Assembly (NCBI GenBank): GCA_020723805.1
Contig: DYID01000015.1
Coordinates: 41,322-97,247 of the forward strand
Direction of reading: 5' to 3'
Source of the DNA: Anaerolinea sp.
GTDB taxonomy: Bacteria; Chloroflexota; Anaerolineae; Anaerolineales; Villigracilaceae
DNA length: 55,926 nucleotides
Each line of letters begins with the position of its first letter. The stretch's first letter is position 1. Made by a program: the position numbers and the translations under genes. Below the pieces are notes generated by a model. That model was not told the DNA's origin, did not search any database, and saw only the letters and a list, made by a program, of their open reading frames with translations. Below, in pieces: positions 1 to 55,926 of this stretch.

Positions 1-1
1 C

Positions 2-1780
2 GAAGATCATCGCTTTGCCCTCCTGGAACTGCTGCTGATTGCACTCTGTGGAGCGGTCTGGGTAATCGAACCAGCATGGGGACTCTGGTTCCTCCCGACC
101 GCTCTACTTCCATTGGGCATCCGCCTGGTTATGGGCGGCTATTCCTTCGACGGGCGCGATGTTCTCGTCCTGCTGTTTGGAGTCACTGCCTGGGGGGGAT
201 ATTGGGCGGCGTATGACCAGACCGCTGCCTGGAGCAAGGCATGGCTGATCATGACCGCCGTTCTGCTTTATTTTTCGCTCAAGGCTCAGCCGCAGGCGAA
301 TCTTTCCCGCATATCGCTTGCATTGTTTTGTCTCGGCGTGGGTGTGGCGCTGTACTTTTTCCTCACGCACGATTTCGTTGCCCTGCCGCGCCGGCTCGAC
401 CTGGTCAACCGCCTCGGGCGCTGGATGATGAGCCTCCGCCCGCAAACCGGCTGGACGCCCATCCATCCCAACTACATCGCGGGGATGATTGCTGTCACCG
501 TTCCTTTCATCCTTTATCCGCTCGAAAACCTTCGGCGTAACCATGTCCATCTTTCACGGGTATGGTTCCTCCTGTTGGGCGGCGGGCTGACCCTTGCCGC
601 GCTTGCCCTCTTCATGTCCACCTCGCGCGGAGTGACGTTCGCCATGTTGAGCGGGGCAGGGGGCTGGCTGGGGTGGCGGCTGATTCATTCGGGCAGGATC
701 AGGCTCCCGATTAAGGGCGAAGCGTTCTTTCCCGTGCTGTTGATGATGTATCTGGGCGCGGTGGTCGCGTTCTTGTATATTGGTCCCGCCCGGTCGGGCA
801 GTCTGTTTACCGGCAATTATTACTACGGCGACGGAAGCCGCGGCGAATTGTTCAACCGAAGCCTGTATCTGCTTCAGGATTACGCACTCAGCGGCGGAGG
901 GCTTGGCGCGTTCCCCGGCTTGTATTCGCAATATCTGCTGGATATTCCTTTTTACAACGTGCCGAACAGTCACAACCTGTTTTTGGATGTGGGCATCGAG
1001 CAGGGTGTGGTGGGCGGCGCGGCTTTTTTGGGGTTGTATCTGCTGAGTTTGTGGTCGCTGGCGCAGGGGTTGGGCAGGCACAAAGACGGGCAAACCTTTC
1101 AGGCGCTTTTGCTCTTTGCCCTCATCACAGCCTTCGTTCACGGCATGGTGGACGATTATTTGTATAATGGAGCCGGCACGATGCTTTCCCTGCTCCTCGT
1201 GGGGCTGGCGGAAAATGTCCGACGGCGCGAGCCGCCTGCCGTGCACCGCGTGGACTGGCGCACCTGGCTTGCCATTGCGTTCATCTGGACGTTGGTTGCC
1301 GTGTTCAACCTCCGGCAGCTTCGCGCACTCTGGCAGGCAGACCTGGGAGCGGTTCAGTTGGCGCAAGCGGAACTGATGGGATTCCCGCAGAGCGGATGGC
1401 TGGGGGAGGAGATTCTGCCTCATCTGACGGCGGCAGACGCTTCGCTTCAGACCGCCCTGCGGCTTGATCCTGCCAACCGCACCGCCAACCACCGCCTCGG
1501 CTTGATTGCCCTGTACCGCCGCGATTTTGTCTCTGCCGCCCGCTTCCTCGAAGCCGCCCATGAGCGGGCGCCGGCGCACCGCGGCATCGTCAAAGCGCTG
1601 GCGTATTGCTATGTGTGGCTTGGAGAGGTGGAACGCGCGCAGGTCTTCCTCGCGCAAATTCCCGAAGCGGCGGAGGAACTGGATGTGTACATCTGGTGGT
1701 GGCAAACGCAAAACCGCGGCGATTTGTCTGCAAACGCAAGGCTCGCGCTGGAGTCGCTCCAGGCTCCCGCACAGCCCTGA
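2..1780 (+). CDS. O-antigen ligase/polymerase-like membrane protein with TPR-like tail (5' partial)
   Basis: Polytopic membrane protein of the Wzy/WaaL (O-antigen ligase) superfamily, expected to polymerise lipid-linked glycans or transfer them to an acceptor on the outer face of the membrane. The frame is open to base 2 without a stop, so the true start lies left of the window; the TTG at 113 is only an internal codon. Hydrophobic segments alternate from the edge to about 1240. The region 895-1060 carries the usual ligase signature: a GGGLGAF loop, then PNSHN followed by a hydrophobic segment with G-rich turns. After about 1370 the protein becomes soluble and helical (LRLDP, AARFLEAAHERAP), which looks like one or two TPR units. 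It ends 15 bases before the next gene. Family is fairly sure; ligase versus polymerase cannot be told from sequence. Confidence 0.85.
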   Translation, partial: EDHRFALLELLLIALCGAVWVIEPAWGLWFLPTALLPLGIRLVMGGYSFDGRDVLVLLFGVTAWGGYWAAYDQTAAWSKAWLIMTAVLLYFSLKAQPQANLSRISLALFCLGVGVALYFFLTHDFVALPRRLDLVNRLGRWMMSLRPQTGWTPIHPNYIAGMIAVTVPFILYPLENLRRNHVHLSRVWFLLLGGGLTLAALALFMSTSRGVTFAMLSGAGGWLGWRLIHSGRIRLPIKGEAFFPVLLMMYLGAVVAFLYIGPARSGSLFTGNYYYGDGSRGELFNRSLYLLQDYALSGGGLGAFPGLYSQYLLDIPFYNVPNSHNLFLDVGIEQGVVGGAAFLGLYLLSLWSLAQGLGRHKDGQTFQALLLFALITAFVHGMVDDYLYNGAGTMLSLLLVGLAENVRRREPPAVHRVDWRTWLAIAFIWTLVAVFNLRQLRALWQADLGAVQLAQAELMGFPQSGWLGEEILPHLTAADASLQTALRLDPANRTANHRLGLIALYRRDFVSAARFLEAAHERAPAHRGIVKALAYCYVWLGEVERAQVFLAQIPEAAEELDVYIWWWQTQNRGDLSANARLALESLQAPAQP

Positions 1781-1795
1781 TTGGACGTAACCAAC

Positions 1796-4450
1796 ATGAA
1801 ACGAACACAACGATTGACGACCGCCTTATTGACCTTTCTGCTGATTGCCTCAGCCTTCCTTGCTTCTGCGCCGCTCAGCCGTGCCCAAACCAGCCTCGAT
1901 TGGTCCACGCCGGTCAACCTTTCCTTTTCCGGCGCGGCGACCAACCCGGTCATGACGGTGGACGACCGCGGCTTCGTCCACGTCATTTGGCTGGATGATG
2001 TGGACGGCTACAAGTACGCCCAAAGCCGCGACGGCAAGACCTTTTCGCCGGCGCAGACGGTCAAATTTCCCTTTGGACCGAAAGACCCGCCGCCCATTCT
2101 GGTGCCCGGCAGGGGAGGCGTGATACACGTCTTCTGGGTTGCCGGTGCGGATCAGCGGCTTTTCTACGGGCAAGCCACAGCAGGCGACTTCCCCTACCCG
2201 CAAAACTGGGTTATGGTCACCCGCATTCAAAATTCTGTGGCAAGTTTCGACGCCATGGTGGATGCCCAGGGCGTTTTGCATATCGCCTTTATCCAAAGCC
2301 ACCTGGTGGATGACAAACCGGCCGGTGTGTACTATACCCAGTCGCCCTCGGGCGGCGGTTTCTGGACCGAACCGCGCCTGTTGTATCCCTCGGAATACTT
2401 CCGCTCGGCGACACAGAGCGACCTGTACATCCGTATCAGCACGTCGAACACTGCGACCAACCAGCAGATATATGTCACTTGGGATAACCGCGCTCAAAAG
2501 CGCGTCTTCATGGCGGTCTCCCGCAATAATGGCGCCACTTGGGGAGAAGCAAAGCAAATCAAAGGTCCGGAAGATACCGGCGGCTTCGAAACCCCGTTCA
2601 ATCTGACCGCCTCCGCCTACGGACGAGACGTGCTGCTCATCTGGCAGGTGGGCGAGCCGGGGTCCTCCAAATGCACGGTGTACAGCCAGTGGTCGAAAGA
2701 CGGAGGGCAAAACTGGGAAGACCCTGTGGCGGTGTTGGGGGGGCGCACGGAATGCCCTGTAAGCACAAAAGTCATAGACAGAAACTCCCGTTTTATGACC
2801 GTCATCTTTGTCGGGCAGGTTAGTCCCTTCATGGTGGCGTGGAACGGCACGCAATGGAGCGATGTGCAAACGCAGACGCAGCTGCCCTCCATCGTCAACC
2901 CGCTCACCTTCGACGCCATCCTGCTCGGCTGTCGTTTCGACCTCGTGTACAAAAACCGCTTGTATGTGAGCGGCTGCGATCAGGGACGCGGCGGCGACGT
3001 ATGGTTCCTCTCCCGCGAACTGACCTCCGTGGAAGACTGGTTCGCCCCCTCCGTGATTTGGGAAGAACCGATCGTGCTTTCCATCCGTTCCCAAAACCCC
3101 GAACGCATCTCGTATTTCAATACCGCACACGACGCGCAGGGCAACATCCATGCCGTCTGGATTCAATCGCCGCTTCAAGGGAACGGTGCATCCATCGAAT
3201 ATGCCCGCTGGGATGGCGAAGAATGGGCGCCTGCCGAGTCGGTCATCCCTTCGGTCGAGGGCGTGCCGACGCGCCTGTTGGTCACTGCCGACCCGCTCAA
3301 CCGGCTCCTGCTCAACTGGATTGACGGCTACAACGGCGACCTCGTCTTCAGTTGGGCAAACACCGAAAAAGCCAACCTCGCCTCCGAATGGGTGGACATC
3401 ATCGGTCTGCCGTCTCCTTCACGCCTGGTGGATGATGTGGATGTGGTGGTGGATGGCTCCGGGCGGATTGTCACCGCCTATGTCGTGCCGGTGAATGAAG
3501 AGCGTGGCATCTATATCGTCCAATCAACCGACAACGGTAAAAACTGGACTGCGCCGGTGCGCGCTTTCGACGCCGTTGCTGCCGGCTGGGAACGTATTGG
3601 CGGCGTTCGGCTGGCTCTCAGCGGAGATGGCGTTTTGCACCTGCTCTTCATCAAAAACACTGTGCGCGTCGGTCAGCCGGTTGGTTTGTACTACTCCCGC
3701 TCGGTGGACGGCGGCGCGACCTGGAGCAGTCCGCAAATCCTCAGCGAAGGCGAAATCCAATGGGCAGACATCGTCAGTTACGATGAGTCAACGATTCACA
3801 TCGTCTGGCAGGAATATGACGGATTGATCTTCGCCAACGTCTCGCAGGTCTCGCAAGATGGCGGGCAGACGTGGGGCAAGCAAAACAACGTCACCGGTGT
3901 CAACGAAGAACCGACGCACGTCGCTCTGGTGTCCAATGGCAGCGGCGTCCTGCATTTCATTCAGATCGTCAGCAAGCCCAACAGCGACGCCTACAACCAG
4001 AAAGGTCTTGTCCTTCAAGACTGGAAATGGGATGGCGTCTCTTGGAATCTCGAACTCACCAAGGACCTGCTCCTCAAAGGCACAGAGATCCAATACAACC
4101 TCGCCGCCGACCTGACTTCCAGCGGCTATCTCGGCGTTTTCATCCCGGTGGATTATGTGGACCTCGATGGAAAATTCAAAAGCGAAATCCTCACCTTCAC
4201 CCGCTTCCTCGAGGACGCCAAACCGGCTTCGTTGACCCGGGCAGTCCTCCTCCCCGTTGCCTCTGCCGACCCCGGCAATGCCCCCTCTGCCGAAATCCAA
4301 CCCACCCCCACGCCGGATTTCTCTGTCCTCTACGACGATAACATCTCTGCATCACCCCTTCAGCAAAATCTTGTTGGTTTGATTCTGTTGATTGTTGGGG
4401 TGGCAGCGACCCTCTTCCTCCTGATATGGCGCAGACCCGCAAAGCAATGA
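1796..4450 (+). CDS. Secreted Asp-box beta-propeller protein with C-terminal membrane anchor
   Basis: About 884 residues. The start at ATG 1796 gives a clean signal peptide (MKRTQR, a hydrophobic stretch, then SRAQ); the in-frame TTG at 1781 would only add five residues. The mature part carries repeated Asp boxes of the sialidase/BNR type (S-x-D-x-G-x-T-W), for example SRDGKTF, SRNNGATW, SKDGGQNW, STDNGKNW, SVDGGATW and SQDGGQTW, alternating with 'HIVW/HVIW' beta strands. This predicts one or two extracellular beta-propellers. A Pro/Thr-rich linker (QPTPTPDF) leads to a single C-terminal membrane helix followed by RRPAKQ, so the propeller is probably tethered outside the cell. Sialidase catalytic residues were not identified, so a glycan-binding or scaffold role is as likely as hydrolysis. 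The stop overlaps the start of the next gene (ATGA). Confidence 0.88.
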   Translation: MKRTQRLTTALLTFLLIASAFLASAPLSRAQTSLDWSTPVNLSFSGAATNPVMTVDDRGFVHVIWLDDVDGYKYAQSRDGKTFSPAQTVKFPFGPKDPPPILVPGRGGVIHVFWVAGADQRLFYGQATAGDFPYPQNWVMVTRIQNSVASFDAMVDAQGVLHIAFIQSHLVDDKPAGVYYTQSPSGGGFWTEPRLLYPSEYFRSATQSDLYIRISTSNTATNQQIYVTWDNRAQKRVFMAVSRNNGATWGEAKQIKGPEDTGGFETPFNLTASAYGRDVLLIWQVGEPGSSKCTVYSQWSKDGGQNWEDPVAVLGGRTECPVSTKVIDRNSRFMTVIFVGQVSPFMVAWNGTQWSDVQTQTQLPSIVNPLTFDAILLGCRFDLVYKNRLYVSGCDQGRGGDVWFLSRELTSVEDWFAPSVIWEEPIVLSIRSQNPERISYFNTAHDAQGNIHAVWIQSPLQGNGASIEYARWDGEEWAPAESVIPSVEGVPTRLLVTADPLNRLLLNWIDGYNGDLVFSWANTEKANLASEWVDIIGLPSPSRLVDDVDVVVDGSGRIVTAYVVPVNEERGIYIVQSTDNGKNWTAPVRAFDAVAAGWERIGGVRLALSGDGVLHLLFIKNTVRVGQPVGLYYSRSVDGGATWSSPQILSEGEIQWADIVSYDESTIHIVWQEYDGLIFANVSQVSQDGGQTWGKQNNVTGVNEEPTHVALVSNGSGVLHFIQIVSKPNSDAYNQKGLVLQDWKWDGVSWNLELTKDLLLKGTEIQYNLAADLTSSGYLGVFIPVDYVDLDGKFKSEILTFTRFLEDAKPASLTRAVLLPVASADPGNAPSAEIQPTPTPDFSVLYDDNISASPLQQNLVGLILLIVGVAATLFLLIWRRPAKQ

Positions 4451-5988
4451 ACACCCTCCCGCGGTTCTTCTTCATCCTGGGCTTGGCTGGCTTCGTTTTG
4501 TTGTCCTTTGGGCTGGGACCTCTGCCCGCTTCCGCCAGCCCCGCTTCCACCTGGTCGCCGGATGAAAAGGTGCCGGGCTATTTGGATGATACCTACCCCC
4601 CCTTCCTCCTCGCAGACCACAACCGCACCGTCCATGCCTTCACCAGCCAGTGGGTATATGCCAGCGGCGAACGCAACTTAGCCATCGTCTATCGTCAATG
4701 GACGCTCAAAGGCGGCTGGACGCGCCCGGTGGATATCCTCCTTTCGCCCATCGGCGGGAACGCCAATTTCATGGGCGCATATTTGGATTCCTCCGACACT
4801 ATCCACGTCATCTTCACCGCCACTGAGAATATTTCGCGCCGCACCTTCGTCTTCTACTCGCGCGCCCCCGCTTCCCTCGCTGATTTGGCGCTTGCTTGGT
4901 CTCCGCCCATCATAGTGGGCGATGGCGCACTGGGACTGAACTCCGGCGCCATTGCTGGTGACGAGCAAGGCAGCCTGGTCATCATCTACAGCGGCAGCCG
5001 CGACGGCAGCGGCGTTTATTACGTCCACTCCAAAGACGCCGGCAAAAACTGGTCCGAGCCGCAGCCTCTCTTCCTCACCTTCAGCGGCGACTTGAGCGCC
5101 TTCAGTCTGCGCCTCACCACCGGTCCCAGCCAACAGATTCGCGCAGCGTGGAACGTGGTCACCAACCTCGGCGTGGATGAAGCGTTGTACTTTGCCAGTT
5201 TCGACCCGCAAACCGCCGCCTGGAGCGCTCCGCTGGAACTGGACGAACGCATTGACCTTCCCGAATACTTCGGTCCGTCCTTCCCCGTCATCACCGATAA
5301 CGGGCGCGAGATTGTGGTCTTCTACAACGGCGGCAACCCTGTGGCGGGAAGACCCGTTGGTCCCGGGCGTCCCATCCAGCGCTCCCGCATCTCCCTCGAT
5401 GGCGGCGTCACCTGGAGCGAACCGCTCGACCCCTTCCCCTTTCATGTTGGTCGAAGCGGTGAACATGCCATGGTGTTGGACGGAAACGGAACGCCCCACG
5501 TCCTCTTCGTTCAACGTATCGAAAGCCTCGATGAAAAAGGCAGATACTCCATCGTTGGCGGCATCTGGCACAGCACATTTGAAAACAACGCCTGGAGCAA
5601 TCCCGACCGCTTTGTCACCACCCTTGCGCCTCATGATGTTCACGCCGTCATTGTGCAGGGAAACGTCATGCTGGCTGTCTGGCGTGAAGACCCCGGCGCC
5701 GGCGCAAACGGCATCTGGTATTCCTACAACATCTTGGATGCACCGGAACTGCCGGTCACGCCTCTTGCCACCGCTGTGCTGGAAATTTCTGCGCAAGCCA
5801 CTCCCACCGCATCGTCTGCGCTGATCGCATCCACCCCCACACCTCTGCCGGCGTTTCTCAAACAAGCGCCCCCCTCCGACCTGGGCAGAAACCCGGCGCT
5901 TCCCATCCTCATTGGCATTGCTCCGGTCATCTTGATCATCGTTGGGGCGATTCTCGGCTACCGTTTCCTCAACCGAGACCGCGATTAG
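4447..5988 (+). CDS. Second secreted Asp-box beta-propeller protein with C-terminal anchor
   Basis: About 513 residues from ATG 4447, which overlaps the upstream stop as ATGA. An upstream in-frame ATG at 4426 lies inside the previous gene and would put a charged extension before the signal peptide (MNTLPRFFF..., ending near PASASP), so 4447 is preferred. It is a shorter relative of the upstream gene, with Asp boxes SKDAGKNW and SLDGGVTW and repeated 'HVIF/HVLF' strands, so one extracellular propeller is predicted. A Thr/Pro-rich linker (ATPTASS, STPTPLP) precedes a single C-terminal membrane helix ending in RFLNRDRD. The pair is translationally coupled and lies next to the ligase-like gene, which fits cell-surface glycan recognition or trimming. 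No enzyme activity can be assigned. Confidence 0.87.
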   Translation: MNTLPRFFFILGLAGFVLLSFGLGPLPASASPASTWSPDEKVPGYLDDTYPPFLLADHNRTVHAFTSQWVYASGERNLAIVYRQWTLKGGWTRPVDILLSPIGGNANFMGAYLDSSDTIHVIFTATENISRRTFVFYSRAPASLADLALAWSPPIIVGDGALGLNSGAIAGDEQGSLVIIYSGSRDGSGVYYVHSKDAGKNWSEPQPLFLTFSGDLSAFSLRLTTGPSQQIRAAWNVVTNLGVDEALYFASFDPQTAAWSAPLELDERIDLPEYFGPSFPVITDNGREIVVFYNGGNPVAGRPVGPGRPIQRSRISLDGGVTWSEPLDPFPFHVGRSGEHAMVLDGNGTPHVLFVQRIESLDEKGRYSIVGGIWHSTFENNAWSNPDRFVTTLAPHDVHAVIVQGNVMLAVWREDPGAGANGIWYSYNILDAPELPVTPLATAVLEISAQATPTASSALIASTPTPLPAFLKQAPPSDLGRNPALPILIGIAPVILIIVGAILGYRFLNRDRD

Positions 5989-5997
5989 GATAACCGC

Positions 5998-7755
5998 ATG
6001 AGTTCCATCGTTGGCTTTACCGTTTTCAGCGCTTTGGAGGAAACTGCCGTCCAACGGCTCCTTGCCGCGCAGGAGCGGGCGCTTTCCCAATTTCAGCACC
6101 TTGAACGAAAAACCATTTCGCTGGGGCTGACGCGCCTGGACGTATGGGGACACCGCGCCCTTTCCGAACGCCTCCACACCCTGCCCGATGGCTCGTTCCT
6201 CGCGCTGATCGGCTCACCGCATGGCAAAGTCAATCTTGCCGATGTGCAGGACGCCATACTGACAGACCGCTTCGAACTCCCCTGGGACGGGCGCGTCATC
6301 CTGCTAAAAATCAGCGCCGACGGCAAACGCTGGACGCTGTGGAACGACTGGCTGGGGAGCATCCCGGTCTTCCACGCCGCAATCGGGCATGGACGCATCG
6401 CCTCCACGCTGGAGCCTGTTGTGGTCGCCTCAGCCGCCTACACCGCCGACGATTTTTTCTCCCAGGGCTTGGTGGCGTTACTCGTTGCCGGGCATTTTGT
6501 TTTGGATTGGACGCTCTATAAGGGGATGAAAGTCATCCCGCCCGACAGCCGCATGGAATGGGGAGACGGAGGCTTTCGCGCCGAAACGCTTTGGACGGTG
6601 CAGCCCAGCCAAAGTCGGTGGGAGGCGGGCTGGGACGACTTGGTAGACGAGATGCACGAGTTGTCCCGTCAGGCGGTCAAGCAGGCGTTGGACAATCATC
6701 CCAAATGGATTCTGCCGCTGTCTTCCGGGCTGGATTCACGCCTGATTGCCGGCGTGGCGGCGGAGGTCGGTGCGGATGCCCATGCCTATACCTGGGGCGC
6801 GCCGCACACCACCGACGCCGTGAACTCTCGAAAGATTGCCCGGGCGCTTGGGTTTCCCTGGAAACGCGTTGACCTGCCGCATGATTTTTTGGTCACCTAC
6901 ACCCCCCGCTGGGCAGACCTGTTCGGCAGTTCCATGCACTTTCACGGCATGTATCAGATGGCGTTCCTCGACCGCATTGCCTCGGAGCCGCCCGCTCCCA
7001 TCATTTCCGGCTATGTTGGCGATGTGCTGGCGGGCGATGCCGTCAAGGATTTGGATGCACTGCATAAGAACCGCAAGAGTTATCAACTCGAAAGCGATTG
7101 GTACTCTCATTGGACGGTAGATGAAGTCCGCGCTCATGCCAAATTCCCGCTTGCCGAAGCGCTGGAAGCCAACGCCGAGGAATACCAGAAGCAACTCGCT
7201 TCACTGCCAGGTGCGTTTTATCAAAAACTGCAATTCCTCGAACTCTGGAATCGCCAGCGTTTTTTCACAAGTTTCCACTCCACCCTCTCCGATTACTGGC
7301 GCGGCGCGGCGACGCCCTTCATGAATCGCGCCTATGTCCGTTTCTGCCTGTCCATTCCGCGCATGGCGTTGGATGACCGCCGGCTTCTTTCCGGCGTCTT
7401 TCGCCGCTACTACGGCAGGCTGGCAGTCATCCCCGGCACCTATGCACGCGACCCCATCATCCTTACCGGCAAATACCTCATCTTGCGTAAAATCGCCGGG
7501 ATGCTGGTGCCTGCTTTTCACCGCGGACCGCTCAAAGGTTTTGGAAACGTTCAATTGCGCATGGACATCGAATCCATTCAACACAGCGGGCGCAAAGCGC
7601 TCTGGCCTCTCTTTGAAGCTCACGACAAACTTTCCAACTGGTTGGATTTCAATTCATTGGAACGCGACTTTCAAACCATCATGACCTCTAAAGAAGATAT
7701 TCGCCCATTGCGGCGTCTGCAATCTGCACAAACGCTTGTTTACCGCCTGCTCTAG
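5998..7755 (+). CDS. Asparagine-synthetase-like protein lacking the glutaminase cysteine (copy 1)
   Basis: 585 residues, about the length of AsnB-type enzymes. The C-terminal ATP-pyrophosphatase domain has the PP-loop SSGLDSR (about residues 242-248) and an 'ISGYVGDVLAGD' segment matching the family's LSGxGGDE region. The N-terminal half keeps the Ntn-fold layout (WTLWNDWLGSIPVFHA resembles the DPLGxRPLY region), but it starts MSSIVGF where active amidotransferases start MCGI, so the catalytic Cys2 is absent. Such proteins adenylate a carboxylate and use ammonia or another amine instead of glutamine, as in beta-lactam synthetase and lasso-peptide cyclase. In this locus a sugar-acid amide is plausible, but the substrate is unknown. 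Residues about 90-223 are encoded by DNA identical to the downstream copy. It starts 9 bases after the previous stop. Confidence 0.9.
   Translation: MSSIVGFTVFSALEETAVQRLLAAQERALSQFQHLERKTISLGLTRLDVWGHRALSERLHTLPDGSFLALIGSPHGKVNLADVQDAILTDRFELPWDGRVILLKISADGKRWTLWNDWLGSIPVFHAAIGHGRIASTLEPVVVASAAYTADDFFSQGLVALLVAGHFVLDWTLYKGMKVIPPDSRMEWGDGGFRAETLWTVQPSQSRWEAGWDDLVDEMHELSRQAVKQALDNHPKWILPLSSGLDSRLIAGVAAEVGADAHAYTWGAPHTTDAVNSRKIARALGFPWKRVDLPHDFLVTYTPRWADLFGSSMHFHGMYQMAFLDRIASEPPAPIISGYVGDVLAGDAVKDLDALHKNRKSYQLESDWYSHWTVDEVRAHAKFPLAEALEANAEEYQKQLASLPGAFYQKLQFLELWNRQRFFTSFHSTLSDYWRGAATPFMNRAYVRFCLSIPRMALDDRRLLSGVFRRYYGRLAVIPGTYARDPIILTGKYLILRKIAGMLVPAFHRGPLKGFGNVQLRMDIESIQHSGRKALWPLFEAHDKLSNWLDFNSLERDFQTIMTSKEDIRPLRRLQSAQTLVYRLL
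6265..6667 (+). repeat. 403-bp direct repeat, unit 1 (within AsnB-like copy 1)
   Basis: Read base by base, this segment is identical to 8037-8439, offset 1772. On the right it diverges abruptly at ttgtccC; on the left similarity continues, with a few differences, back to about 6165. Confidence 0.95.
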
Positions 7756-7769
7756 GGAGGAAAACTTCC

Positions 7770-9533
7770 ATGCAATCCATCGTTGGCTTCACTGTTTTTT
7801 CAAATCTTCCTCAAGACCGCCTCAAGGCGCTGGAAACCGCTCACCGCCGCGCCTTGCAATACTTTCCACGCCTTCAGCGGCGTTCTTTCACGATTGGCGA
7901 AACTCATCTCGAAGTGTGGGGGCGCAACGGTATGGAAGAACGCCTCCACACCCTGCCCGACGGCTCGCTCCTCGCGCTGATTGGCTCGCCGCATGGCAAA
8001 GTCAATCTTGCCGATGTACAAGACGCCCTGCTCGCCGACCGCTTCGAACTCCCCTGGGACGGGCGCGTCATCCTGCTAAAAATCAGCGCCGACGGCAAAC
8101 GCTGGACGCTGTGGAACGACTGGCTGGGGAGCATCCCGGTCTTCCACGCCGCAATCGGGCATGGACGCATCGCCTCCACGCTGGAGCCTGTTGTGGTCGC
8201 CTCAGCCGCCTACACCGCCGACGATTTTTTCTCCCAGGGCTTGGTGGCGTTACTCGTTGCCGGGCATTTTGTTTTGGATTGGACGCTCTATAAGGGGATG
8301 AAAGTCATCCCGCCCGACAGCCGCATGGAATGGGGAGACGGAGGCTTTCGCGCCGAAACGCTTTGGACGGTGCAGCCCAGCCAAAGTCGGTGGGAGGCGG
8401 GCTGGGACGACTTGGTAGACGAGATGCACGAGTTGTCCCACAAGGCGGTTGCGGATGTCTTGAAGACCCAGCCGGAGTGGATCCTGCCCCTTTCCGCCGG
8501 GCTGGATTCACGCCTGATTGCCGGCGTCGGCGCGGAAATAGGCGCAGAGATGCTTGCCTATGCTTGGGGAGAGCCAAATGCCACCGATGTCGTCTACTCG
8601 CGCGAAATCGCCAAAACGCTCGGAATTCCCTGGAAACGGATTGACTTAAACAAAGACTTTCTGGTCACCTACACTCCCCGCTGGGCAGACCTGTTCGGCA
8701 GTTCCATGCACTTTCACGGCATGTACCAGATGAACTTCCTCGACTCTATTCCCGAAGACATGCCGTTGATTTCCGGCTTCCTGGGCGATGTCCTTTCTGG
8801 CAGCAGTCTTTTGAAACAAAAAGATGGGGCTGTCTTTTATAAAAAGGATTGGTACCTGCACTGGGGCGTCGAAGAGTTAAAGGATTTGTTGAGGGATTTC
8901 CCCCTGGATAAAACTCTGCATGAAATTCACGAAGCGCTTGGAGAGGCAGTTGCCCGCCTGCCGGGCTCGCAATTTGCCAAAAATATTCTTTTCGAGTTGT
9001 GGAATCGCCAACGGCTCTTCACCTCCTTTCAAACCAACCTTGCCTCGCATTGGAGCGGCGTTGCCACGCCCTTTCTCAACCGCGCCTATGCCCGCTTCAA
9101 TCTGTCTTTGCCGAGGGCGGTCATCGAAAATCGAAGACTGTTGGCAGATGTGTTCCGCCGTTATTATGCAAAACTGGCGGCAATCCCCGGCACCTATGCC
9201 CAGGAACCGTTCATCCGCACGGGGCGTTATCTCCTGCGCCGCCGCATCGTCGAACATCTGCCGGCGCCCCTCCATCACGGACCGTTTGCCGGCTTCGACG
9301 ACGTGCCTTTGCGCATGGATATTGACTGCATTCAGGCAGCCGGTAAAAAAGCCCTCTGGCCCCTGTTTGACACGCTTCGAGAACTCAACCAATGGCTCGA
9401 TGTCCGCCTGCTGGAGCGCGAATATCAAACCCTCCAACACTCCAGCGAAGACATCCGCCCCCTGCGGCGTCTGCAATCGGTGCAGACGCTTGCCTACCGC
9501 CTGCGCGCGGATGCAAAGGTCGTCCATTCATGA
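7770..9533 (+). CDS. Asparagine-synthetase-like protein lacking the glutaminase cysteine (copy 2)
   Basis: 587 residues; a tandem paralogue of the upstream gene, starting at ATG 7770 behind a good ribosome site (GGGAGGA). The PP-loop is SAGLDSR (about residues 241-247), and the N-terminus again lacks the glutaminase nucleophile (MQSIVGF). The N-terminal 90 and C-terminal 360 residues differ substantially from copy 1, whereas the 134 residues between them are encoded by identical DNA. The conserved SSMHFHGMYQM segment after the PP-loop is also shared. It is therefore predicted to be an adenylating amide-forming enzyme, possibly with a different acceptor from copy 1. The stop overlaps the GT2 start (ATGA), so this gene and the transferase are probably made together. 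Confidence 0.9.
   Translation: MQSIVGFTVFSNLPQDRLKALETAHRRALQYFPRLQRRSFTIGETHLEVWGRNGMEERLHTLPDGSLLALIGSPHGKVNLADVQDALLADRFELPWDGRVILLKISADGKRWTLWNDWLGSIPVFHAAIGHGRIASTLEPVVVASAAYTADDFFSQGLVALLVAGHFVLDWTLYKGMKVIPPDSRMEWGDGGFRAETLWTVQPSQSRWEAGWDDLVDEMHELSHKAVADVLKTQPEWILPLSAGLDSRLIAGVGAEIGAEMLAYAWGEPNATDVVYSREIAKTLGIPWKRIDLNKDFLVTYTPRWADLFGSSMHFHGMYQMNFLDSIPEDMPLISGFLGDVLSGSSLLKQKDGAVFYKKDWYLHWGVEELKDLLRDFPLDKTLHEIHEALGEAVARLPGSQFAKNILFELWNRQRLFTSFQTNLASHWSGVATPFLNRAYARFNLSLPRAVIENRRLLADVFRRYYAKLAAIPGTYAQEPFIRTGRYLLRRRIVEHLPAPLHHGPFAGFDDVPLRMDIDCIQAAGKKALWPLFDTLRELNQWLDVRLLEREYQTLQHSSEDIRPLRRLQSVQTLAYRLRADAKVVHS
8037..8439 (+). repeat. 403-bp direct repeat, unit 2 (within AsnB-like copy 2)
   Basis: Identical to 6265-6667. 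Because the genes on either side are clearly diverged, the identity is best explained by recent gene conversion or selection against local change. It is not a simple recent whole-gene duplication. Confidence 0.95.
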
Positions 9534-10936
9534 ATCATCCCAAAGTCAGCGTCGTCATTCCCACCTACGGCGGCGCCGCTCATCTTGGCGAAGCCATCCA
9601 AAGCGTCCTCAATCAAACCTGGCAGGACTTCGAGCTCATCGTCGTCAACGACGCCTCGCCCGACAACACCGACGAAGTGATGGCTCGCTTCACAGACCCG
9701 CGCATCCGCTATATTCGTCATGAGACGAACCGCGGCGTGGCGCTGGCGCGCAAAACCGGCATCATGGCGGCGCGGGGTGAAATCATCGCCCACCTCGACC
9801 AGGACGACCTCTACCACCCCGACAAACTGCGCCTGCACGTGGAATTTCTGGACAAGCACCCGGAAATCGGCTTCACCTACAACTCCCGCTTCGAACTCTA
9901 CCCGACTTCCGGCGCCATCCGCGAGATTCTGCGTCCATCCCCCAGCCTCACGCTCGAAGATTTTGCCCTCGCCTTTCCGCTGGCGCCCAGCGTGTGGGTG
10001 CAGCGACGTGAATGGGCGAGCCGCGAGGAAATCTGGCAGGAGCCTTTCTACCGCGGACGCGAAATCGTCATCTGCGGGCGGCTCTACATGGCAGGCTGTA
10101 AGTTCGCCATGATAGACCGCGCCCTCAACTACCGCCGTTACCACAAGAACCGCACCGTGAAGAACATCCCCCGCCAGTGCGAGGCGGAACGCGCCTGCCA
10201 GCAAATCATCTTCGACGACCCGCGCTGTACGCCCGAAGTGCGGGCGTTACGCGACCTTGCCGCATCCAACATCTATGCCATGTGGATGTACGTCGCCTAT
10301 TTGCAGGGTGAATACGACACCGCGCAGGAGTTCCTCCTTCAAACCGTGCGCCTGAACCCCTGGCTGATGGAAGGGCAACCACCTTACGTCATCAACGACA
10401 TCGTCATTGACAGCATAGACGACGAAGGTGAAAGCCTCGAAGACCTCCTCCGCCGCGTGTTCGACAATCTGCCGCAGGAACTCTCTGCCTTGCGGCAATA
10501 TTATCCCTGGGCAGTGACGCGCGGTTACCTCATGCAGGGCGTCCGTGCGGTGATGTGGAACCGCCCCGCCGAAGCCGACGCCTACTTTGCACACGTCATA
10601 TCCGCCGCTCCGCAGTTGGACGCCGCTTTTCTGCAATGGCTCGCCTCTCACATGCTGGCGTATGAAGCGGAATATGGGGTGCGGGCGGCAAGAGAAACCC
10701 TGCATCGAATCGCATCCCGCCTTGAACAATTGGGCGCAGCATCCATTCGCCGAACCCTGCTGGCAGAATTCTTTACCGCCCGGGCATTTGATGCCCGCCA
10801 GTGGGGCATGAGGCGCAAAGTCTGGACGAGCGTGAGCGGCGTCCTGACGAGCGAACCGTTTCGCCTGTGGAGCAATCGCGGCTTGCTCGCCGCGTTCGTT
10901 CACTCCATTCCGTTTTTGGAAATGTTCATTCATTGA
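9530..10936 (+). CDS. GT2 glycosyltransferase with long helical C-terminal extension
   Basis: 468 residues from ATG 9530, which overlaps the upstream stop as ATGA. A longer in-frame opening into the upstream gene is not a credible start. The N-terminal GT-A domain (about residues 1-230) has VSVVIPTYGG, VVNDASPDNTDEV and the DxD-like LDQDD, all typical of family 2 inverting transferases that use nucleotide sugars at the cytoplasmic membrane face. The remaining 240 residues are helical with TPR-like spacing and match the C-terminal part of the GT2 at 14462 (both contain WAVxRGxLxxGxRAxxW and HMLAYE/HLLGYE stretches). That tail may dock partner enzymes. It sits directly behind the AsnB-like pair. 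Confidence 0.92.
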   Translation: MNHPKVSVVIPTYGGAAHLGEAIQSVLNQTWQDFELIVVNDASPDNTDEVMARFTDPRIRYIRHETNRGVALARKTGIMAARGEIIAHLDQDDLYHPDKLRLHVEFLDKHPEIGFTYNSRFELYPTSGAIREILRPSPSLTLEDFALAFPLAPSVWVQRREWASREEIWQEPFYRGREIVICGRLYMAGCKFAMIDRALNYRRYHKNRTVKNIPRQCEAERACQQIIFDDPRCTPEVRALRDLAASNIYAMWMYVAYLQGEYDTAQEFLLQTVRLNPWLMEGQPPYVINDIVIDSIDDEGESLEDLLRRVFDNLPQELSALRQYYPWAVTRGYLMQGVRAVMWNRPAEADAYFAHVISAAPQLDAAFLQWLASHMLAYEAEYGVRAARETLHRIASRLEQLGAASIRRTLLAEFFTARAFDARQWGMRRKVWTSVSGVLTSEPFRLWSNRGLLAAFVHSIPFLEMFIH

Positions 10937-10953
10937 AAGGGAGGTTGACAACG

Positions 10954-12069
10954 ATGAAAAAAGCGATTGTGTTGGGCGTGGGCAACGCACAGGTGGATTT
11001 GATCCGTTTTCTCAAAGCGCAAGGCTGGTGGGTCATCGGTTGCAGTTACCGCCGCGAAGGCAGGGGACTGGAATACATAGACCAGTTTGCCCTGCTCAAC
11101 ATCACAGACGTGGACGGCATCGAACAACTTGCCCGCGCCGAAAACGCGGACCTGATCTACTCCATCGGCTCGGACCTTGCCATGCCAACGGCGGCGCGCC
11201 TCGCCTCGCGGCTGGGACTCCCCGCTCTCGTCTCTGCGGAAACCGCCGAACTGCTGCATAACAAACTATCTCTGCGCGGCTTTTTGAACGAACATGCCAT
11301 CAGCCCCATCTGCTACAAGGGACTTCGCTCCCCCGGCGACCTGGACGATTGGGACATCTTCCCCGCCATCGTCAAGCCGGTGGACAATCAGGGACAGCGC
11401 GGCGTTTTTCTGGCAGCCAGCCTCGAGGAAGCCAGAGACGGTTTCGAACGTTCCCTGCAATTTTCGCACAGCCGCACGCTCATCATCGAGGAGTTTCTCG
11501 AAGGTCCCGAAATCTCGGTGAATACGTTTGTGGTGAACGGCGAGACGGTCTTCAACGAAGTCTCCGACCGCCTGGTGGTGGAGGGATATACGGGCGGACT
11601 TCCGCGCGGACACATTTACCCCTCGGTACATTGCCCCGAAAATGTCCGCCGCGAAGTTCGAAAGTTGACCTCTTTATGCAACCGCGCCCTCGGCATCGAA
11701 AACGGACCGGTGTACTATCAGGCAATCCTCACCCGCAATGGACCGCGCATCGTGGAAGTGACGCCCCGCCTGGATGGCTGTCACATGTGGCGATTAATCA
11801 AAACCGTCAGCGGGGTGGATTTGCTGGAAGCCAGCGTGAAATGCCTGCTGGGTGAAAGCGTCCCCTCCCTGTGCGTGGAGGAAGACTTGCGCTGCCGCTA
11901 TCTTGGCTTTTACTACCTGCCGCCGGGCAGGGAATTCTGCCGGGCGGAGCATCCCGCCTCCGCCTGTGTTGAACACCTCGAATATTATTACTCCGATGGC
12001 GAGACCGTTCGACCCATCAACGGTTACTTGGAAAAAGTGGGATACTACATCGAACCGTATGGACAATGA
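10954..12069 (+). CDS. ATP-grasp ligase-like protein
   Basis: 371 residues. Start ATG 10954 follows AAAGGGAGG at good spacing; an upstream in-frame opening overlaps the GT2 and is unlikely. The N-terminus looks like a Rossmann-type pre-ATP-grasp domain (KKAIVLGVGNAQVDLIRFLK). The centre holds the ATP-grasp core: PAIVKPVDNQGQRGVF, then IIEEFLEGPEISVNTF, and near the end VEVTPRLDGCHMWRL with metal-binding-type residues. ATP-grasp enzymes make an acyl phosphate and join the carboxylate to an amine or thiol. Next to two AsnB-like proteins this suggests attachment of an amino acid or other acid to a sugar, but the substrates are not readable from sequence. It is the last gene before a 295-bp repeat-filled gap. 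Confidence 0.88.
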   Translation: MKKAIVLGVGNAQVDLIRFLKAQGWWVIGCSYRREGRGLEYIDQFALLNITDVDGIEQLARAENADLIYSIGSDLAMPTAARLASRLGLPALVSAETAELLHNKLSLRGFLNEHAISPICYKGLRSPGDLDDWDIFPAIVKPVDNQGQRGVFLAASLEEARDGFERSLQFSHSRTLIIEEFLEGPEISVNTFVVNGETVFNEVSDRLVVEGYTGGLPRGHIYPSVHCPENVRREVRKLTSLCNRALGIENGPVYYQAILTRNGPRIVEVTPRLDGCHMWRLIKTVSGVDLLEASVKCLLGESVPSLCVEEDLRCRYLGFYYLPPGREFCRAEHPASACVEHLEYYYSDGETVRPINGYLEKVGYYIEPYGQ

Positions 12070-12080
12070 TTCGCGTTGTG

Positions 12081-12192
12081 TCTCACCACTTATTACGCGG
12101 TGGCGCGAGATTCATCTTGCGTTTTCGGGCGACATAAATCCCCATTGGGGGGCAATGTGTCGCGCTGCGAGAAAACTGCGTATCATCAGTTA
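12081..12192. repeat. Palindromic intergenic element, family P1 (diverged copy)
   Basis: Contains TTACGCGGTGGCGCGAGATT, a central CGACATAAATCCCCATTGGG, then TGTGTCGCGCTGCGAGAAAA and CTGCGTA. The same order and spacing occur at 54243-54348, so this is a mutated copy of that element. The ends pair only partly (CTCACCACTTATTACGC against GCGTATCATCAG). Confidence 0.75.
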
Positions 12193-12204
12193 TAAGTTGA
12201 TAGT

Positions 12205-12317
12205 ACTTACGCAGAACCCGATTTTATTCCGCCAATCCTCGCTAATCTGCGCTAATCTTTTCAAAATTCGCGAAGATTGGCGTAGATTAGTGGATAAGAA
12301 AGCCTGATTGCGTAAGT
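12205..12317. repeat. Inverted-repeat element built from GATTAGCG-type units, family P3
   Basis: Perfect 9-bp ends, ACTTACGCA and TGCGTAAGT. Inside, CGCCAATCCTCGCTAATC and GCGCTAATC on the left face GCGAAGATTGGCGTAGATTA on the right, making a long imperfect stem. Related units occur at 18541-18561 and 26762-26839. Confidence 0.75.
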
Positions 12318-12364
12318 CCTGTAAGTTGAAAAGTGTACACTACTGTTTACTTTGGAGAGAATGA

Positions 12365-13621
12365 ATGCCGCCTGTCATCCGTTTTATGAACGTATCCAAA
12401 CGCTATAACCTCGGGCTGACGCGCACCAGCCTGCCCTCCGTCCTTTCGCAATGGGCGAAGCAGGCGCTGCGCGGAGGCGCCTCCTCTGACCGCAAGTATC
12501 ACTGGGCGCTGAAAGACGTCAGTTTTGACCTCGAAAGGGGACAGTCGCTGGCGCTGGTCGGTCCGAACGGCGCGGGCAAGTCCACCATCCTCAAACTACT
12601 GGCAAAGATCACCCAGCCCACATCGGGCAGGGTGGAGGTCAATGGGCAGTTGTCCGCTCTCATCGAGTTGGGAGCCGGCTTCCATCCCGACCTGACCGGG
12701 CGCGAGAACATCTATCTCAACGGCACCATCCTGGGCTTGTCGTATAAGGACATCCAGAAGCGCTTCGATGAAATCGTAGCGTTTTCCGAAATCGAAGAGT
12801 TCATTGACACGCCCGTCAAACGCTACTCCTCGGGCATGACCGTGCGCTTGGGGTTCGCCGTCGCCTCCTGCATCGAACCCGACATCCTGCTCGTGGACGA
12901 AGTGCTGGCGGTGGGCGACGCCTCCTTCCGCCAGAAGTGCATCGAACGCATCAAGACCCTGCTCAACGACGGCACCAGCCTTATCTTCGTCTCGCATGAT
13001 ATGGGACTGGTGCGCTCCGTTTGCGAACGCGCCATCTACATCGAGCATGGACAGGTTCAGAACGTCGGCACCAGCGGCGAAATCATAGACATCTACAATC
13101 AAGTGCTGGACCGCCGCCGCATCGAAAAAATGAACCGCGCCGGCGGCGAAGCGGACGACGTGGAAGGCGGCGTGGAGGTCACCAAAATCGAGGCGCTCGA
13201 CGCGCACGGCAAGCCCGTCCGCGAGACCTACGGCGACCAGCCGCTCGAAATCCGCGTCAGATACCTCGCTTACAAGGACATCGGCAAAGCCAACGCCATC
13301 GTCCTCATCTACCGCTCCGACGGCTTGATGTGCGCCAACATGCGCTCTCACCTCGACGGCTATCCCCTGCACATCACCAAAGGCGAGGGCGAGTACTCCG
13401 TCCGTCTCGAACCCCTGCAGCTTTTTGGCGGCACTTACTACGCCATCACCTGGATCATGAACGCCGACGATTCCGACGGTCTCGCTTACGGCGCCTCGGA
13501 CTGGTTCGAGGTGCGCAACCGCGTCCCGGGGCGTGAGGCGCACATCGCCGTCTACGAACCGAACCGCACGTGGAGGCAGAACGTCCGCGTCAACGTCACC
13601 GAATCCGCGAGGCAGGCATGA
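12365..13621 (+). CDS. Polysaccharide ABC exporter ATPase (Wzt/KpsT type) with C-terminal cargo domain
   Basis: 418 residues from ATG 12365 (the ATG at 12361 is out of frame). The nucleotide-binding domain, about residues 1-250, has Walker A GPNGAGKST (about 66-74), the shortened signature YSSGM, Walker B ILLVDEVLAVGD and a switch His (FVSHD). These are typical of ATPases that export O-antigen, capsule or teichoic acid. The last 150 residues (from about VEVTKIEAL) match the layout of the Wzt C-terminal beta-sandwich, which in characterised systems binds the modified end of the finished chain. So chain recognition before export is likely here. It overlaps the permease by ATGA and is its obligate partner. 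Confidence 0.95.
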   Translation: MPPVIRFMNVSKRYNLGLTRTSLPSVLSQWAKQALRGGASSDRKYHWALKDVSFDLERGQSLALVGPNGAGKSTILKLLAKITQPTSGRVEVNGQLSALIELGAGFHPDLTGRENIYLNGTILGLSYKDIQKRFDEIVAFSEIEEFIDTPVKRYSSGMTVRLGFAVASCIEPDILLVDEVLAVGDASFRQKCIERIKTLLNDGTSLIFVSHDMGLVRSVCERAIYIEHGQVQNVGTSGEIIDIYNQVLDRRRIEKMNRAGGEADDVEGGVEVTKIEALDAHGKPVRETYGDQPLEIRVRYLAYKDIGKANAIVLIYRSDGLMCANMRSHLDGYPLHITKGEGEYSVRLEPLQLFGGTYYAITWIMNADDSDGLAYGASDWFEVRNRVPGREAHIAVYEPNRTWRQNVRVNVTESARQA

Positions 13622-14400
13622 TCGCACAAACCAACCCGTTCCTCAAACTGCGCGACCTCACCTGGGCATGGACTCTCCGCACCCTGCGCGGACGTTACCA
13701 GCAATCTGCCCTCGGCTGGCTGTGGGCGGTTGTTCAGCCTGTCGCCACCGTCGCCATCTTTGCCGTGGTCTTCACCCGCATCGTCCCGGTGGATACGGGC
13801 GGCGTGCCGTATATCCTCTTTTCCTACGCGGCAGTCGTTCCTTGGACGTTGCTCGCCACCTCTCTGCCCGACATGGCGATGTCGCTCGTGCAAAACATGA
13901 ACCTGGTCGGCAAAATCTACTTCCCGCGCGAGGCGCTGCCCATCGCCGCCCTGCTTGCCCGCATCGCCGACTTTGGCATCTCGTTCGTCCTGCTCATCAT
14001 CCTCGTGATTCTTTATGGGATACCCATCTCCCCGCTCGGACTGCTCTTCCTGCCGCTCATCTTCCTCATCCAAATCACGCTTCTTCTCGGACTGGGAATT
14101 GGCGCCGCCGCCCTGAACGTTTTCTACCGCGACGTGGACCCGCTGCTCAAACTCGTCATCCAAGTCTGGTTCTATGCCTCGCCCATCCTCTACCCCGTCA
14201 TCCTCGTCCCCGAAAAATGGCAGTGGCTCTACTTCCTCAACCCCATGGCGGGCATCATCGCCGCCTACCGCGATGTGCTCATCTACAACCGTCTGCCCGG
14301 AGAGTACCTCCTGCCTGCCGCCGCCGTTTCACTGGTCATCTTCCTGCTGGGCTATTGGTTCTTCAAACGCGTCGAATATCAGTTTGCAGACATCATCTAG
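13618..14400 (+). CDS. Polysaccharide ABC exporter permease (Wzm/KpsM type, ABC-2)
   Basis: 260 residues from ATG 13618, overlapping the ATPase stop. Six hydrophobic segments follow an N-terminal amphipathic part with LRTLRGRYQQSALGWLWAV, the usual ABC-2 permease entry motif that meets the ATPase. The C-terminal stretch AGIIAAYRDVLIYN and a final membrane pair are also typical. With the preceding ATPase it should form the pore that moves an undecaprenyl-linked (or similar) polysaccharide across the cytoplasmic membrane. The class is secure; the exported glycan is unknown. Confidence 0.94.
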   Translation: MIAQTNPFLKLRDLTWAWTLRTLRGRYQQSALGWLWAVVQPVATVAIFAVVFTRIVPVDTGGVPYILFSYAAVVPWTLLATSLPDMAMSLVQNMNLVGKIYFPREALPIAALLARIADFGISFVLLIILVILYGIPISPLGLLFLPLIFLIQITLLLGLGIGAAALNVFYRDVDPLLKLVIQVWFYASPILYPVILVPEKWQWLYFLNPMAGIIAAYRDVLIYNRLPGEYLLPAAAVSLVIFLLGYWFFKRVEYQFADII

Positions 14401-14461
14401 CTCGCCTTACGCAGGGCGCCGCCCTCGTGCACCCTGAATAGACTTTATACTTTCCAACCTT

Positions 14462-15853
14462 ATGACCTCCCCCCTCGTCAGTGTCATCATCCCCGCCTAC
14501 AACCAGGCAGAATTCCTGCCCGCCACTCTTCAAAGCGTCCTTAACCAAACCTATTCCCACTTTGAAATCATCGTCGTCAACGACGCCTCCACCGACAACA
14601 CCGACGAAGTCATGCAGGGATTCACCGACCCGCGCATCCGCTACATCGTCCACGAGCAGAACCAGCGCCTCTCCGCCGCCCGCAACACGGGAATCAAAGC
14701 CTCGAAAGGCGACATCCTCTTCCTGCTCGACGCCGACGATCTCTTTCACCCCGAAAAACTCGAAGCGCACGTCAAGTTTCTGGCGGCGCATCCCGAAATC
14801 GGCGTCTCCTACAACGCCCGCTTCGAGTTGAATCACTCTGCCAACACCATCCGCGAGATGTGGCGTCCGCCGCTCACCGTGGGCTTGAAGGATTTACTGC
14901 TCGCCTTTCCCTTTGCCCCCAGCGACACCGTCGTCCGCCGCGAATGGGCATTCAAGGTTGGGCTGTTCGATCCCGCCGTCGGCACCGCCGAAGACACCGA
15001 CTTCCCCTGCCGCCTCGCCCTGGCGGGATGTCAGTTTGCCGGCATAGACCGCGCCCTCAACTACCGCCGCTACCACTCCGGTCGCGGACGCAAAAACCTG
15101 CCCGGCCGCCTCGCCGACGTGGAGCGCGTTCAGGCGGCGGTTTTCGCCGACCCGCGCTGCCCGCAGGAGGTCCGCGCCATCGGACGCATGGCAATCAAAC
15201 ATCACCTCATGGTCATCGTCTCACTGGCGCTCATCCAAAACGAGACCGAACTCGCCCACAAATACACCCGCGAACTCGTCGCCCTCGACCCTTCCGTCAT
15301 CAAAGGCGCACCCTGCGAACTGGTGGACTTCCTGCTCTCCGAGTGCATCGCCGATGAAAGCGAGAATCACGAAGCGCTCCTCAAACGGGTTTTCGCTCAA
15401 CTCCCGCCGGAACTTGCCTGGCTCTCCTCTCAATACGACTGGGCGGTGGCGCGCGGCTGGCTGTGGAAGGGCATCCGCGCCCTCATTTGGGGCAGGGACA
15501 AGGCGGCGCGTTCCCACTTCGCCCGTGCCCTCGCTCTGCACGCCCAAACCGATGAGTCTTTGATGCAGCTCACCACCTATCACCTGCTCGGCTACGAAAC
15601 CGAATTCGGCGCAGAAGCCGTGAAGGTCGTCCTCGAAAAACTCACCCCCTGGCTCAACCGCCTGACCAAACGCGGCGGCGACAAACTGCAAGGCTCCTAC
15701 CTCATCAACCGCGCCTTCGACTTCTACCGTTCACAAGAATACAAAAAAGTTCCTCCGCTGGTGATGCGCGCCTGCCGCAGCGACCCCGCCTACCTGCGCA
15801 ACCGCGGCGTGCTCTCCATCTTCGCGCGCTCTCTCGTCAAAACCACATCATGA
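14462..15853 (+). CDS. GT2 glycosyltransferase with long helical C-terminal extension
   Basis: 463 residues from ATG 14462. The GT-A domain starts SPLVSVIIPAYNQAEFLP and has VVNDASTDNTDEVM and LLDADDLF (DxD). It is the closest relative in this window of the GT2 at 9530, with shared TDPRIRYI, AHPEIGVSYNARFELN and ALNYRRYH stretches and the same C-terminal helical half. The two lie on either side of the ABC exporter, so they probably arose by duplication and add related sugars. Its stop overlaps the next GT start (ATGA). Confidence 0.92.
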   Translation: MTSPLVSVIIPAYNQAEFLPATLQSVLNQTYSHFEIIVVNDASTDNTDEVMQGFTDPRIRYIVHEQNQRLSAARNTGIKASKGDILFLLDADDLFHPEKLEAHVKFLAAHPEIGVSYNARFELNHSANTIREMWRPPLTVGLKDLLLAFPFAPSDTVVRREWAFKVGLFDPAVGTAEDTDFPCRLALAGCQFAGIDRALNYRRYHSGRGRKNLPGRLADVERVQAAVFADPRCPQEVRAIGRMAIKHHLMVIVSLALIQNETELAHKYTRELVALDPSVIKGAPCELVDFLLSECIADESENHEALLKRVFAQLPPELAWLSSQYDWAVARGWLWKGIRALIWGRDKAARSHFARALALHAQTDESLMQLTTYHLLGYETEFGAEAVKVVLEKLTPWLNRLTKRGGDKLQGSYLINRAFDFYRSQEYKKVPPLVMRACRSDPAYLRNRGVLSIFARSLVKTTS

Positions 15854-17172
15854 AAATTCTCATGGTCTCCTACGACATGCAGGACTTCGGCGGGCTGGAA
15901 GAATACGCCGTCAGCCTTGCCGTTGCGCTTCAAGGGCAGGGACATCAAGTCAGTTGGCTTTCGGCGGCATGGGTACACCCCGAAAACCAATACGCCCGCC
16001 GCCTCAGGGACGCCGGCATCCCGCTCGTCCAGCCTCCCGCTTGGATTTCCAAACCCGCCTCCGACTGGGAGACGAAAGAACGCTTCCTGCTCTGGAAGAT
16101 GCGCGTGCTCGGTCCTCTCGTCCTTTTCCTCGCTTTGGGCGTTTCCCTCCTCAAACGCCGACCGTTCGCCCAAGCCCGCGCCAGCGCCTACAACTTCCTC
16201 AAAGGCTTGCTGATGGATCGTTTCATCGGTCCCGACTACCGCAAGCCCCTCGCCCGCCTCCTGCTCCACTGGTGGAATCTCCGCTGGCGTCCCGACATTC
16301 TGCACATCCAGGGCTACACCACCAGCCTGCTGTTCGTCATTGACTGGGCGCACGCCAGGGGCATCCCGGTCATGTACGAAGAACACCAAACCCCCGACCC
16401 GCAATTCAACTGGTGGAAGGGCTTCGAAGCCACCATCAACAAAGCCGACCGCGTCATCGCCGTCTCCGAAAAAAGCGCGGAAGGCTTGCGCGAGGTCTGC
16501 AAAGTGACCCGTCCCATCGTCGTCCGTGCCCCGCTCCTCTCCGACCCGTTCGAGGGAAAGTGGCAGAGAGGCTATGCCCAGCCGTCCGGGCGTCCCTTCA
16601 CCGTTACCACCCTGGCGCGGCTCTACGTCACCAAAGGGCTGACCTACCTGCTCGATGCGGCGGCGCTGGTGAAACAAACCCATCCGCACATCCGCTTCAG
16701 GGTGTATGGCGAAGGCGAACTGCGCGGCGAACTGCTCGAAAAAGCCGAACGCCTCGGCTTGAACGGCGCGGAGATTTTCCCCGGCGCGTTTGCCGGGCGC
16801 GAAGAACTCACCCGCATCATGAACGAAACCGACCTCTTCTTGCTCTCCTCTGTCCTCGAAGGTCAGCCGCTGGTCATCGTCGAGGCGATGGCGTATGGCT
16901 GTCCCATCGTCTCCACGAACGTGGGCGGCATCCCCGAACTCATCACCGACGGCGTCAACGGCTTGCTCTGCTCGCCCGCCGACCCCAAATGCCTGGCGGA
17001 GAAAATCACCCGCCTCGCCGACGACCCCGCCCTGCGCGAACAACTCGGACGCGCCGCCCGCGCCTTTTACGAAAGCAGTCCCTTCGAGGCGAAGGCGGCG
17101 GCAAAGTTCTTTGCCGCCGCTTATGGCGAAGTGCTCGCAGAGAGAAAAAGGCTTGGGAGGGCGAAGCAGTGA
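15850..17172 (+). CDS. GT4 glycosyltransferase
   Basis: 440 residues, two-domain GT-B fold. The N-terminus MKILMVSYDMQDFGGLEEY carries the acceptor-side glycine loop. The C-terminal domain has VTTLARLYVTKGLTYLLDAA and the retaining GT4 signature SSVLEGQPLVIVEAMAYG then GGIPELI, where the EGxxxxxxEA Glu pair binds the nucleotide sugar. An insert with a hydrophobic stretch at about residues 85-105 (VLGPLVLFLALGVSLL) may be membrane-associated. Start overlaps the upstream stop (ATGA), and its own stop overlaps a GTG start. Confidence 0.93.
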   Translation: MKILMVSYDMQDFGGLEEYAVSLAVALQGQGHQVSWLSAAWVHPENQYARRLRDAGIPLVQPPAWISKPASDWETKERFLLWKMRVLGPLVLFLALGVSLLKRRPFAQARASAYNFLKGLLMDRFIGPDYRKPLARLLLHWWNLRWRPDILHIQGYTTSLLFVIDWAHARGIPVMYEEHQTPDPQFNWWKGFEATINKADRVIAVSEKSAEGLREVCKVTRPIVVRAPLLSDPFEGKWQRGYAQPSGRPFTVTTLARLYVTKGLTYLLDAAALVKQTHPHIRFRVYGEGELRGELLEKAERLGLNGAEIFPGAFAGREELTRIMNETDLFLLSSVLEGQPLVIVEAMAYGCPIVSTNVGGIPELITDGVNGLLCSPADPKCLAEKITRLADDPALREQLGRAARAFYESSPFEAKAAAKFFAAAYGEVLAERKRLGRAKQ

Positions 17173-18458
17173 CCGGTCCAGAAAAAGAAGCGGGGTTTCG
17201 TCCCATGAAGATTGCCCACTGTCTCCCCGATCAAATCTGGGTGGATGAAATGCGCGGACCCAATCCGCACGACGCCGCGCACATTCAGCAGAAATACATC
17301 GCGGAGGGTCTGCGCGCGCGCGGACATGTCGTGACGTGGATTGCGCCGCGCGGGCTGGAGGACGTGTGCGTGAGCGACCTGACCGAAACCGAGACCGCCC
17401 CGCGCACCTGGACGACGCGCCGCTGGTTCGACCTGCTCGGCAAGGCGGTCTGGAAAATTCAACAACTCCTCCGCATCCCTTATCTGAACGTCTTCTCGAA
17501 CCTGCGCCGTTACGACGCCTGCCTGCAAGTCCTGCCGGGCTGTGACGTGGTCTTCGAGCGCAACAGCCTCTACAATGCGGGCGCGGCGATGGCGTGCCGC
17601 AAACTGCGCCTGCCCTACGTCATGTTCTTCGACGCCGACCAGATTGCCGAACTCGACTTCATGGGCAAGCCGCTCAGGGGCTGGCTGCGGTGGCGCGCCC
17701 GCCGCCTGCTGCGCTTCAACCTGGAGACCGCCCGCCGCATCGTGTGCGTCTCTGAAATCGCCAAACGACACCTGATACAAAACTGGAACGTGCCGGCGGA
17801 TAAACTCATCGTCCTGCCCAATGCGGTGGACGTGACCCGCTTCCAACCGGACCCGAACCTGGGCGCGCAGACCCGAGCCTCCCTCTCGCTGACGGCGGAT
17901 CAGTCCCTGCTGGTCTTCGTCGGCAGTTTCTACCAATGGCACGACGTGACCACCCTGCTCCGCGCCTTTGCCCGCCTGCAAGCCGCACGCCCCGATGCGC
18001 GCCTCCTGCTGGTGGGGGATGGGACGGAGCGTGAACGGATGATGAGCCTCGCGCAGGAACTGGGGCTGGGCGAAGCGGCGCGCTTCACCGGCTTCGTCTC
18101 CCATGCCGAGGTGGTGCGCTACATCAACGCCGCAGACATTGCCGTCGTCCCCGTGCCGAAGATGGAGCGCGAGATGTGGCTCTCGCCGATGAAACTCTTC
18201 GAGTACATGGCGGCGGGCAAGGCGGTGGTCGCCTCTGCGCTGGGGCAGATCGTGGACGTGGTGCGCGACGGCGAAAACGGACTGCTCGTCCCGCCGGGCG
18301 ACGAGACGGCGCTGGCGGAAGCGGTGGGGCGGCTGATGGCAGATGTCTCTCTGCGCGAACGGCTGGGCTGGCAGGCGCGTGAAGACGCCGTGCGCTATCA
18401 CTCGTGGGAGCAGTACATTTCCCGCCTCGAAGCCGTGCTGGTCAACGCCGGGGCGTAG
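17169..18458 (+). CDS. GT4 glycosyltransferase
   Basis: GT-B transferase of family 4. Two starts are possible: GTG 17169, which forms a GTGA overlap with the upstream stop and has GGGAGG 8 bases before it, giving 429 residues; or ATG 17205, which gives the more usual N-terminus MKIAHCLPDQ. I chose 17169 for its ribosome site, with modest confidence. The C-terminal domain has LVFVGSFYQWHD, a GDGTERERM turn, and AVVPVPKMEREMWLSPMKLFEYMAAGKAVVAS, in which the usual E-x7-E becomes SPMKLFEYMA, a common GT4 variant. It is the last gene before a gap with P1- and P3-type repeats. Confidence 0.9.
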   Translation: MTGPEKEAGFRPMKIAHCLPDQIWVDEMRGPNPHDAAHIQQKYIAEGLRARGHVVTWIAPRGLEDVCVSDLTETETAPRTWTTRRWFDLLGKAVWKIQQLLRIPYLNVFSNLRRYDACLQVLPGCDVVFERNSLYNAGAAMACRKLRLPYVMFFDADQIAELDFMGKPLRGWLRWRARRLLRFNLETARRIVCVSEIAKRHLIQNWNVPADKLIVLPNAVDVTRFQPDPNLGAQTRASLSLTADQSLLVFVGSFYQWHDVTTLLRAFARLQAARPDARLLLVGDGTERERMMSLAQELGLGEAARFTGFVSHAEVVRYINAADIAVVPVPKMEREMWLSPMKLFEYMAAGKAVVASALGQIVDVVRDGENGLLVPPGDETALAEAVGRLMADVSLRERLGWQAREDAVRYHSWEQYISRLEAVLVNAGA

Positions 18459-18582
18459 AGCGACATTTATGTCGCCTGAAAACATTCCTGTCGCCTGAAA
18501 ACGCAAGAATCTCACGCTGCCGCGTAACATGAGTTAGTGCAGATTAGCGAAGATTAGCGGACCAAAACACGGACTCACCCCA
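18459..18582. repeat. Intergenic repeat mosaic (P1 fragment plus P3 units)
   Basis: Starts with the palindrome GCGACAT-TT-ATGTCGC, then GTCGCCTGAAAAC occurs twice (18471 and 18490). Next come CTCACGCTGCCGCGTAACAT and GAGTTA, an end of the P1 family in reverse orientation. AGATTAGCGAAGATTAGCGG (18541-18560) is a P3 unit pair. The GT4 at 18583 follows directly; no promoter is obvious. Confidence 0.7.
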
Positions 18583-19824
18583 ATGAACGTCTTATTCCTC
18601 TCCAACATGTATCCCCCGCACGTCATCGGCGGGTATGAAGCCCTGTGCCAGGAGGCGGTGGAGGGCTTCGCGCGGCGCGGACATCGCGTCAGCGTCTTGA
18701 CCAGCACCTACGGCTACGACCGCGAGTTTTCCGAAGGGAACATCTACCGCCTGCTCTCGCTGGAAGGCGACTTGCAGTTTTACAAGATGAGAAATGCCTG
18801 GTCGTATCCGCAGCGCCGCGCGCGGAATCTGGAACATCTGCGCCGCCTGATTGCGGAGGAAAAGCCCGACATCGTTTTCATCTGGGGCATGTGGAATTTA
18901 TCCAAAAGCCTGGCGCAGGAGGCGGAACGGTTGATGGGTTCGCGTGTGGTGTACTATCTCGCCAATCCCTGGCCCATCGAAGCAAACATGCACCGCCAGT
19001 TCTGGGATTCCCCCGCCACCTCGCCGCTCAAGACCTTTGCCAAACGTCTCCTGCGGATTCCCGCCCGCATCGTCCTGCACGCGGAATGGGAGCCGGTTCC
19101 GCTCCGCTTCGAACATGCGCCGTGTTGTTCCGCCGCCCAGCGCGACCAGTTGCTGGAGGCGGGCATCCCCCTCAAAGATGCGCCCGTCATCTACGAAGGC
19201 GTGGACCTGACCAACTACCTCGCCCAGGCAGACAAGCGGACATACGAATTGAAGGACGGCGTCCTCTCGCTGGTGTTCGTCGGCATTCTGGCGGAGCATA
19301 AGGGGGTGCATACCATCCTCGAGGCGTTGAGTCAGTTGCCGGCGGAGGAGCGGAGGCGTTTGCGTCTCACCATTTTGGGCAAGGGACATCAGCAGTACGA
19401 GGCGCGTCTGCACACCCTCGTGAATCAACATCAACTCGCAGATGTGGTCACATTCCATGCGCCCATTCCGCGCGCCGAACTGCCGGCGTTTCTCGGCGGG
19501 TTCGATGTCCTGCTCCTGCCCTCGGTTTGGGCGGAACCGCTGGCGCGCATCATGCAGGAGGGATTGGCGTGCGGCATGGCGGTGGTCGGCTCGGCGAACG
19601 GCGGCACGGCAGAGACCCTCGTCCACGGCGAGAACGGACTGCTCTTCCAGCCCGGCGACGCGGTGGATTTGGCGAAGCAGATTCGCCATCTCTTGAACGA
19701 ACCGTCGCTTCTGCGAAAACTGGCGGAAGGCGGCAGAAAGACCGCCGAAGAGCGGTTCGACATCCACAAAATGGTCGCCAACCTCGAAGCCTATCTTCTC
19801 CGCGTAAGTACCACAAGTCCATAG
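18583..19824 (+). CDS. GT4 glycosyltransferase (paralogue of 21061)
   Basis: 413 residues. MNVLFLSNMYPPHVIGGYE carries the acceptor-binding glycine pair, VFVGILAEHKGVHTILEAL opens the donor domain, and PSVWAEPLARIMQEGLACGM followed by NGGTAETL is the GT4 signature. The GT4 at 21061 has the same start motif, the same 'WGMWNF/WNL' segment and the same WAEPxxR active-site loop, so the pair is a duplication separated by one GT2. The last codons and the TAG stop lie inside a hairpin repeat (19808-19835). The C-terminal STTSP tail is therefore encoded by the repeat and is probably not native to the family. Confidence 0.93.
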   Translation: MNVLFLSNMYPPHVIGGYEALCQEAVEGFARRGHRVSVLTSTYGYDREFSEGNIYRLLSLEGDLQFYKMRNAWSYPQRRARNLEHLRRLIAEEKPDIVFIWGMWNLSKSLAQEAERLMGSRVVYYLANPWPIEANMHRQFWDSPATSPLKTFAKRLLRIPARIVLHAEWEPVPLRFEHAPCCSAAQRDQLLEAGIPLKDAPVIYEGVDLTNYLAQADKRTYELKDGVLSLVFVGILAEHKGVHTILEALSQLPAEERRRLRLTILGKGHQQYEARLHTLVNQHQLADVVTFHAPIPRAELPAFLGGFDVLLLPSVWAEPLARIMQEGLACGMAVVGSANGGTAETLVHGENGLLFQPGDAVDLAKQIRHLLNEPSLLRKLAEGGRKTAEERFDIHKMVANLEAYLLRVSTTSP

Positions 19825-19835
19825 ACTTGCGGTAC
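19808..19835. repeat. Hairpin repeat, type II (CAAGT/ACTTG), overlapping a stop codon
   Basis: Arms GTACC-A-CAAGTC and GACTTG-C-GGTAC with loop CATA and one mismatch (A/C). The lead-in is CGCGTAA. The stop of the upstream GT4 (19822-19824) falls at the loop. No T-run follows, so it is not an obvious terminator. Confidence 0.8.
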
Positions 19836-19846
19836 GGGAACTTTGT

Positions 19847-21064
19847 ATGGAAAACCCTCTCGTCAGTGTCATCATCCCCAATTACAACCATGCCCGCTTT
19901 CTCGGCGGCGCGATTCGCAGTGTGCTGGAGCAGACCTATCGTCCCGTCGAAATCATCGTAGTGGACGACGGCTCAACCGACAACAGCGCCGAGGTGGCGG
20001 CGGCTTTCGGCGACCAGATCCGCTACATCTACCAGACCAACGCCGGGCTCTCCGCCGCACGCAATACGGGACTGCGCGCCGCCCAAGGAGAGTTGATTGG
20101 CGTGCTGGACGCCGACGACATGTACGAGCCAAACTTCCTCGAAACGCTCGTGGCGGCATTACAGGCAGACCCCGAAGCGGACGGCGTCTATTGCGGCTAT
20201 CGGTTCGTGGACGAAGCGAACAACCCCCTGCCGCAAATCGAGAACCGCCCCGTCCCTCCCGGCGAACTCTACACCGCTTTGCTCGATGGCAACTTCTTCG
20301 TCCCCGAATCGGTCTTCCTGCGGCGGCGCGTCTATGACGATGTGGGCTTCTTCGACGAATCCCTGCGGGCGTGCGAGGACTGGGACGTGTGGCTGCGCGC
20401 GGCGAAGAAATACCGCCTCATTCACTCGCCTCACATCCTGACCCGCCACCGCGTCCTCGCCGGGAGCATGTCCACAGACCCGCTGCGGATGCTGACCGCC
20501 CGCCTCGCCGTGTTGAAGAAACACGTTGGCGCAGAACCGCCCTCCTCGGGAACTTCGCTCCTCCACCGCGCTTACGGACGCGCCTACCTCGGTTCTTCCG
20601 TTGAGTACCTGCAATACGGTCACCCCGAACGCGCCTACGAGTGTTTCCGAAAAATGGCAAACATCTGCCCCAGCCTTCTGCTCGAAGTGGACACCTACTA
20701 CCAACTCGGCTGCGGCGACCAGCCCAAAGGACACATGGGCGACCTGGCGTCCCTGAACGTGAAGCGCAACACCCTGCCTCTGCTCGGCATGATGGAGCGT
20801 CTGTTTGCCGACGCCTCCACCGCAAACGAAGTCAAACGCCTCCAGCGCACCGCCTGCGCCCGCATGTTCCACTCGCTGGGTCTGCTCGCCTATGGCACGC
20901 GCGAATTCGACCTCTCCCGCCGCTTCTTCCGCCGCGCCGTGCAAAACGACTTCAAACTGCTGTTCGACCCGTCCCTGCTCTCGCGCTGGGTCAAATCCCT
21001 GCTGGGAGAACGCCTGCTCGAACGCCTCAAAGCCCTGCGCCGCCGAACGGATTCCCCCACATGA
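19847..21064 (+). CDS. GT2 glycosyltransferase with TPR-like C-terminal extension
   Basis: 405 residues. The GT-A domain has NPLVSVIIPNYNHARFL, VVDDGSTDNSAEV, LDADDMYEPN and a downstream CEDWDVWLRAA motif (the usual E-D-x-D/W catalytic base region). After about residue 220 it continues with helical repeats (PERAYECFRKM, LSRRFFRRAVQ) spaced like TPRs. Many GT2 proteins of this kind decorate surface glycans or glycoproteins. It begins 22 bases after the preceding GT4 stop, just behind the hairpin repeat, and overlaps the next gene by ATGA. Confidence 0.92.
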   Translation: MENPLVSVIIPNYNHARFLGGAIRSVLEQTYRPVEIIVVDDGSTDNSAEVAAAFGDQIRYIYQTNAGLSAARNTGLRAAQGELIGVLDADDMYEPNFLETLVAALQADPEADGVYCGYRFVDEANNPLPQIENRPVPPGELYTALLDGNFFVPESVFLRRRVYDDVGFFDESLRACEDWDVWLRAAKKYRLIHSPHILTRHRVLAGSMSTDPLRMLTARLAVLKKHVGAEPPSSGTSLLHRAYGRAYLGSSVEYLQYGHPERAYECFRKMANICPSLLLEVDTYYQLGCGDQPKGHMGDLASLNVKRNTLPLLGMMERLFADASTANEVKRLQRTACARMFHSLGLLAYGTREFDLSRRFFRRAVQNDFKLLFDPSLLSRWVKSLLGERLLERLKALRRRTDSPT

Positions 21065-22293
21065 AACTGCTCTTCCTCAGCAACTTCTATCCTCCCGCCA
21101 GCCGCGGCGGATACGAACAGTGGTGTCAGGAAGTCGCCGACGGTTTGCGCTGCCGCGGTCACGAGGTGCTTGTCCTCACCAGCACGCACGGACGCGCCTC
21201 GCTCCCCGCGCCCGATCCCGCCTGGGTGCGGCGCGACCTGCATCTCGAAATGGAACTCGCCTCGCTTCGCAACGCCGTTCAATTCTTCACCAGCCGCATA
21301 CGGCGCGAACGCGAAAACCTGACCCTCCTGCGCCAAACCGTCGAGCAGCACAAACCCGACGCCGCGCTCGTTTGGGGTATGTGGAATTTCCCGCGCTCGC
21401 TCCCTGCCCTCGCCGAGGAATTTCTGCCCGGCAGGGTTGCTTACTACATCGGCGATTACTGGCTCACGCTACCCAGCCAGTTCGAGAACTACTGGAACGC
21501 TCCCGCCCGCAATCCGCTCACGGGGCTTCCCAAACTGTTCCTGCGTCCCTTTGCGCGGCGTATCCTTTCGCGCGAGCGGCGCCCTGCCCTCAAAGTGGAA
21601 CACGCCCTCTTTCCCTCTGCCTTCATGCAGACCGAACTCCAGCGCAAAGGTGTGACGCCCAAACATTCCAAAGTCGTGTACGGCGCGATTGACACACAGC
21701 CCTACCTCAACGTTCAGCGCGCGGCATCCCAGGAAACCGTCTCTTTGCTTTACGTTGGGAGGCTCACCCGCGAAAAGGGCGTCCACACTGCCATCGAGGG
21801 AGTGGGACATCTCGTCCGACACTATGGCGTGGAGAACGTCAAACTGACCGTCGTCGGCGACGGGGATGCGGACTACGTGCAGACTCTCCGTCAATTCGTG
21901 GGACGCGCCCGCCTCGCCTCCTTCGTGGACTTTCTGCCTGCCCAGCCCAAAGAGGCTTTACCCTCCCTCTACGCCCGCTCCGACGTTCTCCTCTTTCCCT
22001 CCATCTGGGCGGAGCCGTTCGGGCGGGTCATCGTCGAGGCGATGGCTTCGGGCGTGGTGGTGGTTGGCACGGCGGTGGGCGGTGCGGCGGAAATCCTCGC
22101 CGACGGCGAAAACGCCCTGACCTTCCCGCCCAACGAACCCGAAGCGCTGAGCCGCCAGTTGAAGCGGCTGATTGATTCTCCCCTCCTGCGCGAGCGGCTT
22201 GCCCAGTCCGCCCGCCGCACTGCCGCCGAAAAATTCGACCTCCGCCGCATGACAGCCGAGATCGAGGCATATTTGCAAAGCCTTGCACAATGA
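21061..22293 (+). CDS. GT4 glycosyltransferase (paralogue of 18583)
   Basis: 410 residues from ATG 21061, which overlaps the upstream stop; the reading frame is open further left, inside the GT2, but the family N-terminus MKLLFLSNFYPPASRGGYE fixes the start. The donor domain begins LLYVGRLTREKGVHTAIEGV, and the active-site loop is FPSIWAEPFGRVIVEAMASG with GGAAEIL after it. It probably uses the same type of donor as its paralogue at 18583. Start and stop are both coupled to neighbours (ATGA), placing it in a tight GT2-GT4-GT4 unit. Confidence 0.93.
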   Translation: MKLLFLSNFYPPASRGGYEQWCQEVADGLRCRGHEVLVLTSTHGRASLPAPDPAWVRRDLHLEMELASLRNAVQFFTSRIRRERENLTLLRQTVEQHKPDAALVWGMWNFPRSLPALAEEFLPGRVAYYIGDYWLTLPSQFENYWNAPARNPLTGLPKLFLRPFARRILSRERRPALKVEHALFPSAFMQTELQRKGVTPKHSKVVYGAIDTQPYLNVQRAASQETVSLLYVGRLTREKGVHTAIEGVGHLVRHYGVENVKLTVVGDGDADYVQTLRQFVGRARLASFVDFLPAQPKEALPSLYARSDVLLFPSIWAEPFGRVIVEAMASGVVVVGTAVGGAAEILADGENALTFPPNEPEALSRQLKRLIDSPLLRERLAQSARRTAAEKFDLRRMTAEIEAYLQSLAQ

Positions 22294-23462
22294 ACATTCT
22301 CTTCCTCTCCCGCTGGTTTCCCTATCCCCCAAACAACGGTTCGAAGATTCGCATCCACAACATCCTGGAGGGGTTGAGCCAGCATCACAGGTTGACCCTG
22401 CTCAGTTTCGCCGACCAGGCTGGGGTGAGTCCCGATGCGCCCGAAGTCCGCGCGGTCTGCTCGAAGGTACGGGTGGTCCCGTGGCGGGAGTTCGATCCAA
22501 CGTCTCTCCGCGCCCGTCTGGGTTTTCTCAGCCTCCAGCCGCGCTCGGTGGTGGATACTTTTTCTCCCGAAATGGCGGCGGCGATTACGCAGGCGTTGCG
22601 CGAAGAGAAGTACGATTTGATCATCGCCTCGCAGTTGCAGATGGCGGCGTACGCGCCATATTTTGGGGATGTGCCTGCCGCTTTCGAGGAATTCGAAATC
22701 GGGCTGTTCCACGACCAGGCTTTTTCTGCGGATGGACGAATCCGCCTCCGCCGCGCCCTGACCTGGTTCAAACTCCGCCTGTACCTCTCCCAACTCCTTC
22801 GCCGTTTTCGGCTGGTGACAATGGTTTCCGAGCGCGAGCGCGACCTGCTGGCGCGCAACTTCCCGCGTTACCGTGAGGCGGCGCACGTCCTGCCCAATTG
22901 CATCAACGTGGAGGAATACCAACACGTGGAAGTGCAGAAGCGGGCGAACACGCTGGTCTTCAGCGGTCCGTTCCGGTATCGCGTCAATCACGAGGCGATG
23001 GTGTGGTTCTTGAGAGAGGTCTTTCCGTTGATTTTGAAACAGGTCCCTGACGCGCAGTTGATCATCACGGGCGACCATGAAAACCTGCCCCTGCCCTCGC
23101 TGCGGAACGTCACCCTGACTGGCTACGTGGACGACATCAAATCGCTGGTTGCCTCCTGCACGGTGAGCATTGCGCCGCTCCTCAGCGGCGGCGGGACGCG
23201 GCTGAAGATTCTCGAAGCGATGGCGCTCGGCACGGCGGTGGTTGCCACGTCGAAGGGTGCGGAGGGGCTGGATGCCCAGGCAGGGGAGCATCTGCTCGTT
23301 GCCGATACTGCATCAGACTTTGCGGAATGTGTTATAAAGATGTTGCAGGATGAACGCACGCGCCTGCAAATGGCGGAAAGCGCCCGCCGCCTGGTGCAGG
23401 AAAAGTACAATTGGGGGAGCGCCCTGCCTGTGTATTTGCAGTTGCTGGAAGCCTTGCGTTAG
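22290..23462 (+). CDS. GT4 glycosyltransferase
   Basis: 390 residues, start ATG 22290 in an ATGA overlap. MNILFLSRWFPYPPNNGSKI and the late motif SGGGTRLKILEAMALGTAVV-x-TSKGAEGL are the form seen in the GT4 subgroup related to PelF/WbuB-like enzymes, where the active-site segment is TRLKILEAMA instead of EGxPxxxxEA. The same layout recurs in the GT4 proteins at 26856 and 52903, so these three form one subfamily within the locus. The acceptor is unknown. Confidence 0.92.
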   Translation: MNILFLSRWFPYPPNNGSKIRIHNILEGLSQHHRLTLLSFADQAGVSPDAPEVRAVCSKVRVVPWREFDPTSLRARLGFLSLQPRSVVDTFSPEMAAAITQALREEKYDLIIASQLQMAAYAPYFGDVPAAFEEFEIGLFHDQAFSADGRIRLRRALTWFKLRLYLSQLLRRFRLVTMVSERERDLLARNFPRYREAAHVLPNCINVEEYQHVEVQKRANTLVFSGPFRYRVNHEAMVWFLREVFPLILKQVPDAQLIITGDHENLPLPSLRNVTLTGYVDDIKSLVASCTVSIAPLLSGGGTRLKILEAMALGTAVVATSKGAEGLDAQAGEHLLVADTASDFAECVIKMLQDERTRLQMAESARRLVQEKYNWGSALPVYLQLLEALR

Positions 23463-23491
23463 TGATATTAATTGACCGGAACTCCCCGCCC

Positions 23492-24925
23492 ATGAACTTC
23501 GATTTTCACCTCAAATTCCTGTTCATAGACCGCCGTATTTCCATTCCCATGCGGTGGCTTCAATATGCCATCATCGCGGCGGCGGCGGTGGCGGCGATGG
23601 CGGCGGCGTATTGGGGGAATATGACAATTATGCTGGCGCTGGCAGGCGCAGTGATTGGGATTGCCGGTCTTCTCATTCTGCTGCGTTATCCGAATACGGG
23701 GTTTCTCCTGCTGTTTGCCGGCGGGATGTTCGTCCCCTTTGCGGGACCGGGCGGGTTCAACGCTTCCATCCTGACTCTGATCCTGATGATCGGTCTGTGG
23801 TTCATGGATATGTTCGTGGTGAAGCGCGAATTTCGATTTGTCCATTCCGCTCCCATCCGCCCTGCTTTCTTCATGCTGATTGTGTGCGTCATTGCCTTTG
23901 CCATGGGGCAGATTCCCTGGTTTGTGTTCGCCAATCAGGCTCCGCTCGACGCGCAAATCGGCGGGTTTGCGATTTACTTTTTCCTCGTCCTTGCCATGAT
24001 TATGACCGCCAACGTGATTCGGGAAATCCGCTGGCTGAAAATCATCGTATGGACGTTCGTCGGACTGGGGTTCATCTATGTGCTGGGGCGCACGCTCCAA
24101 TTGGATGTCGTTGACCGCATTTACGCGCATGGCGTCTATGCCAACAGCATGTTCTGGATGTGGATGGTCACCCTGCCGTTGAGCCAGGCGATTTACAACA
24201 ATCACCTCAGTTTTCGCTCGAAGGCGGTCTTGTATGGCATTGTTGCCCTCGTCTTTTATGTCGCCCTCGTCCAGCAAAACGATTGGAAATCGGGCTGGGT
24301 GCCGGCAGGACTGGTGGCGGCGGTACTGGTGGGGTGGAAGTTCCGCAAGGTAATACCGTTCACCATTCCCTTCGTGCTGATGGTGGCGGCGTATCTGGCG
24401 CAGGATCTGATTTCCACCGACGAATATAGTTGGGGCACGCGCGTGGACGCCTGGCTGGTGGTGCTGGATATTGCCCGCGTCAGTCCCATCATTGGATTGG
24501 GGTTCGCAAACTATTACTGGTATGCCCAGATATTTACCATTCGCGGCTATCGAATCCGTTTCAATTCCCACAGCCAGTTTGTGGACATCATTGCCCAAAC
24601 GGGGGTGTTGGGCTTGATTTTCTTCCTATGGATTCTGTTCGAGATCGGACGCCTGGCGTACCGGCTGATGAATCAACTGCCCGAAGGTTTTGCCAAGGCG
24701 TATGCCTATGGCATTTTCGCCTCCGTGTTCGGCTCGTTGATGGCGTCTTTCCTGGTGGATTGGCTGTTACCTTTTGCCTACAATATCGGTCTTGATGGTG
24801 TACGGGCAAGCGTCCTGCCGTGGATCTTCTTTGGCGGGTTGATCAGTATCGAGCAGATCTACCTGGCGAATCAAAAGACCGACCCCGCCAGTTTGAGGGA
24901 ACGCAGGCTGCGCCCCATACGATAA
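23492..24925 (+). CDS. O-antigen ligase/polymerase-like membrane protein
   Basis: 477 residues from ATG 23492; the frame is open upstream inside the previous gene, but this ATG lies just outside it and yields a normal N-terminus. There are about eleven to twelve hydrophobic segments. The long extracellular loop near residues 325-375 has GLGFANYYWYA and FNSHSQFVDIIAQTGVLGLI, matching the ligase-family pattern (loop Arg/His then SH-x5-10-GxxGL). With the gene at the left edge this makes two Wzy/WaaL-type proteins in a locus that also has an ABC exporter. A ligase that attaches exported chains to a surface acceptor fits such a system better than a Wzy polymerase. Confidence 0.88.
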   Translation: MNFDFHLKFLFIDRRISIPMRWLQYAIIAAAAVAAMAAAYWGNMTIMLALAGAVIGIAGLLILLRYPNTGFLLLFAGGMFVPFAGPGGFNASILTLILMIGLWFMDMFVVKREFRFVHSAPIRPAFFMLIVCVIAFAMGQIPWFVFANQAPLDAQIGGFAIYFFLVLAMIMTANVIREIRWLKIIVWTFVGLGFIYVLGRTLQLDVVDRIYAHGVYANSMFWMWMVTLPLSQAIYNNHLSFRSKAVLYGIVALVFYVALVQQNDWKSGWVPAGLVAAVLVGWKFRKVIPFTIPFVLMVAAYLAQDLISTDEYSWGTRVDAWLVVLDIARVSPIIGLGFANYYWYAQIFTIRGYRIRFNSHSQFVDIIAQTGVLGLIFFLWILFEIGRLAYRLMNQLPEGFAKAYAYGIFASVFGSLMASFLVDWLLPFAYNIGLDGVRASVLPWIFFGGLISIEQIYLANQKTDPASLRERRLRPIR

Positions 24926-24940
24926 AAAGTCGGCTGCGTA

Positions 24941-24962
24941 TTCTGCGCTCTCTAGCGCAGAA
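24941..24962. repeat. Hairpin repeat, type I (CTCT loop)
   Basis: Perfect 9-bp arms TTCTGCGCT and AGCGCAGAA around CTCT, preceded by CTGCGTA. It lies in the 115-bp gap before the nucleotidyltransferase. No T-tract follows. Confidence 0.85.
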
Positions 24963-25040
24963 CGAAAGATAGATGCGCCGGATGCGCTTTCCAGGAATTT
25001 TGCAACAGAGCAAAAACGATATATCTTTTACAGAGAGGTC

Positions 25041-25796
25041 ATGATGGAGGAGTTGATTGGTTTGATCCCCGCGGCGGGGAAGGGCGTTCGGCTTGGTCTG
25101 CCGTATCCGAAGGAACTGTATCCCGTCATTCGTAACAATCATTACAAGCCCATTTCGCAGTTTGTGGTGGATAATCTGGTCAATGCCGGGTTGAAGCACA
25201 TCGTCTTTGTCATCAACGAGACCAAGCATCAGTTGATTGGCTATTTCGGCAACGGGATGCGCTTCGGCTGCGACATCAGTTATGTGGTGCAGGAAGTGGT
25301 GGAGGGCAAGACCAAATCCACCTCGCCGGGGCTGGCGCACGCGCTGGATTCGGCGTATCACCTCGTCAAGGGTAAGACGGTCTTTTTCGGCATGGCGGAT
25401 ACGCTCATGAAGCCCAACGACATCTTCAAGCGGGTCTATGCCGCCGCCTCGCCCGAGGACGATGTGCTGCTGGGCATGTTCACCACTGACCGCCCCGAAA
25501 AGTTCGGCATGGTGCGCATGGACGGGAACAACCGCGTGCTCGAAATCGTGGACAAGCCCAAACAGACCGACCTCACGCAGATGTGGGGCTGCATCGTCTG
25601 GCGTCCAAAGTTCACCGAGTATTTGCACAAGTGCGTCTTCGAGGAGGGCGTCTCCGATTTTGCGAAGATCATGAATGACGCCATCGCGCTGGGGATGAAG
25701 TTCAAGGGCGTGCACATGGAAAACGGCACGTACATTGACCTCGGCACCTACGACGAGATCGCCGAACTGGACCGCAAATATCGAGGGGAGGAGTAA
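25041..25796 (+). CDS. Sugar-phosphate nucleotidyltransferase
   Basis: 251 residues (ATG 25041, or 25044 one codon later; AGAGAGG lies just upstream). The N-terminus EELIGLIPAAGKGVRLGLPY with PKELYPV is the nucleotide-binding loop of glucose-1-phosphate nucleotidyltransferase-like enzymes (G-x-G-x-R-L then P-K-x-L). Later, GMADTLMKPNDIF supplies the metal-binding Asp, EKFGMVRMD and VDKPKQTD form the sugar-binding strands, and GTYIDLGTYDEI closes the fold. It should activate a sugar-1-phosphate with NTP to give the donor for neighbouring GTs. Which sugar and which nucleotide cannot be decided; the GKGVRLG loop is a variant of the usual GxGTRL. The stop abuts the next ATG (TAAATG). Confidence 0.88.
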   Translation: MMEELIGLIPAAGKGVRLGLPYPKELYPVIRNNHYKPISQFVVDNLVNAGLKHIVFVINETKHQLIGYFGNGMRFGCDISYVVQEVVEGKTKSTSPGLAHALDSAYHLVKGKTVFFGMADTLMKPNDIFKRVYAAASPEDDVLLGMFTTDRPEKFGMVRMDGNNRVLEIVDKPKQTDLTQMWGCIVWRPKFTEYLHKCVFEEGVSDFAKIMNDAIALGMKFKGVHMENGTYIDLGTYDEIAELDRKYRGEE

Positions 25797-26753
25797 ATGT
25801 CGGCAACGATGACTCAGGCAAAGGTACAGGAAAGAAGCGGCGAAGCGGTCGTGGATATGTCGGTGGTGCTGGTGTGCTGGAACAACAAGGCGTATCTCGA
25901 TCCGTGTTTGAAATCCCTTTATGAGGGCGGGTTGAAGTGTTCGTTCGATGTGGTGGTGGTGGATAACGGCTCGACGGACGGTAGTCAGCAGATGCTGGCG
26001 GAGAAGTATCCGCAGGTGAAGTTGATTCAGAACGCGGGCAATGTGGGCTTGGGCAAGGCGAGCAATCAGGGCATCGAGGCGACGAACGGACGCTATGTGC
26101 TGCTGCTGAACAACGATACGATTGTGAACGGTCCCGCGCTGGATGTGCTGGTGGAATATCTGGATGCGCATCCCGAAGCAGGCGCGGCGGCGGGAAAACT
26201 GCTCAACCCCGACGGTTCGTTCCAGTCGGGATATGCGCCGTTTTCCACGCTGCTGGAGGAGTTCCTGATTGTCACGCACATCGGCGAGAGGTTGTGGACC
26301 GGCTATCCCTCGCATGGCGATTCGAACGAAATCAAGGAAACGGGCTGGATGAGTTCGGCGTGCCTATTGGTGCGCCGCGCCGCGCTGGAACAGGTGGGCT
26401 TGCTCGACGAGAGTTACTTCATCTACGGCGACGAGGCGGATTTGCAGTACCGCCTGAACAAGGCAGGCTGGAAGGTGGTCTTTTTGCCGAACTCCGCCAT
26501 CATCCACTTCGGCGGGCGGAGCATGGACCGCTGGAAGCGCCGCAAGATGGTCTATCGCGGCAAGATGATGTTCTACAAAAAGAACTACGGCTTTTTCAAG
26601 ACCTTGCTCCTGCGGGCAATGTTCTTCGTGATGAGCCTGTTGAAACTGCTCGTCTGGTGTGTGCTGTTCTTCATCCCCAGCCGCAACGACCAGGCAAAGA
26701 AGGAATTACGCTCGAACCTCGAAGTAATGGGGTTGTGCCTTAACTTGAAGTAG
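25797..26753 (+). CDS. GT2 glycosyltransferase (rhamnosyltransferase-like)
   Basis: 318 residues. The ribosome site GAGGGGAGGAG lies 3-13 bases before ATG 25797; another possible start is the ATG at 25857, which gives MSVVLVCWNN. Motifs are VVVDNGSTDGSQQML, LLLNNDTIV (the NND form of DxD) and a late YGDEADLQYRLNKAGWKV, all usual for the WcaA/rhamnosyltransferase group. A hydrophobic segment near the C-terminus (TLLLRAMFFVMSLLKLLVWC) probably anchors it to the membrane. Directly coupled to the nucleotidyltransferase, so it may use that enzyme's product. Confidence 0.92.
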   Translation: MSATMTQAKVQERSGEAVVDMSVVLVCWNNKAYLDPCLKSLYEGGLKCSFDVVVVDNGSTDGSQQMLAEKYPQVKLIQNAGNVGLGKASNQGIEATNGRYVLLLNNDTIVNGPALDVLVEYLDAHPEAGAAAGKLLNPDGSFQSGYAPFSTLLEEFLIVTHIGERLWTGYPSHGDSNEIKETGWMSSACLLVRRAALEQVGLLDESYFIYGDEADLQYRLNKAGWKVVFLPNSAIIHFGGRSMDRWKRRKMVYRGKMMFYKKNYGFFKTLLLRAMFFVMSLLKLLVWCVLFFIPSRNDQAKKELRSNLEVMGLCLNLK

Positions 26754-26761
26754 TTTTTTAT

Positions 26762-26839
26762 CCGCTGATCTTCGCCAATCTCCGCGAATTGCTTGGGGCT
26801 TGTCATTCAGATTTCGTGCAGATTGGCGTGGATTGGCGG
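26762..26839. repeat. Inverted-repeat element built from GATTGGCG-type units, family P3
   Basis: Left arm 26762-26788 (CCGCTGATCTTCGCCAATCT...) and right arm 26813-26839 (...GATTGGCGTGGATTGGCGG) pair at about 21 of 27 positions. TGTTTTTTGA follows, so in RNA the structure could also act as a weak terminator. Confidence 0.7.
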
Positions 26840-26855
26840 ATGTTTTTTGAACCCT

Positions 26856-28085
26856 ATGAACATTCTCTTCCTCACGCAAATCGTTCCCTTCCCGCCCGAT
26901 GCGGGACCCAAGGTAAAGACCTATCACGTCATCCGCGCCCTCGTGGAGCAGGGACATGCTGTAACTCTGGTGTCGTTTGTCCGTCCAGAAGAAGTGCGAT
27001 ACTTGCCTGCTCTGCAGTCCATCTGCAAAGCGGTTCATGCCGTACCGATTCGCAGGTCGCGGCTTGCGGACGCCTTTTACATGCTGAGAAGTTACCTCAC
27101 GGGACGCCCCTTCCTCATCGAGCGCGATGACCTGCGCCCGATGCAGGCGATGGTCAACCGGCTGGTGCGGGAAAACGACTTCCACTTCATCCACGCCGAC
27201 CAGTTGACGATGGTGCAGTTCGCCCTGCGGGGCGCGGCGGCGGCAGGCAACAAGCCTAGGGTCATCTTCGACGCGCACAACGCCGTGTGGACCATCGTGG
27301 AGCGGATGAAGGACAATGCCCGCTGGTTTCTCAAGCCGGTTTTGTCCGTCGAGGCGGCGCGCGTCAAACGCTACGAAGGCGGACTGCTGCGGATGGTGGA
27401 TCACGTCCTCGCCGTCACCGATATTGACCGCGGTCTGCTCGAAGAAGCGCTGCACGTTTCCAAGCCGGCAAGCAACGGTCGCATTGCCCCCGTCACCGTC
27501 ATCCCGATTGCGGTGGATACGCAGAAACTCCAGCCCGTGCGCCGCAAGCCCGGCTCGAAGAACATCGTCACGCTCGGCACACTGCACTACCCGCCCAACG
27601 CCGACGGCATTCGCTGGTTCTTCACCGAGGTCTTCCCGCTGGTGCGCGAGCGCGTGCCAGACGCCACACTGACCATCATCGGCAAGAACCCGCCGCAGGA
27701 TTTCATCGAATTGGCGGAGCGCAGTGCAGGCGTCATCAAGGTGACGGGCTATGTGGATGATTTGCGCCCGTATCTGGAGGAGAGCGCGTTGATGGCGGTG
27801 CCGGTGCGGGCGGGCGGCGGGATGCGGGTGCGCATCCTCGAAGCCTTTGCCTACGCCATGCCCGTCGTCACGACCACCGTTGGGCTGGAGGGCATCCATG
27901 CCGCGCCCGGTCACGATGTCATTGTGGCGGATACGCCCGCCGAGTTTGCCAGCCGCACGGCGGAACTCTTGCAGGATATTTCCCTGCAGGACAAACTGGC
28001 GGCGAACGGACGCAAACTGGCAACAGAGAAGTACGACTGGCAGGCGGTGTTATCTGCCATGCGTCCGATTTACGAGCAAGTGTAG
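26856..28085 (+). CDS. GT4 glycosyltransferase
   Basis: 409 residues from ATG 26856; the frame is open further left, but that part is repeat DNA. MNILFLTQIVPFPPDAGPKV gives the acceptor-side loop, and the donor domain has VTLGTLHYPPNADGIRWFFT and AGGGMRVRILEAFAYAMPVV with TTVGLEGI. This is the same GT4 subgroup as 22290 and 52903. Similar proteins in exopolysaccharide loci are often annotated as WcaI/Pel-type transferases, but the sugar specificity here is open. Confidence 0.92.
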   Translation: MNILFLTQIVPFPPDAGPKVKTYHVIRALVEQGHAVTLVSFVRPEEVRYLPALQSICKAVHAVPIRRSRLADAFYMLRSYLTGRPFLIERDDLRPMQAMVNRLVRENDFHFIHADQLTMVQFALRGAAAAGNKPRVIFDAHNAVWTIVERMKDNARWFLKPVLSVEAARVKRYEGGLLRMVDHVLAVTDIDRGLLEEALHVSKPASNGRIAPVTVIPIAVDTQKLQPVRRKPGSKNIVTLGTLHYPPNADGIRWFFTEVFPLVRERVPDATLTIIGKNPPQDFIELAERSAGVIKVTGYVDDLRPYLEESALMAVPVRAGGGMRVRILEAFAYAMPVVTTTVGLEGIHAAPGHDVIVADTPAEFASRTAELLQDISLQDKLAANGRKLATEKYDWQAVLSAMRPIYEQV

Positions 28086-28184
28086 AAAACGTTCTCGACT
28101 TTACAAGTTGCTGTTACGCAGTTTTTTGTAGCGCGACACATTGTCCCCCATGGGGATTTATGCCGCCCGAAAAAAAGATGCGTA

Positions 28185-28206
28185 GGACACGTTCTCTAAC
28201 GTGTCC
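28185..28206. repeat. Hairpin repeat, type I (CTCT loop)
   Basis: Perfect 9-bp arms GGACACGTT and AACGTGTCC around CTCT, preceded by GATGCGTA. Confidence 0.88.
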
Positions 28207-28245
28207 ACCGGCGCAAGAGAGCGCCGAATACGCAATTACCGCGCA

Positions 28246-28267
28246 GGAAACGTTCTCCAACGTTTCC
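28246..28267. repeat. Hairpin repeat, type I (CTCC loop)
   Basis: Perfect 9-bp arms GGAAACGTT and AACGTTTCC around CTCC, preceded by CCGCGCA. The stem differs from that at 28185 at two positions per arm, and both arms changed together. Confidence 0.88.
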
Positions 28268-28280
28268 GCCCAAAGGATTT

Positions 28281-29627
28281 ATGAGCAGAGAGAACCCGAC
28301 CAACCAGAGAGCCATCTTCAAACGCATCAAGGCGCAGCCGCTGATGGCGATTCTCTTCGTCTCGGTTGCGCTGCGGCTTGCAGTGGCATTCCTCATGGGC
28401 AATCAGGTGGTGGAACTGCCCGGCATCTTCGACCAGGTCTCGTATCACAACCTTGCCATTCGCGTGCTGGGCGGGCACGGCTTCACCTTCGGCGAATTGT
28501 GGTGGCCCCTCACCCGTGCGGGCGAACCGACGGCACACTGGTCCTTCCCCTACACCCTCTATCTAACCGGCGTGTACGCGCTCTTCGGCGTCTATCCGCT
28601 GGCGGGGCGCATCCTGCAGGCAATCATCGTCGGCGTTTTGCATCCATACATCACCTACCGCATCGGCGAAAAAGCCTTCGGGCGGACAATCGGTCTCCTC
28701 GCTGCCGCCGTCGTCTCCATATACATCTACTACGTCTATTACGGTGCGGCGCTCATGACCGAACCGTTCTACATCACGGGCATCCTCTTCAGCCTGTATT
28801 TCGCCATGCTGTTGGCGGAGAACGCCGACCGCAAACGCGACCTCCCCCTCGCTTTCGCGTTGGGAATTTCTTTGGGACTCACGGTCACACTGCGGCAGGT
28901 CTTTCTGCTCTTCCTGCCATTCCTCTTCCTGTGGATGTGGATCGCCCGCTTCCGACTCCGCCGAAGCCTGCCTCTGCTTCCCACAGCCTTATCCTTCGCC
29001 CTGCTCTTTGCCTTCATCCTGCCGATTACGTTCTTCAACTACGCCCGCTTTCATCGCTTTGTGTTGCTCAACACCAATTCGGGTTATGCCTTCTTCTGGG
29101 GCAATCATCCCCTCTACGGGACGAAGTTCATCCCCATCCTCTCCACGCCCGAATACCAAGCGATGATCCCCGAAGAAGTCCGTCATTTGGACGAAGCGGC
29201 GCTCGACAGTGAACTACTCAAGAGGGGCATCCAGTTCGTCGTCCAGGACCCGAAGCGTTACGTCCTGTTGTCGCTGAGCCGCATTCCGCCCTACTTCATG
29301 TTTTGGTATTCGTCCGAATCCAGCACGTTGAGCAATCTCTCACGCATCGGAAGTTTCGGAGTCTTCCTGCCGTTCATGCTCTATGGATTGATTCTGGGCG
29401 TTCGCAGGAAACCCTTTTGGTCGCTCGTTTTTTCCCCGCAGGGACTCCTGCTCCTGTTTGCGCTGGTCTATTCGGGCGTACACATCCTCACGTGGACGCT
29501 CATCCGCTACCGCCTGCCCGTGGACGCGGTGATGATTCCCTTTGCCGCGCTGGCATTGCACGATTTGGCGCAGCGGCTTTCGGTGAAGTTTCCCGTTTTT
29601 CAACGATTGAGTAAGGTCGGAGAGTGA
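28281..29627 (+). CDS. GT39-like integral-membrane glycosyltransferase
   Basis: 448 residues with about eleven hydrophobic segments and a GT-C fold layout. The first extracytoplasmic loop has PGIFDQVSYHNLAIRVLGGH, where a D-x/D-E acidic pair normally contacts the polyprenyl-phosphate sugar donor. The segment TAHWSFPYTLYLTGVYALFG is also typical of PMT_2-type proteins. Such enzymes transfer a sugar from a lipid phosphate donor to protein, lipid or glycan on the outer membrane face. The donor could be made by the DPM-like GT2 at 50394. Deoxysugar or mannose specificity cannot be called. Confidence 0.85.
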   Translation: MSRENPTNQRAIFKRIKAQPLMAILFVSVALRLAVAFLMGNQVVELPGIFDQVSYHNLAIRVLGGHGFTFGELWWPLTRAGEPTAHWSFPYTLYLTGVYALFGVYPLAGRILQAIIVGVLHPYITYRIGEKAFGRTIGLLAAAVVSIYIYYVYYGAALMTEPFYITGILFSLYFAMLLAENADRKRDLPLAFALGISLGLTVTLRQVFLLFLPFLFLWMWIARFRLRRSLPLLPTALSFALLFAFILPITFFNYARFHRFVLLNTNSGYAFFWGNHPLYGTKFIPILSTPEYQAMIPEEVRHLDEAALDSELLKRGIQFVVQDPKRYVLLSLSRIPPYFMFWYSSESSTLSNLSRIGSFGVFLPFMLYGLILGVRRKPFWSLVFSPQGLLLLFALVYSGVHILTWTLIRYRLPVDAVMIPFAALALHDLAQRLSVKFPVFQRLSKVGE

Positions 29628-29628
29628 T

Positions 29629-30807
29629 ATGAAGAAATTGAATCGTGTGACGGTGATTGTGCTGGACGGCGTTGGGGCAGGGGAGGCGCCCGATGCCGCG
29701 GCATACGGCGATGTGGGCAGTAACTCGCTCGGCAACGTGGCGCGCGCCATCGGCGGGTTGAACGCGCCCAATATGTACGAACTCGGCTTGGGCAATATCA
29801 CCGCCATTCAGGGTGTGCCGCCCAATCCACACGCAAAGGGCGCTTTTGGTCGTTTTCAGCCCCGTTCGGCGGGCAAGGACACGGTCATCGGTCACTGGGA
29901 GATGATGGGCATCTATCTGCCGGTGGCGTTTCCCACCTACCCCAATGGCTTCCCGCCCCAAGTGCTGGAGCCGTTTCGCAAGGCAATCGGGTGCGATGTG
30001 TTGGGTAACAAGCCTGCCTCCGGCACCGAAATCCTCAAAGAACTCGGCGTCGAACACATGCGGACGGGCAAGCCCATCGTGTACACCTCCGCCGACAGCG
30101 TCTTTCAGATTGCCGCGCACGAGGAAGTCATTCCGCTCGAAGAACTCTACCGTATGTGCCAGATCGCCCGCGACATTCTGCAGGGCGAACATGGCGTGGG
30201 GCGCGTCATTGCCCGTCCCTTCCTCGGCGATTCGCCCGAAACCTTCAAACGCACGACGCACCGCAGGGACTATCCGCGCAACCCCGAATACCCCACCATG
30301 ATGCAGAAACTCGTGGATGCCGGCAAGGACGTGTACTCCGTCGGCAAAATTGACGACATCTTCAACCATCAGGGCATCACCAAAAAGAACCACGTCCTCA
30401 CCAACAAGGAAAGCCTCGATGTCACGCTCCAACTGCTGGAAGAGGACTTCGAGGGCTTGCTGTTTGTCAACCTCATCGAGTTCGACATGATCTACGGTCA
30501 CCGCAACGACCCGCGCGGTTACGCCGACGCGCTCGAGCAGTTCGACTCCTACCTGCCCGAAATCCAGAAACGCCTCAAACCCGGCGACCTGGTCATCGTC
30601 ACCGGCGATCACGGCGTGGACCCCACCACGCCCGGTACCGACCACTCGCGCGAATACGTCCCTCTGCTGGCGTTTGGTCCGCAAATCAGGCATGGTGTGG
30701 ACCTCGGCGACCGCGACACCCTCGCCGACATCGCCGGCACGCTGGCGGAAATCTTCTCGCTCGAACCGCAGCCGATTGGCAAAAGTTTTTTGAAAGAGAT
30801 TGTGTAA
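29629..30807 (+). CDS. deoB: Phosphopentomutase
   Basis: 392 residues, the normal length. It interconverts (deoxy)ribose-1-phosphate and (deoxy)ribose-5-phosphate in nucleoside salvage, in the cytoplasm. Diagnostic segments are VTVIVLDGVGAGEAPDAAAY (metal Asp), SAGKDTVIGHWEMMG with the Thr that carries phosphate, the RDYPRNPE-type cap residues, KIDDIFNHQGIT, and GDHGVDPTTPGTDHSREYVP with the second metal site. Start ATG 29629 follows the GT39-like stop by one base. A housekeeping enzyme in the middle of a surface-glycan locus is unexpected. It may simply have been carried along, or pentose-1-phosphate may feed a nucleotide-sugar branch. Confidence 0.97.
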   Translation: MKKLNRVTVIVLDGVGAGEAPDAAAYGDVGSNSLGNVARAIGGLNAPNMYELGLGNITAIQGVPPNPHAKGAFGRFQPRSAGKDTVIGHWEMMGIYLPVAFPTYPNGFPPQVLEPFRKAIGCDVLGNKPASGTEILKELGVEHMRTGKPIVYTSADSVFQIAAHEEVIPLEELYRMCQIARDILQGEHGVGRVIARPFLGDSPETFKRTTHRRDYPRNPEYPTMMQKLVDAGKDVYSVGKIDDIFNHQGITKKNHVLTNKESLDVTLQLLEEDFEGLLFVNLIEFDMIYGHRNDPRGYADALEQFDSYLPEIQKRLKPGDLVIVTGDHGVDPTTPGTDHSREYVPLLAFGPQIRHGVDLGDRDTLADIAGTLAEIFSLEPQPIGKSFLKEIV

Positions 30808-30809
30808 TC

Positions 30810-30825
30810 GGCGTTCTCCAACGCC
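30810..30825. repeat. Hairpin repeat, type I (short, CTCC loop)
   Basis: Perfect 6-bp arms GGCGTT and AACGCC around CTCC, three bases after the deoB stop. Preceded by GTGTAATC, a degraded form of the usual lead-in. Confidence 0.8.
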
Positions 30826-30861
30826 TTTGATTCTCGAAATTATGTTGGCAGGATTTGCTCA

Positions 30862-31944
30862 ATGAAAATCGTCTCCGTCGTTGGGGCGCGCCCCGAATTC
30901 ATTCAATCTGCTCCCGTCAGCCGCGCCCTTCGCAAACAACATCAGGAACTGCTCGTCCACACCGGTCAGCACTACGACTATCTCATGTCGCAGACCTTCT
31001 TCGACGAACTCGGCATCCCCGCGCCCGATTACAACCTCGAAGTCGGCTCCGGCTCTCATGCGGGTCAAACCGCCGAAATCCTCGTCCGCTTTGAAGAAGT
31101 GCTCCTCAAAGAGAAGCCCGACTGCGTCATCGTGCGCGGCGACACCAACTCCACGCTGGCGGGGGCATTGGCGGCGAGCAAACTGCACATCCCCACCGTT
31201 CACATCGAAGCGGGCGAGCGCAGTTTCGACCGCCGCATGCCCGAGGAAATCAACCGCCTCGTCGCCGACCGCCTCGCCTCTGCCTTCTTCTGCGTCAGCC
31301 AGACCGCCGTGCGGCATCTCGCGGCGGAGGGCATCACGAAAAATGTCTATTGGGTGGGCGACGTGATGCTGGACGCCAACCTTGCCAACCGCCCTCTGGC
31401 GCGGCAAAAATCAACGGTTCTTTCCACGCTTGGGCTTGCTCCCGGTTCCTATGGCTTGGTTACTGTCCACCGCGCCGCCAACACCGACGATCCCGCGCGG
31501 CTGGCGAACATCGTCACCGCCCTCAGTCGGGTCGGCGAGACGGTGATTTTTCCCGTCCATCCGCGCACGCGCGGCGCATTGAGCAGGCTCAACGTGCGCT
31601 TTGGCGATAACGTCCGCCTCATCGAACCCGTCGGCTACTTCGACATGATGGTGCTGGAGGAGAATGCCAGGATCATTGCAACGGATTCGGGCGGGGTCCA
31701 GCGCGAGGCGTATTTCATGTCCAAGCCCTGCCTCACCCTGCGCGACGAAACCGAATGGAGCGAAACCGTCGAGGCGGGCTGGAACAAACTCGTCGGCGTG
31801 GATGTGGCGACCATCGTCCGCGAATGGCAGACCTTCACGCCGCCCGCCGAACAGCCTCCCATCTTCGGCGACGGACATGCCGGCGAGAAGATTGCGGAGA
31901 TACTGGGTAATTTGTCCTTATCAATCACGCCCCTTACACGGTAG
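30862..31944 (+). CDS. wecB: UDP-N-acetylglucosamine 2-epimerase, non-hydrolysing (WbpI/WecB family)
   Basis: 360 residues, GT-B-like epimerase fold. It inverts C2 of a UDP-GlcNAc-type sugar in the cytoplasm. Motifs: VGARPEFIQSAPVSRAL, VHTGQHYDYLMSQTFF, VIVRGDTNSTLAGALAASKL, HIEAGERSFDRRMPEEINRL, VTVHRAAN, FPVHPRTRG and ATDSGGVQREAYF. The GDTNSTLAGALAASKL and MPEEINR forms resemble WbpI-type enzymes that epimerise 2,3-diacetamido sugars more than E. coli WecB, so it may serve the oxidoreductase/acetyltransferase/aminotransferase set at 49414-52889, 18 kb downstream. That link is inference; plain UDP-ManNAc synthesis is the alternative. Confidence 0.93.
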   Translation: MKIVSVVGARPEFIQSAPVSRALRKQHQELLVHTGQHYDYLMSQTFFDELGIPAPDYNLEVGSGSHAGQTAEILVRFEEVLLKEKPDCVIVRGDTNSTLAGALAASKLHIPTVHIEAGERSFDRRMPEEINRLVADRLASAFFCVSQTAVRHLAAEGITKNVYWVGDVMLDANLANRPLARQKSTVLSTLGLAPGSYGLVTVHRAANTDDPARLANIVTALSRVGETVIFPVHPRTRGALSRLNVRFGDNVRLIEPVGYFDMMVLEENARIIATDSGGVQREAYFMSKPCLTLRDETEWSETVEAGWNKLVGVDVATIVREWQTFTPPAEQPPIFGDGHAGEKIAEILGNLSLSITPLTR

Positions 31945-31992
31945 GGCGAGATTGATCTCGTCGCTTTCAGCGACATGAATGTCGCGCTACGA
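31932..31992. repeat. Palindromic intergenic element, family P1 (short form)
   Basis: Overlaps the end of the epimerase gene. Contains CTTACACGGTAGGGCGAGAT, TGATCTCG, then the palindrome GCGACAT-GA-ATGTCGC and GCTACGAG. The central CCCCTTGCAGGG segment of the full copies is missing. Confidence 0.75.
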
Positions 31993-32003
31993 GTGGCGCG
32001 TAG

Positions 32004-32023
32004 CAGACGTTCTCTAACGTCTG
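32004..32023. repeat. Hairpin repeat, type I (CTCT loop)
   Basis: Perfect 8-bp arms CAGACGTT and AACGTCTG around CTCT, preceded by GCGCGTAG. Confidence 0.87.
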
Positions 32024-32052
32024 TGTGACGAAAAAATGAAAGTGGATTTATC

Positions 32053-33372
32053 ATGACCAACACACACCAACCAACCATCGGCATCATCGGCGGCGGCATC
32101 ATGGGCATCAGCCTGGGCTATTTCCTCTCGAAACAGGGAGCCGCCGTCACCATCTATGAAGCGTCCCCCGTTCTCGGCGGGCTGGCAGGACCCATTACCC
32201 TCGAAGACGGCACGCAGGTGGACCGCTTCTATCATGCCATCCTCTCCAGTGACCGTCACCTGCGCGGCTTGTGCGAGGAACTCGGCATCGCCGATCAGTT
32301 GCGCTTCAAAGAGACCAAGACGGGCTTCTACTACAAAAACGCCATCCACCCGATGAACAACATCATCGAGTTCCTCAAATTCCCGCCGCTCGGCTGGATT
32401 GACCGCTTCCGCCTGGGGTTGACCGTGCTGGCGGCGCAGTTCATCAAGGACTGGCGCAGCCTCGAATCGGTCAGCGTGCAGGACTGGCTGTTGAAATGGA
32501 GCGGCAGGAACACCTTCCAAAACATTTGGCGCCCCATGCTCAAAGCCAAATTCGACGGCGGCTTCGACGACGTTCCTGCCACGTGGATTTGGGCGCGGCT
32601 TGTCCGCATGAAGTCCACGCGCGAGGGCGCGAATCAGAAGGAGATGGCGGGTCACCTCATTGGCGGCTACATCACCCTCATCCAGGCGATGACTGAAAAA
32701 ATCAAGGCAAACGGCGGGAAGGTGCTGCTTCAAACTCCCGTCAAGGAAATCGTCATCGAAGGCGGCAGGGCGGTGGGCATCCGCCTTGCCAGCGGCGAAG
32801 TGGTGGCTTACGACAAAGTGGTCTGCACCATGCAGGCGCCCGTTTTCCAGCGCCTCATCCCCAACGCCGACCCCGACTACCAGGCGGCTCTCATTCGGAC
32901 CGAATACCTGGGCATCATCGCCCCGCTTCTCGTCCTGACCCGACCCCTGACCGGCAACTGGACGTTGAACATCACCGACGACCGCTTCCCCTTCACCGGC
33001 GTCATCGAAACCACCGCCTATATTGACCCGAAATACGTTGGCGGCTATCACCTGGTGTACCTGCCCAAGTACACCGCGCCAAACAGCGAGTGGCAAAAGA
33101 TGAGCGACGATGAAATCAAACGCATCTGGCTCGAAAACCTGCAAGCCATGTTCCCCCATTTCGACCCCGCGGCCATCAAATATTTCCTCATTCACCGCGA
33201 GCGTTACGTCGAGCCGCTGCACGGGTTGAACGATACCGACTCCATGCCGCAGGTCAAAACTCCCGTCGAAAACTTGTACCTTGCCACCACCGCCCAAATC
33301 TACCCTGCACTGACCAACGGCGAGTCGGTCAGCCGCCATGCGCGCGAAGCGGCGGAAATCGTTCTGGCATAG
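32053..33372 (+). CDS. NAD(P)/FAD-dependent amine-oxidase-fold oxidoreductase
   Basis: 439 residues. The N-terminus TIGIIGGGIMGISLGYFLSK is the FAD-binding GxGxxG loop, followed by the usual Glu (IYEASPVLGGLAGP) that holds the ribose. The rest follows the protoporphyrinogen-oxidase/UDP-galactopyranose-mutase-like layout, with HLIGGYITLIQAM and a C-terminal LATTAQIYPALTNGESVSRH closing the flavin site. Members of this family are common in exopolysaccharide loci, where they may oxidise or isomerise a sugar nucleotide or lipid carrier. The substrate is not known. Start ATG 32053 lies after repeat DNA, without a strong ribosome site. Confidence 0.87.
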   Translation: MTNTHQPTIGIIGGGIMGISLGYFLSKQGAAVTIYEASPVLGGLAGPITLEDGTQVDRFYHAILSSDRHLRGLCEELGIADQLRFKETKTGFYYKNAIHPMNNIIEFLKFPPLGWIDRFRLGLTVLAAQFIKDWRSLESVSVQDWLLKWSGRNTFQNIWRPMLKAKFDGGFDDVPATWIWARLVRMKSTREGANQKEMAGHLIGGYITLIQAMTEKIKANGGKVLLQTPVKEIVIEGGRAVGIRLASGEVVAYDKVVCTMQAPVFQRLIPNADPDYQAALIRTEYLGIIAPLLVLTRPLTGNWTLNITDDRFPFTGVIETTAYIDPKYVGGYHLVYLPKYTAPNSEWQKMSDDEIKRIWLENLQAMFPHFDPAAIKYFLIHRERYVEPLHGLNDTDSMPQVKTPVENLYLATTAQIYPALTNGESVSRHAREAAEIVLA

Positions 33373-33380
33373 CCGACCTT

Positions 33381-33448
33381 CCTGCGCAGCGGACGCTCCT
33401 GCGCAGTGGACGCTCCTGCGCAGTGGACGCTCCTGCGTAGTGGACGCT
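33381..33448. repeat. 17-bp tandem repeat, four units
   Basis: Units start at 33381, 33398, 33415 and 33432 with consensus CCTGCGCAGTGGACGCT. The unit equals the lead-in plus left arm of the type I hairpin that follows; only the last unit has a right arm. Confidence 0.92.
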
Positions 33449-33462
33449 CTCTAGCGTCCACT
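33439..33462. repeat. Hairpin repeat, type I (CTCT loop)
   Basis: Perfect 10-bp arms AGTGGACGCT and AGCGTCCACT around CTCT, preceded by CTGCGT. Confidence 0.88.
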
Positions 33463-33535
33463 TGGGAGCGGCGCCAGTGAGCGCCAGATACGCCAGCGGT
33501 TACGCAGCGTCCCATATAATGTTTGGAGAGAGTAA

Positions 33536-34114
33536 ATGGAAAAAACAGATCCCATCATCATCGTCTCTGGTCTGCCGCGTTCGGGCACTTCCATGATGAT
33601 GAAAATGCTCGAAGCCGGCGGATTGCCCATCCTGACCGACAACCTGCGCACCCCCGACGCCAACAACCCCAACGGTTACTACGAGTTCGAACGCGTCAAA
33701 CAATTGCCGGAGGGCGACTACGGCTGGCTTCCCGAGGCGGGCGGCAAAGTCGTCAAAATCGTGACCGGTCTCATCATGCACTTGCCCCCGGGGTACAAGT
33801 ACAAGGTCATCTTCATGCAGAGGGCGATGAAGGAAGTGCTTGCCTCTCAGAAGAAAATGCTTGGTCGCCTTGGCAAAGAGGATGACAAGGTGGAGGACGA
33901 AAAGATGCGCAAGATTTATCAGGAACACCTCAAGCAGGTGAACGCCTGGCTTGCCAAACAGCCCAACTTCGAGGTGCTGTATGTCAATTACAATACGATG
34001 CTGGCAGAGCCGCTCGAGTCGCTCAAAAAGGTCAATGAGTTCCTGGGCGGCGGCATGGACGTGAACGTCATGGCGGGGGTGGTGAATAAAGAGTTGTATC
34101 GAGAGAGAAAGTAA
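33536..34114 (+). CDS. Short P-loop sulfotransferase-like protein
   Basis: 192 residues. DPIIIVSGLPRSGTSMMMKM is the 5'-phosphosulfate-binding loop of PAPS sulfotransferases, and KVIFMQRAMKEVLASQKKML matches the 3'-phosphate region (Arg and Ser spaced as usual). It is shorter than typical carbohydrate sulfotransferases (250-350 residues) but complete at both ends, and matches compact bacterial members. It would transfer sulfate to a hydroxyl on a glycan or lipid in the cytoplasm. With the neighbouring alkaline-phosphatase-fold genes this suggests an anionic polymer. No PAPS synthesis genes are in the window. The GTTTGGAGAG ribosome site supports ATG 33536. Confidence 0.82.
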   Translation: MEKTDPIIIVSGLPRSGTSMMMKMLEAGGLPILTDNLRTPDANNPNGYYEFERVKQLPEGDYGWLPEAGGKVVKIVTGLIMHLPPGYKYKVIFMQRAMKEVLASQKKMLGRLGKEDDKVEDEKMRKIYQEHLKQVNAWLAKQPNFEVLYVNYNTMLAEPLESLKKVNEFLGGGMDVNVMAGVVNKELYRERK

Positions 34115-34125
34115 AAGGAGTGCGT

Positions 34126-34149
34126 AGCCGACGTTCTCTAACGTCGGCT
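34126..34149. repeat. Hairpin repeat, type I (CTCT loop)
   Basis: Perfect 10-bp arms AGCCGACGTT and AACGTCGGCT around CTCT, preceded by GTGCGT. It starts 12 bases after the sulfotransferase stop. Confidence 0.88.
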
Positions 34150-34183
34150 TATCAAGAAAATGATGGAGTAGAAAGGAAAAGAT

Positions 34184-34426
34184 ATGAACCTGTTTATCAA
34201 CCTGTTCAGCCTGATGGGACCGCTGCGCCCGCCTGAATATTTGGGACCTGAAACGCTCATGCCGCTGGCGTCCATTCTGGCGGCAATCGCCGGGTTCTTC
34301 CTGTTGTTCTGGCGGATCATCGTGAAGTTTGTCAAGACTTTGTATCGCAAGGTGCGCGGTCTGCCCGATGAAGTCCCGCCGGAGGTGGATTTGGACGACC
34401 CCACCGAAGAAGAGCAGGAGAAATAA
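34184..34426 (+). CDS. Small single-pass membrane protein of unknown function
   Basis: 80 residues. I do not recognise a family. One clear membrane helix lies at about residues 27-48 (PLASILAAIAGFFLLFWRII), followed by a basic segment (KFVKTLYRKVRG) and an acidic tail (EVDLDDPTEEEQEK). By the positive-inside rule the tail should be cytoplasmic. AAAGGAAAAG lies just before ATG 34184. It sits between the sulfotransferase and the phosphodiesterase-like gene, so it may tether or regulate one of them. Its good ribosome site and normal codon use support a real gene. Confidence 0.75.
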   Translation: MNLFINLFSLMGPLRPPEYLGPETLMPLASILAAIAGFFLLFWRIIVKFVKTLYRKVRGLPDEVPPEVDLDDPTEEEQEK

Positions 34427-34429
34427 AGA

Positions 34430-34456
34430 GTTGCGCGAGCCTTAGACTTGCGCAAC
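34430..34456. repeat. Hairpin repeat, type II (CGAG/CTTG)
   Basis: Arms GTTGCGCGAG and CTTGCGCAAC (one G-T wobble) around CCTTAGA. It lies three bases after the stop of the small membrane protein, with no T-tract. Confidence 0.8.
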
Positions 34457-34471
34457 AGCGATACGGACACG

Positions 34472-36313
34472 ATGAAAAAAGTCATAGTCATTGGATTGGA
34501 CGGTTTCGAGCCGAAGATCGCCGAGGCGATGATGGCGCGCGGCGAACTGCCCAACCTGCAAAAAGTGCGGGAACAGGGCGGTTATTCGCGCCTGGGCACC
34601 ACCTACTCCGCGCAGACGCCGGTGGCGTGGTCCACTTATTCCACCGGGACAAATCCCGGCGGTCATGGCATCTTCGATTTCCTCAGCCGCGACCCCAAGA
34701 CCTATCTGCCGGTCATGGCGCTCAGCCGTTACGAGCAGAAGAACGCCTTTGTGCTTCCCAGGGTGGTGAACATGCGGCGCGGCACACCTTTTTGGGATTT
34801 GCTCTCCGCCAGAGACGTGCCCTCCACCATTCTGCGCGTGCCGTGCGCTTACCCGCCGGACCCGGTCAAGGGACGCATGCTTTCCGGCGTCGGTGTGCCC
34901 GACCTGCGCGGCGGCTTCGGCACGCCCACCTTTTACTCCACCCGCCAGAACCTGCACGCCGACCAGAGCGAGAAGGTGATCGCCGTCCGCGTGGAAAATG
35001 ACCGGGTGGCGACGCAGGTCATCGGTCCGCGTGACCCGAAGACCAAGTCCGATCACAAGTTCGACATCCACATCCAAATCGTCCGCGCGGAAAATAAAAT
35101 CATCATCACCTCGCAGGGTCAGCCCGACAAACTGGAAGTGCAGTTGGGCAAATGGAGCAAGTGGCTCAAGGTCAAATTCAAAGTGGGGATGATGCAGAGC
35201 GTGGCGGGCATCGTGCGCTTCAACCTGCGGCAGATCGAGCCGGAGTTCGAGTTGTATGCCTCGCCGGTCAACTTCGAGACCGAGGAGCCGCTCTTTCCCA
35301 TCAGCCACCCGAAGGAGTACGCCCACGAACTGGCAATGAAGATCGGGCGCTATTACACGGCGGGCATGGCGGAAGACCACGACGGCTTGAACCTCAACCG
35401 CTTCGACGAGGCAACCTATCTCGACCAGTGCCGCATTGTGATGCGCGAACGCCGCCGCATGATGGAATTCGAACTGGGCAGGTTCGAGCGCGGCTACTTC
35501 TACTGCCTGTACGATACGCCTGACCGCCTGGCGCACATGTTCTGGCGTTTCCGCGAGGCGGATCATCCCTCGAACCGTCATCACGGCTACAACCCCCAAT
35601 ATGCCAACGCCATCGAGGAACATTATCGCGAGTGCGATGCAGTGGTGGGCGAGGCGATGAAGGCGGTGGATGACGAAACGCTTTTCATCGTCCTCAGCGA
35701 TCACGGCATGAACTCGTTCCAGCGCGGTTTGAACCTCAACACCTGGCTGTACGAGAACGGTTTCCTTGCGCTCAAGCCCGGCATCCAGCCCGGCGAAAGC
35801 GGCGACTTCTTCGAGAACGTGGATTGGGATAACACCAAAGCCTATGCCCTGGGTTTGGGCTGTATCTTCCTCAACCTCAAAGGGCGCGAAGCCAACGGCA
35901 TCCTCAACGAAGAGCAAGCCGAGCAAACCCGTGAGGGCATCGTCAAAGGGTTGACCGGGCTGGTGGACGCCGAACGCGGCGCGGCGGCGGTGCGAAGCGT
36001 TTCGCGGCGCGAGCAAGTGTACAGCGGTCCCTATTTGGACGAAGCACCCGACCTGCTGGTCAACTTCTCCGAGGGCTATCGCGTCTCGTGGGATACGCCG
36101 CTGGGCGGTGTGCCGCGCGGCTTGTTCGCCGACAATCACAAACGCTGGGGCGGCGACCACGTCATTGACCCCGCGCTGGTGCCGGGGGTGCTGTTCATGA
36201 ACCGCAAGTTCCGCGCCGAGTCGCCCAGTCTCGTGGACCTCGCGCCGACGATTTTGAACGTCTTCGGTGTGCCGAAAAACGCCGAAATGGAAGGGAGCGA
36301 TTTGCTGTCATGA
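34472..36313 (+). CDS. Alkaline-phosphatase-superfamily phosphodiesterase/nucleotide-pyrophosphatase-like enzyme
   Basis: 613 residues from ATG 34472; the in-frame TTG at 34448 lies inside the hairpin repeat and is rejected. The N-terminus KKVIVIGLDGFEPKIAEAMM supplies the first metal Asp (D9), and QTPVAWSTYSTG the likely Thr nucleophile (T49). VLSDHGMNSFQRGLNL (about D410-H411) and the preceding acidic region complete the two-metal site. The C-terminus SLVDLAPTILNVFGVP is typical of the superfamily. No signal peptide is seen, so it acts in the cytoplasm or is peripheral. Proteins of this type (PF01663) hydrolyse phosphodiesters or pyrophosphates, perhaps a nucleotide sugar or phosphoglycan here. 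The next gene overlaps by ATGA. Confidence 0.88.
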   Translation: MKKVIVIGLDGFEPKIAEAMMARGELPNLQKVREQGGYSRLGTTYSAQTPVAWSTYSTGTNPGGHGIFDFLSRDPKTYLPVMALSRYEQKNAFVLPRVVNMRRGTPFWDLLSARDVPSTILRVPCAYPPDPVKGRMLSGVGVPDLRGGFGTPTFYSTRQNLHADQSEKVIAVRVENDRVATQVIGPRDPKTKSDHKFDIHIQIVRAENKIIITSQGQPDKLEVQLGKWSKWLKVKFKVGMMQSVAGIVRFNLRQIEPEFELYASPVNFETEEPLFPISHPKEYAHELAMKIGRYYTAGMAEDHDGLNLNRFDEATYLDQCRIVMRERRRMMEFELGRFERGYFYCLYDTPDRLAHMFWRFREADHPSNRHHGYNPQYANAIEEHYRECDAVVGEAMKAVDDETLFIVLSDHGMNSFQRGLNLNTWLYENGFLALKPGIQPGESGDFFENVDWDNTKAYALGLGCIFLNLKGREANGILNEEQAEQTREGIVKGLTGLVDAERGAAAVRSVSRREQVYSGPYLDEAPDLLVNFSEGYRVSWDTPLGGVPRGLFADNHKRWGGDHVIDPALVPGVLFMNRKFRAESPSLVDLAPTILNVFGVPKNAEMEGSDLLS

Positions 36314-36927
36314 ACATTCTGGTTTTGAACTTTCCGGGCGCCGAACGCGCCGTCTTGTTCAACGACGAACGCCTCGAAAACCTGCGCCGCCTGATGGACA
36401 TGGGATGCTTCGGCGCGCTTGCCGCCTCCGGCGAGTGGAACGTGCTTGCCCGTCAGGAGCATCACACCCTCACGCTCATGGAATACTTCCAGCAGGCGGA
36501 TAAACTCTGCGTGGACACCAGCGATCCCGTCACCCTGCGCGAAAAACTCTCGGTGGGGGATTGGGACTACCTCCAGTACACCGCCGCGTCTTTCCCCGCC
36601 GGTAACTGGTCTGCCGACGACTACCTTCGCCTCGACCGTGACCTGGGCGAGGCGCTCCAGGAACTGAGCGACGACACGGTCATCCTCATCCTCGGCAGGG
36701 ACTGCTTCGTGCTGGTCTCTGCCAACAATCCCCTCAGCGGGGAATACTTCGGCGGCGCTGCGGCAGACATTGCTCCCACGCTCGTGCAGTTGGCGGGCTT
36801 CCCGCTGCCCTCCGTCACGGAAGGCAGGTCGTGGGTGCAAGGCATGGAGTTGAACGACTCCTCGGGCCTCACCGCAGACGAACAGCAAATCCTGCGCGAC
36901 CGCCTGAGCGGACTTGGGTATGTTTAG
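36310..36927 (+). CDS. Alkaline-phosphatase-fold pseudoenzyme (predicted)
   Basis: 205 residues, start in an ATGA overlap with the phosphodiesterase-like gene. It resembles a shrunken copy of that superfamily. The N-terminal strand is MNILVLNFPGAERAVL where active members have a metal Asp (VIGLDGFE). VILILGRDCFVLVSANN stands where they have VLSDHG. The C-terminus ADIAPTLVQLAGFPLP keeps the family's closing segment, and the protein ends in GLGYV, as many phosphatase-fold proteins do. The nucleophile region is missing. I infer a catalytically dead partner or regulator of its coupled neighbour. No independent family was recognised, so this stays a reading of weak similarity. Confidence 0.72.
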   Translation: MNILVLNFPGAERAVLFNDERLENLRRLMDMGCFGALAASGEWNVLARQEHHTLTLMEYFQQADKLCVDTSDPVTLREKLSVGDWDYLQYTAASFPAGNWSADDYLRLDRDLGEALQELSDDTVILILGRDCFVLVSANNPLSGEYFGGAAADIAPTLVQLAGFPLPSVTEGRSWVQGMELNDSSGLTADEQQILRDRLSGLGYV

Positions 36928-36944
36928 TTTGCAGTTCAAGGCTT

Positions 36945-36976
36945 TTGTAGGGCAAGTTTATTGACTTGCCCTACAA
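36945..36976. repeat. Hairpin repeat, type II (13-bp perfect stem)
   Basis: Arms TTGTAGGGCAAGT and ACTTGCCCTACAA around TTATTG. It lies 17 bases after the pseudoenzyme stop in a 129-bp gap. It could work as a terminator stem, but only TCTT follows. Confidence 0.85.
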
Positions 36977-37056
36977 TCTTCAAAAGACAACATACGCAGG
37001 CGCACCCCTGCAACTTATCGGATGTTTGAACACTGATTGACGACTTGGAAGTGACC

Positions 37057-38904
37057 ATGAAAAAATTCGATACTGCGACGACAAAACAAATCCTTCGATA
37101 CGCTGTCTGGTTCGGTCTGCTGACCGGGCTGGTGGAAGGCGCACTGCTCTACACCCTCAGAACGTTCGAACTGCTGAAGGGACAAATCACCTACCTCGGC
37201 TCCGGCTGGCAGGTGATGTGGATTGCGCCGATTTTCGACGCGCTGTTGTTTCTGCTCGCCGGGGCGGGGCTGGCGGCATTGACGCTGTTCCTCCCTCAGG
37301 TTTGGGTGAAGCGGCTGGCGTTATTCACCTTCTCCTTCCTGATGGCGTTTTCCTGGCTGGGAACAATTCTCTCCGGGAGGCTGTCGCCGGTGGCGTTCAT
37401 CATTCTGGCGGCGGGGATCGGCTATCAGTTGTCGCTGACCCTCTTCGAGCGTGAGAAACGATTCGCGCCGTTCGTGGGCAGAACCGTCAAAGGGCTGAGC
37501 GTCTTCGTTCTCCTTGTGCTGGTCGTCGTCCAAAGCGGGTATTGGTTGAAGGAACAGGTTGCCGTGCGGAATCTGCCGCCGGCGAAAGAGTCTGCGCCGA
37601 ACGTGCTGTGGATTGTCATGGACACCCTGCGCGCCGACCACATGTCGCTGCACGGTTACGAGCGCGTCACCGATCCCTACCTCGTCAGCCTTGCCGAACA
37701 GAGCGTGGTATTCGATAACGCCTACGCCACTTCCTCCTGGACGTTGACCTCGCACGCCTCCCTCTTCACCGGGCGCTGGCCCTACGAACACAAAGCCGAC
37801 GGCGGACGTCACCTCGACGCCACCTACCCGACCATTGCCGAGGCGCTCGCCGCACGCGGCTACCGCACCGGCGCCTTCAACGGCAACTTCGAGACCGTCA
37901 CCAGCCGCTGGGGTTTTGCCCGCGGCTTTCATCACTTCGAGGATTACTACCAGACCCTTCCGCAACTGGCGGTCAGTTCCTTTTACGGCAGGTTCCTGGA
38001 GTATTACGTCCTGCACAAGGTCTTCAACATGGAATTTTCCATTGACCGCCGCTGGGCGCCCGGCATCAACCAGTCGGCGCTGGAATGGATCGGGCAGGAT
38101 AGCGGCAAGCCCTTCTTCGCCTTCATCAACTATTACGACATCCACGCGCCCTACATCTCCCCCGAACGCGCCCGCTTCTCCGAACTCGAAAACCCCGGCG
38201 GGCTGGTCAACACCGACTGGACGACCGCCGACATTTACAATGCCAAGACCCCCGAACAGGTGCAGGGCGAAATTGACGCCTACGATGGCGGCATCTACTA
38301 CACCGACCAGCAAATCAAACTCCTGATGGAAGAGATGCAGCGCCGCGGCTGGCTCGAAAACACCATCGTCGTCATCACCTCCGATCACGGCGAACTCTTC
38401 GGCGAACATGGGCTTTGGGAACATCACAATTCGCTCTACCGTCCGGTCATCTATGTGCCGCTCATCATCTGGTATCCCAAAGCCGTGCCGCAGAACCTGC
38501 GCATCGAGACGCCCGTCTCCAACGCCGCCCTGCCCGCCACCATGCTCGACTTGCTCGGCGAACCGGCGCAGGACCTCTTCCCCGGTCCCTCGCTCGCGGA
38601 ACTCTGGCGCGACCCCGCCTCGGCGGCTCGCTTCCCGGACCCGATTGCTGAGATGGCGGAATCGCCCTGGGTCAACCCGAATCATCTTTCCATCAAGGGC
38701 GATATGGTCAGCGTGATTTCCTCCGACTGGCAATACATCGAACACGAATACAACGGCGTCGAACTCTACAACCTGAAGGACGACCCCGACCAGTTGCACA
38801 ACCTCGCCGCCAAACAGCCCTCGGCGCTGAACCAACTCAAACAGTATTACCTCGACGCCATCGCCAAACTCGGTCTCACCTGGCCCTACGACATCGAAAA
38901 ATGA
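37057..38904 (+). CDS. Membrane-anchored sulfatase-fold transferase/hydrolase (Thr-type, LtaS-like layout), copy 1
   Basis: 615 residues from ATG 37057 (TTG 37045 and GTG 37051 in the same frame are less likely). Five hydrophobic segments fill residues 13-165, followed by a large extracytoplasmic sulfatase-fold domain. PNVLWIVMDTLRADHMSLHG gives the metal Asp. The nucleophile region reads SSWTLTSHASLFTG, with Thr229 where formylglycine sulfatases have Cys (C-x-P-S-R). VVITSDHGELFGEHG (D443-H444) forms the second metal site. Five helices plus a Thr nucleophile is the arrangement of LtaS-type phosphoglycerol transferases, so a phosphotransferase adding a charged group to a surface polymer is at least as likely as a sulfatase. 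The next gene is a tandem paralogue. Confidence 0.88.
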   Translation: MKKFDTATTKQILRYAVWFGLLTGLVEGALLYTLRTFELLKGQITYLGSGWQVMWIAPIFDALLFLLAGAGLAALTLFLPQVWVKRLALFTFSFLMAFSWLGTILSGRLSPVAFIILAAGIGYQLSLTLFEREKRFAPFVGRTVKGLSVFVLLVLVVVQSGYWLKEQVAVRNLPPAKESAPNVLWIVMDTLRADHMSLHGYERVTDPYLVSLAEQSVVFDNAYATSSWTLTSHASLFTGRWPYEHKADGGRHLDATYPTIAEALAARGYRTGAFNGNFETVTSRWGFARGFHHFEDYYQTLPQLAVSSFYGRFLEYYVLHKVFNMEFSIDRRWAPGINQSALEWIGQDSGKPFFAFINYYDIHAPYISPERARFSELENPGGLVNTDWTTADIYNAKTPEQVQGEIDAYDGGIYYTDQQIKLLMEEMQRRGWLENTIVVITSDHGELFGEHGLWEHHNSLYRPVIYVPLIIWYPKAVPQNLRIETPVSNAALPATMLDLLGEPAQDLFPGPSLAELWRDPASAARFPDPIAEMAESPWVNPNHLSIKGDMVSVISSDWQYIEHEYNGVELYNLKDDPDQLHNLAAKQPSALNQLKQYYLDAIAKLGLTWPYDIEK

Positions 38905-38923
38905 GTACGGATATCGCGTAACG

Positions 38924-38939
38924 GGCGTTTTCTAACGCC
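38924..38939. repeat. Hairpin repeat, type I (short, TTCT loop)
   Basis: Perfect 6-bp arms GGCGTT and AACGCC around TTCT, preceded by TCGCGTAAC. The arms equal those at 30810, but the loop and flanks differ. Confidence 0.83.
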
Positions 38940-38957
38940 GACTCTGCACCCAATGAA

Positions 38958-40796
38958 ATGAAATCCTCTTACTCTCAACCTCCCGCCTCCTCCAAAGACC
39001 TCTTCACGCTTGCCGCTGCCGCCGGCTTGACGACCGGGCTTGTGGAGGGGCTACTGCTTTTTGGTCTGGCGCGTGCCGCTCTGCTCACCTGGCGTTTGCA
39101 AAACCGCGCCTACTGGTACGAAACCCTCTGGATCGCCCCGCTGGTGGACCTCGTCCTGTTCATGCTGGCGGGCGCAGTCTTTGTACTGGCGAGCCGCCTC
39201 TTTCCGCGTCTGCCGGTCAGGAAGATGGCGTGGGGAGCATTCGCCTTTCTCGCCGTGTTCGACTGGCTCTTTATCGTCCTGTTCGGCAAAATCTCCCTCT
39301 TTGCCATCTTCATTCTTGCCGCAGGAATTGCCTATCAGGTTTTCAGTTTCATCGCCAAGCGCGAAGCGGCGGCGACCCGTCGCCTCACTCAAGCCCTTCC
39401 CTGGCTGGCGGGCGTGACCATTGCCGTCCTCCTCATCAATCAGGGCGGCGCCTGGCTCAATGAAAAAATCCGCACTGCCCGCCTGCCTCAAGCCGCGCCC
39501 GGCGCGCCCAACGTCATCGTCATCATTGTGGACACCCTGCGCGCTGACCATCTCTCCTCCTACGGCTACAAGCGCGACACCACTCCGTTTATAGATAGCC
39601 TCGCCGCCGAAGGCGTCCGCTTCGAGACCGCCATTGCCCCCTCCTCCTGGACCCAGCCCGTTCACGCCTCCATGTTGACGGGGCGCTACACCTACGAACA
39701 TCACGCGGAACTCACGCCCCTCGACAATACCTACCCGACCATCGGCGAAGTCATGCAGGCGAACGGCTACCGCACCGCCGGCTTCTCGGCGAACACGCTC
39801 TTTTTCACCCGCCGTCACGGTCACGGGCGCGGCTTCCTGCACTTCGAGGACAACTACCAGTCCGTGACCGATGCGTTTTTCAATTCATCCCTCTACGGCT
39901 TCCTCTTCGACTTCTACGGCTTGCGCAAAGCGCTGAACTATGAAGGCGTTCCCAACCGTGTCCTTGCCTCCGACATCAACGCCGCCGCCCTGAACTGGGT
40001 GGATGGGGGAGAGCAGCCCTTCTTCGTCTTCTTGAACTACTTCGACGTGCACGACCCCTACACTCCGCCCGAACCGTATCGGAGCAAGTACGCCTCCGTG
40101 CCGAACCCTGGCGGCTTGGTCAACGGATTTGTCGAACGCTACTCTCCCTCGCTCACGCCCGAACAGATTCAATCCGAAATAGATGCCTACGACGGCGCGA
40201 TCGCCTATGTGGACGAACAAATCAAGGCATTGTTCAGCGAACTGGAGCGGCGCGGCTTGCTCGAAAACACCATCGTCATCGTTGCCGCCGATCACGGCGA
40301 ATCGTTTGGCGAACACGGCATCCTTCAGCACAGCGCCTCGCTGTATTTGCCGGAGATTCACGTGCCGCTCATCGTTTGGGCGCCGGGACGCGTGCCGGCT
40401 GGCAAGACCATCCCCACGCCCGTCAGCCTTACCTCGCTGCCGTCCACCATTTTGGCGTTGCTTGGCAAAGACACACAACCCTTTCCTGCCCAGCCGCTCA
40501 CCCTGCTGATGGATGACGCCATTGACCCAGCCGACTGGCGCGACCCCATCTCCGAGCTGGCGCACATGGTCGGCGCGGCGGAGGTCAATCCCTCCACGCA
40601 CGGCGCAATCAAATCGGTGGTTGGCGCGGAAATGCAGTATATTACTCATGAGACCTTCGGCGAGGAACTCTACAACTGGCGGCAAGACCCGCAAGAGACG
40701 AATAACCTCGTGAACGACCCTGCCGCCCGCGACGCGCTCAACGGCTTCCGCCTGTACCTGAAAACGTTGCTTGGGAAACTCTTCCAACTTCCATGA
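38958..40796 (+). CDS. Membrane-anchored sulfatase-fold transferase/hydrolase (Thr-type, LtaS-like layout), copy 2
   Basis: 612 residues from ATG 38958 (ATG 38953 is out of frame). Same design as the upstream gene: five hydrophobic segments in residues 12-165, then PNVIVIIVDTLRADHLSSYG, a nucleophile region SSWTQPVHASMLTG (Thr232 at the Cys position) and VAADHGESFGEHG. Both keep the late MQYITHETFGEELYNWRQDP-type segment usual in this group. The paralogues have clearly diverged, so a difference in acceptor is plausible. The stop overlaps the Tat-exported gene by ATGA, which suggests that the enzymes work on the same extracytoplasmic polymer. Confidence 0.88.
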   Translation: MKSSYSQPPASSKDLFTLAAAAGLTTGLVEGLLLFGLARAALLTWRLQNRAYWYETLWIAPLVDLVLFMLAGAVFVLASRLFPRLPVRKMAWGAFAFLAVFDWLFIVLFGKISLFAIFILAAGIAYQVFSFIAKREAAATRRLTQALPWLAGVTIAVLLINQGGAWLNEKIRTARLPQAAPGAPNVIVIIVDTLRADHLSSYGYKRDTTPFIDSLAAEGVRFETAIAPSSWTQPVHASMLTGRYTYEHHAELTPLDNTYPTIGEVMQANGYRTAGFSANTLFFTRRHGHGRGFLHFEDNYQSVTDAFFNSSLYGFLFDFYGLRKALNYEGVPNRVLASDINAAALNWVDGGEQPFFVFLNYFDVHDPYTPPEPYRSKYASVPNPGGLVNGFVERYSPSLTPEQIQSEIDAYDGAIAYVDEQIKALFSELERRGLLENTIVIVAADHGESFGEHGILQHSASLYLPEIHVPLIVWAPGRVPAGKTIPTPVSLTSLPSTILALLGKDTQPFPAQPLTLLMDDAIDPADWRDPISELAHMVGAAEVNPSTHGAIKSVVGAEMQYITHETFGEELYNWRQDPQETNNLVNDPAARDALNGFRLYLKTLLGKLFQLP

Positions 40797-42829
40797 AAAA
40801 ACGTAAACTCAACCGCAGAGACTTTCTCAAACTCGCCGGCGCCGGTGCGGTGGTGGTCACGCCGGCGGCGCTGGGGGTGGGCGCAAAGTTCTATCATGAC
40901 GCGCTGGGCGAAGTGCCGGTGGAACGTTCGCCTTACGTCGAAATCGTCCACACCGCCCGCCTCGACGGCTCCGTGCCGCTGCTTCTGGTCGTGAACAAGG
41001 ATTCTGCCAACCCGTTCGGGATGTACTTTACCGAAATCCTGCGCGCCGAAGGGCTGAACTGCTTCCACACGGCGGATCTTTCCACACTCCAGCCTGATTC
41101 GCTCCAACGCTACGAAGTCGTCATCCTGGCAGAGACCTCCCTCACCACGGCGCAGCGGGAAATGTTCACCGCCTACGTCTCGCGCGGTGGACGCCTCGTC
41201 GGCATGAGACCGGCTGAGGGTTTGGAATCAGTTTTCGGCGTGGAAAGAAGCGCGGGCGTCTTCCTCGAAGGGTACCTCAAGACCGAGTCCGCCCATCCTG
41301 CTGCCGCGGGCATTTCTCCCGCTTCCCTGCAAATTCACGGCGAGTCGCATCTGTTCACGCTGGCGGGAGCGCAGCCTGTCGCCTGGCTCTACGCCGACCG
41401 CGACACGCCGACCGAAAACCCCGCCATCACCCTCAATGCCTTTGGCGAGGGGCTGGCGGCGGCGTATGCCTTTGACTTGGCGAAGAGCATCGCCCTTATG
41501 CGGCAGGGCAACCCGAAGTTGATTGACCAGGACAACGACGGGCTGGAGGGCGTCCGCACGGTGGATAAATTCGTCGGCTGGATTGACCTCGAGCGCATCC
41601 ACATCCCGCAGGCGGACGAACACCAGAGGCTTTTCGTCAACCTGCTGATGCAGTTGAGCCGCAAGCCTCTGCCGCGCTTGTGGTACTTCCCCGAAGACAA
41701 AAAGACTATACTCATCGCCACCGGCGACTCGCACATGAACCCTGCCAACTTCATCGAAGACGTGCTGACCCGCGTGGAGGCGCGCGGCGGTCACTTCACC
41801 GTCTATTACGCGCCGCAAATCGTCAGCGACATCGGGCGCGCCGAACGCCTGGCGCGTTTCTGGCTGACGGATAATGTGCCGCTGATTTCGGATATTCTCG
41901 GCGATGAATTCGGCTCGCCCACGCCGCTCATGGTGGACGGCTGGCGCGCCCGCGGGCATGAGATTGCCTTGCATCCCTACGTGGACCACGCCCTCGAAGG
42001 CGGCTGGCTCGAATACTGGAAGGAGTTCACGGGCAGAGGCTACGCCCCCGTCCCGCACACCGTCCGTACCCACCGCGTCTTGTGGAGCGGCTGGACGGAA
42101 ACCGCGCGCGTGCAGGCGGCGCTCGGCATCCGCATGAACCTCGACTATTATCACGTCGGTCCGTCCCTGCAAAAGAAAAACGGCGAATGGGCAAACGGTC
42201 ATCTCACCGGCAGTGGACGCCCGATGAAATTCGTGGACGAACAGGGACGCATCCTCGACATTTACCAGCAACTCACCCAATTCGCCGACGAACACCTCAT
42301 CCCCATGGATGTGCCCGGCTGGGGCGGCTGGCCCCGTCTCACTGCACAGCAGGCGGTGGAAGTTGCCAAAGACCTGCTCGACCACTCCCTCAGCGGCGAT
42401 TATTGCGCCCTCTGCGGTCAATTCCACGTGGACCCCTTTCAGATGGGCGGCGACCCCGCCGAAAAAGGCGGCATCTTCCTCGAAGGCACGCTCGACTACG
42501 CCAAAGAACGCGGCATCCCCATCCTCTCCGCGCAGGAATGGCTGGCTTTTACTGACTTGCGCCACAACGCCGACTTCACCGATGTGACCTGGGACTCCGC
42601 CGCCTCCACCCTGACTTTCAAACTGCTCCCGCCCAACCAGCCTGCTGCTACGCTGACAGTTCTTTTGCCCGCCCGCCACGCCGATAAGACCCTGACCTCT
42701 GTACTTGTGGACGATGTAACGACCTCGTTGAACACTCGTCTTGTCCTTGGCGGTGTGGAATATGCTTTGCTCATCGTCAGCGCACAGGAACATTTCATCC
42801 AGGCGGTTTTCTCGCAGCGCGACTTGTAA
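40793..42829 (+). CDS. Tat-exported polysaccharide-deacetylase-like protein
   Basis: 678 residues, start in an ATGA overlap. The N-terminus KKRKLNRRDFLKLAGAGAVV is a twin-arginine signal (RRDFLK), so the folded protein is exported. The first 250 residues look like a ThuA/glutamine-amidotransferase-like alpha/beta domain (LLLVVNKDSANPFGMYFTEI, HTADLSTLQ). From about residue 300 a NodB-like carbohydrate esterase fold seems likely: KTILIATGDSHMNPANF supplies Asp and His, ARGHEIALHPYVDH a further His pair, and VPHTVRTHRVLWSGW a later motif. A small beta domain ends the protein. Deacetylation of an N-acetyl sugar in the surface polymer is a fair guess; the metal ligands have not been verified structurally. 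Confidence 0.75.
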   Translation: MKKRKLNRRDFLKLAGAGAVVVTPAALGVGAKFYHDALGEVPVERSPYVEIVHTARLDGSVPLLLVVNKDSANPFGMYFTEILRAEGLNCFHTADLSTLQPDSLQRYEVVILAETSLTTAQREMFTAYVSRGGRLVGMRPAEGLESVFGVERSAGVFLEGYLKTESAHPAAAGISPASLQIHGESHLFTLAGAQPVAWLYADRDTPTENPAITLNAFGEGLAAAYAFDLAKSIALMRQGNPKLIDQDNDGLEGVRTVDKFVGWIDLERIHIPQADEHQRLFVNLLMQLSRKPLPRLWYFPEDKKTILIATGDSHMNPANFIEDVLTRVEARGGHFTVYYAPQIVSDIGRAERLARFWLTDNVPLISDILGDEFGSPTPLMVDGWRARGHEIALHPYVDHALEGGWLEYWKEFTGRGYAPVPHTVRTHRVLWSGWTETARVQAALGIRMNLDYYHVGPSLQKKNGEWANGHLTGSGRPMKFVDEQGRILDIYQQLTQFADEHLIPMDVPGWGGWPRLTAQQAVEVAKDLLDHSLSGDYCALCGQFHVDPFQMGGDPAEKGGIFLEGTLDYAKERGIPILSAQEWLAFTDLRHNADFTDVTWDSAASTLTFKLLPPNQPAATLTVLLPARHADKTLTSVLVDDVTTSLNTRLVLGGVEYALLIVSAQEHFIQAVFSQRDL

Positions 42830-43006
42830 CTTGTAACGCGACATTAATGTCGCGCTACGAAATGCGGCAGTATTGTCGCGCTACGAAATGCGGCGGTAAT
42901 GTCGCGCTACGAAATGCGGCGGTAAGCCGGATGTGCAAGACAAATCTCGCCCTGCCGCGTAAGGCAAATTTCTGACAACTTAGACCGACTCTTAAAGGAG
43001 AGAATC
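42830..43006. other. 177-bp intergenic region made of P1-type repeats
   Basis: Opens with the palindrome GCGACATT-AATGTCGC (42838-42853), continues into a 26-bp x3 tandem array, and ends with a P1 end segment in reverse orientation (GACAAATCTCGCCCTGCCGC then GTAAGG, near 42940-42965). AAAGGAGAG precedes the next ATG. Confidence 0.8.
42849..42926. repeat. 26-bp tandem repeat, three units
   Basis: Units start at 42849, 42875 and 42901. Each begins GTCGCGCTACGAAATGCGGC followed by A/GGTA and two variable bases. The unit is the end of the P1 element amplified in place. Confidence 0.92.
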
Positions 43007-44536
43007 ATGGGGAAGCGGCTATCGAACAACCGAACAAGGCTCCTATGGCTGGCTGGCATCCTGCTCGTTTATTTTCTTGTCTTTCACAACCTGACGCGCT
43101 TTCCCATCCCCTGGTTCGATGAAGGCTCGCATCTGCACGTCCCGAAGACGCTGGTGAAATACGGCGTCTATGCCGACATCAGCAGTGAGGGGTTTCGCTA
43201 CTACGGACCCACCATCGGCGTCGGTCCGACCGTCATGCTGCCCATTGCGGCGGCGTTCAAACTCTTTGGCATTGGCTTGCTGCAGGCGCGGCTGGTCATG
43301 GCGCTGTATTTGCTTGCCGCCATCTACACGTTCTACCGTCTCGCCGATCACCTGGCAGGGAAATGGACGGCATGGCTTGCGCTTGCCCTGCTGCTTTCCT
43401 CGCGCAGTGTGTTGTTCCTCCAGTATGGGCGGCAGTTGCTGGGGGAGGTGCCGGGTATCTTTTTCATCTTCCTTGCTCTGTACTTGTGGTTCTCCCGCTG
43501 GAACGAAAACGACTGGAAGCGTCTTGCGCTGATCGGTCTGTTCTTCGGGCTGGCGATGGTCACGAAGTATCAATATCTGCTGTTCCTTGCGCCCACACTC
43601 ATCCTTTCCTGGCTGTTGGATATTTTCTATTACAAGACCTCCACGCATCGCAACTTTCTCATCCCCGGCATCGTGGCGGCGGGAAGTTTCGGCATCTGGC
43701 AATTGCTCACGCTTCAATACCTGGGACCTTCCACCACCTTGGAAAACCTGGCGCTTCTGCGGGCTTCTGCCGAGGGGGCAGCGTTCAACTTCAGCCTGAC
43801 CCAGCTCGACGCCAACTTTGGCGAACTGACCTCCCGCGCCGTGTACCTGGGGGCGCTCTCTCCCGCCCTCGTTTACGGTTTTCTGATTTCCCTGCCGCGC
43901 ACCCGCGAGGGACAAAAATGGAGCGTGCTCTTCCTGCTCGCCGCGTTGAACCTGGTCTGGTTTGTAGTCGCTTCCATCGGCTGGATACGCTATGCCTTCC
44001 TTGGTCTTGTCCTGGCGAGCATCTTCATCGCCCGTCTGTTTTGGGTGTTGACCGACGGCTTCCGTTTCGATTGGAGCGCCGGCTGGTTCCGTTCTTTATT
44101 CGAGACGAAGAACGCTCCCCGCCTCGCCCTCTCTTTCTGGCTGGCTGCCATCATCCTGATTCCATTCGGCAAAACCGCGCTGGATATCGCCGCCCCGCCT
44201 CCGCCCTATGCCATGCAGATGGCGGCGTATCTCAACGAAAACCTCCCGCTCGATGCCGTCATCGAAACCTGGGAACCCGAAATGGGCTTCCTCACCGACC
44301 ACAACTATCACTACCCGCCCAACGCCCTGCTCGCCGTGGCTGTGGATCACGTCTATTACAACGGCGAACCGGTGCAGGAACACTACGATTTCGTCCAAAC
44401 CGAAAAGCCGCCGTATTTACTGGCGGGCGTATTCTCCAAGTGGACGGAACTCTATCCGCTCGAGGAACTCATGGACGAATACGAATTGATTGCCACCTTC
44501 GGCGATTATGACCTCTACCGCCGGGTGGAAAAGTGA
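43007..44536 (+). CDS. GT39-like integral-membrane glycosyltransferase
   Basis: 509 residues; AAAGGAGAG is well placed before ATG 43007. About eleven membrane segments. The first outer loop has FPIPWFDEGSHLHVPKTLVK, with the D-E pair that binds the polyprenyl-phosphate-sugar in PMT/ArnT-type GT-C enzymes. KYGVYADISSEGFRYYGPTI and a long C-terminal soluble part (IETWEPEMGF) follow. It probably transfers a single sugar outside the membrane. The C-terminal region ends in DLYRRVEK, and the TGA overlaps a possible GTG of the next gene. Sugar and acceptor are unknown. Confidence 0.85.
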   Translation: MGKRLSNNRTRLLWLAGILLVYFLVFHNLTRFPIPWFDEGSHLHVPKTLVKYGVYADISSEGFRYYGPTIGVGPTVMLPIAAAFKLFGIGLLQARLVMALYLLAAIYTFYRLADHLAGKWTAWLALALLLSSRSVLFLQYGRQLLGEVPGIFFIFLALYLWFSRWNENDWKRLALIGLFFGLAMVTKYQYLLFLAPTLILSWLLDIFYYKTSTHRNFLIPGIVAAGSFGIWQLLTLQYLGPSTTLENLALLRASAEGAAFNFSLTQLDANFGELTSRAVYLGALSPALVYGFLISLPRTREGQKWSVLFLLAALNLVWFVVASIGWIRYAFLGLVLASIFIARLFWVLTDGFRFDWSAGWFRSLFETKNAPRLALSFWLAAIILIPFGKTALDIAAPPPPYAMQMAAYLNENLPLDAVIETWEPEMGFLTDHNYHYPPNALLAVAVDHVYYNGEPVQEHYDFVQTEKPPYLLAGVFSKWTELYPLEELMDEYELIATFGDYDLYRRVEK

Positions 44537-44550
44537 TTGGAGTTGCAGCG

Positions 44551-46113
44551 ATGGAACGATTGCTGGTTTTCCTGCTTCTGACCGCGATCGCCGCGCTCTA
44601 TATTGTGGGGGAGCGGCGCGGCGAAAAACGATGGATGACCCTTGCCTCCGCTCTGTTTGCCGTCTATGCGGCTGGGTGGGTGATGTTCATGGTCTATGTG
44701 TGGTTCAACCACATCAACTTTCCGCTCAATTTGGAGGCAATGGAACTGCTGGTCGTTCAACACCTCCAGCGTCTCATGGCTGGGCTGCCGATCTATGTCG
44801 AGCCGTCGCCCGATTTCGTCACCCTGGCGTATGCGCCCCTGTACTACTATTTTTCCGTCCCGTTTGCCTGGGTGTTCGGCGCAAACCTGTTCACGATGAG
44901 GCTGGTCGCCGTTTTGGGGATGCTCGGCGCAGGGATTGTCCTCTTTGCGGCGGTCAAAAAGCAGACCTCCTCGAACTGGTGGGCGCTCATGGCGGTTGGA
45001 CTTTTTGCGGCGGCATACCGCGCCATGGACACCTACCTCGATAACGCCCATTCCGATTCCTGGCTGTTGTTTCCCGCCCTGCTGGGCTGTTACCTCATTG
45101 ACTTGAAGCGTTCCCGCGCGGTGAATTTGCTGGGCGTGTTCCTCTTCATCGTTTCATTCTGGTTCAAACAGCACGGCGCCATCTTTGCCGTTGGCGGCGT
45201 GCTGTACCTGACCTGGCGCGACGGCTTGAAAAATTCCTGGATGTATTGGGCGCTGGCGGGACTGCTCGGTCCCGTCTTGTATGCGCTCGCCCCCTCCCTG
45301 GGGCTTGGACCCTGGTTCCACTATTACACCCTGACCGTTCCCAGTCATTGGAGCGCGGTCACGTTTGGCGGACTCAAACGTTACATCGGTTATGCGGTCA
45401 AGAATTACTTTGCGCTCGCCGCAGCGGGAGGGATTGCCTCCCTGTATTTTCTGGTCAAAAAATGGCGGGATGTCAGCATTTGGTACTTTATGCTTCCCTT
45501 TGCCATGTTGACCGGCGTGATGGGCGCGTTCGACGAAGGCTCCAACAACAACATCTTCATACCGATGGCAACGTGGTTCATCCTGACCGGCGTCCTGGGC
45601 TTGCATTATCTGATTGAAAATTTTGCGCCGATGAAGAAGTGGGGAGTGCACCTGCTGGCGTTGAGCGCCTCCTTTGCCCTGCTTTTCTACAATCCCACCT
45701 CCGTGCTGGTTTCCCCCCGGGCGACGGAAGCGTACCGCGATTTGGTTCAATATCTGAACTCGCTCGATGGACCGGTCTATGCGCCCTGGATCGGACCGTT
45801 GGAAAGCGGCTACGAATTTTTCCCAGCCGTACATTGGGTGCCGATGGAAGACATCATCCGCGGTCCCGGCGTGGATACCTACAATCATCCCGTCACACGC
45901 GGCTTGCTCGAAGCGGTCATCCATCCCGCAGGTCCCGCCTATATTTTGATGAACTACCCGCTGGAAAACGACCCGCTGCTGGGATTCCTTACGGAAGAAT
46001 ACAAACTCAAGGAAGACCTGGGCGACCGCTTTGCGCCGCTCTCCACCCTGCCCAAACGCTTCAACCTCGACTATCCCCGTTACCTGTATGAATACGCCCC
46101 GCAGAATCCCTGA
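44551..46113 (+). CDS. GT-C-type integral-membrane glycosyltransferase
   Basis: 520 residues from ATG 44551, which has GGAG 8 bases upstream; GTG 44533, overlapping the previous stop, is a less likely start. About eleven to twelve membrane segments with a long first loop (LNLEAMELLVVQHLQRLMAG then LPIYVEPSPDFVTLAYAP), the layout of GT-C proteins annotated as DUF2029/GT87-like mannosyltransferases. The usual D-E pair is replaced by NLEAME, so the donor contact may differ. Coupled to the GT39-like gene just upstream, so the two probably act in sequence on one acceptor. Function beyond a polyprenyl-phosphate-sugar-dependent transferase is not assigned. Confidence 0.82.
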   Translation: MERLLVFLLLTAIAALYIVGERRGEKRWMTLASALFAVYAAGWVMFMVYVWFNHINFPLNLEAMELLVVQHLQRLMAGLPIYVEPSPDFVTLAYAPLYYYFSVPFAWVFGANLFTMRLVAVLGMLGAGIVLFAAVKKQTSSNWWALMAVGLFAAAYRAMDTYLDNAHSDSWLLFPALLGCYLIDLKRSRAVNLLGVFLFIVSFWFKQHGAIFAVGGVLYLTWRDGLKNSWMYWALAGLLGPVLYALAPSLGLGPWFHYYTLTVPSHWSAVTFGGLKRYIGYAVKNYFALAAAGGIASLYFLVKKWRDVSIWYFMLPFAMLTGVMGAFDEGSNNNIFIPMATWFILTGVLGLHYLIENFAPMKKWGVHLLALSASFALLFYNPTSVLVSPRATEAYRDLVQYLNSLDGPVYAPWIGPLESGYEFFPAVHWVPMEDIIRGPGVDTYNHPVTRGLLEAVIHPAGPAYILMNYPLENDPLLGFLTEEYKLKEDLGDRFAPLSTLPKRFNLDYPRYLYEYAPQNP

Positions 46114-46252
46114 CCTGTTCTGCCAAGTAACTGCCAACCATATTGAAACTGAGTTGTTGCGCCAGTCCGAAGGACTTCCATAAACTGAGCAGGCGGCTTC
46201 AGCCCCCTCACAGCGGTCTGAGCAGTAACTCTGCCAGGCAGATTGAGATAAC
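46114..46252. other. 139-bp intergenic region with small hairpins
   Basis: Contains a hairpin with arms AGTCC/GGACT around GAA (46164-46176) and a GGCT/AGCC hairpin near 46193. No type I element, T-run or recognisable promoter. The GH38-like gene starts at 46253 without a clear ribosome site. Confidence 0.5.
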
Positions 46253-49123
46253 ATGACCCGACATCACTCGCACGTCACCCTGAACAGCGAATACGCCCGA
46301 AACCGCGCCGGCGACGGAAAGAACCTCTCCCTCACCCGCCGCGAGTTCATGAAGACCGGCATGGTGCTGCTGAGCGGCGCTGTCCTGCCGCAGTTCCTCG
46401 CCGACCTGAGCGCCGCAGGCGTGGCGCAGGAATTCAGCGGCAAACGCATCTACATCGCCCCCGACGACCACACCGACCTCTTCTGGTCTGCCGACCTGCC
46501 CGCCTACGAGCAAGCCTTCCTCGACATGCTCGACTACTACCTCGACCTGGCAGACCGCACTCAAAACGAACCGCCCGAATTCCAAAGCCGCTGGAACTGC
46601 GACGGCAGTTTCTGGGTGTGGGTGTATGAGAAGCGCAAATCACCCGCCGAATTCAACCGCCTCATCGAACGCATCCGCAGCGGACATATCAGCATGCCGC
46701 TCAACGCCCTGTGCGTCTGCCTGGGCGGCGCGCCTGCCGAGGCAATTCTGCGCGGCATGTACTACCCCGGCAAACTGGAGCGCCGCCACAACCTGCGCTT
46801 CCCCATTGCCTACTCCATGGAAAACCAGACCCTGCCCTTCGGGCTGGGCGCGCTCTGGGCTGGCTCCGGCGCCACCTTCAGTTGGAAGGGCATCTGCGAC
46901 TGCGCCACCAAAGTCCCCGACGCCTGGGACCGCGAACACGACATCTACTGGTGGGTCGGCGCAGACCGCAGCCGCATCCTGATGAAGTGGAACTCCATGC
47001 TCACGGGCAATCAGGGCATGGGCGGCTACGCCGAAGCGCGCCGCCCGCAGGATGTGGTGCTCTACGTGGACTCCGACGAAGCCTTCAAAGCCCGCTATCC
47101 CTATCAGGTCATCGGCGCGTTCGGTCACGGCTGGGACGACCTGCAAACCCAGACCGACGAATTCGTGACCGCCGCCAAGACCCTCTCCAATCAAAACTTC
47201 AAGGTCATCGTCTCCAACGAAATAGACTTCGCCCAAGACTTCGAAAAGACCTACGGAAACGACATCCCCTCCCTCTCTGCCAGTTTCGGCAACGAATGGG
47301 ACCTCGACTGCGCCAGCCTCGCGGAAGTCTCGGCGCGGGTCAAACGCGCGGTGGAAAAACTGCGCACCGCCGAAAGCCTCGCCTCGCTCGTCTCCCTCCA
47401 GCGAAACGACTTCATGAAAGGGCGCGAAGCCGCGCGCGATCAGGCTTGGATGAACCTGGGCATGTACTGGGAACACAACTTCCAGGGCGCGCCCTGGGAA
47501 AACCACGTCCAAAGCAGCATCGCGTGGCATCGCAAAGCGGCGGGCGAGGTCGAGGCATACGTCAATTCCCTGCACGACGACGCGCTCCAATCCCTCGGCG
47601 GGCTGATTCGAAAGAGCGGCGCGAACGAACGCTTCTTCGTCTTCAACCCGCTGGGCTGGGCGCGCACCGATTACGCCGATTACCCCTACGACGGCGCGGA
47701 GCCGTTCCACGTCGTCAGCGTGGAGGAGGATCGGGAAACGCCGAGCCAGGTCATCGTCAAGGATGGGAAGCGCTGGCTGCGCATCTTGGCGGAAAACGTC
47801 CCCTCCGTCGGCTATAAAGTCTTCGAGATTCGCGCGGGCGCGGGTCAGCCGTTTTCCAGTGAGATGAACGTGAGCGGCGGCGTCATCGAAAACCGCTTCT
47901 ACAAACTGACGGTGGACGGACGCGGCGCAGTGACCAGCCTGATGGACAAGACGCGCAGCCGTGAACTGGCGGCGGAAGTGGACGGACGCTTCATCAACGA
48001 CCTCGGACCGGCTTCCGGCAAATTGACCGTGGAACACGCTGGAGCCGTCTCTGCCACCCTGCTCGCCTCAGCCGATTCTCCGCTCGCGCATGAAACGCGC
48101 ATCACGCTGTTTCGGGATATTGACCGCATCGAAATCCGCAACGACATTGTGCAGAACTTCAACGCCACCACCACTTGGGGCTTCGGCTTTGCCCTGCCAA
48201 ACCCCGACGTGCATCACGAGGAGGTCGGCGCGGTTTTGCGGGCGCGGCTGACCACCGACGGCGGACATTACTCGCCGCGCAACGCCCGCTACGATTGGCT
48301 GACCCTCAACCATTTCGTGGATGTGAGCGGCGAAGGCGCGGGCGTCACGCTCTCGAACGCCGACTGCTATTTCATGAAGGTTGGAAACAGCACGGTGGAA
48401 AATTTGGACACGTCCACGCCGCAGGTCTCTGTGCTGGTGGGCGGCAACGACTTGAACGGCGGCGGCGTGCTGGGCGACCAGGGCGGGGACGAGCGTTTCC
48501 TTCAGCGCTTTGCCCTGCGCCCTCACGAAGGTTACGACCCCGTCTCCGCGATGAAGTTTGCGCTCGAACATCAAAACCCGCTTACGGCGGGGCGTGTGGC
48601 GGGCGGCGACGCCTACCCCGAAGCCTCGTTCTCCCTGCTTTCGCAAGTCAACCCGAGCGTGCTGCTATGGGCGCTCAAGCCGGCGGAGGACGGTCTCGAA
48701 AGCGGCTTGGCGGTGCGCGTGTGGAATCTGTCGGAGCGGGCGGAGAGTCACTCGCTTTCGTTGGAGGGCGGCATCGCCGAGGCTTTGTTGCTCACCCACA
48801 TCGAAACCCCGGCGGCAATCGCAAACGTGGAAGACGGCAGGCTGGTGGACCTCATCAACGCCCAGCAAATCAAGACCTACGCTCTCTTCCCCTCGGCATT
48901 GCCCTATCGTCCCGATACCAGCGGGCTGGAACGCGCCACGGCAACGCCCGCGGCGGGTACGACGCCGCCCCCTCCCGCCGCCACAGAAACGGCAAAGCCG
49001 CCTGTTGTACCTGTAACGAATACGCCACAACCGCCGTCATTTACACAGACTTCAGAACCCGCCGAACCCGGCGGCAAGGGATGTCTGTTCGGCTGGTTGT
49101 CTGTTTTGGGCTTGTTGAAGTAA
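46253..49123 (+). CDS. Tat-exported GH38-like glycosidase (alpha-mannosidase-type)
   Basis: 956 residues. The N-terminus contains LSLTRREFMKTGMVLLSGAV, a twin-arginine signal. Next come IAPDDHTDLFWSADLPAYEQ (H-x-D metal motif at about residues 73-75, as in HxD-xxW of GH38), a helical bundle, and a long C-terminal beta-sandwich region (VIENRFYKLTVDGRGAVTSL, LFRDIDRIEIRNDIVQNFNA) that matches the GH38 C-terminal domain closely. The classical nucleophile motif (DPFGHS) is not visible, so it belongs to a divergent branch or its catalytic Asp lies elsewhere. The last 60 residues are Pro/Thr-rich and end in a Gly/Cys/hydrophobic stretch (GGKGCLFGWLSVLGLLK), suggesting a surface anchor. It probably trims alpha-linked sugars of the exported glycan. 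Confidence 0.78.
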   Translation: MTRHHSHVTLNSEYARNRAGDGKNLSLTRREFMKTGMVLLSGAVLPQFLADLSAAGVAQEFSGKRIYIAPDDHTDLFWSADLPAYEQAFLDMLDYYLDLADRTQNEPPEFQSRWNCDGSFWVWVYEKRKSPAEFNRLIERIRSGHISMPLNALCVCLGGAPAEAILRGMYYPGKLERRHNLRFPIAYSMENQTLPFGLGALWAGSGATFSWKGICDCATKVPDAWDREHDIYWWVGADRSRILMKWNSMLTGNQGMGGYAEARRPQDVVLYVDSDEAFKARYPYQVIGAFGHGWDDLQTQTDEFVTAAKTLSNQNFKVIVSNEIDFAQDFEKTYGNDIPSLSASFGNEWDLDCASLAEVSARVKRAVEKLRTAESLASLVSLQRNDFMKGREAARDQAWMNLGMYWEHNFQGAPWENHVQSSIAWHRKAAGEVEAYVNSLHDDALQSLGGLIRKSGANERFFVFNPLGWARTDYADYPYDGAEPFHVVSVEEDRETPSQVIVKDGKRWLRILAENVPSVGYKVFEIRAGAGQPFSSEMNVSGGVIENRFYKLTVDGRGAVTSLMDKTRSRELAAEVDGRFINDLGPASGKLTVEHAGAVSATLLASADSPLAHETRITLFRDIDRIEIRNDIVQNFNATTTWGFGFALPNPDVHHEEVGAVLRARLTTDGGHYSPRNARYDWLTLNHFVDVSGEGAGVTLSNADCYFMKVGNSTVENLDTSTPQVSVLVGGNDLNGGGVLGDQGGDERFLQRFALRPHEGYDPVSAMKFALEHQNPLTAGRVAGGDAYPEASFSLLSQVNPSVLLWALKPAEDGLESGLAVRVWNLSERAESHSLSLEGGIAEALLLTHIETPAAIANVEDGRLVDLINAQQIKTYALFPSALPYRPDTSGLERATATPAAGTTPPPPAATETAKPPVVPVTNTPQPPSFTQTSEPAEPGGKGCLFGWLSVLGLLK

Positions 49124-49226
49124 CCGCTGTCGAAGATTGCCCGTCTCGGTAAACGTGACTTTATCCACTTGCGGCGGGCAGCATCACACGCTACGATGGA
49201 AAGCGAAGCGAAACATCTTTCGCGCA

Positions 49227-49248
49227 GGATGCGCTCTCTGACGCATCC
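49227..49248. repeat. Hairpin repeat, type I-like (7-bp stem)
   Basis: Arms GGATGCG and CGCATCC around CTCTCTGA, preceded by CGCGCA. A decayed member: two pairs next to the loop are lost. Confidence 0.7.
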
Positions 49249-49264
49249 GCTGGCATAATCAATA

Positions 49265-49392
49265 ACTCATCTTGCGCAGTTACTTCGTAGCGCGACACAT
49301 CGTCCCTGCAAGGGGATTCATGTCGCCTCAAAATGCGAGATACCCTTCGGCAGGCTCAGGGCAAGAATCTCGCACTACCGCGTAACATGAGT
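49265..49392. repeat. Palindromic intergenic element, family P1, reversed, with nested insertion
   Basis: Runs from ACTCATCTTGCGCAG to CGCGTAACATGAGT. A 44-bp stretch, about 49288-49331, is the exact reverse complement of 54284-54327. Inside the GCGAGAT/ATCTCGC-type stem, a second palindromic sequence CCCTTCGGCAGGCTCAGGGC has replaced the short loop. Confidence 0.85.
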
Positions 49393-49413
49393 CAATAAAA
49401 CGGAGGAATGATC

Positions 49414-50397
49414 ATGGACCAGGTCAGGATTGGCGTCATCGGAACCGGCAGAATGGGACAAAGCCACTGCCGCGTGTATTCAAACTTGAGGCACGCAAAA
49501 TTCGTCGGAATTTGCGACGCGAACGCCGAAGTAGGCAGAGAAATGGCGCGCCGGCATGAAGTCTCGTTTTTCAGGGAGGTGGATGCCCTGCTCGAAAACG
49601 TGGACGCCGTCAGCGTTTGCACGCCCACGCCCTATCACTACGAAATCGTGAAGCGTTGCCTGGATGCGGGCGTGCATGTCATGGTGGAAAAACCGTTCAC
49701 CGAAACGCTGGAGCAGGCTGAGGCGTTGAAAGAAGCGGCGTCGAACGGCAAGACAATCATCCAGGTGGGGCATATCGAAAAGTTCAACCCCGCCTTTATC
49801 GAACTTCGCAAAGTGCTGGAAGGGATGGACGTTCTGGCGATGAACTTCAACCGCCTGAGCCCCTTCCAGGGCAGCAACGTGGACGTGGATGTCGTCCTCG
49901 ATTTGATGATTCACGACATCGGGCTGGTGGTGGATTTGTTCGAGCATGAACCCCTCTCGATGGATGCGCACGGCTTTGCCGTCTTCACCGACAGCATTGA
50001 CTACGGCATGGCGATTTTGAAATACGCGCCCGAAATCCTGCTTACCCTCACCGCCTCGCGCGTGACCGAGCAGAAGATTCGCGCCATTTCGGTCACCACC
50101 CGCGATGCCTACATCGAAGCGGATTTGCTCCACAAAACCATCGAAGTTCACCGCCGCACCCTGGGCGATTACGTCAACCAGAAGAACAGTCACAAATACC
50201 GCCAGGAGAGCCTGATCGAACGCATCGTCGTCCCGACCATGGAACCGCTGTTCCTCGAATTGCAGGATTTCGTCACCTGCGTTGCCGAGGGCAAGACCCC
50301 CCAGGTCACCGCCGCAGACGGCTACAACGCCCTGCGCTTCGTCCTGCTCCTGCGCGACAAAATTTTAGAGTCCAGAAGGGTTCAAAACAAGGTATGA
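49414..50397 (+). CDS. Gfo/Idh/MocA oxidoreductase, probable UDP-GlcNAc(A) 3-dehydrogenase
   Basis: 327 residues. ATG 49414 is chosen over ATG 49408 because GGAGG stands at proper distance only from the former. The N-terminus VRIGVIGTGRMGQSHCRVYS is the NAD(P)-binding loop, and MVEKPFTETLEQAEAL is the family's EKP signature. VGHIEKFNPAFIEL and the MIHDIGLVVDL segment, with its catalytic-type His, are the form seen in GnnA/WbpB/WlbA enzymes that oxidise C3 of a UDP-GlcNAc-type sugar. This fits the acetyltransferase and DegT aminotransferase just downstream. Whether the substrate carries a C6 carboxylate (Wbp pathway) or not (Gnn pathway) is open; no UDP-GlcNAc 6-dehydrogenase lies in the window. 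Confidence 0.87.
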   Translation: MDQVRIGVIGTGRMGQSHCRVYSNLRHAKFVGICDANAEVGREMARRHEVSFFREVDALLENVDAVSVCTPTPYHYEIVKRCLDAGVHVMVEKPFTETLEQAEALKEAASNGKTIIQVGHIEKFNPAFIELRKVLEGMDVLAMNFNRLSPFQGSNVDVDVVLDLMIHDIGLVVDLFEHEPLSMDAHGFAVFTDSIDYGMAILKYAPEILLTLTASRVTEQKIRAISVTTRDAYIEADLLHKTIEVHRRTLGDYVNQKNSHKYRQESLIERIVVPTMEPLFLELQDFVTCVAEGKTPQVTAADGYNALRFVLLLRDKILESRRVQNKV

Positions 50398-51158
50398 AAC
50401 TTTCGATAGTCGTTCCCTGCTTTAATGAGGAAGATAACATCGGAAAACTGAAGGACGAATTCTTCCCAGTGGTCGAAAACCTGCTGGGAAACCCCGTGGA
50501 TGGCAAACCGATTGACGCAATCGAAGTCATCTTCGTGGATGATGGCAGCCGCGACAACACCTACAGCGCCTTGAAGCAAGCCTTCGGCGCGTACTCGCAC
50601 CCGTCCATCGAGGTCAAGTTCGAGAAGCACGAGGTCAATCGCGGGCTGGGCGCGGCGATGCGCACCGGCTTCAAAGCAGTCAGCGGCGACATCGTCGTCA
50701 CCACCGACAGCGACGGCACATATCACTTTTCCACCATTCCCGCCATGCTCGAACATCTCAAAGGGGATGTCGCCATCGTCACCGCCTCGCCCTATCATCC
50801 GAAAGGGGAGGTGGTGGGCGTGCCGGGCTACCGCATCTTCCTCAGCCGCGGCTCGTCCCTGCTCTACCGCATTTTGCTTAGTTGGAAGGTGCACACCTAC
50901 ACCGCCCTCTACCGCGCCTACCGCCGCGAAGTGATTGACCGCATCCCCTTCGCCGCCGACGACTTCCTGGGCGGCACCGAACTTATGGTCAAAGCCATGC
51001 TCAAAGGCTACCGCGTGGACGAGTTCCCCGCCGCCCTGCACCGCCGCATGTTCGGCGTCTCGAAGGCGAAACTGCTCAAGACCATCAAATCGCATCTCGG
51101 TTTTCAGGCGCGGCTGGTGCTGCACCGCCTTCATCTCCGTTCCATGTTTGCCGATTGA
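50394..51158 (+). CDS. GT2 family, dolichyl/polyprenyl-phosphate mannose synthase-like
   Basis: 254 residues, start in an ATGA overlap. MKLSIVVPCFNEEDNIGKLK, VIFVDDGSRDNTYSAL, TTDSDGTYHFSTIPAML (DxD-type) and the late SWKVHTYTALYRAYRREVID with ADDFLGGTELMVKA are characteristic of the DPM1/GtrB branch without C-terminal membrane helices. The reaction would be transfer of a hexose from a nucleotide sugar to polyprenyl phosphate on the cytoplasmic face. The product is the type of donor used by the GT39/GT-C proteins at 28281, 43007 and 44551. A terminator-like hairpin follows the stop. Confidence 0.9.
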   Translation: MKLSIVVPCFNEEDNIGKLKDEFFPVVENLLGNPVDGKPIDAIEVIFVDDGSRDNTYSALKQAFGAYSHPSIEVKFEKHEVNRGLGAAMRTGFKAVSGDIVVTTDSDGTYHFSTIPAMLEHLKGDVAIVTASPYHPKGEVVGVPGYRIFLSRGSSLLYRILLSWKVHTYTALYRAYRREVIDRIPFAADDFLGGTELMVKAMLKGYRVDEFPAALHRRMFGVSKAKLLKTIKSHLGFQARLVLHRLHLRSMFAD

Positions 51159-51168
51159 TTGAACTCAT

Positions 51169-51192
51169 GCAGGAGACCCCTCCTGCTTTTTT
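51169..51192 (+). terminator. Rho-independent terminator
   Basis: Perfect 7-bp stem GCAGGAG (51169-51175) and CTCCTGC (51180-51186), loop ACCC, then six T (51187-51192). It lies 10 bases after the GT2 stop and just before the acetyltransferase start. It would end or attenuate the transcript within the nucleotide-sugar group. It is the only clear intrinsic terminator I see in the window. Confidence 0.85.
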
Positions 51193-51210
51193 ATGAAAGG
51201 AAACAAACCT

Positions 51211-51816
51211 ATGGGCGTAAGAATTCATCCGACCGCCGAAGTGTCGGACAAGGCAAAGATTGGGGAGGGTTCCAGCATCTGGCATCATGCCCAGGTGCGC
51301 GAGAACGCTGTCATCGGCGAAAACTGCATCATCGGCAAAGGCGTCTATGTGGATGCGGGCGTCGTCATCGGCAACAACGTCAAGATTCAAAACTACGTCT
51401 CCGTCTATCACGGGCTGACCATCGAAGACGGCGTCTTTGTCGGACCTCACGTCTGCTTCACCAACGACATGCGTCCGCGAGCCGTCAACCCCGACGGCTC
51501 GCTCAAAGCCGCCGACGACTGGGTGTTGAGCGAAACCCGCGTCAAGCGCGGCGCGGCGCTCGGCGCCAACTCCACCATTCGCTGCGGCATCACCATCGGC
51601 GAGTGGGCAATGGTCGGCTCCGGCAGCGTCGTCACGAAAGACGTGCCTGCCTATGGCTTGGTGTATGGCAACCCGGCGCGCCTGCATGGCTTTGTCTGCC
51701 CGTGCGGTGAAATCACCGAAAAGCGCTCGCAGAACGAACAGACCGTCACCGTCCAATGTCCAAAGTGCAAACGCACGCTGGACATTTCCATTCAAGATTG
51801 GGAGAAACTGAAATGA
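51211..51816 (+). CDS. Left-handed beta-helix acyltransferase with C-terminal zinc ribbon (WlbB/WbpD-like)
   Basis: 201 residues from ATG 51211, preceded by AAAGGAAAC; the ATG at 51193 is in frame but sits on the terminator T-run. The hexapeptide repeats ([20 protein letters not shown]) form a trimeric beta-helix. [16 protein letters not shown] and [20 protein letters not shown] are the acetyl-CoA and sugar-site stretches of the WlbB/WbpD group, which N-acetylates the 3-amino group of UDP-GlcNAc3N(A). The last 45 residues add a zinc-ribbon-like tail with CPC and CPKC pairs, a small extension of uncertain role. The stop overlaps the aminotransferase start by ATGA. Confidence 0.9.
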
Positions 51817-52889
51817 TCCACATGGCAAAACCCCAAATGGGGGCAGAAGAAAAGCAAGCCGTTTTGGAAGTTCTGGATTCCGGCATCATTGCCCAGGGTC
51901 CGCGCGTCAAAGCGTTCGAAGAGGGCTTTGCCCAAATGTGCGGCGTCAAGCACGCCGTTGCCACCTCCTCCGGCACCACCGCCCTGCACGTGGCGATGCT
52001 GGCGCACGGCATCGGCGAAGGCGACGAGGTCATCACCTCCGCGTTCACCTTCATCGCCTCCGCCAACAGCGTCCTCTACGCCGGCGCGAAACCGGTCTTT
52101 GTGGATATTGACCCCCGCACCTTCAACCTGGACGTGAACCAAATCGAAGCCGCCATCACGCCCCGCACGAAAGCCATCCTCCCGGTTCATCTCTACGGGT
52201 TAGCCTGCGACATGGACCCCATCATGAGCCTCGCCGAAAAGCATGGACTGGCGGTCATCGAGGATGCCTGCCAGAGTCACGGCGCAACGTACAAAGGGAA
52301 GAAGGTCGGCTCGTTCGGCACGGGCACCTTCTCGCTCTACCCGACCAAGAACATGACCTCGGGCGAAGGCGGCATGATCACCACCAACGACCCAGCCATT
52401 GACGAAAAGAGCCGCGTCCTCCGCCAGCACGGGATGCGCGTGCGCTACTATCACGACGAACTCGGTTTCAACTTCCGCATGACCGACATCCACGCCGCCA
52501 TCGGCTTGGCGCAGCTGCAAAAACTGGAACAGTTCAACGCCAAGCGTCAGGCGAACGCCAAATTCCTGAGCGAGAACCTGAAAGGCGTGGTCACGCCCTA
52601 TGTGCCGGAAGGATGCACGCATGTCTTTCACCAGTACACCATCCGTGTGCCGGATGGGAAGCGCGACGCATTGCGGGCTCATCTTCAGGAAAAGGGCGTC
52701 GGTTCTGAGGTGTACTATCCCGTTCCCATTCACAAGCAGAACTATTACGTCAAGGAATTAGGCTATAACCAGACCCTGCCCGAAACAGAAAAAGCCGCGA
52801 CCGAGGTGCTTTCCCTGCCGGTGCACGCCGGACTCACTCCCTCCGACCTGGAGGTCATCGTTTCGGCTGTGAACGAATTCATGGCTTGA
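51813..52889 (+). CDS. DegT/DnrJ/EryC1/StrS-family sugar aminotransferase (WbpE/WlbC/GnnB-like)
   Basis: 358 residues from ATG 51813, overlapping the acetyltransferase stop. PLP-dependent fold type [21 protein letters not shown] is the phosphate-binding loop, [15 protein letters not shown] gives the Asp that contacts the ring, and [20 protein letters not shown] contains the Schiff-base Lys. [20 protein letters not shown] is the usual substrate-side motif. It should convert a 3-keto UDP-sugar, made by the oxidoreductase at 49414, to the 3-amino sugar with glutamate as donor, before acetylation. Context strongly supports this, but other keto sugars are possible in the family. Confidence 0.93.
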
Positions 52890-52902
52890 TGCAAAACGCC
52901 GC

Positions 52903-54114
52903 ATGAAAATCGCCTACGTCCTCCCCTATGTCCCCAACCTGATACGGACGCGTCCCTATAACCTGATTCTCCAGTTGGCGGCGTTGGGGCATGAGGTGAC
53001 TGTCTTTACGCTCGGCTCGGGAGCGCAGGATGAACGGGATGCAGACGCCCTGCGCTCCCGAGGCGTGTCTGTGGTCTATGAGACACAGCCGCTCTGGCGT
53101 TCGTTGTGGAACAGCCTGCTGACGGTTCCTTCGCGCCGCCCGCTTCAAACGGTGTACAGTTGGAATTTGCGGCTGGCTGGGGAACTGGTCAGACAGTTGA
53201 ACGCGGGGACGTTCGACATTGTGCATGTGGAGCATTTGCGAGGCTCGCGTTACGGTCAATACGTCAAGTCGAAACTGCCGCAGGTGCCGGTGGTGTGGGA
53301 CAGCGTGGACTGCATCAGTTATCTGTTCGCTCAGGCGGCAAAACATGGAACGGGAGGGTTGTTCGGCAGGTTCGTCACGCGCTTCGAATTGAACCGCACG
53401 CGGCGTATGGAAGGACGGCTCATCGGCGAATTCGACCACGTGCTGGTCACCTCGGAGACAGACCGCAACGCCCTGCTCGACCTGGTCCCGTCCGGCGTTC
53501 ACCCGGCGCCCGTCTCGGTTCTGCCGAACGGCGTGGATTTGGATTTCTTTCGCCCCAATCCCGAGGTCCAGAGAGAAGCGGAGACGTTGGTCTTCAGCGG
53601 CAAGATGAGTTATCACGCGAACGTCTCGATGGTGAAATATCTTGCGGCGGAGATTATGCCGAGGGTCTGGCGGGAACGGTCCGAGGTCCGATTGGTGATC
53701 GTGGGGAAGGACCCGACCCCGGAGGTCCGCGCCTTGGGAGCCGATTCCCGAGTCACGGTGACAGGCACAGTGGCGGACATCCGCCCGTATTTGTGGCAGG
53801 CGGCGGTGGCGGTGGTCCCGCTGGTGTATGGGGCGGGCATCCAAAACAAGATTTTGGAGGCGATGGCGTGCGGAACGCCGGTGGTAACGACCTCCCGCAC
53901 GCTTTCTGCTCTGGAGGTAACGCCGGGGCGGGAACTGCTCGCGGCGGATGGGGCGGAGGCGTTTGCGAAAGCGGTGTTGACCTTGCTGGGGGAAAAAGGG
54001 CGGCGGGAGGCGGTGGGGGCAGCGGGAGCCGAATATGTGCGCCGCCGCCACAGTTGGAAGTCCATCACGGAGCGGATGGTGGGACATTATCTCGAAGCGT
54101 CCCATCGGGGATGA
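52903..54114 (+). CDS. GT4 glycosyltransferase
   Basis: 403 residues from ATG 52903. MKIAYVLPYVPNLIRTRPYN has the acceptor-side loop, TLVFSGKMSYHANVSMVKYL opens the donor domain, and VYGAGIQNKILEAMACGTPV with TSRTLSAL is the active-site segment. It belongs to the same subgroup as 22290 and 26856, whose donor signature is xxxKILEAMA. It is the last gene of the locus before a 257-bp gap, so it may add the diacetamido sugar made by the preceding enzymes. Confidence 0.93.
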   Translation: MKIAYVLPYVPNLIRTRPYNLILQLAALGHEVTVFTLGSGAQDERDADALRSRGVSVVYETQPLWRSLWNSLLTVPSRRPLQTVYSWNLRLAGELVRQLNAGTFDIVHVEHLRGSRYGQYVKSKLPQVPVVWDSVDCISYLFAQAAKHGTGGLFGRFVTRFELNRTRRMEGRLIGEFDHVLVTSETDRNALLDLVPSGVHPAPVSVLPNGVDLDFFRPNPEVQREAETLVFSGKMSYHANVSMVKYLAAEIMPRVWRERSEVRLVIVGKDPTPEVRALGADSRVTVTGTVADIRPYLWQAAVAVVPLVYGAGIQNKILEAMACGTPVVTTSRTLSALEVTPGRELLAADGAEAFAKAVLTLLGEKGRREAVGAAGAEYVRRRHSWKSITERMVGHYLEASHRG

Positions 54115-54371
54115 GCGGTTGAATTGCGTGTATACATTTTGGGGGCAGAAAAAGCCGGGGGATTTGATGTAACTTCTCGTTGAATTTATCCGTCCTGCTT
54201 ACAATTATGCAAGTTTTGGCTTGGTGTGGCTGTATTTAAATAGACTCACCTTACGCGGTAGCGCGAGATTTATCTCGTGTTTTCAGGCGACATGAATCCC
54301 CTTGCAGGGACGATGTGTCGCGCTACGAGAAAACTGCGTAAGGTGAGTTAAACAGAGTGTGAGGAGAAAAC
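54115..54371. other. 257-bp intergenic region, AT-richer, with full P1 element
   Basis: The first 125 bases are more AT-rich than the rest of the window. TTGAAT (54180) and AATTAT (54203) at 17-base spacing could be a weak promoter, though each matches only four of six consensus positions. The complete P1 element (54243-54348) follows, then GAGGAGAAAAC before the next start. Confidence 0.7.
54243..54348. repeat. Palindromic intergenic element, family P1 (best copy)
   Basis: Perfect 13-bp ends ACTCACCTTACGC (54244-54256) and GCGTAAGGTGAGT (54336-54348). Inside are CGAGAT-TT-ATCTCG, then GGCGACAT...TGTGTCGC around CCCCTTGCAGGG. A TA dinucleotide lies next to both ends (54241-54242 and 54349-54350), which may be a target duplication. 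Confidence 0.88.
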
Positions 54372-55926
54372 ATGATGGCTGGTCGAAAATTATTTTCCTT
54401 ATTTGTCCTTTTGGTGGTTGTTTTCAGTCAATTTGCCCAACCTCATCGAGCCTCTGCCGCCACCATCCGTTATGTAGCGGCATCCGGCGGGTTGGATACG
54501 GGTCAGTGTGATAGTTGGGCAAACGCCTGTACCTTACAGCGGGCGCTCTTTGTTGCCGGGGGCGGCGATGAGATTTGGGTTCAGCAAGGAACGTATAAGC
54601 CGACAAGTGGAACAGACCGTTCTGCTTCGTTTATCATCCCGGACGGCGTGGCGGTGTATGGCGGTTTTCTTGGTACAGAGACTGCCCGCGACCAGCGCAA
54701 TCCCAACCCTGCCAACACAATTCTGAGCGGCGAAATTGGCGATCAGAATCTGCTGACGGATAATTCGTTCCATGTAGTTACGATTGATAACGCCGGCGCT
54801 GCCACCCGGCTGGACGGTTTTACGATTACGCGCGGCTATGTGGCGGATGCGGATGGGAATCCGTATGGGGGCGGCATTTACATCACCAACAGCAGTCCGG
54901 TTCTGAACAATCTCATCATTACAGAGAACCGGGCAGGGAATACGGTGGGAAGCGGCGGCGGCGGCGTGTACATTGATGACACTGACGGGCTTCCTTTGAT
55001 TACCCCCACGATTTCCAATGTGACGTTCTTGAACAACTATTCCGGGCGCGGCGGCGGGTTGTTCAGCCAGCGAAGCAGTCCGGTTTTGACCAATGTGGTC
55101 TTTCAGGGGAATCAGGCGCTGGCAACCGGCGGGGGAGGGGCGAACTTTCAAACCTTGAACGCCACCGACCCGGCTATCAACCCGGTGCTTACAAATGTGT
55201 CCTTTATCAACAATACTGCCACAGGCGGCGGTGGGATGTTCCTGGGGAACAGCACCGGCTCGCTGACCAATGTCACGTTCAGCGGCAATGTTGCCAACCG
55301 GCGCGGCGGCGGTTTGCTGCTGGAGTTCAGTTCCGTTGTGCTGACGAACGTCACGTTTTACAACAACACGTCGAACAACAACCTTGCCGACCCGAAGGGT
55401 GGAGGCGGGGTGATGGTGATTGCCAGCAACCCTACGTTGAACAATGTCACCTTCAGCGGGAATACCAGCAACGCGAACGGTGCGAGCGGCGGCGCCATGC
55501 GGGTTGTCAAAGATCCGGCAAGCCCGACTGTCAGCAACCCACTGATTCGTAGTGCCATCTTCTGGGGTGACAACTCCACCGAGATTACCAGCGACGGAAC
55601 CGGCAGTATCACCGTCAATGACAGCATCGTACAGGGCGGATGTCCCTCGGGGGCAACCTGCACGAACGTATTGAACTCCAATCCGCAACTTGGGGCGCTC
55701 GCCAGCAACGGCGGCTTCACGCAGACCATGGCGCTTGGGCTTGGAAGTCCCGCCATTAATGCCGGGAACAATTCCACCTGTGCGTCTGCCGATCAACGCG
55801 GCGTGGCGCGCCCGCAATGGTCAACGTGCGATATGGGGGCATTCGAAGCGGGCGCTCACATTGATAATGCCGCTTCCGACTTCAGCGCCGGAACGGTGGG
55901 GAGCTGCGTGGTGGACAACCTGATTG
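54372..55926 (+). CDS. Secreted parallel beta-helix repeat protein (3' partial)
   Basis: At least 518 residues, open to the right edge without a stop. Start ATG 54372 follows GAGGAGA; a second ATG is one codon on. The signal peptide has MMAGRKLFSLFVLLVVVFSQ and ends near HRASA. The start of the mature part (RYVAASGGLDTGQCDSWANA, ALFVAGGGDEIWVQQGTYKP) is typical of right-handed beta-helix 'choice-of-anchor' proteins. Repeating turns GGGIYITNSSPVL, SNVTFLNNYSGRGGGL, TNVVFQGNQA and NVTFSGNVANRRGGGL follow at about 20-25 residues each. A closing segment of the form SPAINAGNN..DQRG..R.....CDMGAFE ends the helix. Likely a surface adhesin or glycan-binding protein; nothing points to an enzyme. Confidence 0.9.
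   Translation, partial: MMAGRKLFSLFVLLVVVFSQFAQPHRASAATIRYVAASGGLDTGQCDSWANACTLQRALFVAGGGDEIWVQQGTYKPTSGTDRSASFIIPDGVAVYGGFLGTETARDQRNPNPANTILSGEIGDQNLLTDNSFHVVTIDNAGAATRLDGFTITRGYVADADGNPYGGGIYITNSSPVLNNLIITENRAGNTVGSGGGGVYIDDTDGLPLITPTISNVTFLNNYSGRGGGLFSQRSSPVLTNVVFQGNQALATGGGGANFQTLNATDPAINPVLTNVSFINNTATGGGGMFLGNSTGSLTNVTFSGNVANRRGGGLLLEFSSVVLTNVTFYNNTSNNNLADPKGGGGVMVIASNPTLNNVTFSGNTSNANGASGGAMRVVKDPASPTVSNPLIRSAIFWGDNSTEITSDGTGSITVNDSIVQGGCPSGATCTNVLNSNPQLGALASNGGFTQTMALGLGSPAINAGNNSTCASADQRGVARPQWSTCDMGAFEAGAHIDNAASDFSAGTVGSCVVDNLI

What the first reader, a model, noticed from the sequence alone, without database searches (positions are those of the whole stretch)
24941..38939. A family of perfect mini-hairpins with constant CTCT-like loop and co-varying stems
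Seven strict copies and several looser ones lie in the gaps between 24.9 and 49.3 kb: 24941-24962, 28185-28206, 28246-28267, 30810-30825, 32004-32023, 33439-33462, 34126-34149, 38924-38939 and a decayed one at 49227-49248. All have a 4-base loop CTCT, CTCC or TTCT closed by ..GTT/AAC.. or ..GCT/AGC... Their stems have different sequences (GGACAC, GGAAAC, TTCTGC, CAGAC, AGCCGAC, AGTGGAC, GGC), yet each stem pairs perfectly. Most are preceded by TGCGTA or a close form (CTGCGTA, GATGCGTA, CGCGTAG, GTGCGTAG, CGCGTAA). Constant loop and lead-in with compensated stems suggests selection on folded nucleic acid, as a protein-binding hairpin, an RNA processing site or the footprint of a hairpin-copying element. 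No T-tract follows, so they are not ordinary terminators.
Basis: seen in the sequence. Interest (0 to 1): 0.8.

Follow-up and report, generated by a model that had tools for sequence, protein, structure and literature searches.

The report
Mobile REP hairpins with free stems
The small hairpins scattered between these genes look like copies of a repetitive extragenic palindrome (REP) family, whose likely partner transposase sits in sister genomes, and they are notable because many different stem sequences occur as long as the two arms pair.

Summary
All nine listed hairpins are present, plus two minus-strand partners that were missed. The core CGYTCTCTARCG occurs 120 times in the 3.69 Mb genome against 1 for the reversed control. 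Outer stem positions vary but stay paired: in the own genome pairs 5 to 8 form in 62, 62, 49 and 42 of 65 copies, against 33, 34, 18 and 18 after shuffling. 66 of 69 copies lie in gene gaps.

They are best read as REP sequences: foot GCGTA, 6-9 bp stem, CTCT loop, often in head-to-head pairs. A REP-associated tyrosine transposase (RAYT) flanked by these hairpins occurs in 8 of 120 family genomes, on both sides in 7. It was not found in the window's own assembly. 22 loci of more distant RAYTs have none of these hairpins. Hairpin-free orthologous gaps indicate gain or loss.

New member of a known kind. Unusual: the freedom of the stem, a looser foot, and a heterodimer rule: partners in head-to-head pairs are less alike than random pairing gives.

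The parts
24935..24963 (+). REP: foot TGCGTA, stem TTCTGCGCT, loop CTCT
   Evidence: 36.7 bits; shared with G014 (loop CTCC), not in G001 or G007
28179..28207 (+). REP: foot TGCGTA, stem GGACACGTT, loop CTCT; first half of a head-to-head pair
   Evidence: 40.8 bits
28206..28234 (-).
   Evidence: (28.2 bits); the whole pair 28179-28234 folds as a clover with its feet paired
28240..28268 (+). REP: foot CGCGCA, stem GGAAACGTT, loop CTCC
   Evidence: 28.2 bits
30801..30829 (+). REP with short stem GGCGTT, loop CTCC
   Evidence: 21.8 bits; not seen in the matching gap of G001, G007, G006 or G003
31997..32025 (+). REP: foot CGCGTA, stem GCAGACGTT, loop CTCT
   Evidence: 43.1 bits
33434..33462 (+). 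REP: foot TGCGTA, stem GTGGACGCT, loop CTCT
   Evidence: 44.9 bits; the gap is 2 bp in G006, G009, G012 and G013
33467..33494 (-). weak REP partner on the - strand (loop CACT, 5 of 8 pairs)
   Evidence: only (score 16); not reported by the covariance model at E up to 5
34121..34149 (+). REP: foot TGCGTA, stem GCCGACGTT, loop CTCT
   Evidence: 45.4 bits; compensated pair change against G001
38915..38943 (+). REP with short stem GGCGTT, loop TTCT
   Evidence: 26.0 bits
49221..49249 (+). decayed REP: foot CGCGCA, stem GGATGCGCT with a mismatch, loop CTCT
   Evidence: 17.6 bits, E 0.013

Best explanation
The hairpins are a REP family: non-autonomous elements that act as folded single-stranded DNA and are served by a REP-associated tyrosine (HUH, Y1) transposase. 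Inferred mechanism: the RAYT binds one strand of the folded element, reads the GTA foot and the CTCT loop with its fixed inner pairs, and needs a paired stem of about 8 bp but reads little of the outer stem. It nicks and joins single strands, so copies, often as head-to-head pairs, spread, and those in gaps between genes survive. A point mutation in the outer stem is tolerated when the opposite base follows, so stems drift through many sequences while foot, loop and pairing stay. Shown here: the family, covariation, pairs, gap location, a RAYT gene flanked by the same hairpins in sister genomes, and hairpin-free orthologous gaps. Inferred: binding, cutting and joining by this RAYT, and that it made the window's copies. 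No close RAYT was found in the window's own assembly, so these copies are either remnants or served by a gene that was lost or not assembled.
For: Core 120 against 1 control; covariation; 66 of 69 copies in gaps where 87% of bases are coding. A RAYT of about 178 aa: NCBIfam NF047646 at 118-120 bits, cut-off 80, only PDB match E. coli TnpArep 4er8, conserved HxH and Tyr in 8 of 8. Elements within 300 bp on both sides of the gene in 7 of 8 genomes, one side in the eighth; 0 in 22 loci of more distant RAYTs. All 8 genomes with the gene have 8 or more core copies, against 10 of 112 without (Fisher p 5e-8). Foot shifts with the protein: GCGTA at 94-100% identity, GTGTA or GATTA at 69-71%. Orthologous gaps with and without hairpins.
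Against: No RAYT of this type in the own assembly at E up to 1e-10, nor in 9 other genomes with 8 or more copies, one of them (G011) a single contig. GTAG, the usual REP foot, is present in only 29 of 65 own copies, GTA in 46. The reversed-pattern control reaches 13 in some genomes, so a threshold of 8 is not far above noise there. No cutting, excision or movement was observed. The 120 genomes are related, so the Fisher test overstates independence.
Confidence: 0.92

Rival explanations
1. RNA hairpins (terminators, processing or stability elements) selected in transcripts, not mobile.
For: Gap location and strong covariation would also fit; REPs are known to act as RNA elements at times (PMC3733652 abstract).
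Against: Strand is near balanced at codirectional junctions, 33 against 22. Terminator-like sites in 24.8-39.1 kb are not above shuffles, 12 against 15.1; one listed hairpin (30810) is among them. Close species lack the hairpin at the same junction, and copy number varies 0-157 within the genus.
Confidence: 0.05
2. Mobile, but spread by something other than this RAYT, for example another Y1 transposase in the genome or a different mechanism.
For: The own genome has many copies and no close RAYT; other RAYT-like genes are present, L005 and L006 above the NCBIfam cut-off.
Against: None of the seven Y1_Tnp hits of the own genome has a strict CTCT hairpin within 1.5 kb; the flanked RAYT group is.
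Confidence: 0.06
3. Chance palindromes or a plain 12-base motif without a stem constraint.
For: The 12-base core is itself a palindrome, so some pairing comes with it.
Against: 120 against 1; pairs outside the core covary; sliding the 3' arm by one column drops standard pairs from 87% to 28%.
Confidence: 0.01

Closest known systems
GTAG REP families with RAYT genes (REPtrons): Nunvar 2010 PMC2817692, Di Nocera 2013 PMC3733652
   Same: Short perfect palindrome with a GTA(G) foot, high copy, in gaps, in inverted pairs, flanking a Y1/HUH RAYT; complementary stem changes within a family are described there.
   Different: Constant CTCT loop and inner pairs with a very free outer stem (15 outer 4-mers in 33 paired own copies); foot GCGTA with a variable next base; host Anaerolineales. 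GTAG repeats in Chloroflexi are mentioned in PMC3733652 (T. roseum, GTAG-23), but its figure with consensus sequences was not seen.
Group 3 TnpAREP recognition in Stenotrophomonas and Marinomonas (PMC8266576, passages)
   Same: There, loop bases and a perfect stem matter while parts of the stem tolerate change; the conservation pattern here fits that.
   Different: No biochemistry here; RAYT group not assigned by a tree.
REPINs and BIMEs (Bertels and Rainey 2011 PMC3116915, passages)
   Same: Inverted REP pairs with a short spacer; compensatory changes noted there.
   Different: Partners nearly abut and are unlike, so most pairs fold as a clover (51 of 62); 42 of 90 own-genome elements are single.

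Membership tests
REP (repetitive extragenic palindrome) | short palindrome in many copies per genome | tested here: met
   120 core copies; 131 covariance-model hits at E up to 0.01 in the own genome
REP (repetitive extragenic palindrome) | lies between genes | tested here: met
   66 of 69 in gaps by my own gene caller
REP (repetitive extragenic palindrome) | GTAG-like tetranucleotide at the 5' foot | tested here: inconclusive
   GTA in 46 of 65 and GTAG in 29 of 65 own copies; PMC3733652 allows degenerate feet in some families but states over 90% conservation in most
REP (repetitive extragenic palindrome) | inverted pairs (BIME-like) | tested here: met
   19 HH, 5 TT, 1 HT neighbour pairs within 80 bp among 90 own elements, 42 single
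REPtron | RAYT gene flanked by the REPs | tested here: met
   7 of 8 both sides, 1 of 8 one side; none in the own assembly
RAYT (TnpAREP) | Y1/HUH protein matching the RAYT family model | tested here: met
   NF047646 118.3 and 119.8 bits for two of the eight, cut-off 80; HxH and Tyr in 8 of 8
RAYT (TnpAREP) | cuts its own REP strand | not testable with these tools
   needs purified protein
REPIN | the inverted pair is the unit that moves | not tested
   no population or excision data

The most novel reading that the evidence does not exclude
Stem diversity is driven by a heterodimer rule. In head-to-head pairs the two stems must differ so that each hairpin folds by itself; like stems would make one long perfect palindrome that is unstable or not readable. 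Rare stems are therefore favoured, and a transposase that ignores outer stem sequence lets them diversify. Di Nocera 2013 states that the preference for heterodimers has no obvious explanation and suggests protection from SbcCD; this family, with its many stems, would make that testable.
Probability: 0.35. Interest if true: 0.55.

Novelty: new member of a known kind. Interest (0 to 1): 0.38.

Why it matters
It adds an apparently undescribed REP/RAYT family in Anaerolineales, a largely uncultured group. Because stems vary so widely around one loop, the family is a natural mutagenesis experiment: it suggests which bases a RAYT reads (foot, loop, inner pairs) and which only need to pair, and it gives a set of pairs large enough to ask why REP pairs avoid like partners.

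Tried and rejected
No Rfam family at gathering scores in the window and no tRNA or tmRNA. The seven Y1_Tnp hits of the own genome have no strict CTCT hairpin within 1.5 kb (loci of 2.1-3.4 kb). Terminator reading: not above shuffles. Strand bias: not significant.

Limits of my controls. In one search position 5 is biased, because 94 loci had been fetched with a pattern naming both arms there; one search repeats the count on loci chosen by the 12-base core. Heterodimers: 0 identical outer stems among 84 HH pairs against 3.9 expected (P 0.016); after collapsing to 62 pairs 0 against 2.9 (P 0.047), which is weak. The graded test (1.08 against 1.60 shared positions) and A5-A5 pairs (0 against 6.3) had 0 of 10,000 shuffles as low, but related copies are not independent, the A5 pattern was noticed on the same data, and perfect palindromes may be lost in short-read assembly. 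In tail-to-tail pairs A5-A5 is 5 against 6.2 (not significant) while shared positions are lower (P 0.0044). The in-silico like pairs fold as one hairpin nearly by construction; 4 of 62 real pairs also fold as one long hairpin and 7 as neither.

Gene calls are from a simple codon-usage script trained on 14 window ORFs, not a standard gene finder.

Literature: 0 papers held have both 'Anaerolineales' and 'repetitive extragenic palindromic'; searches with Chloroflexi or Anaerolineae and REP/RAYT terms list general REP papers and unrelated ones. 'Undescribed' rests on these searches of an open-access library only.
Full report
What is there. The nine hairpins are in the window as described. The window is gene-dense: a simple gene caller marks 94% as coding, all called genes on the + strand; Pfam hits of ten ORFs between 25.0 and 40.8 kb include glycosyltransferases, an epimerase, a sulfotransferase and two sulfatases. 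The head-to-head pair 28179-28234 folds as a clover with its feet paired, -22.3 kcal/mol as DNA, z -7.7.

Genome and relatives. The window lies in a 3.69 Mb, 54-contig genome. The core CGYTCTCTARCG occurs 57 + 63 times there against 1 + 0 for the reversed control; the covariance model gives 131 hits at E up to 0.01. In 17 other genomes of the genus counts run from 0 to 157, one sister-genus genome has 121, and 24 genomes of other families of the order have 0 to 3.

Anatomy and covariation. The element is NGCGTA, a nine-base left arm ending CGYT, loop CTCT, and the right arm. Among 65 own-genome copies chosen by the 12-base core, pairs 5, 6, 7 and 8 are Watson-Crick in 62, 62, 49 and 42, against shuffled means of 33, 34, 18 and 18 and maxima of 45, 43, 30 and 30; pair 9 is 30 against 25; positions 10 to 12 show no excess. 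All four pair types occur at positions 6, 7 and 8. 32 of the 65 have all eight pairs. On 100 aligned copies 169 cells change on both sides against 63 shuffled, score 0.444 against 0.172. A frequent subtype has A opposite G at position 7 (37 of 242).

Location. 66 of 69 own-genome copies (core with loop CTCT or CTCC) lie in gaps, while 87% of the bases examined are coding. Of the other three, one only touches a gene edge. Most loci were chosen because they hold a hairpin. At codirectional junctions 33 copies point with the genes and 22 against (p 0.18).

The transposase. PF01797 hits were sought in the own genome (7) and six hairpin-rich relatives (32, of which 30 became loci). Four of the 30 loci have CTCT hairpins close to the gene, and they are one protein group; two others have a single hairpin further off. 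The group matches the NCBIfam RAYT model (two proteins tested, 118.3 and 119.8 bits, cut-off 80), Pfam Y1_Tnp and, as only PDB hit, E. coli TnpArep 4er8. Among 120 family genomes it is present at 69-100% identity in 8; the next long hits are at 42% and below (one short piece at 50%). In 7 of 8, elements lie within 300 bp on both sides and in the eighth (G007) three lie on one side; neighbours at one gene have different stems; 22 loci of more distant RAYTs have none. Several of those carry other hairpins with a fixed inner core, such as CAGT-NNN-ACTG or CGCCG-TCCC-CGGCG. The foot shifts with the protein: GCGTA at 94-100% identity, GTGTA or GATTA at 69-71%. All 8 genomes with the gene have 8 to 157 copies; of the 112 without, 10 have 8 or more (Fisher p 5e-8). 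Those ten include the own genome (120), G019 (121), G014 (96) and G011, a single contig with 18 copies. Genes 94-95% identical in two genomes of another genus (G130, G141) suggest horizontal transfer; no tree was made.

Gain and loss. In matched gaps: the 163-bp gap of the 33434 element is 2 bp in G006, G009, G012 and G013 and 15 bp in G003, and holds a hairpin in G014, G007 and G001. The 195-bp gap of the 28179 pair is absent in G006, G009, G012, G013 and G003, where the genes overlap, and holds CTCT hairpins with other stems in G007 and G001. The 31997 gap is 4-32 bp without a hairpin in G006, G003, G009, G012 and G013. The 24935 element is shared with G014 only. The 34121 element is shared with G001 and absent from G014 and G007. 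The 30801 element was seen only in the own genome. Not every genome could be matched at every gap. The direction (gain or loss) is inferred from the more distant genomes having the short gap.

How stems change. At 34121 the window has A-T where G001 has G-C in the same flanks. In one genome a set of six flank-matched copies shows C-G, T-A and a mismatched C.A state at one pair. This fits mutation followed by compensation, on few cases (25 flank-matched pairs among 353 elements).

Heterodimers. Of 84 HH pairs none has identical outer stems. In 62 distinct pairs with loops up to 31 bp apart, partners share 1.08 of 4 outer positions against 1.60 for random pairing, and A5-A5 pairs are 0 against 6.3, both with 0 of 10,000 shuffles as low. 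51 of 62 fold as clovers, 43 with feet paired. Heterodimer preference is known and called unexplained in PMC3733652 (section 14 read).

Place among known things. Seen of the papers: PMC3733652, abstract, sections 5, 14 and 16 and passages; PMC2817692, PMC8266576, PMC6006769, PMC3116915 and PMC3686654, passages. [quoted passage not shown] PMC8266576 shows for group 3 RAYTs that loop bases and a perfect stem matter while parts of the stem tolerate change. The present family follows that logic and is filed as a new REP family with its RAYT, with a freer stem and a looser foot; the GTAG foot criterion is only partly met.

Noticed in passing
L007 (G000:C35) about 1338-2143 and 3153; window 42837-42854: Another RAYT-like gene of the own genome is flanked by a different hairpin family (GTAGTGCGACA, loop TTAA, and its complement); a hairpin with the same loop and inner stem is in the window.
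   Followed up: partly
window about 31923-31992 and 26754-26790: Two further short dispersed repeats in gaps: the first matches many places in G014, the second many in G012, G009 and G017.
   Followed up: no
window about 33380-33433; matching gap in G007: Tandem partial copies of foot plus left arm lie upstream of the 33434 hairpin; G007 has five such units of its own in the same gap.
   Followed up: no
window about 28080-28097 and the matching site in G014, G001, G007: A hairpin foot overlaps the stop codon (GCG-TAG) of the upstream gene; it is intact with different stems in G001 and G007 and decayed in the window and G014.
   Followed up: partly
L200-L203, L207, L209-L213, L215, L217, L219: RAYTs 28-42% identical to this one are flanked by their own hairpin families, each with a fixed loop and inner stem and varied outer stems.
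   Followed up: partly
G001 contigs C20, C25, C54 and others: A near-identical head-to-head pair sits at the ends of several contigs, as if it borders a longer repeat that broke the assembly.
   Followed up: no
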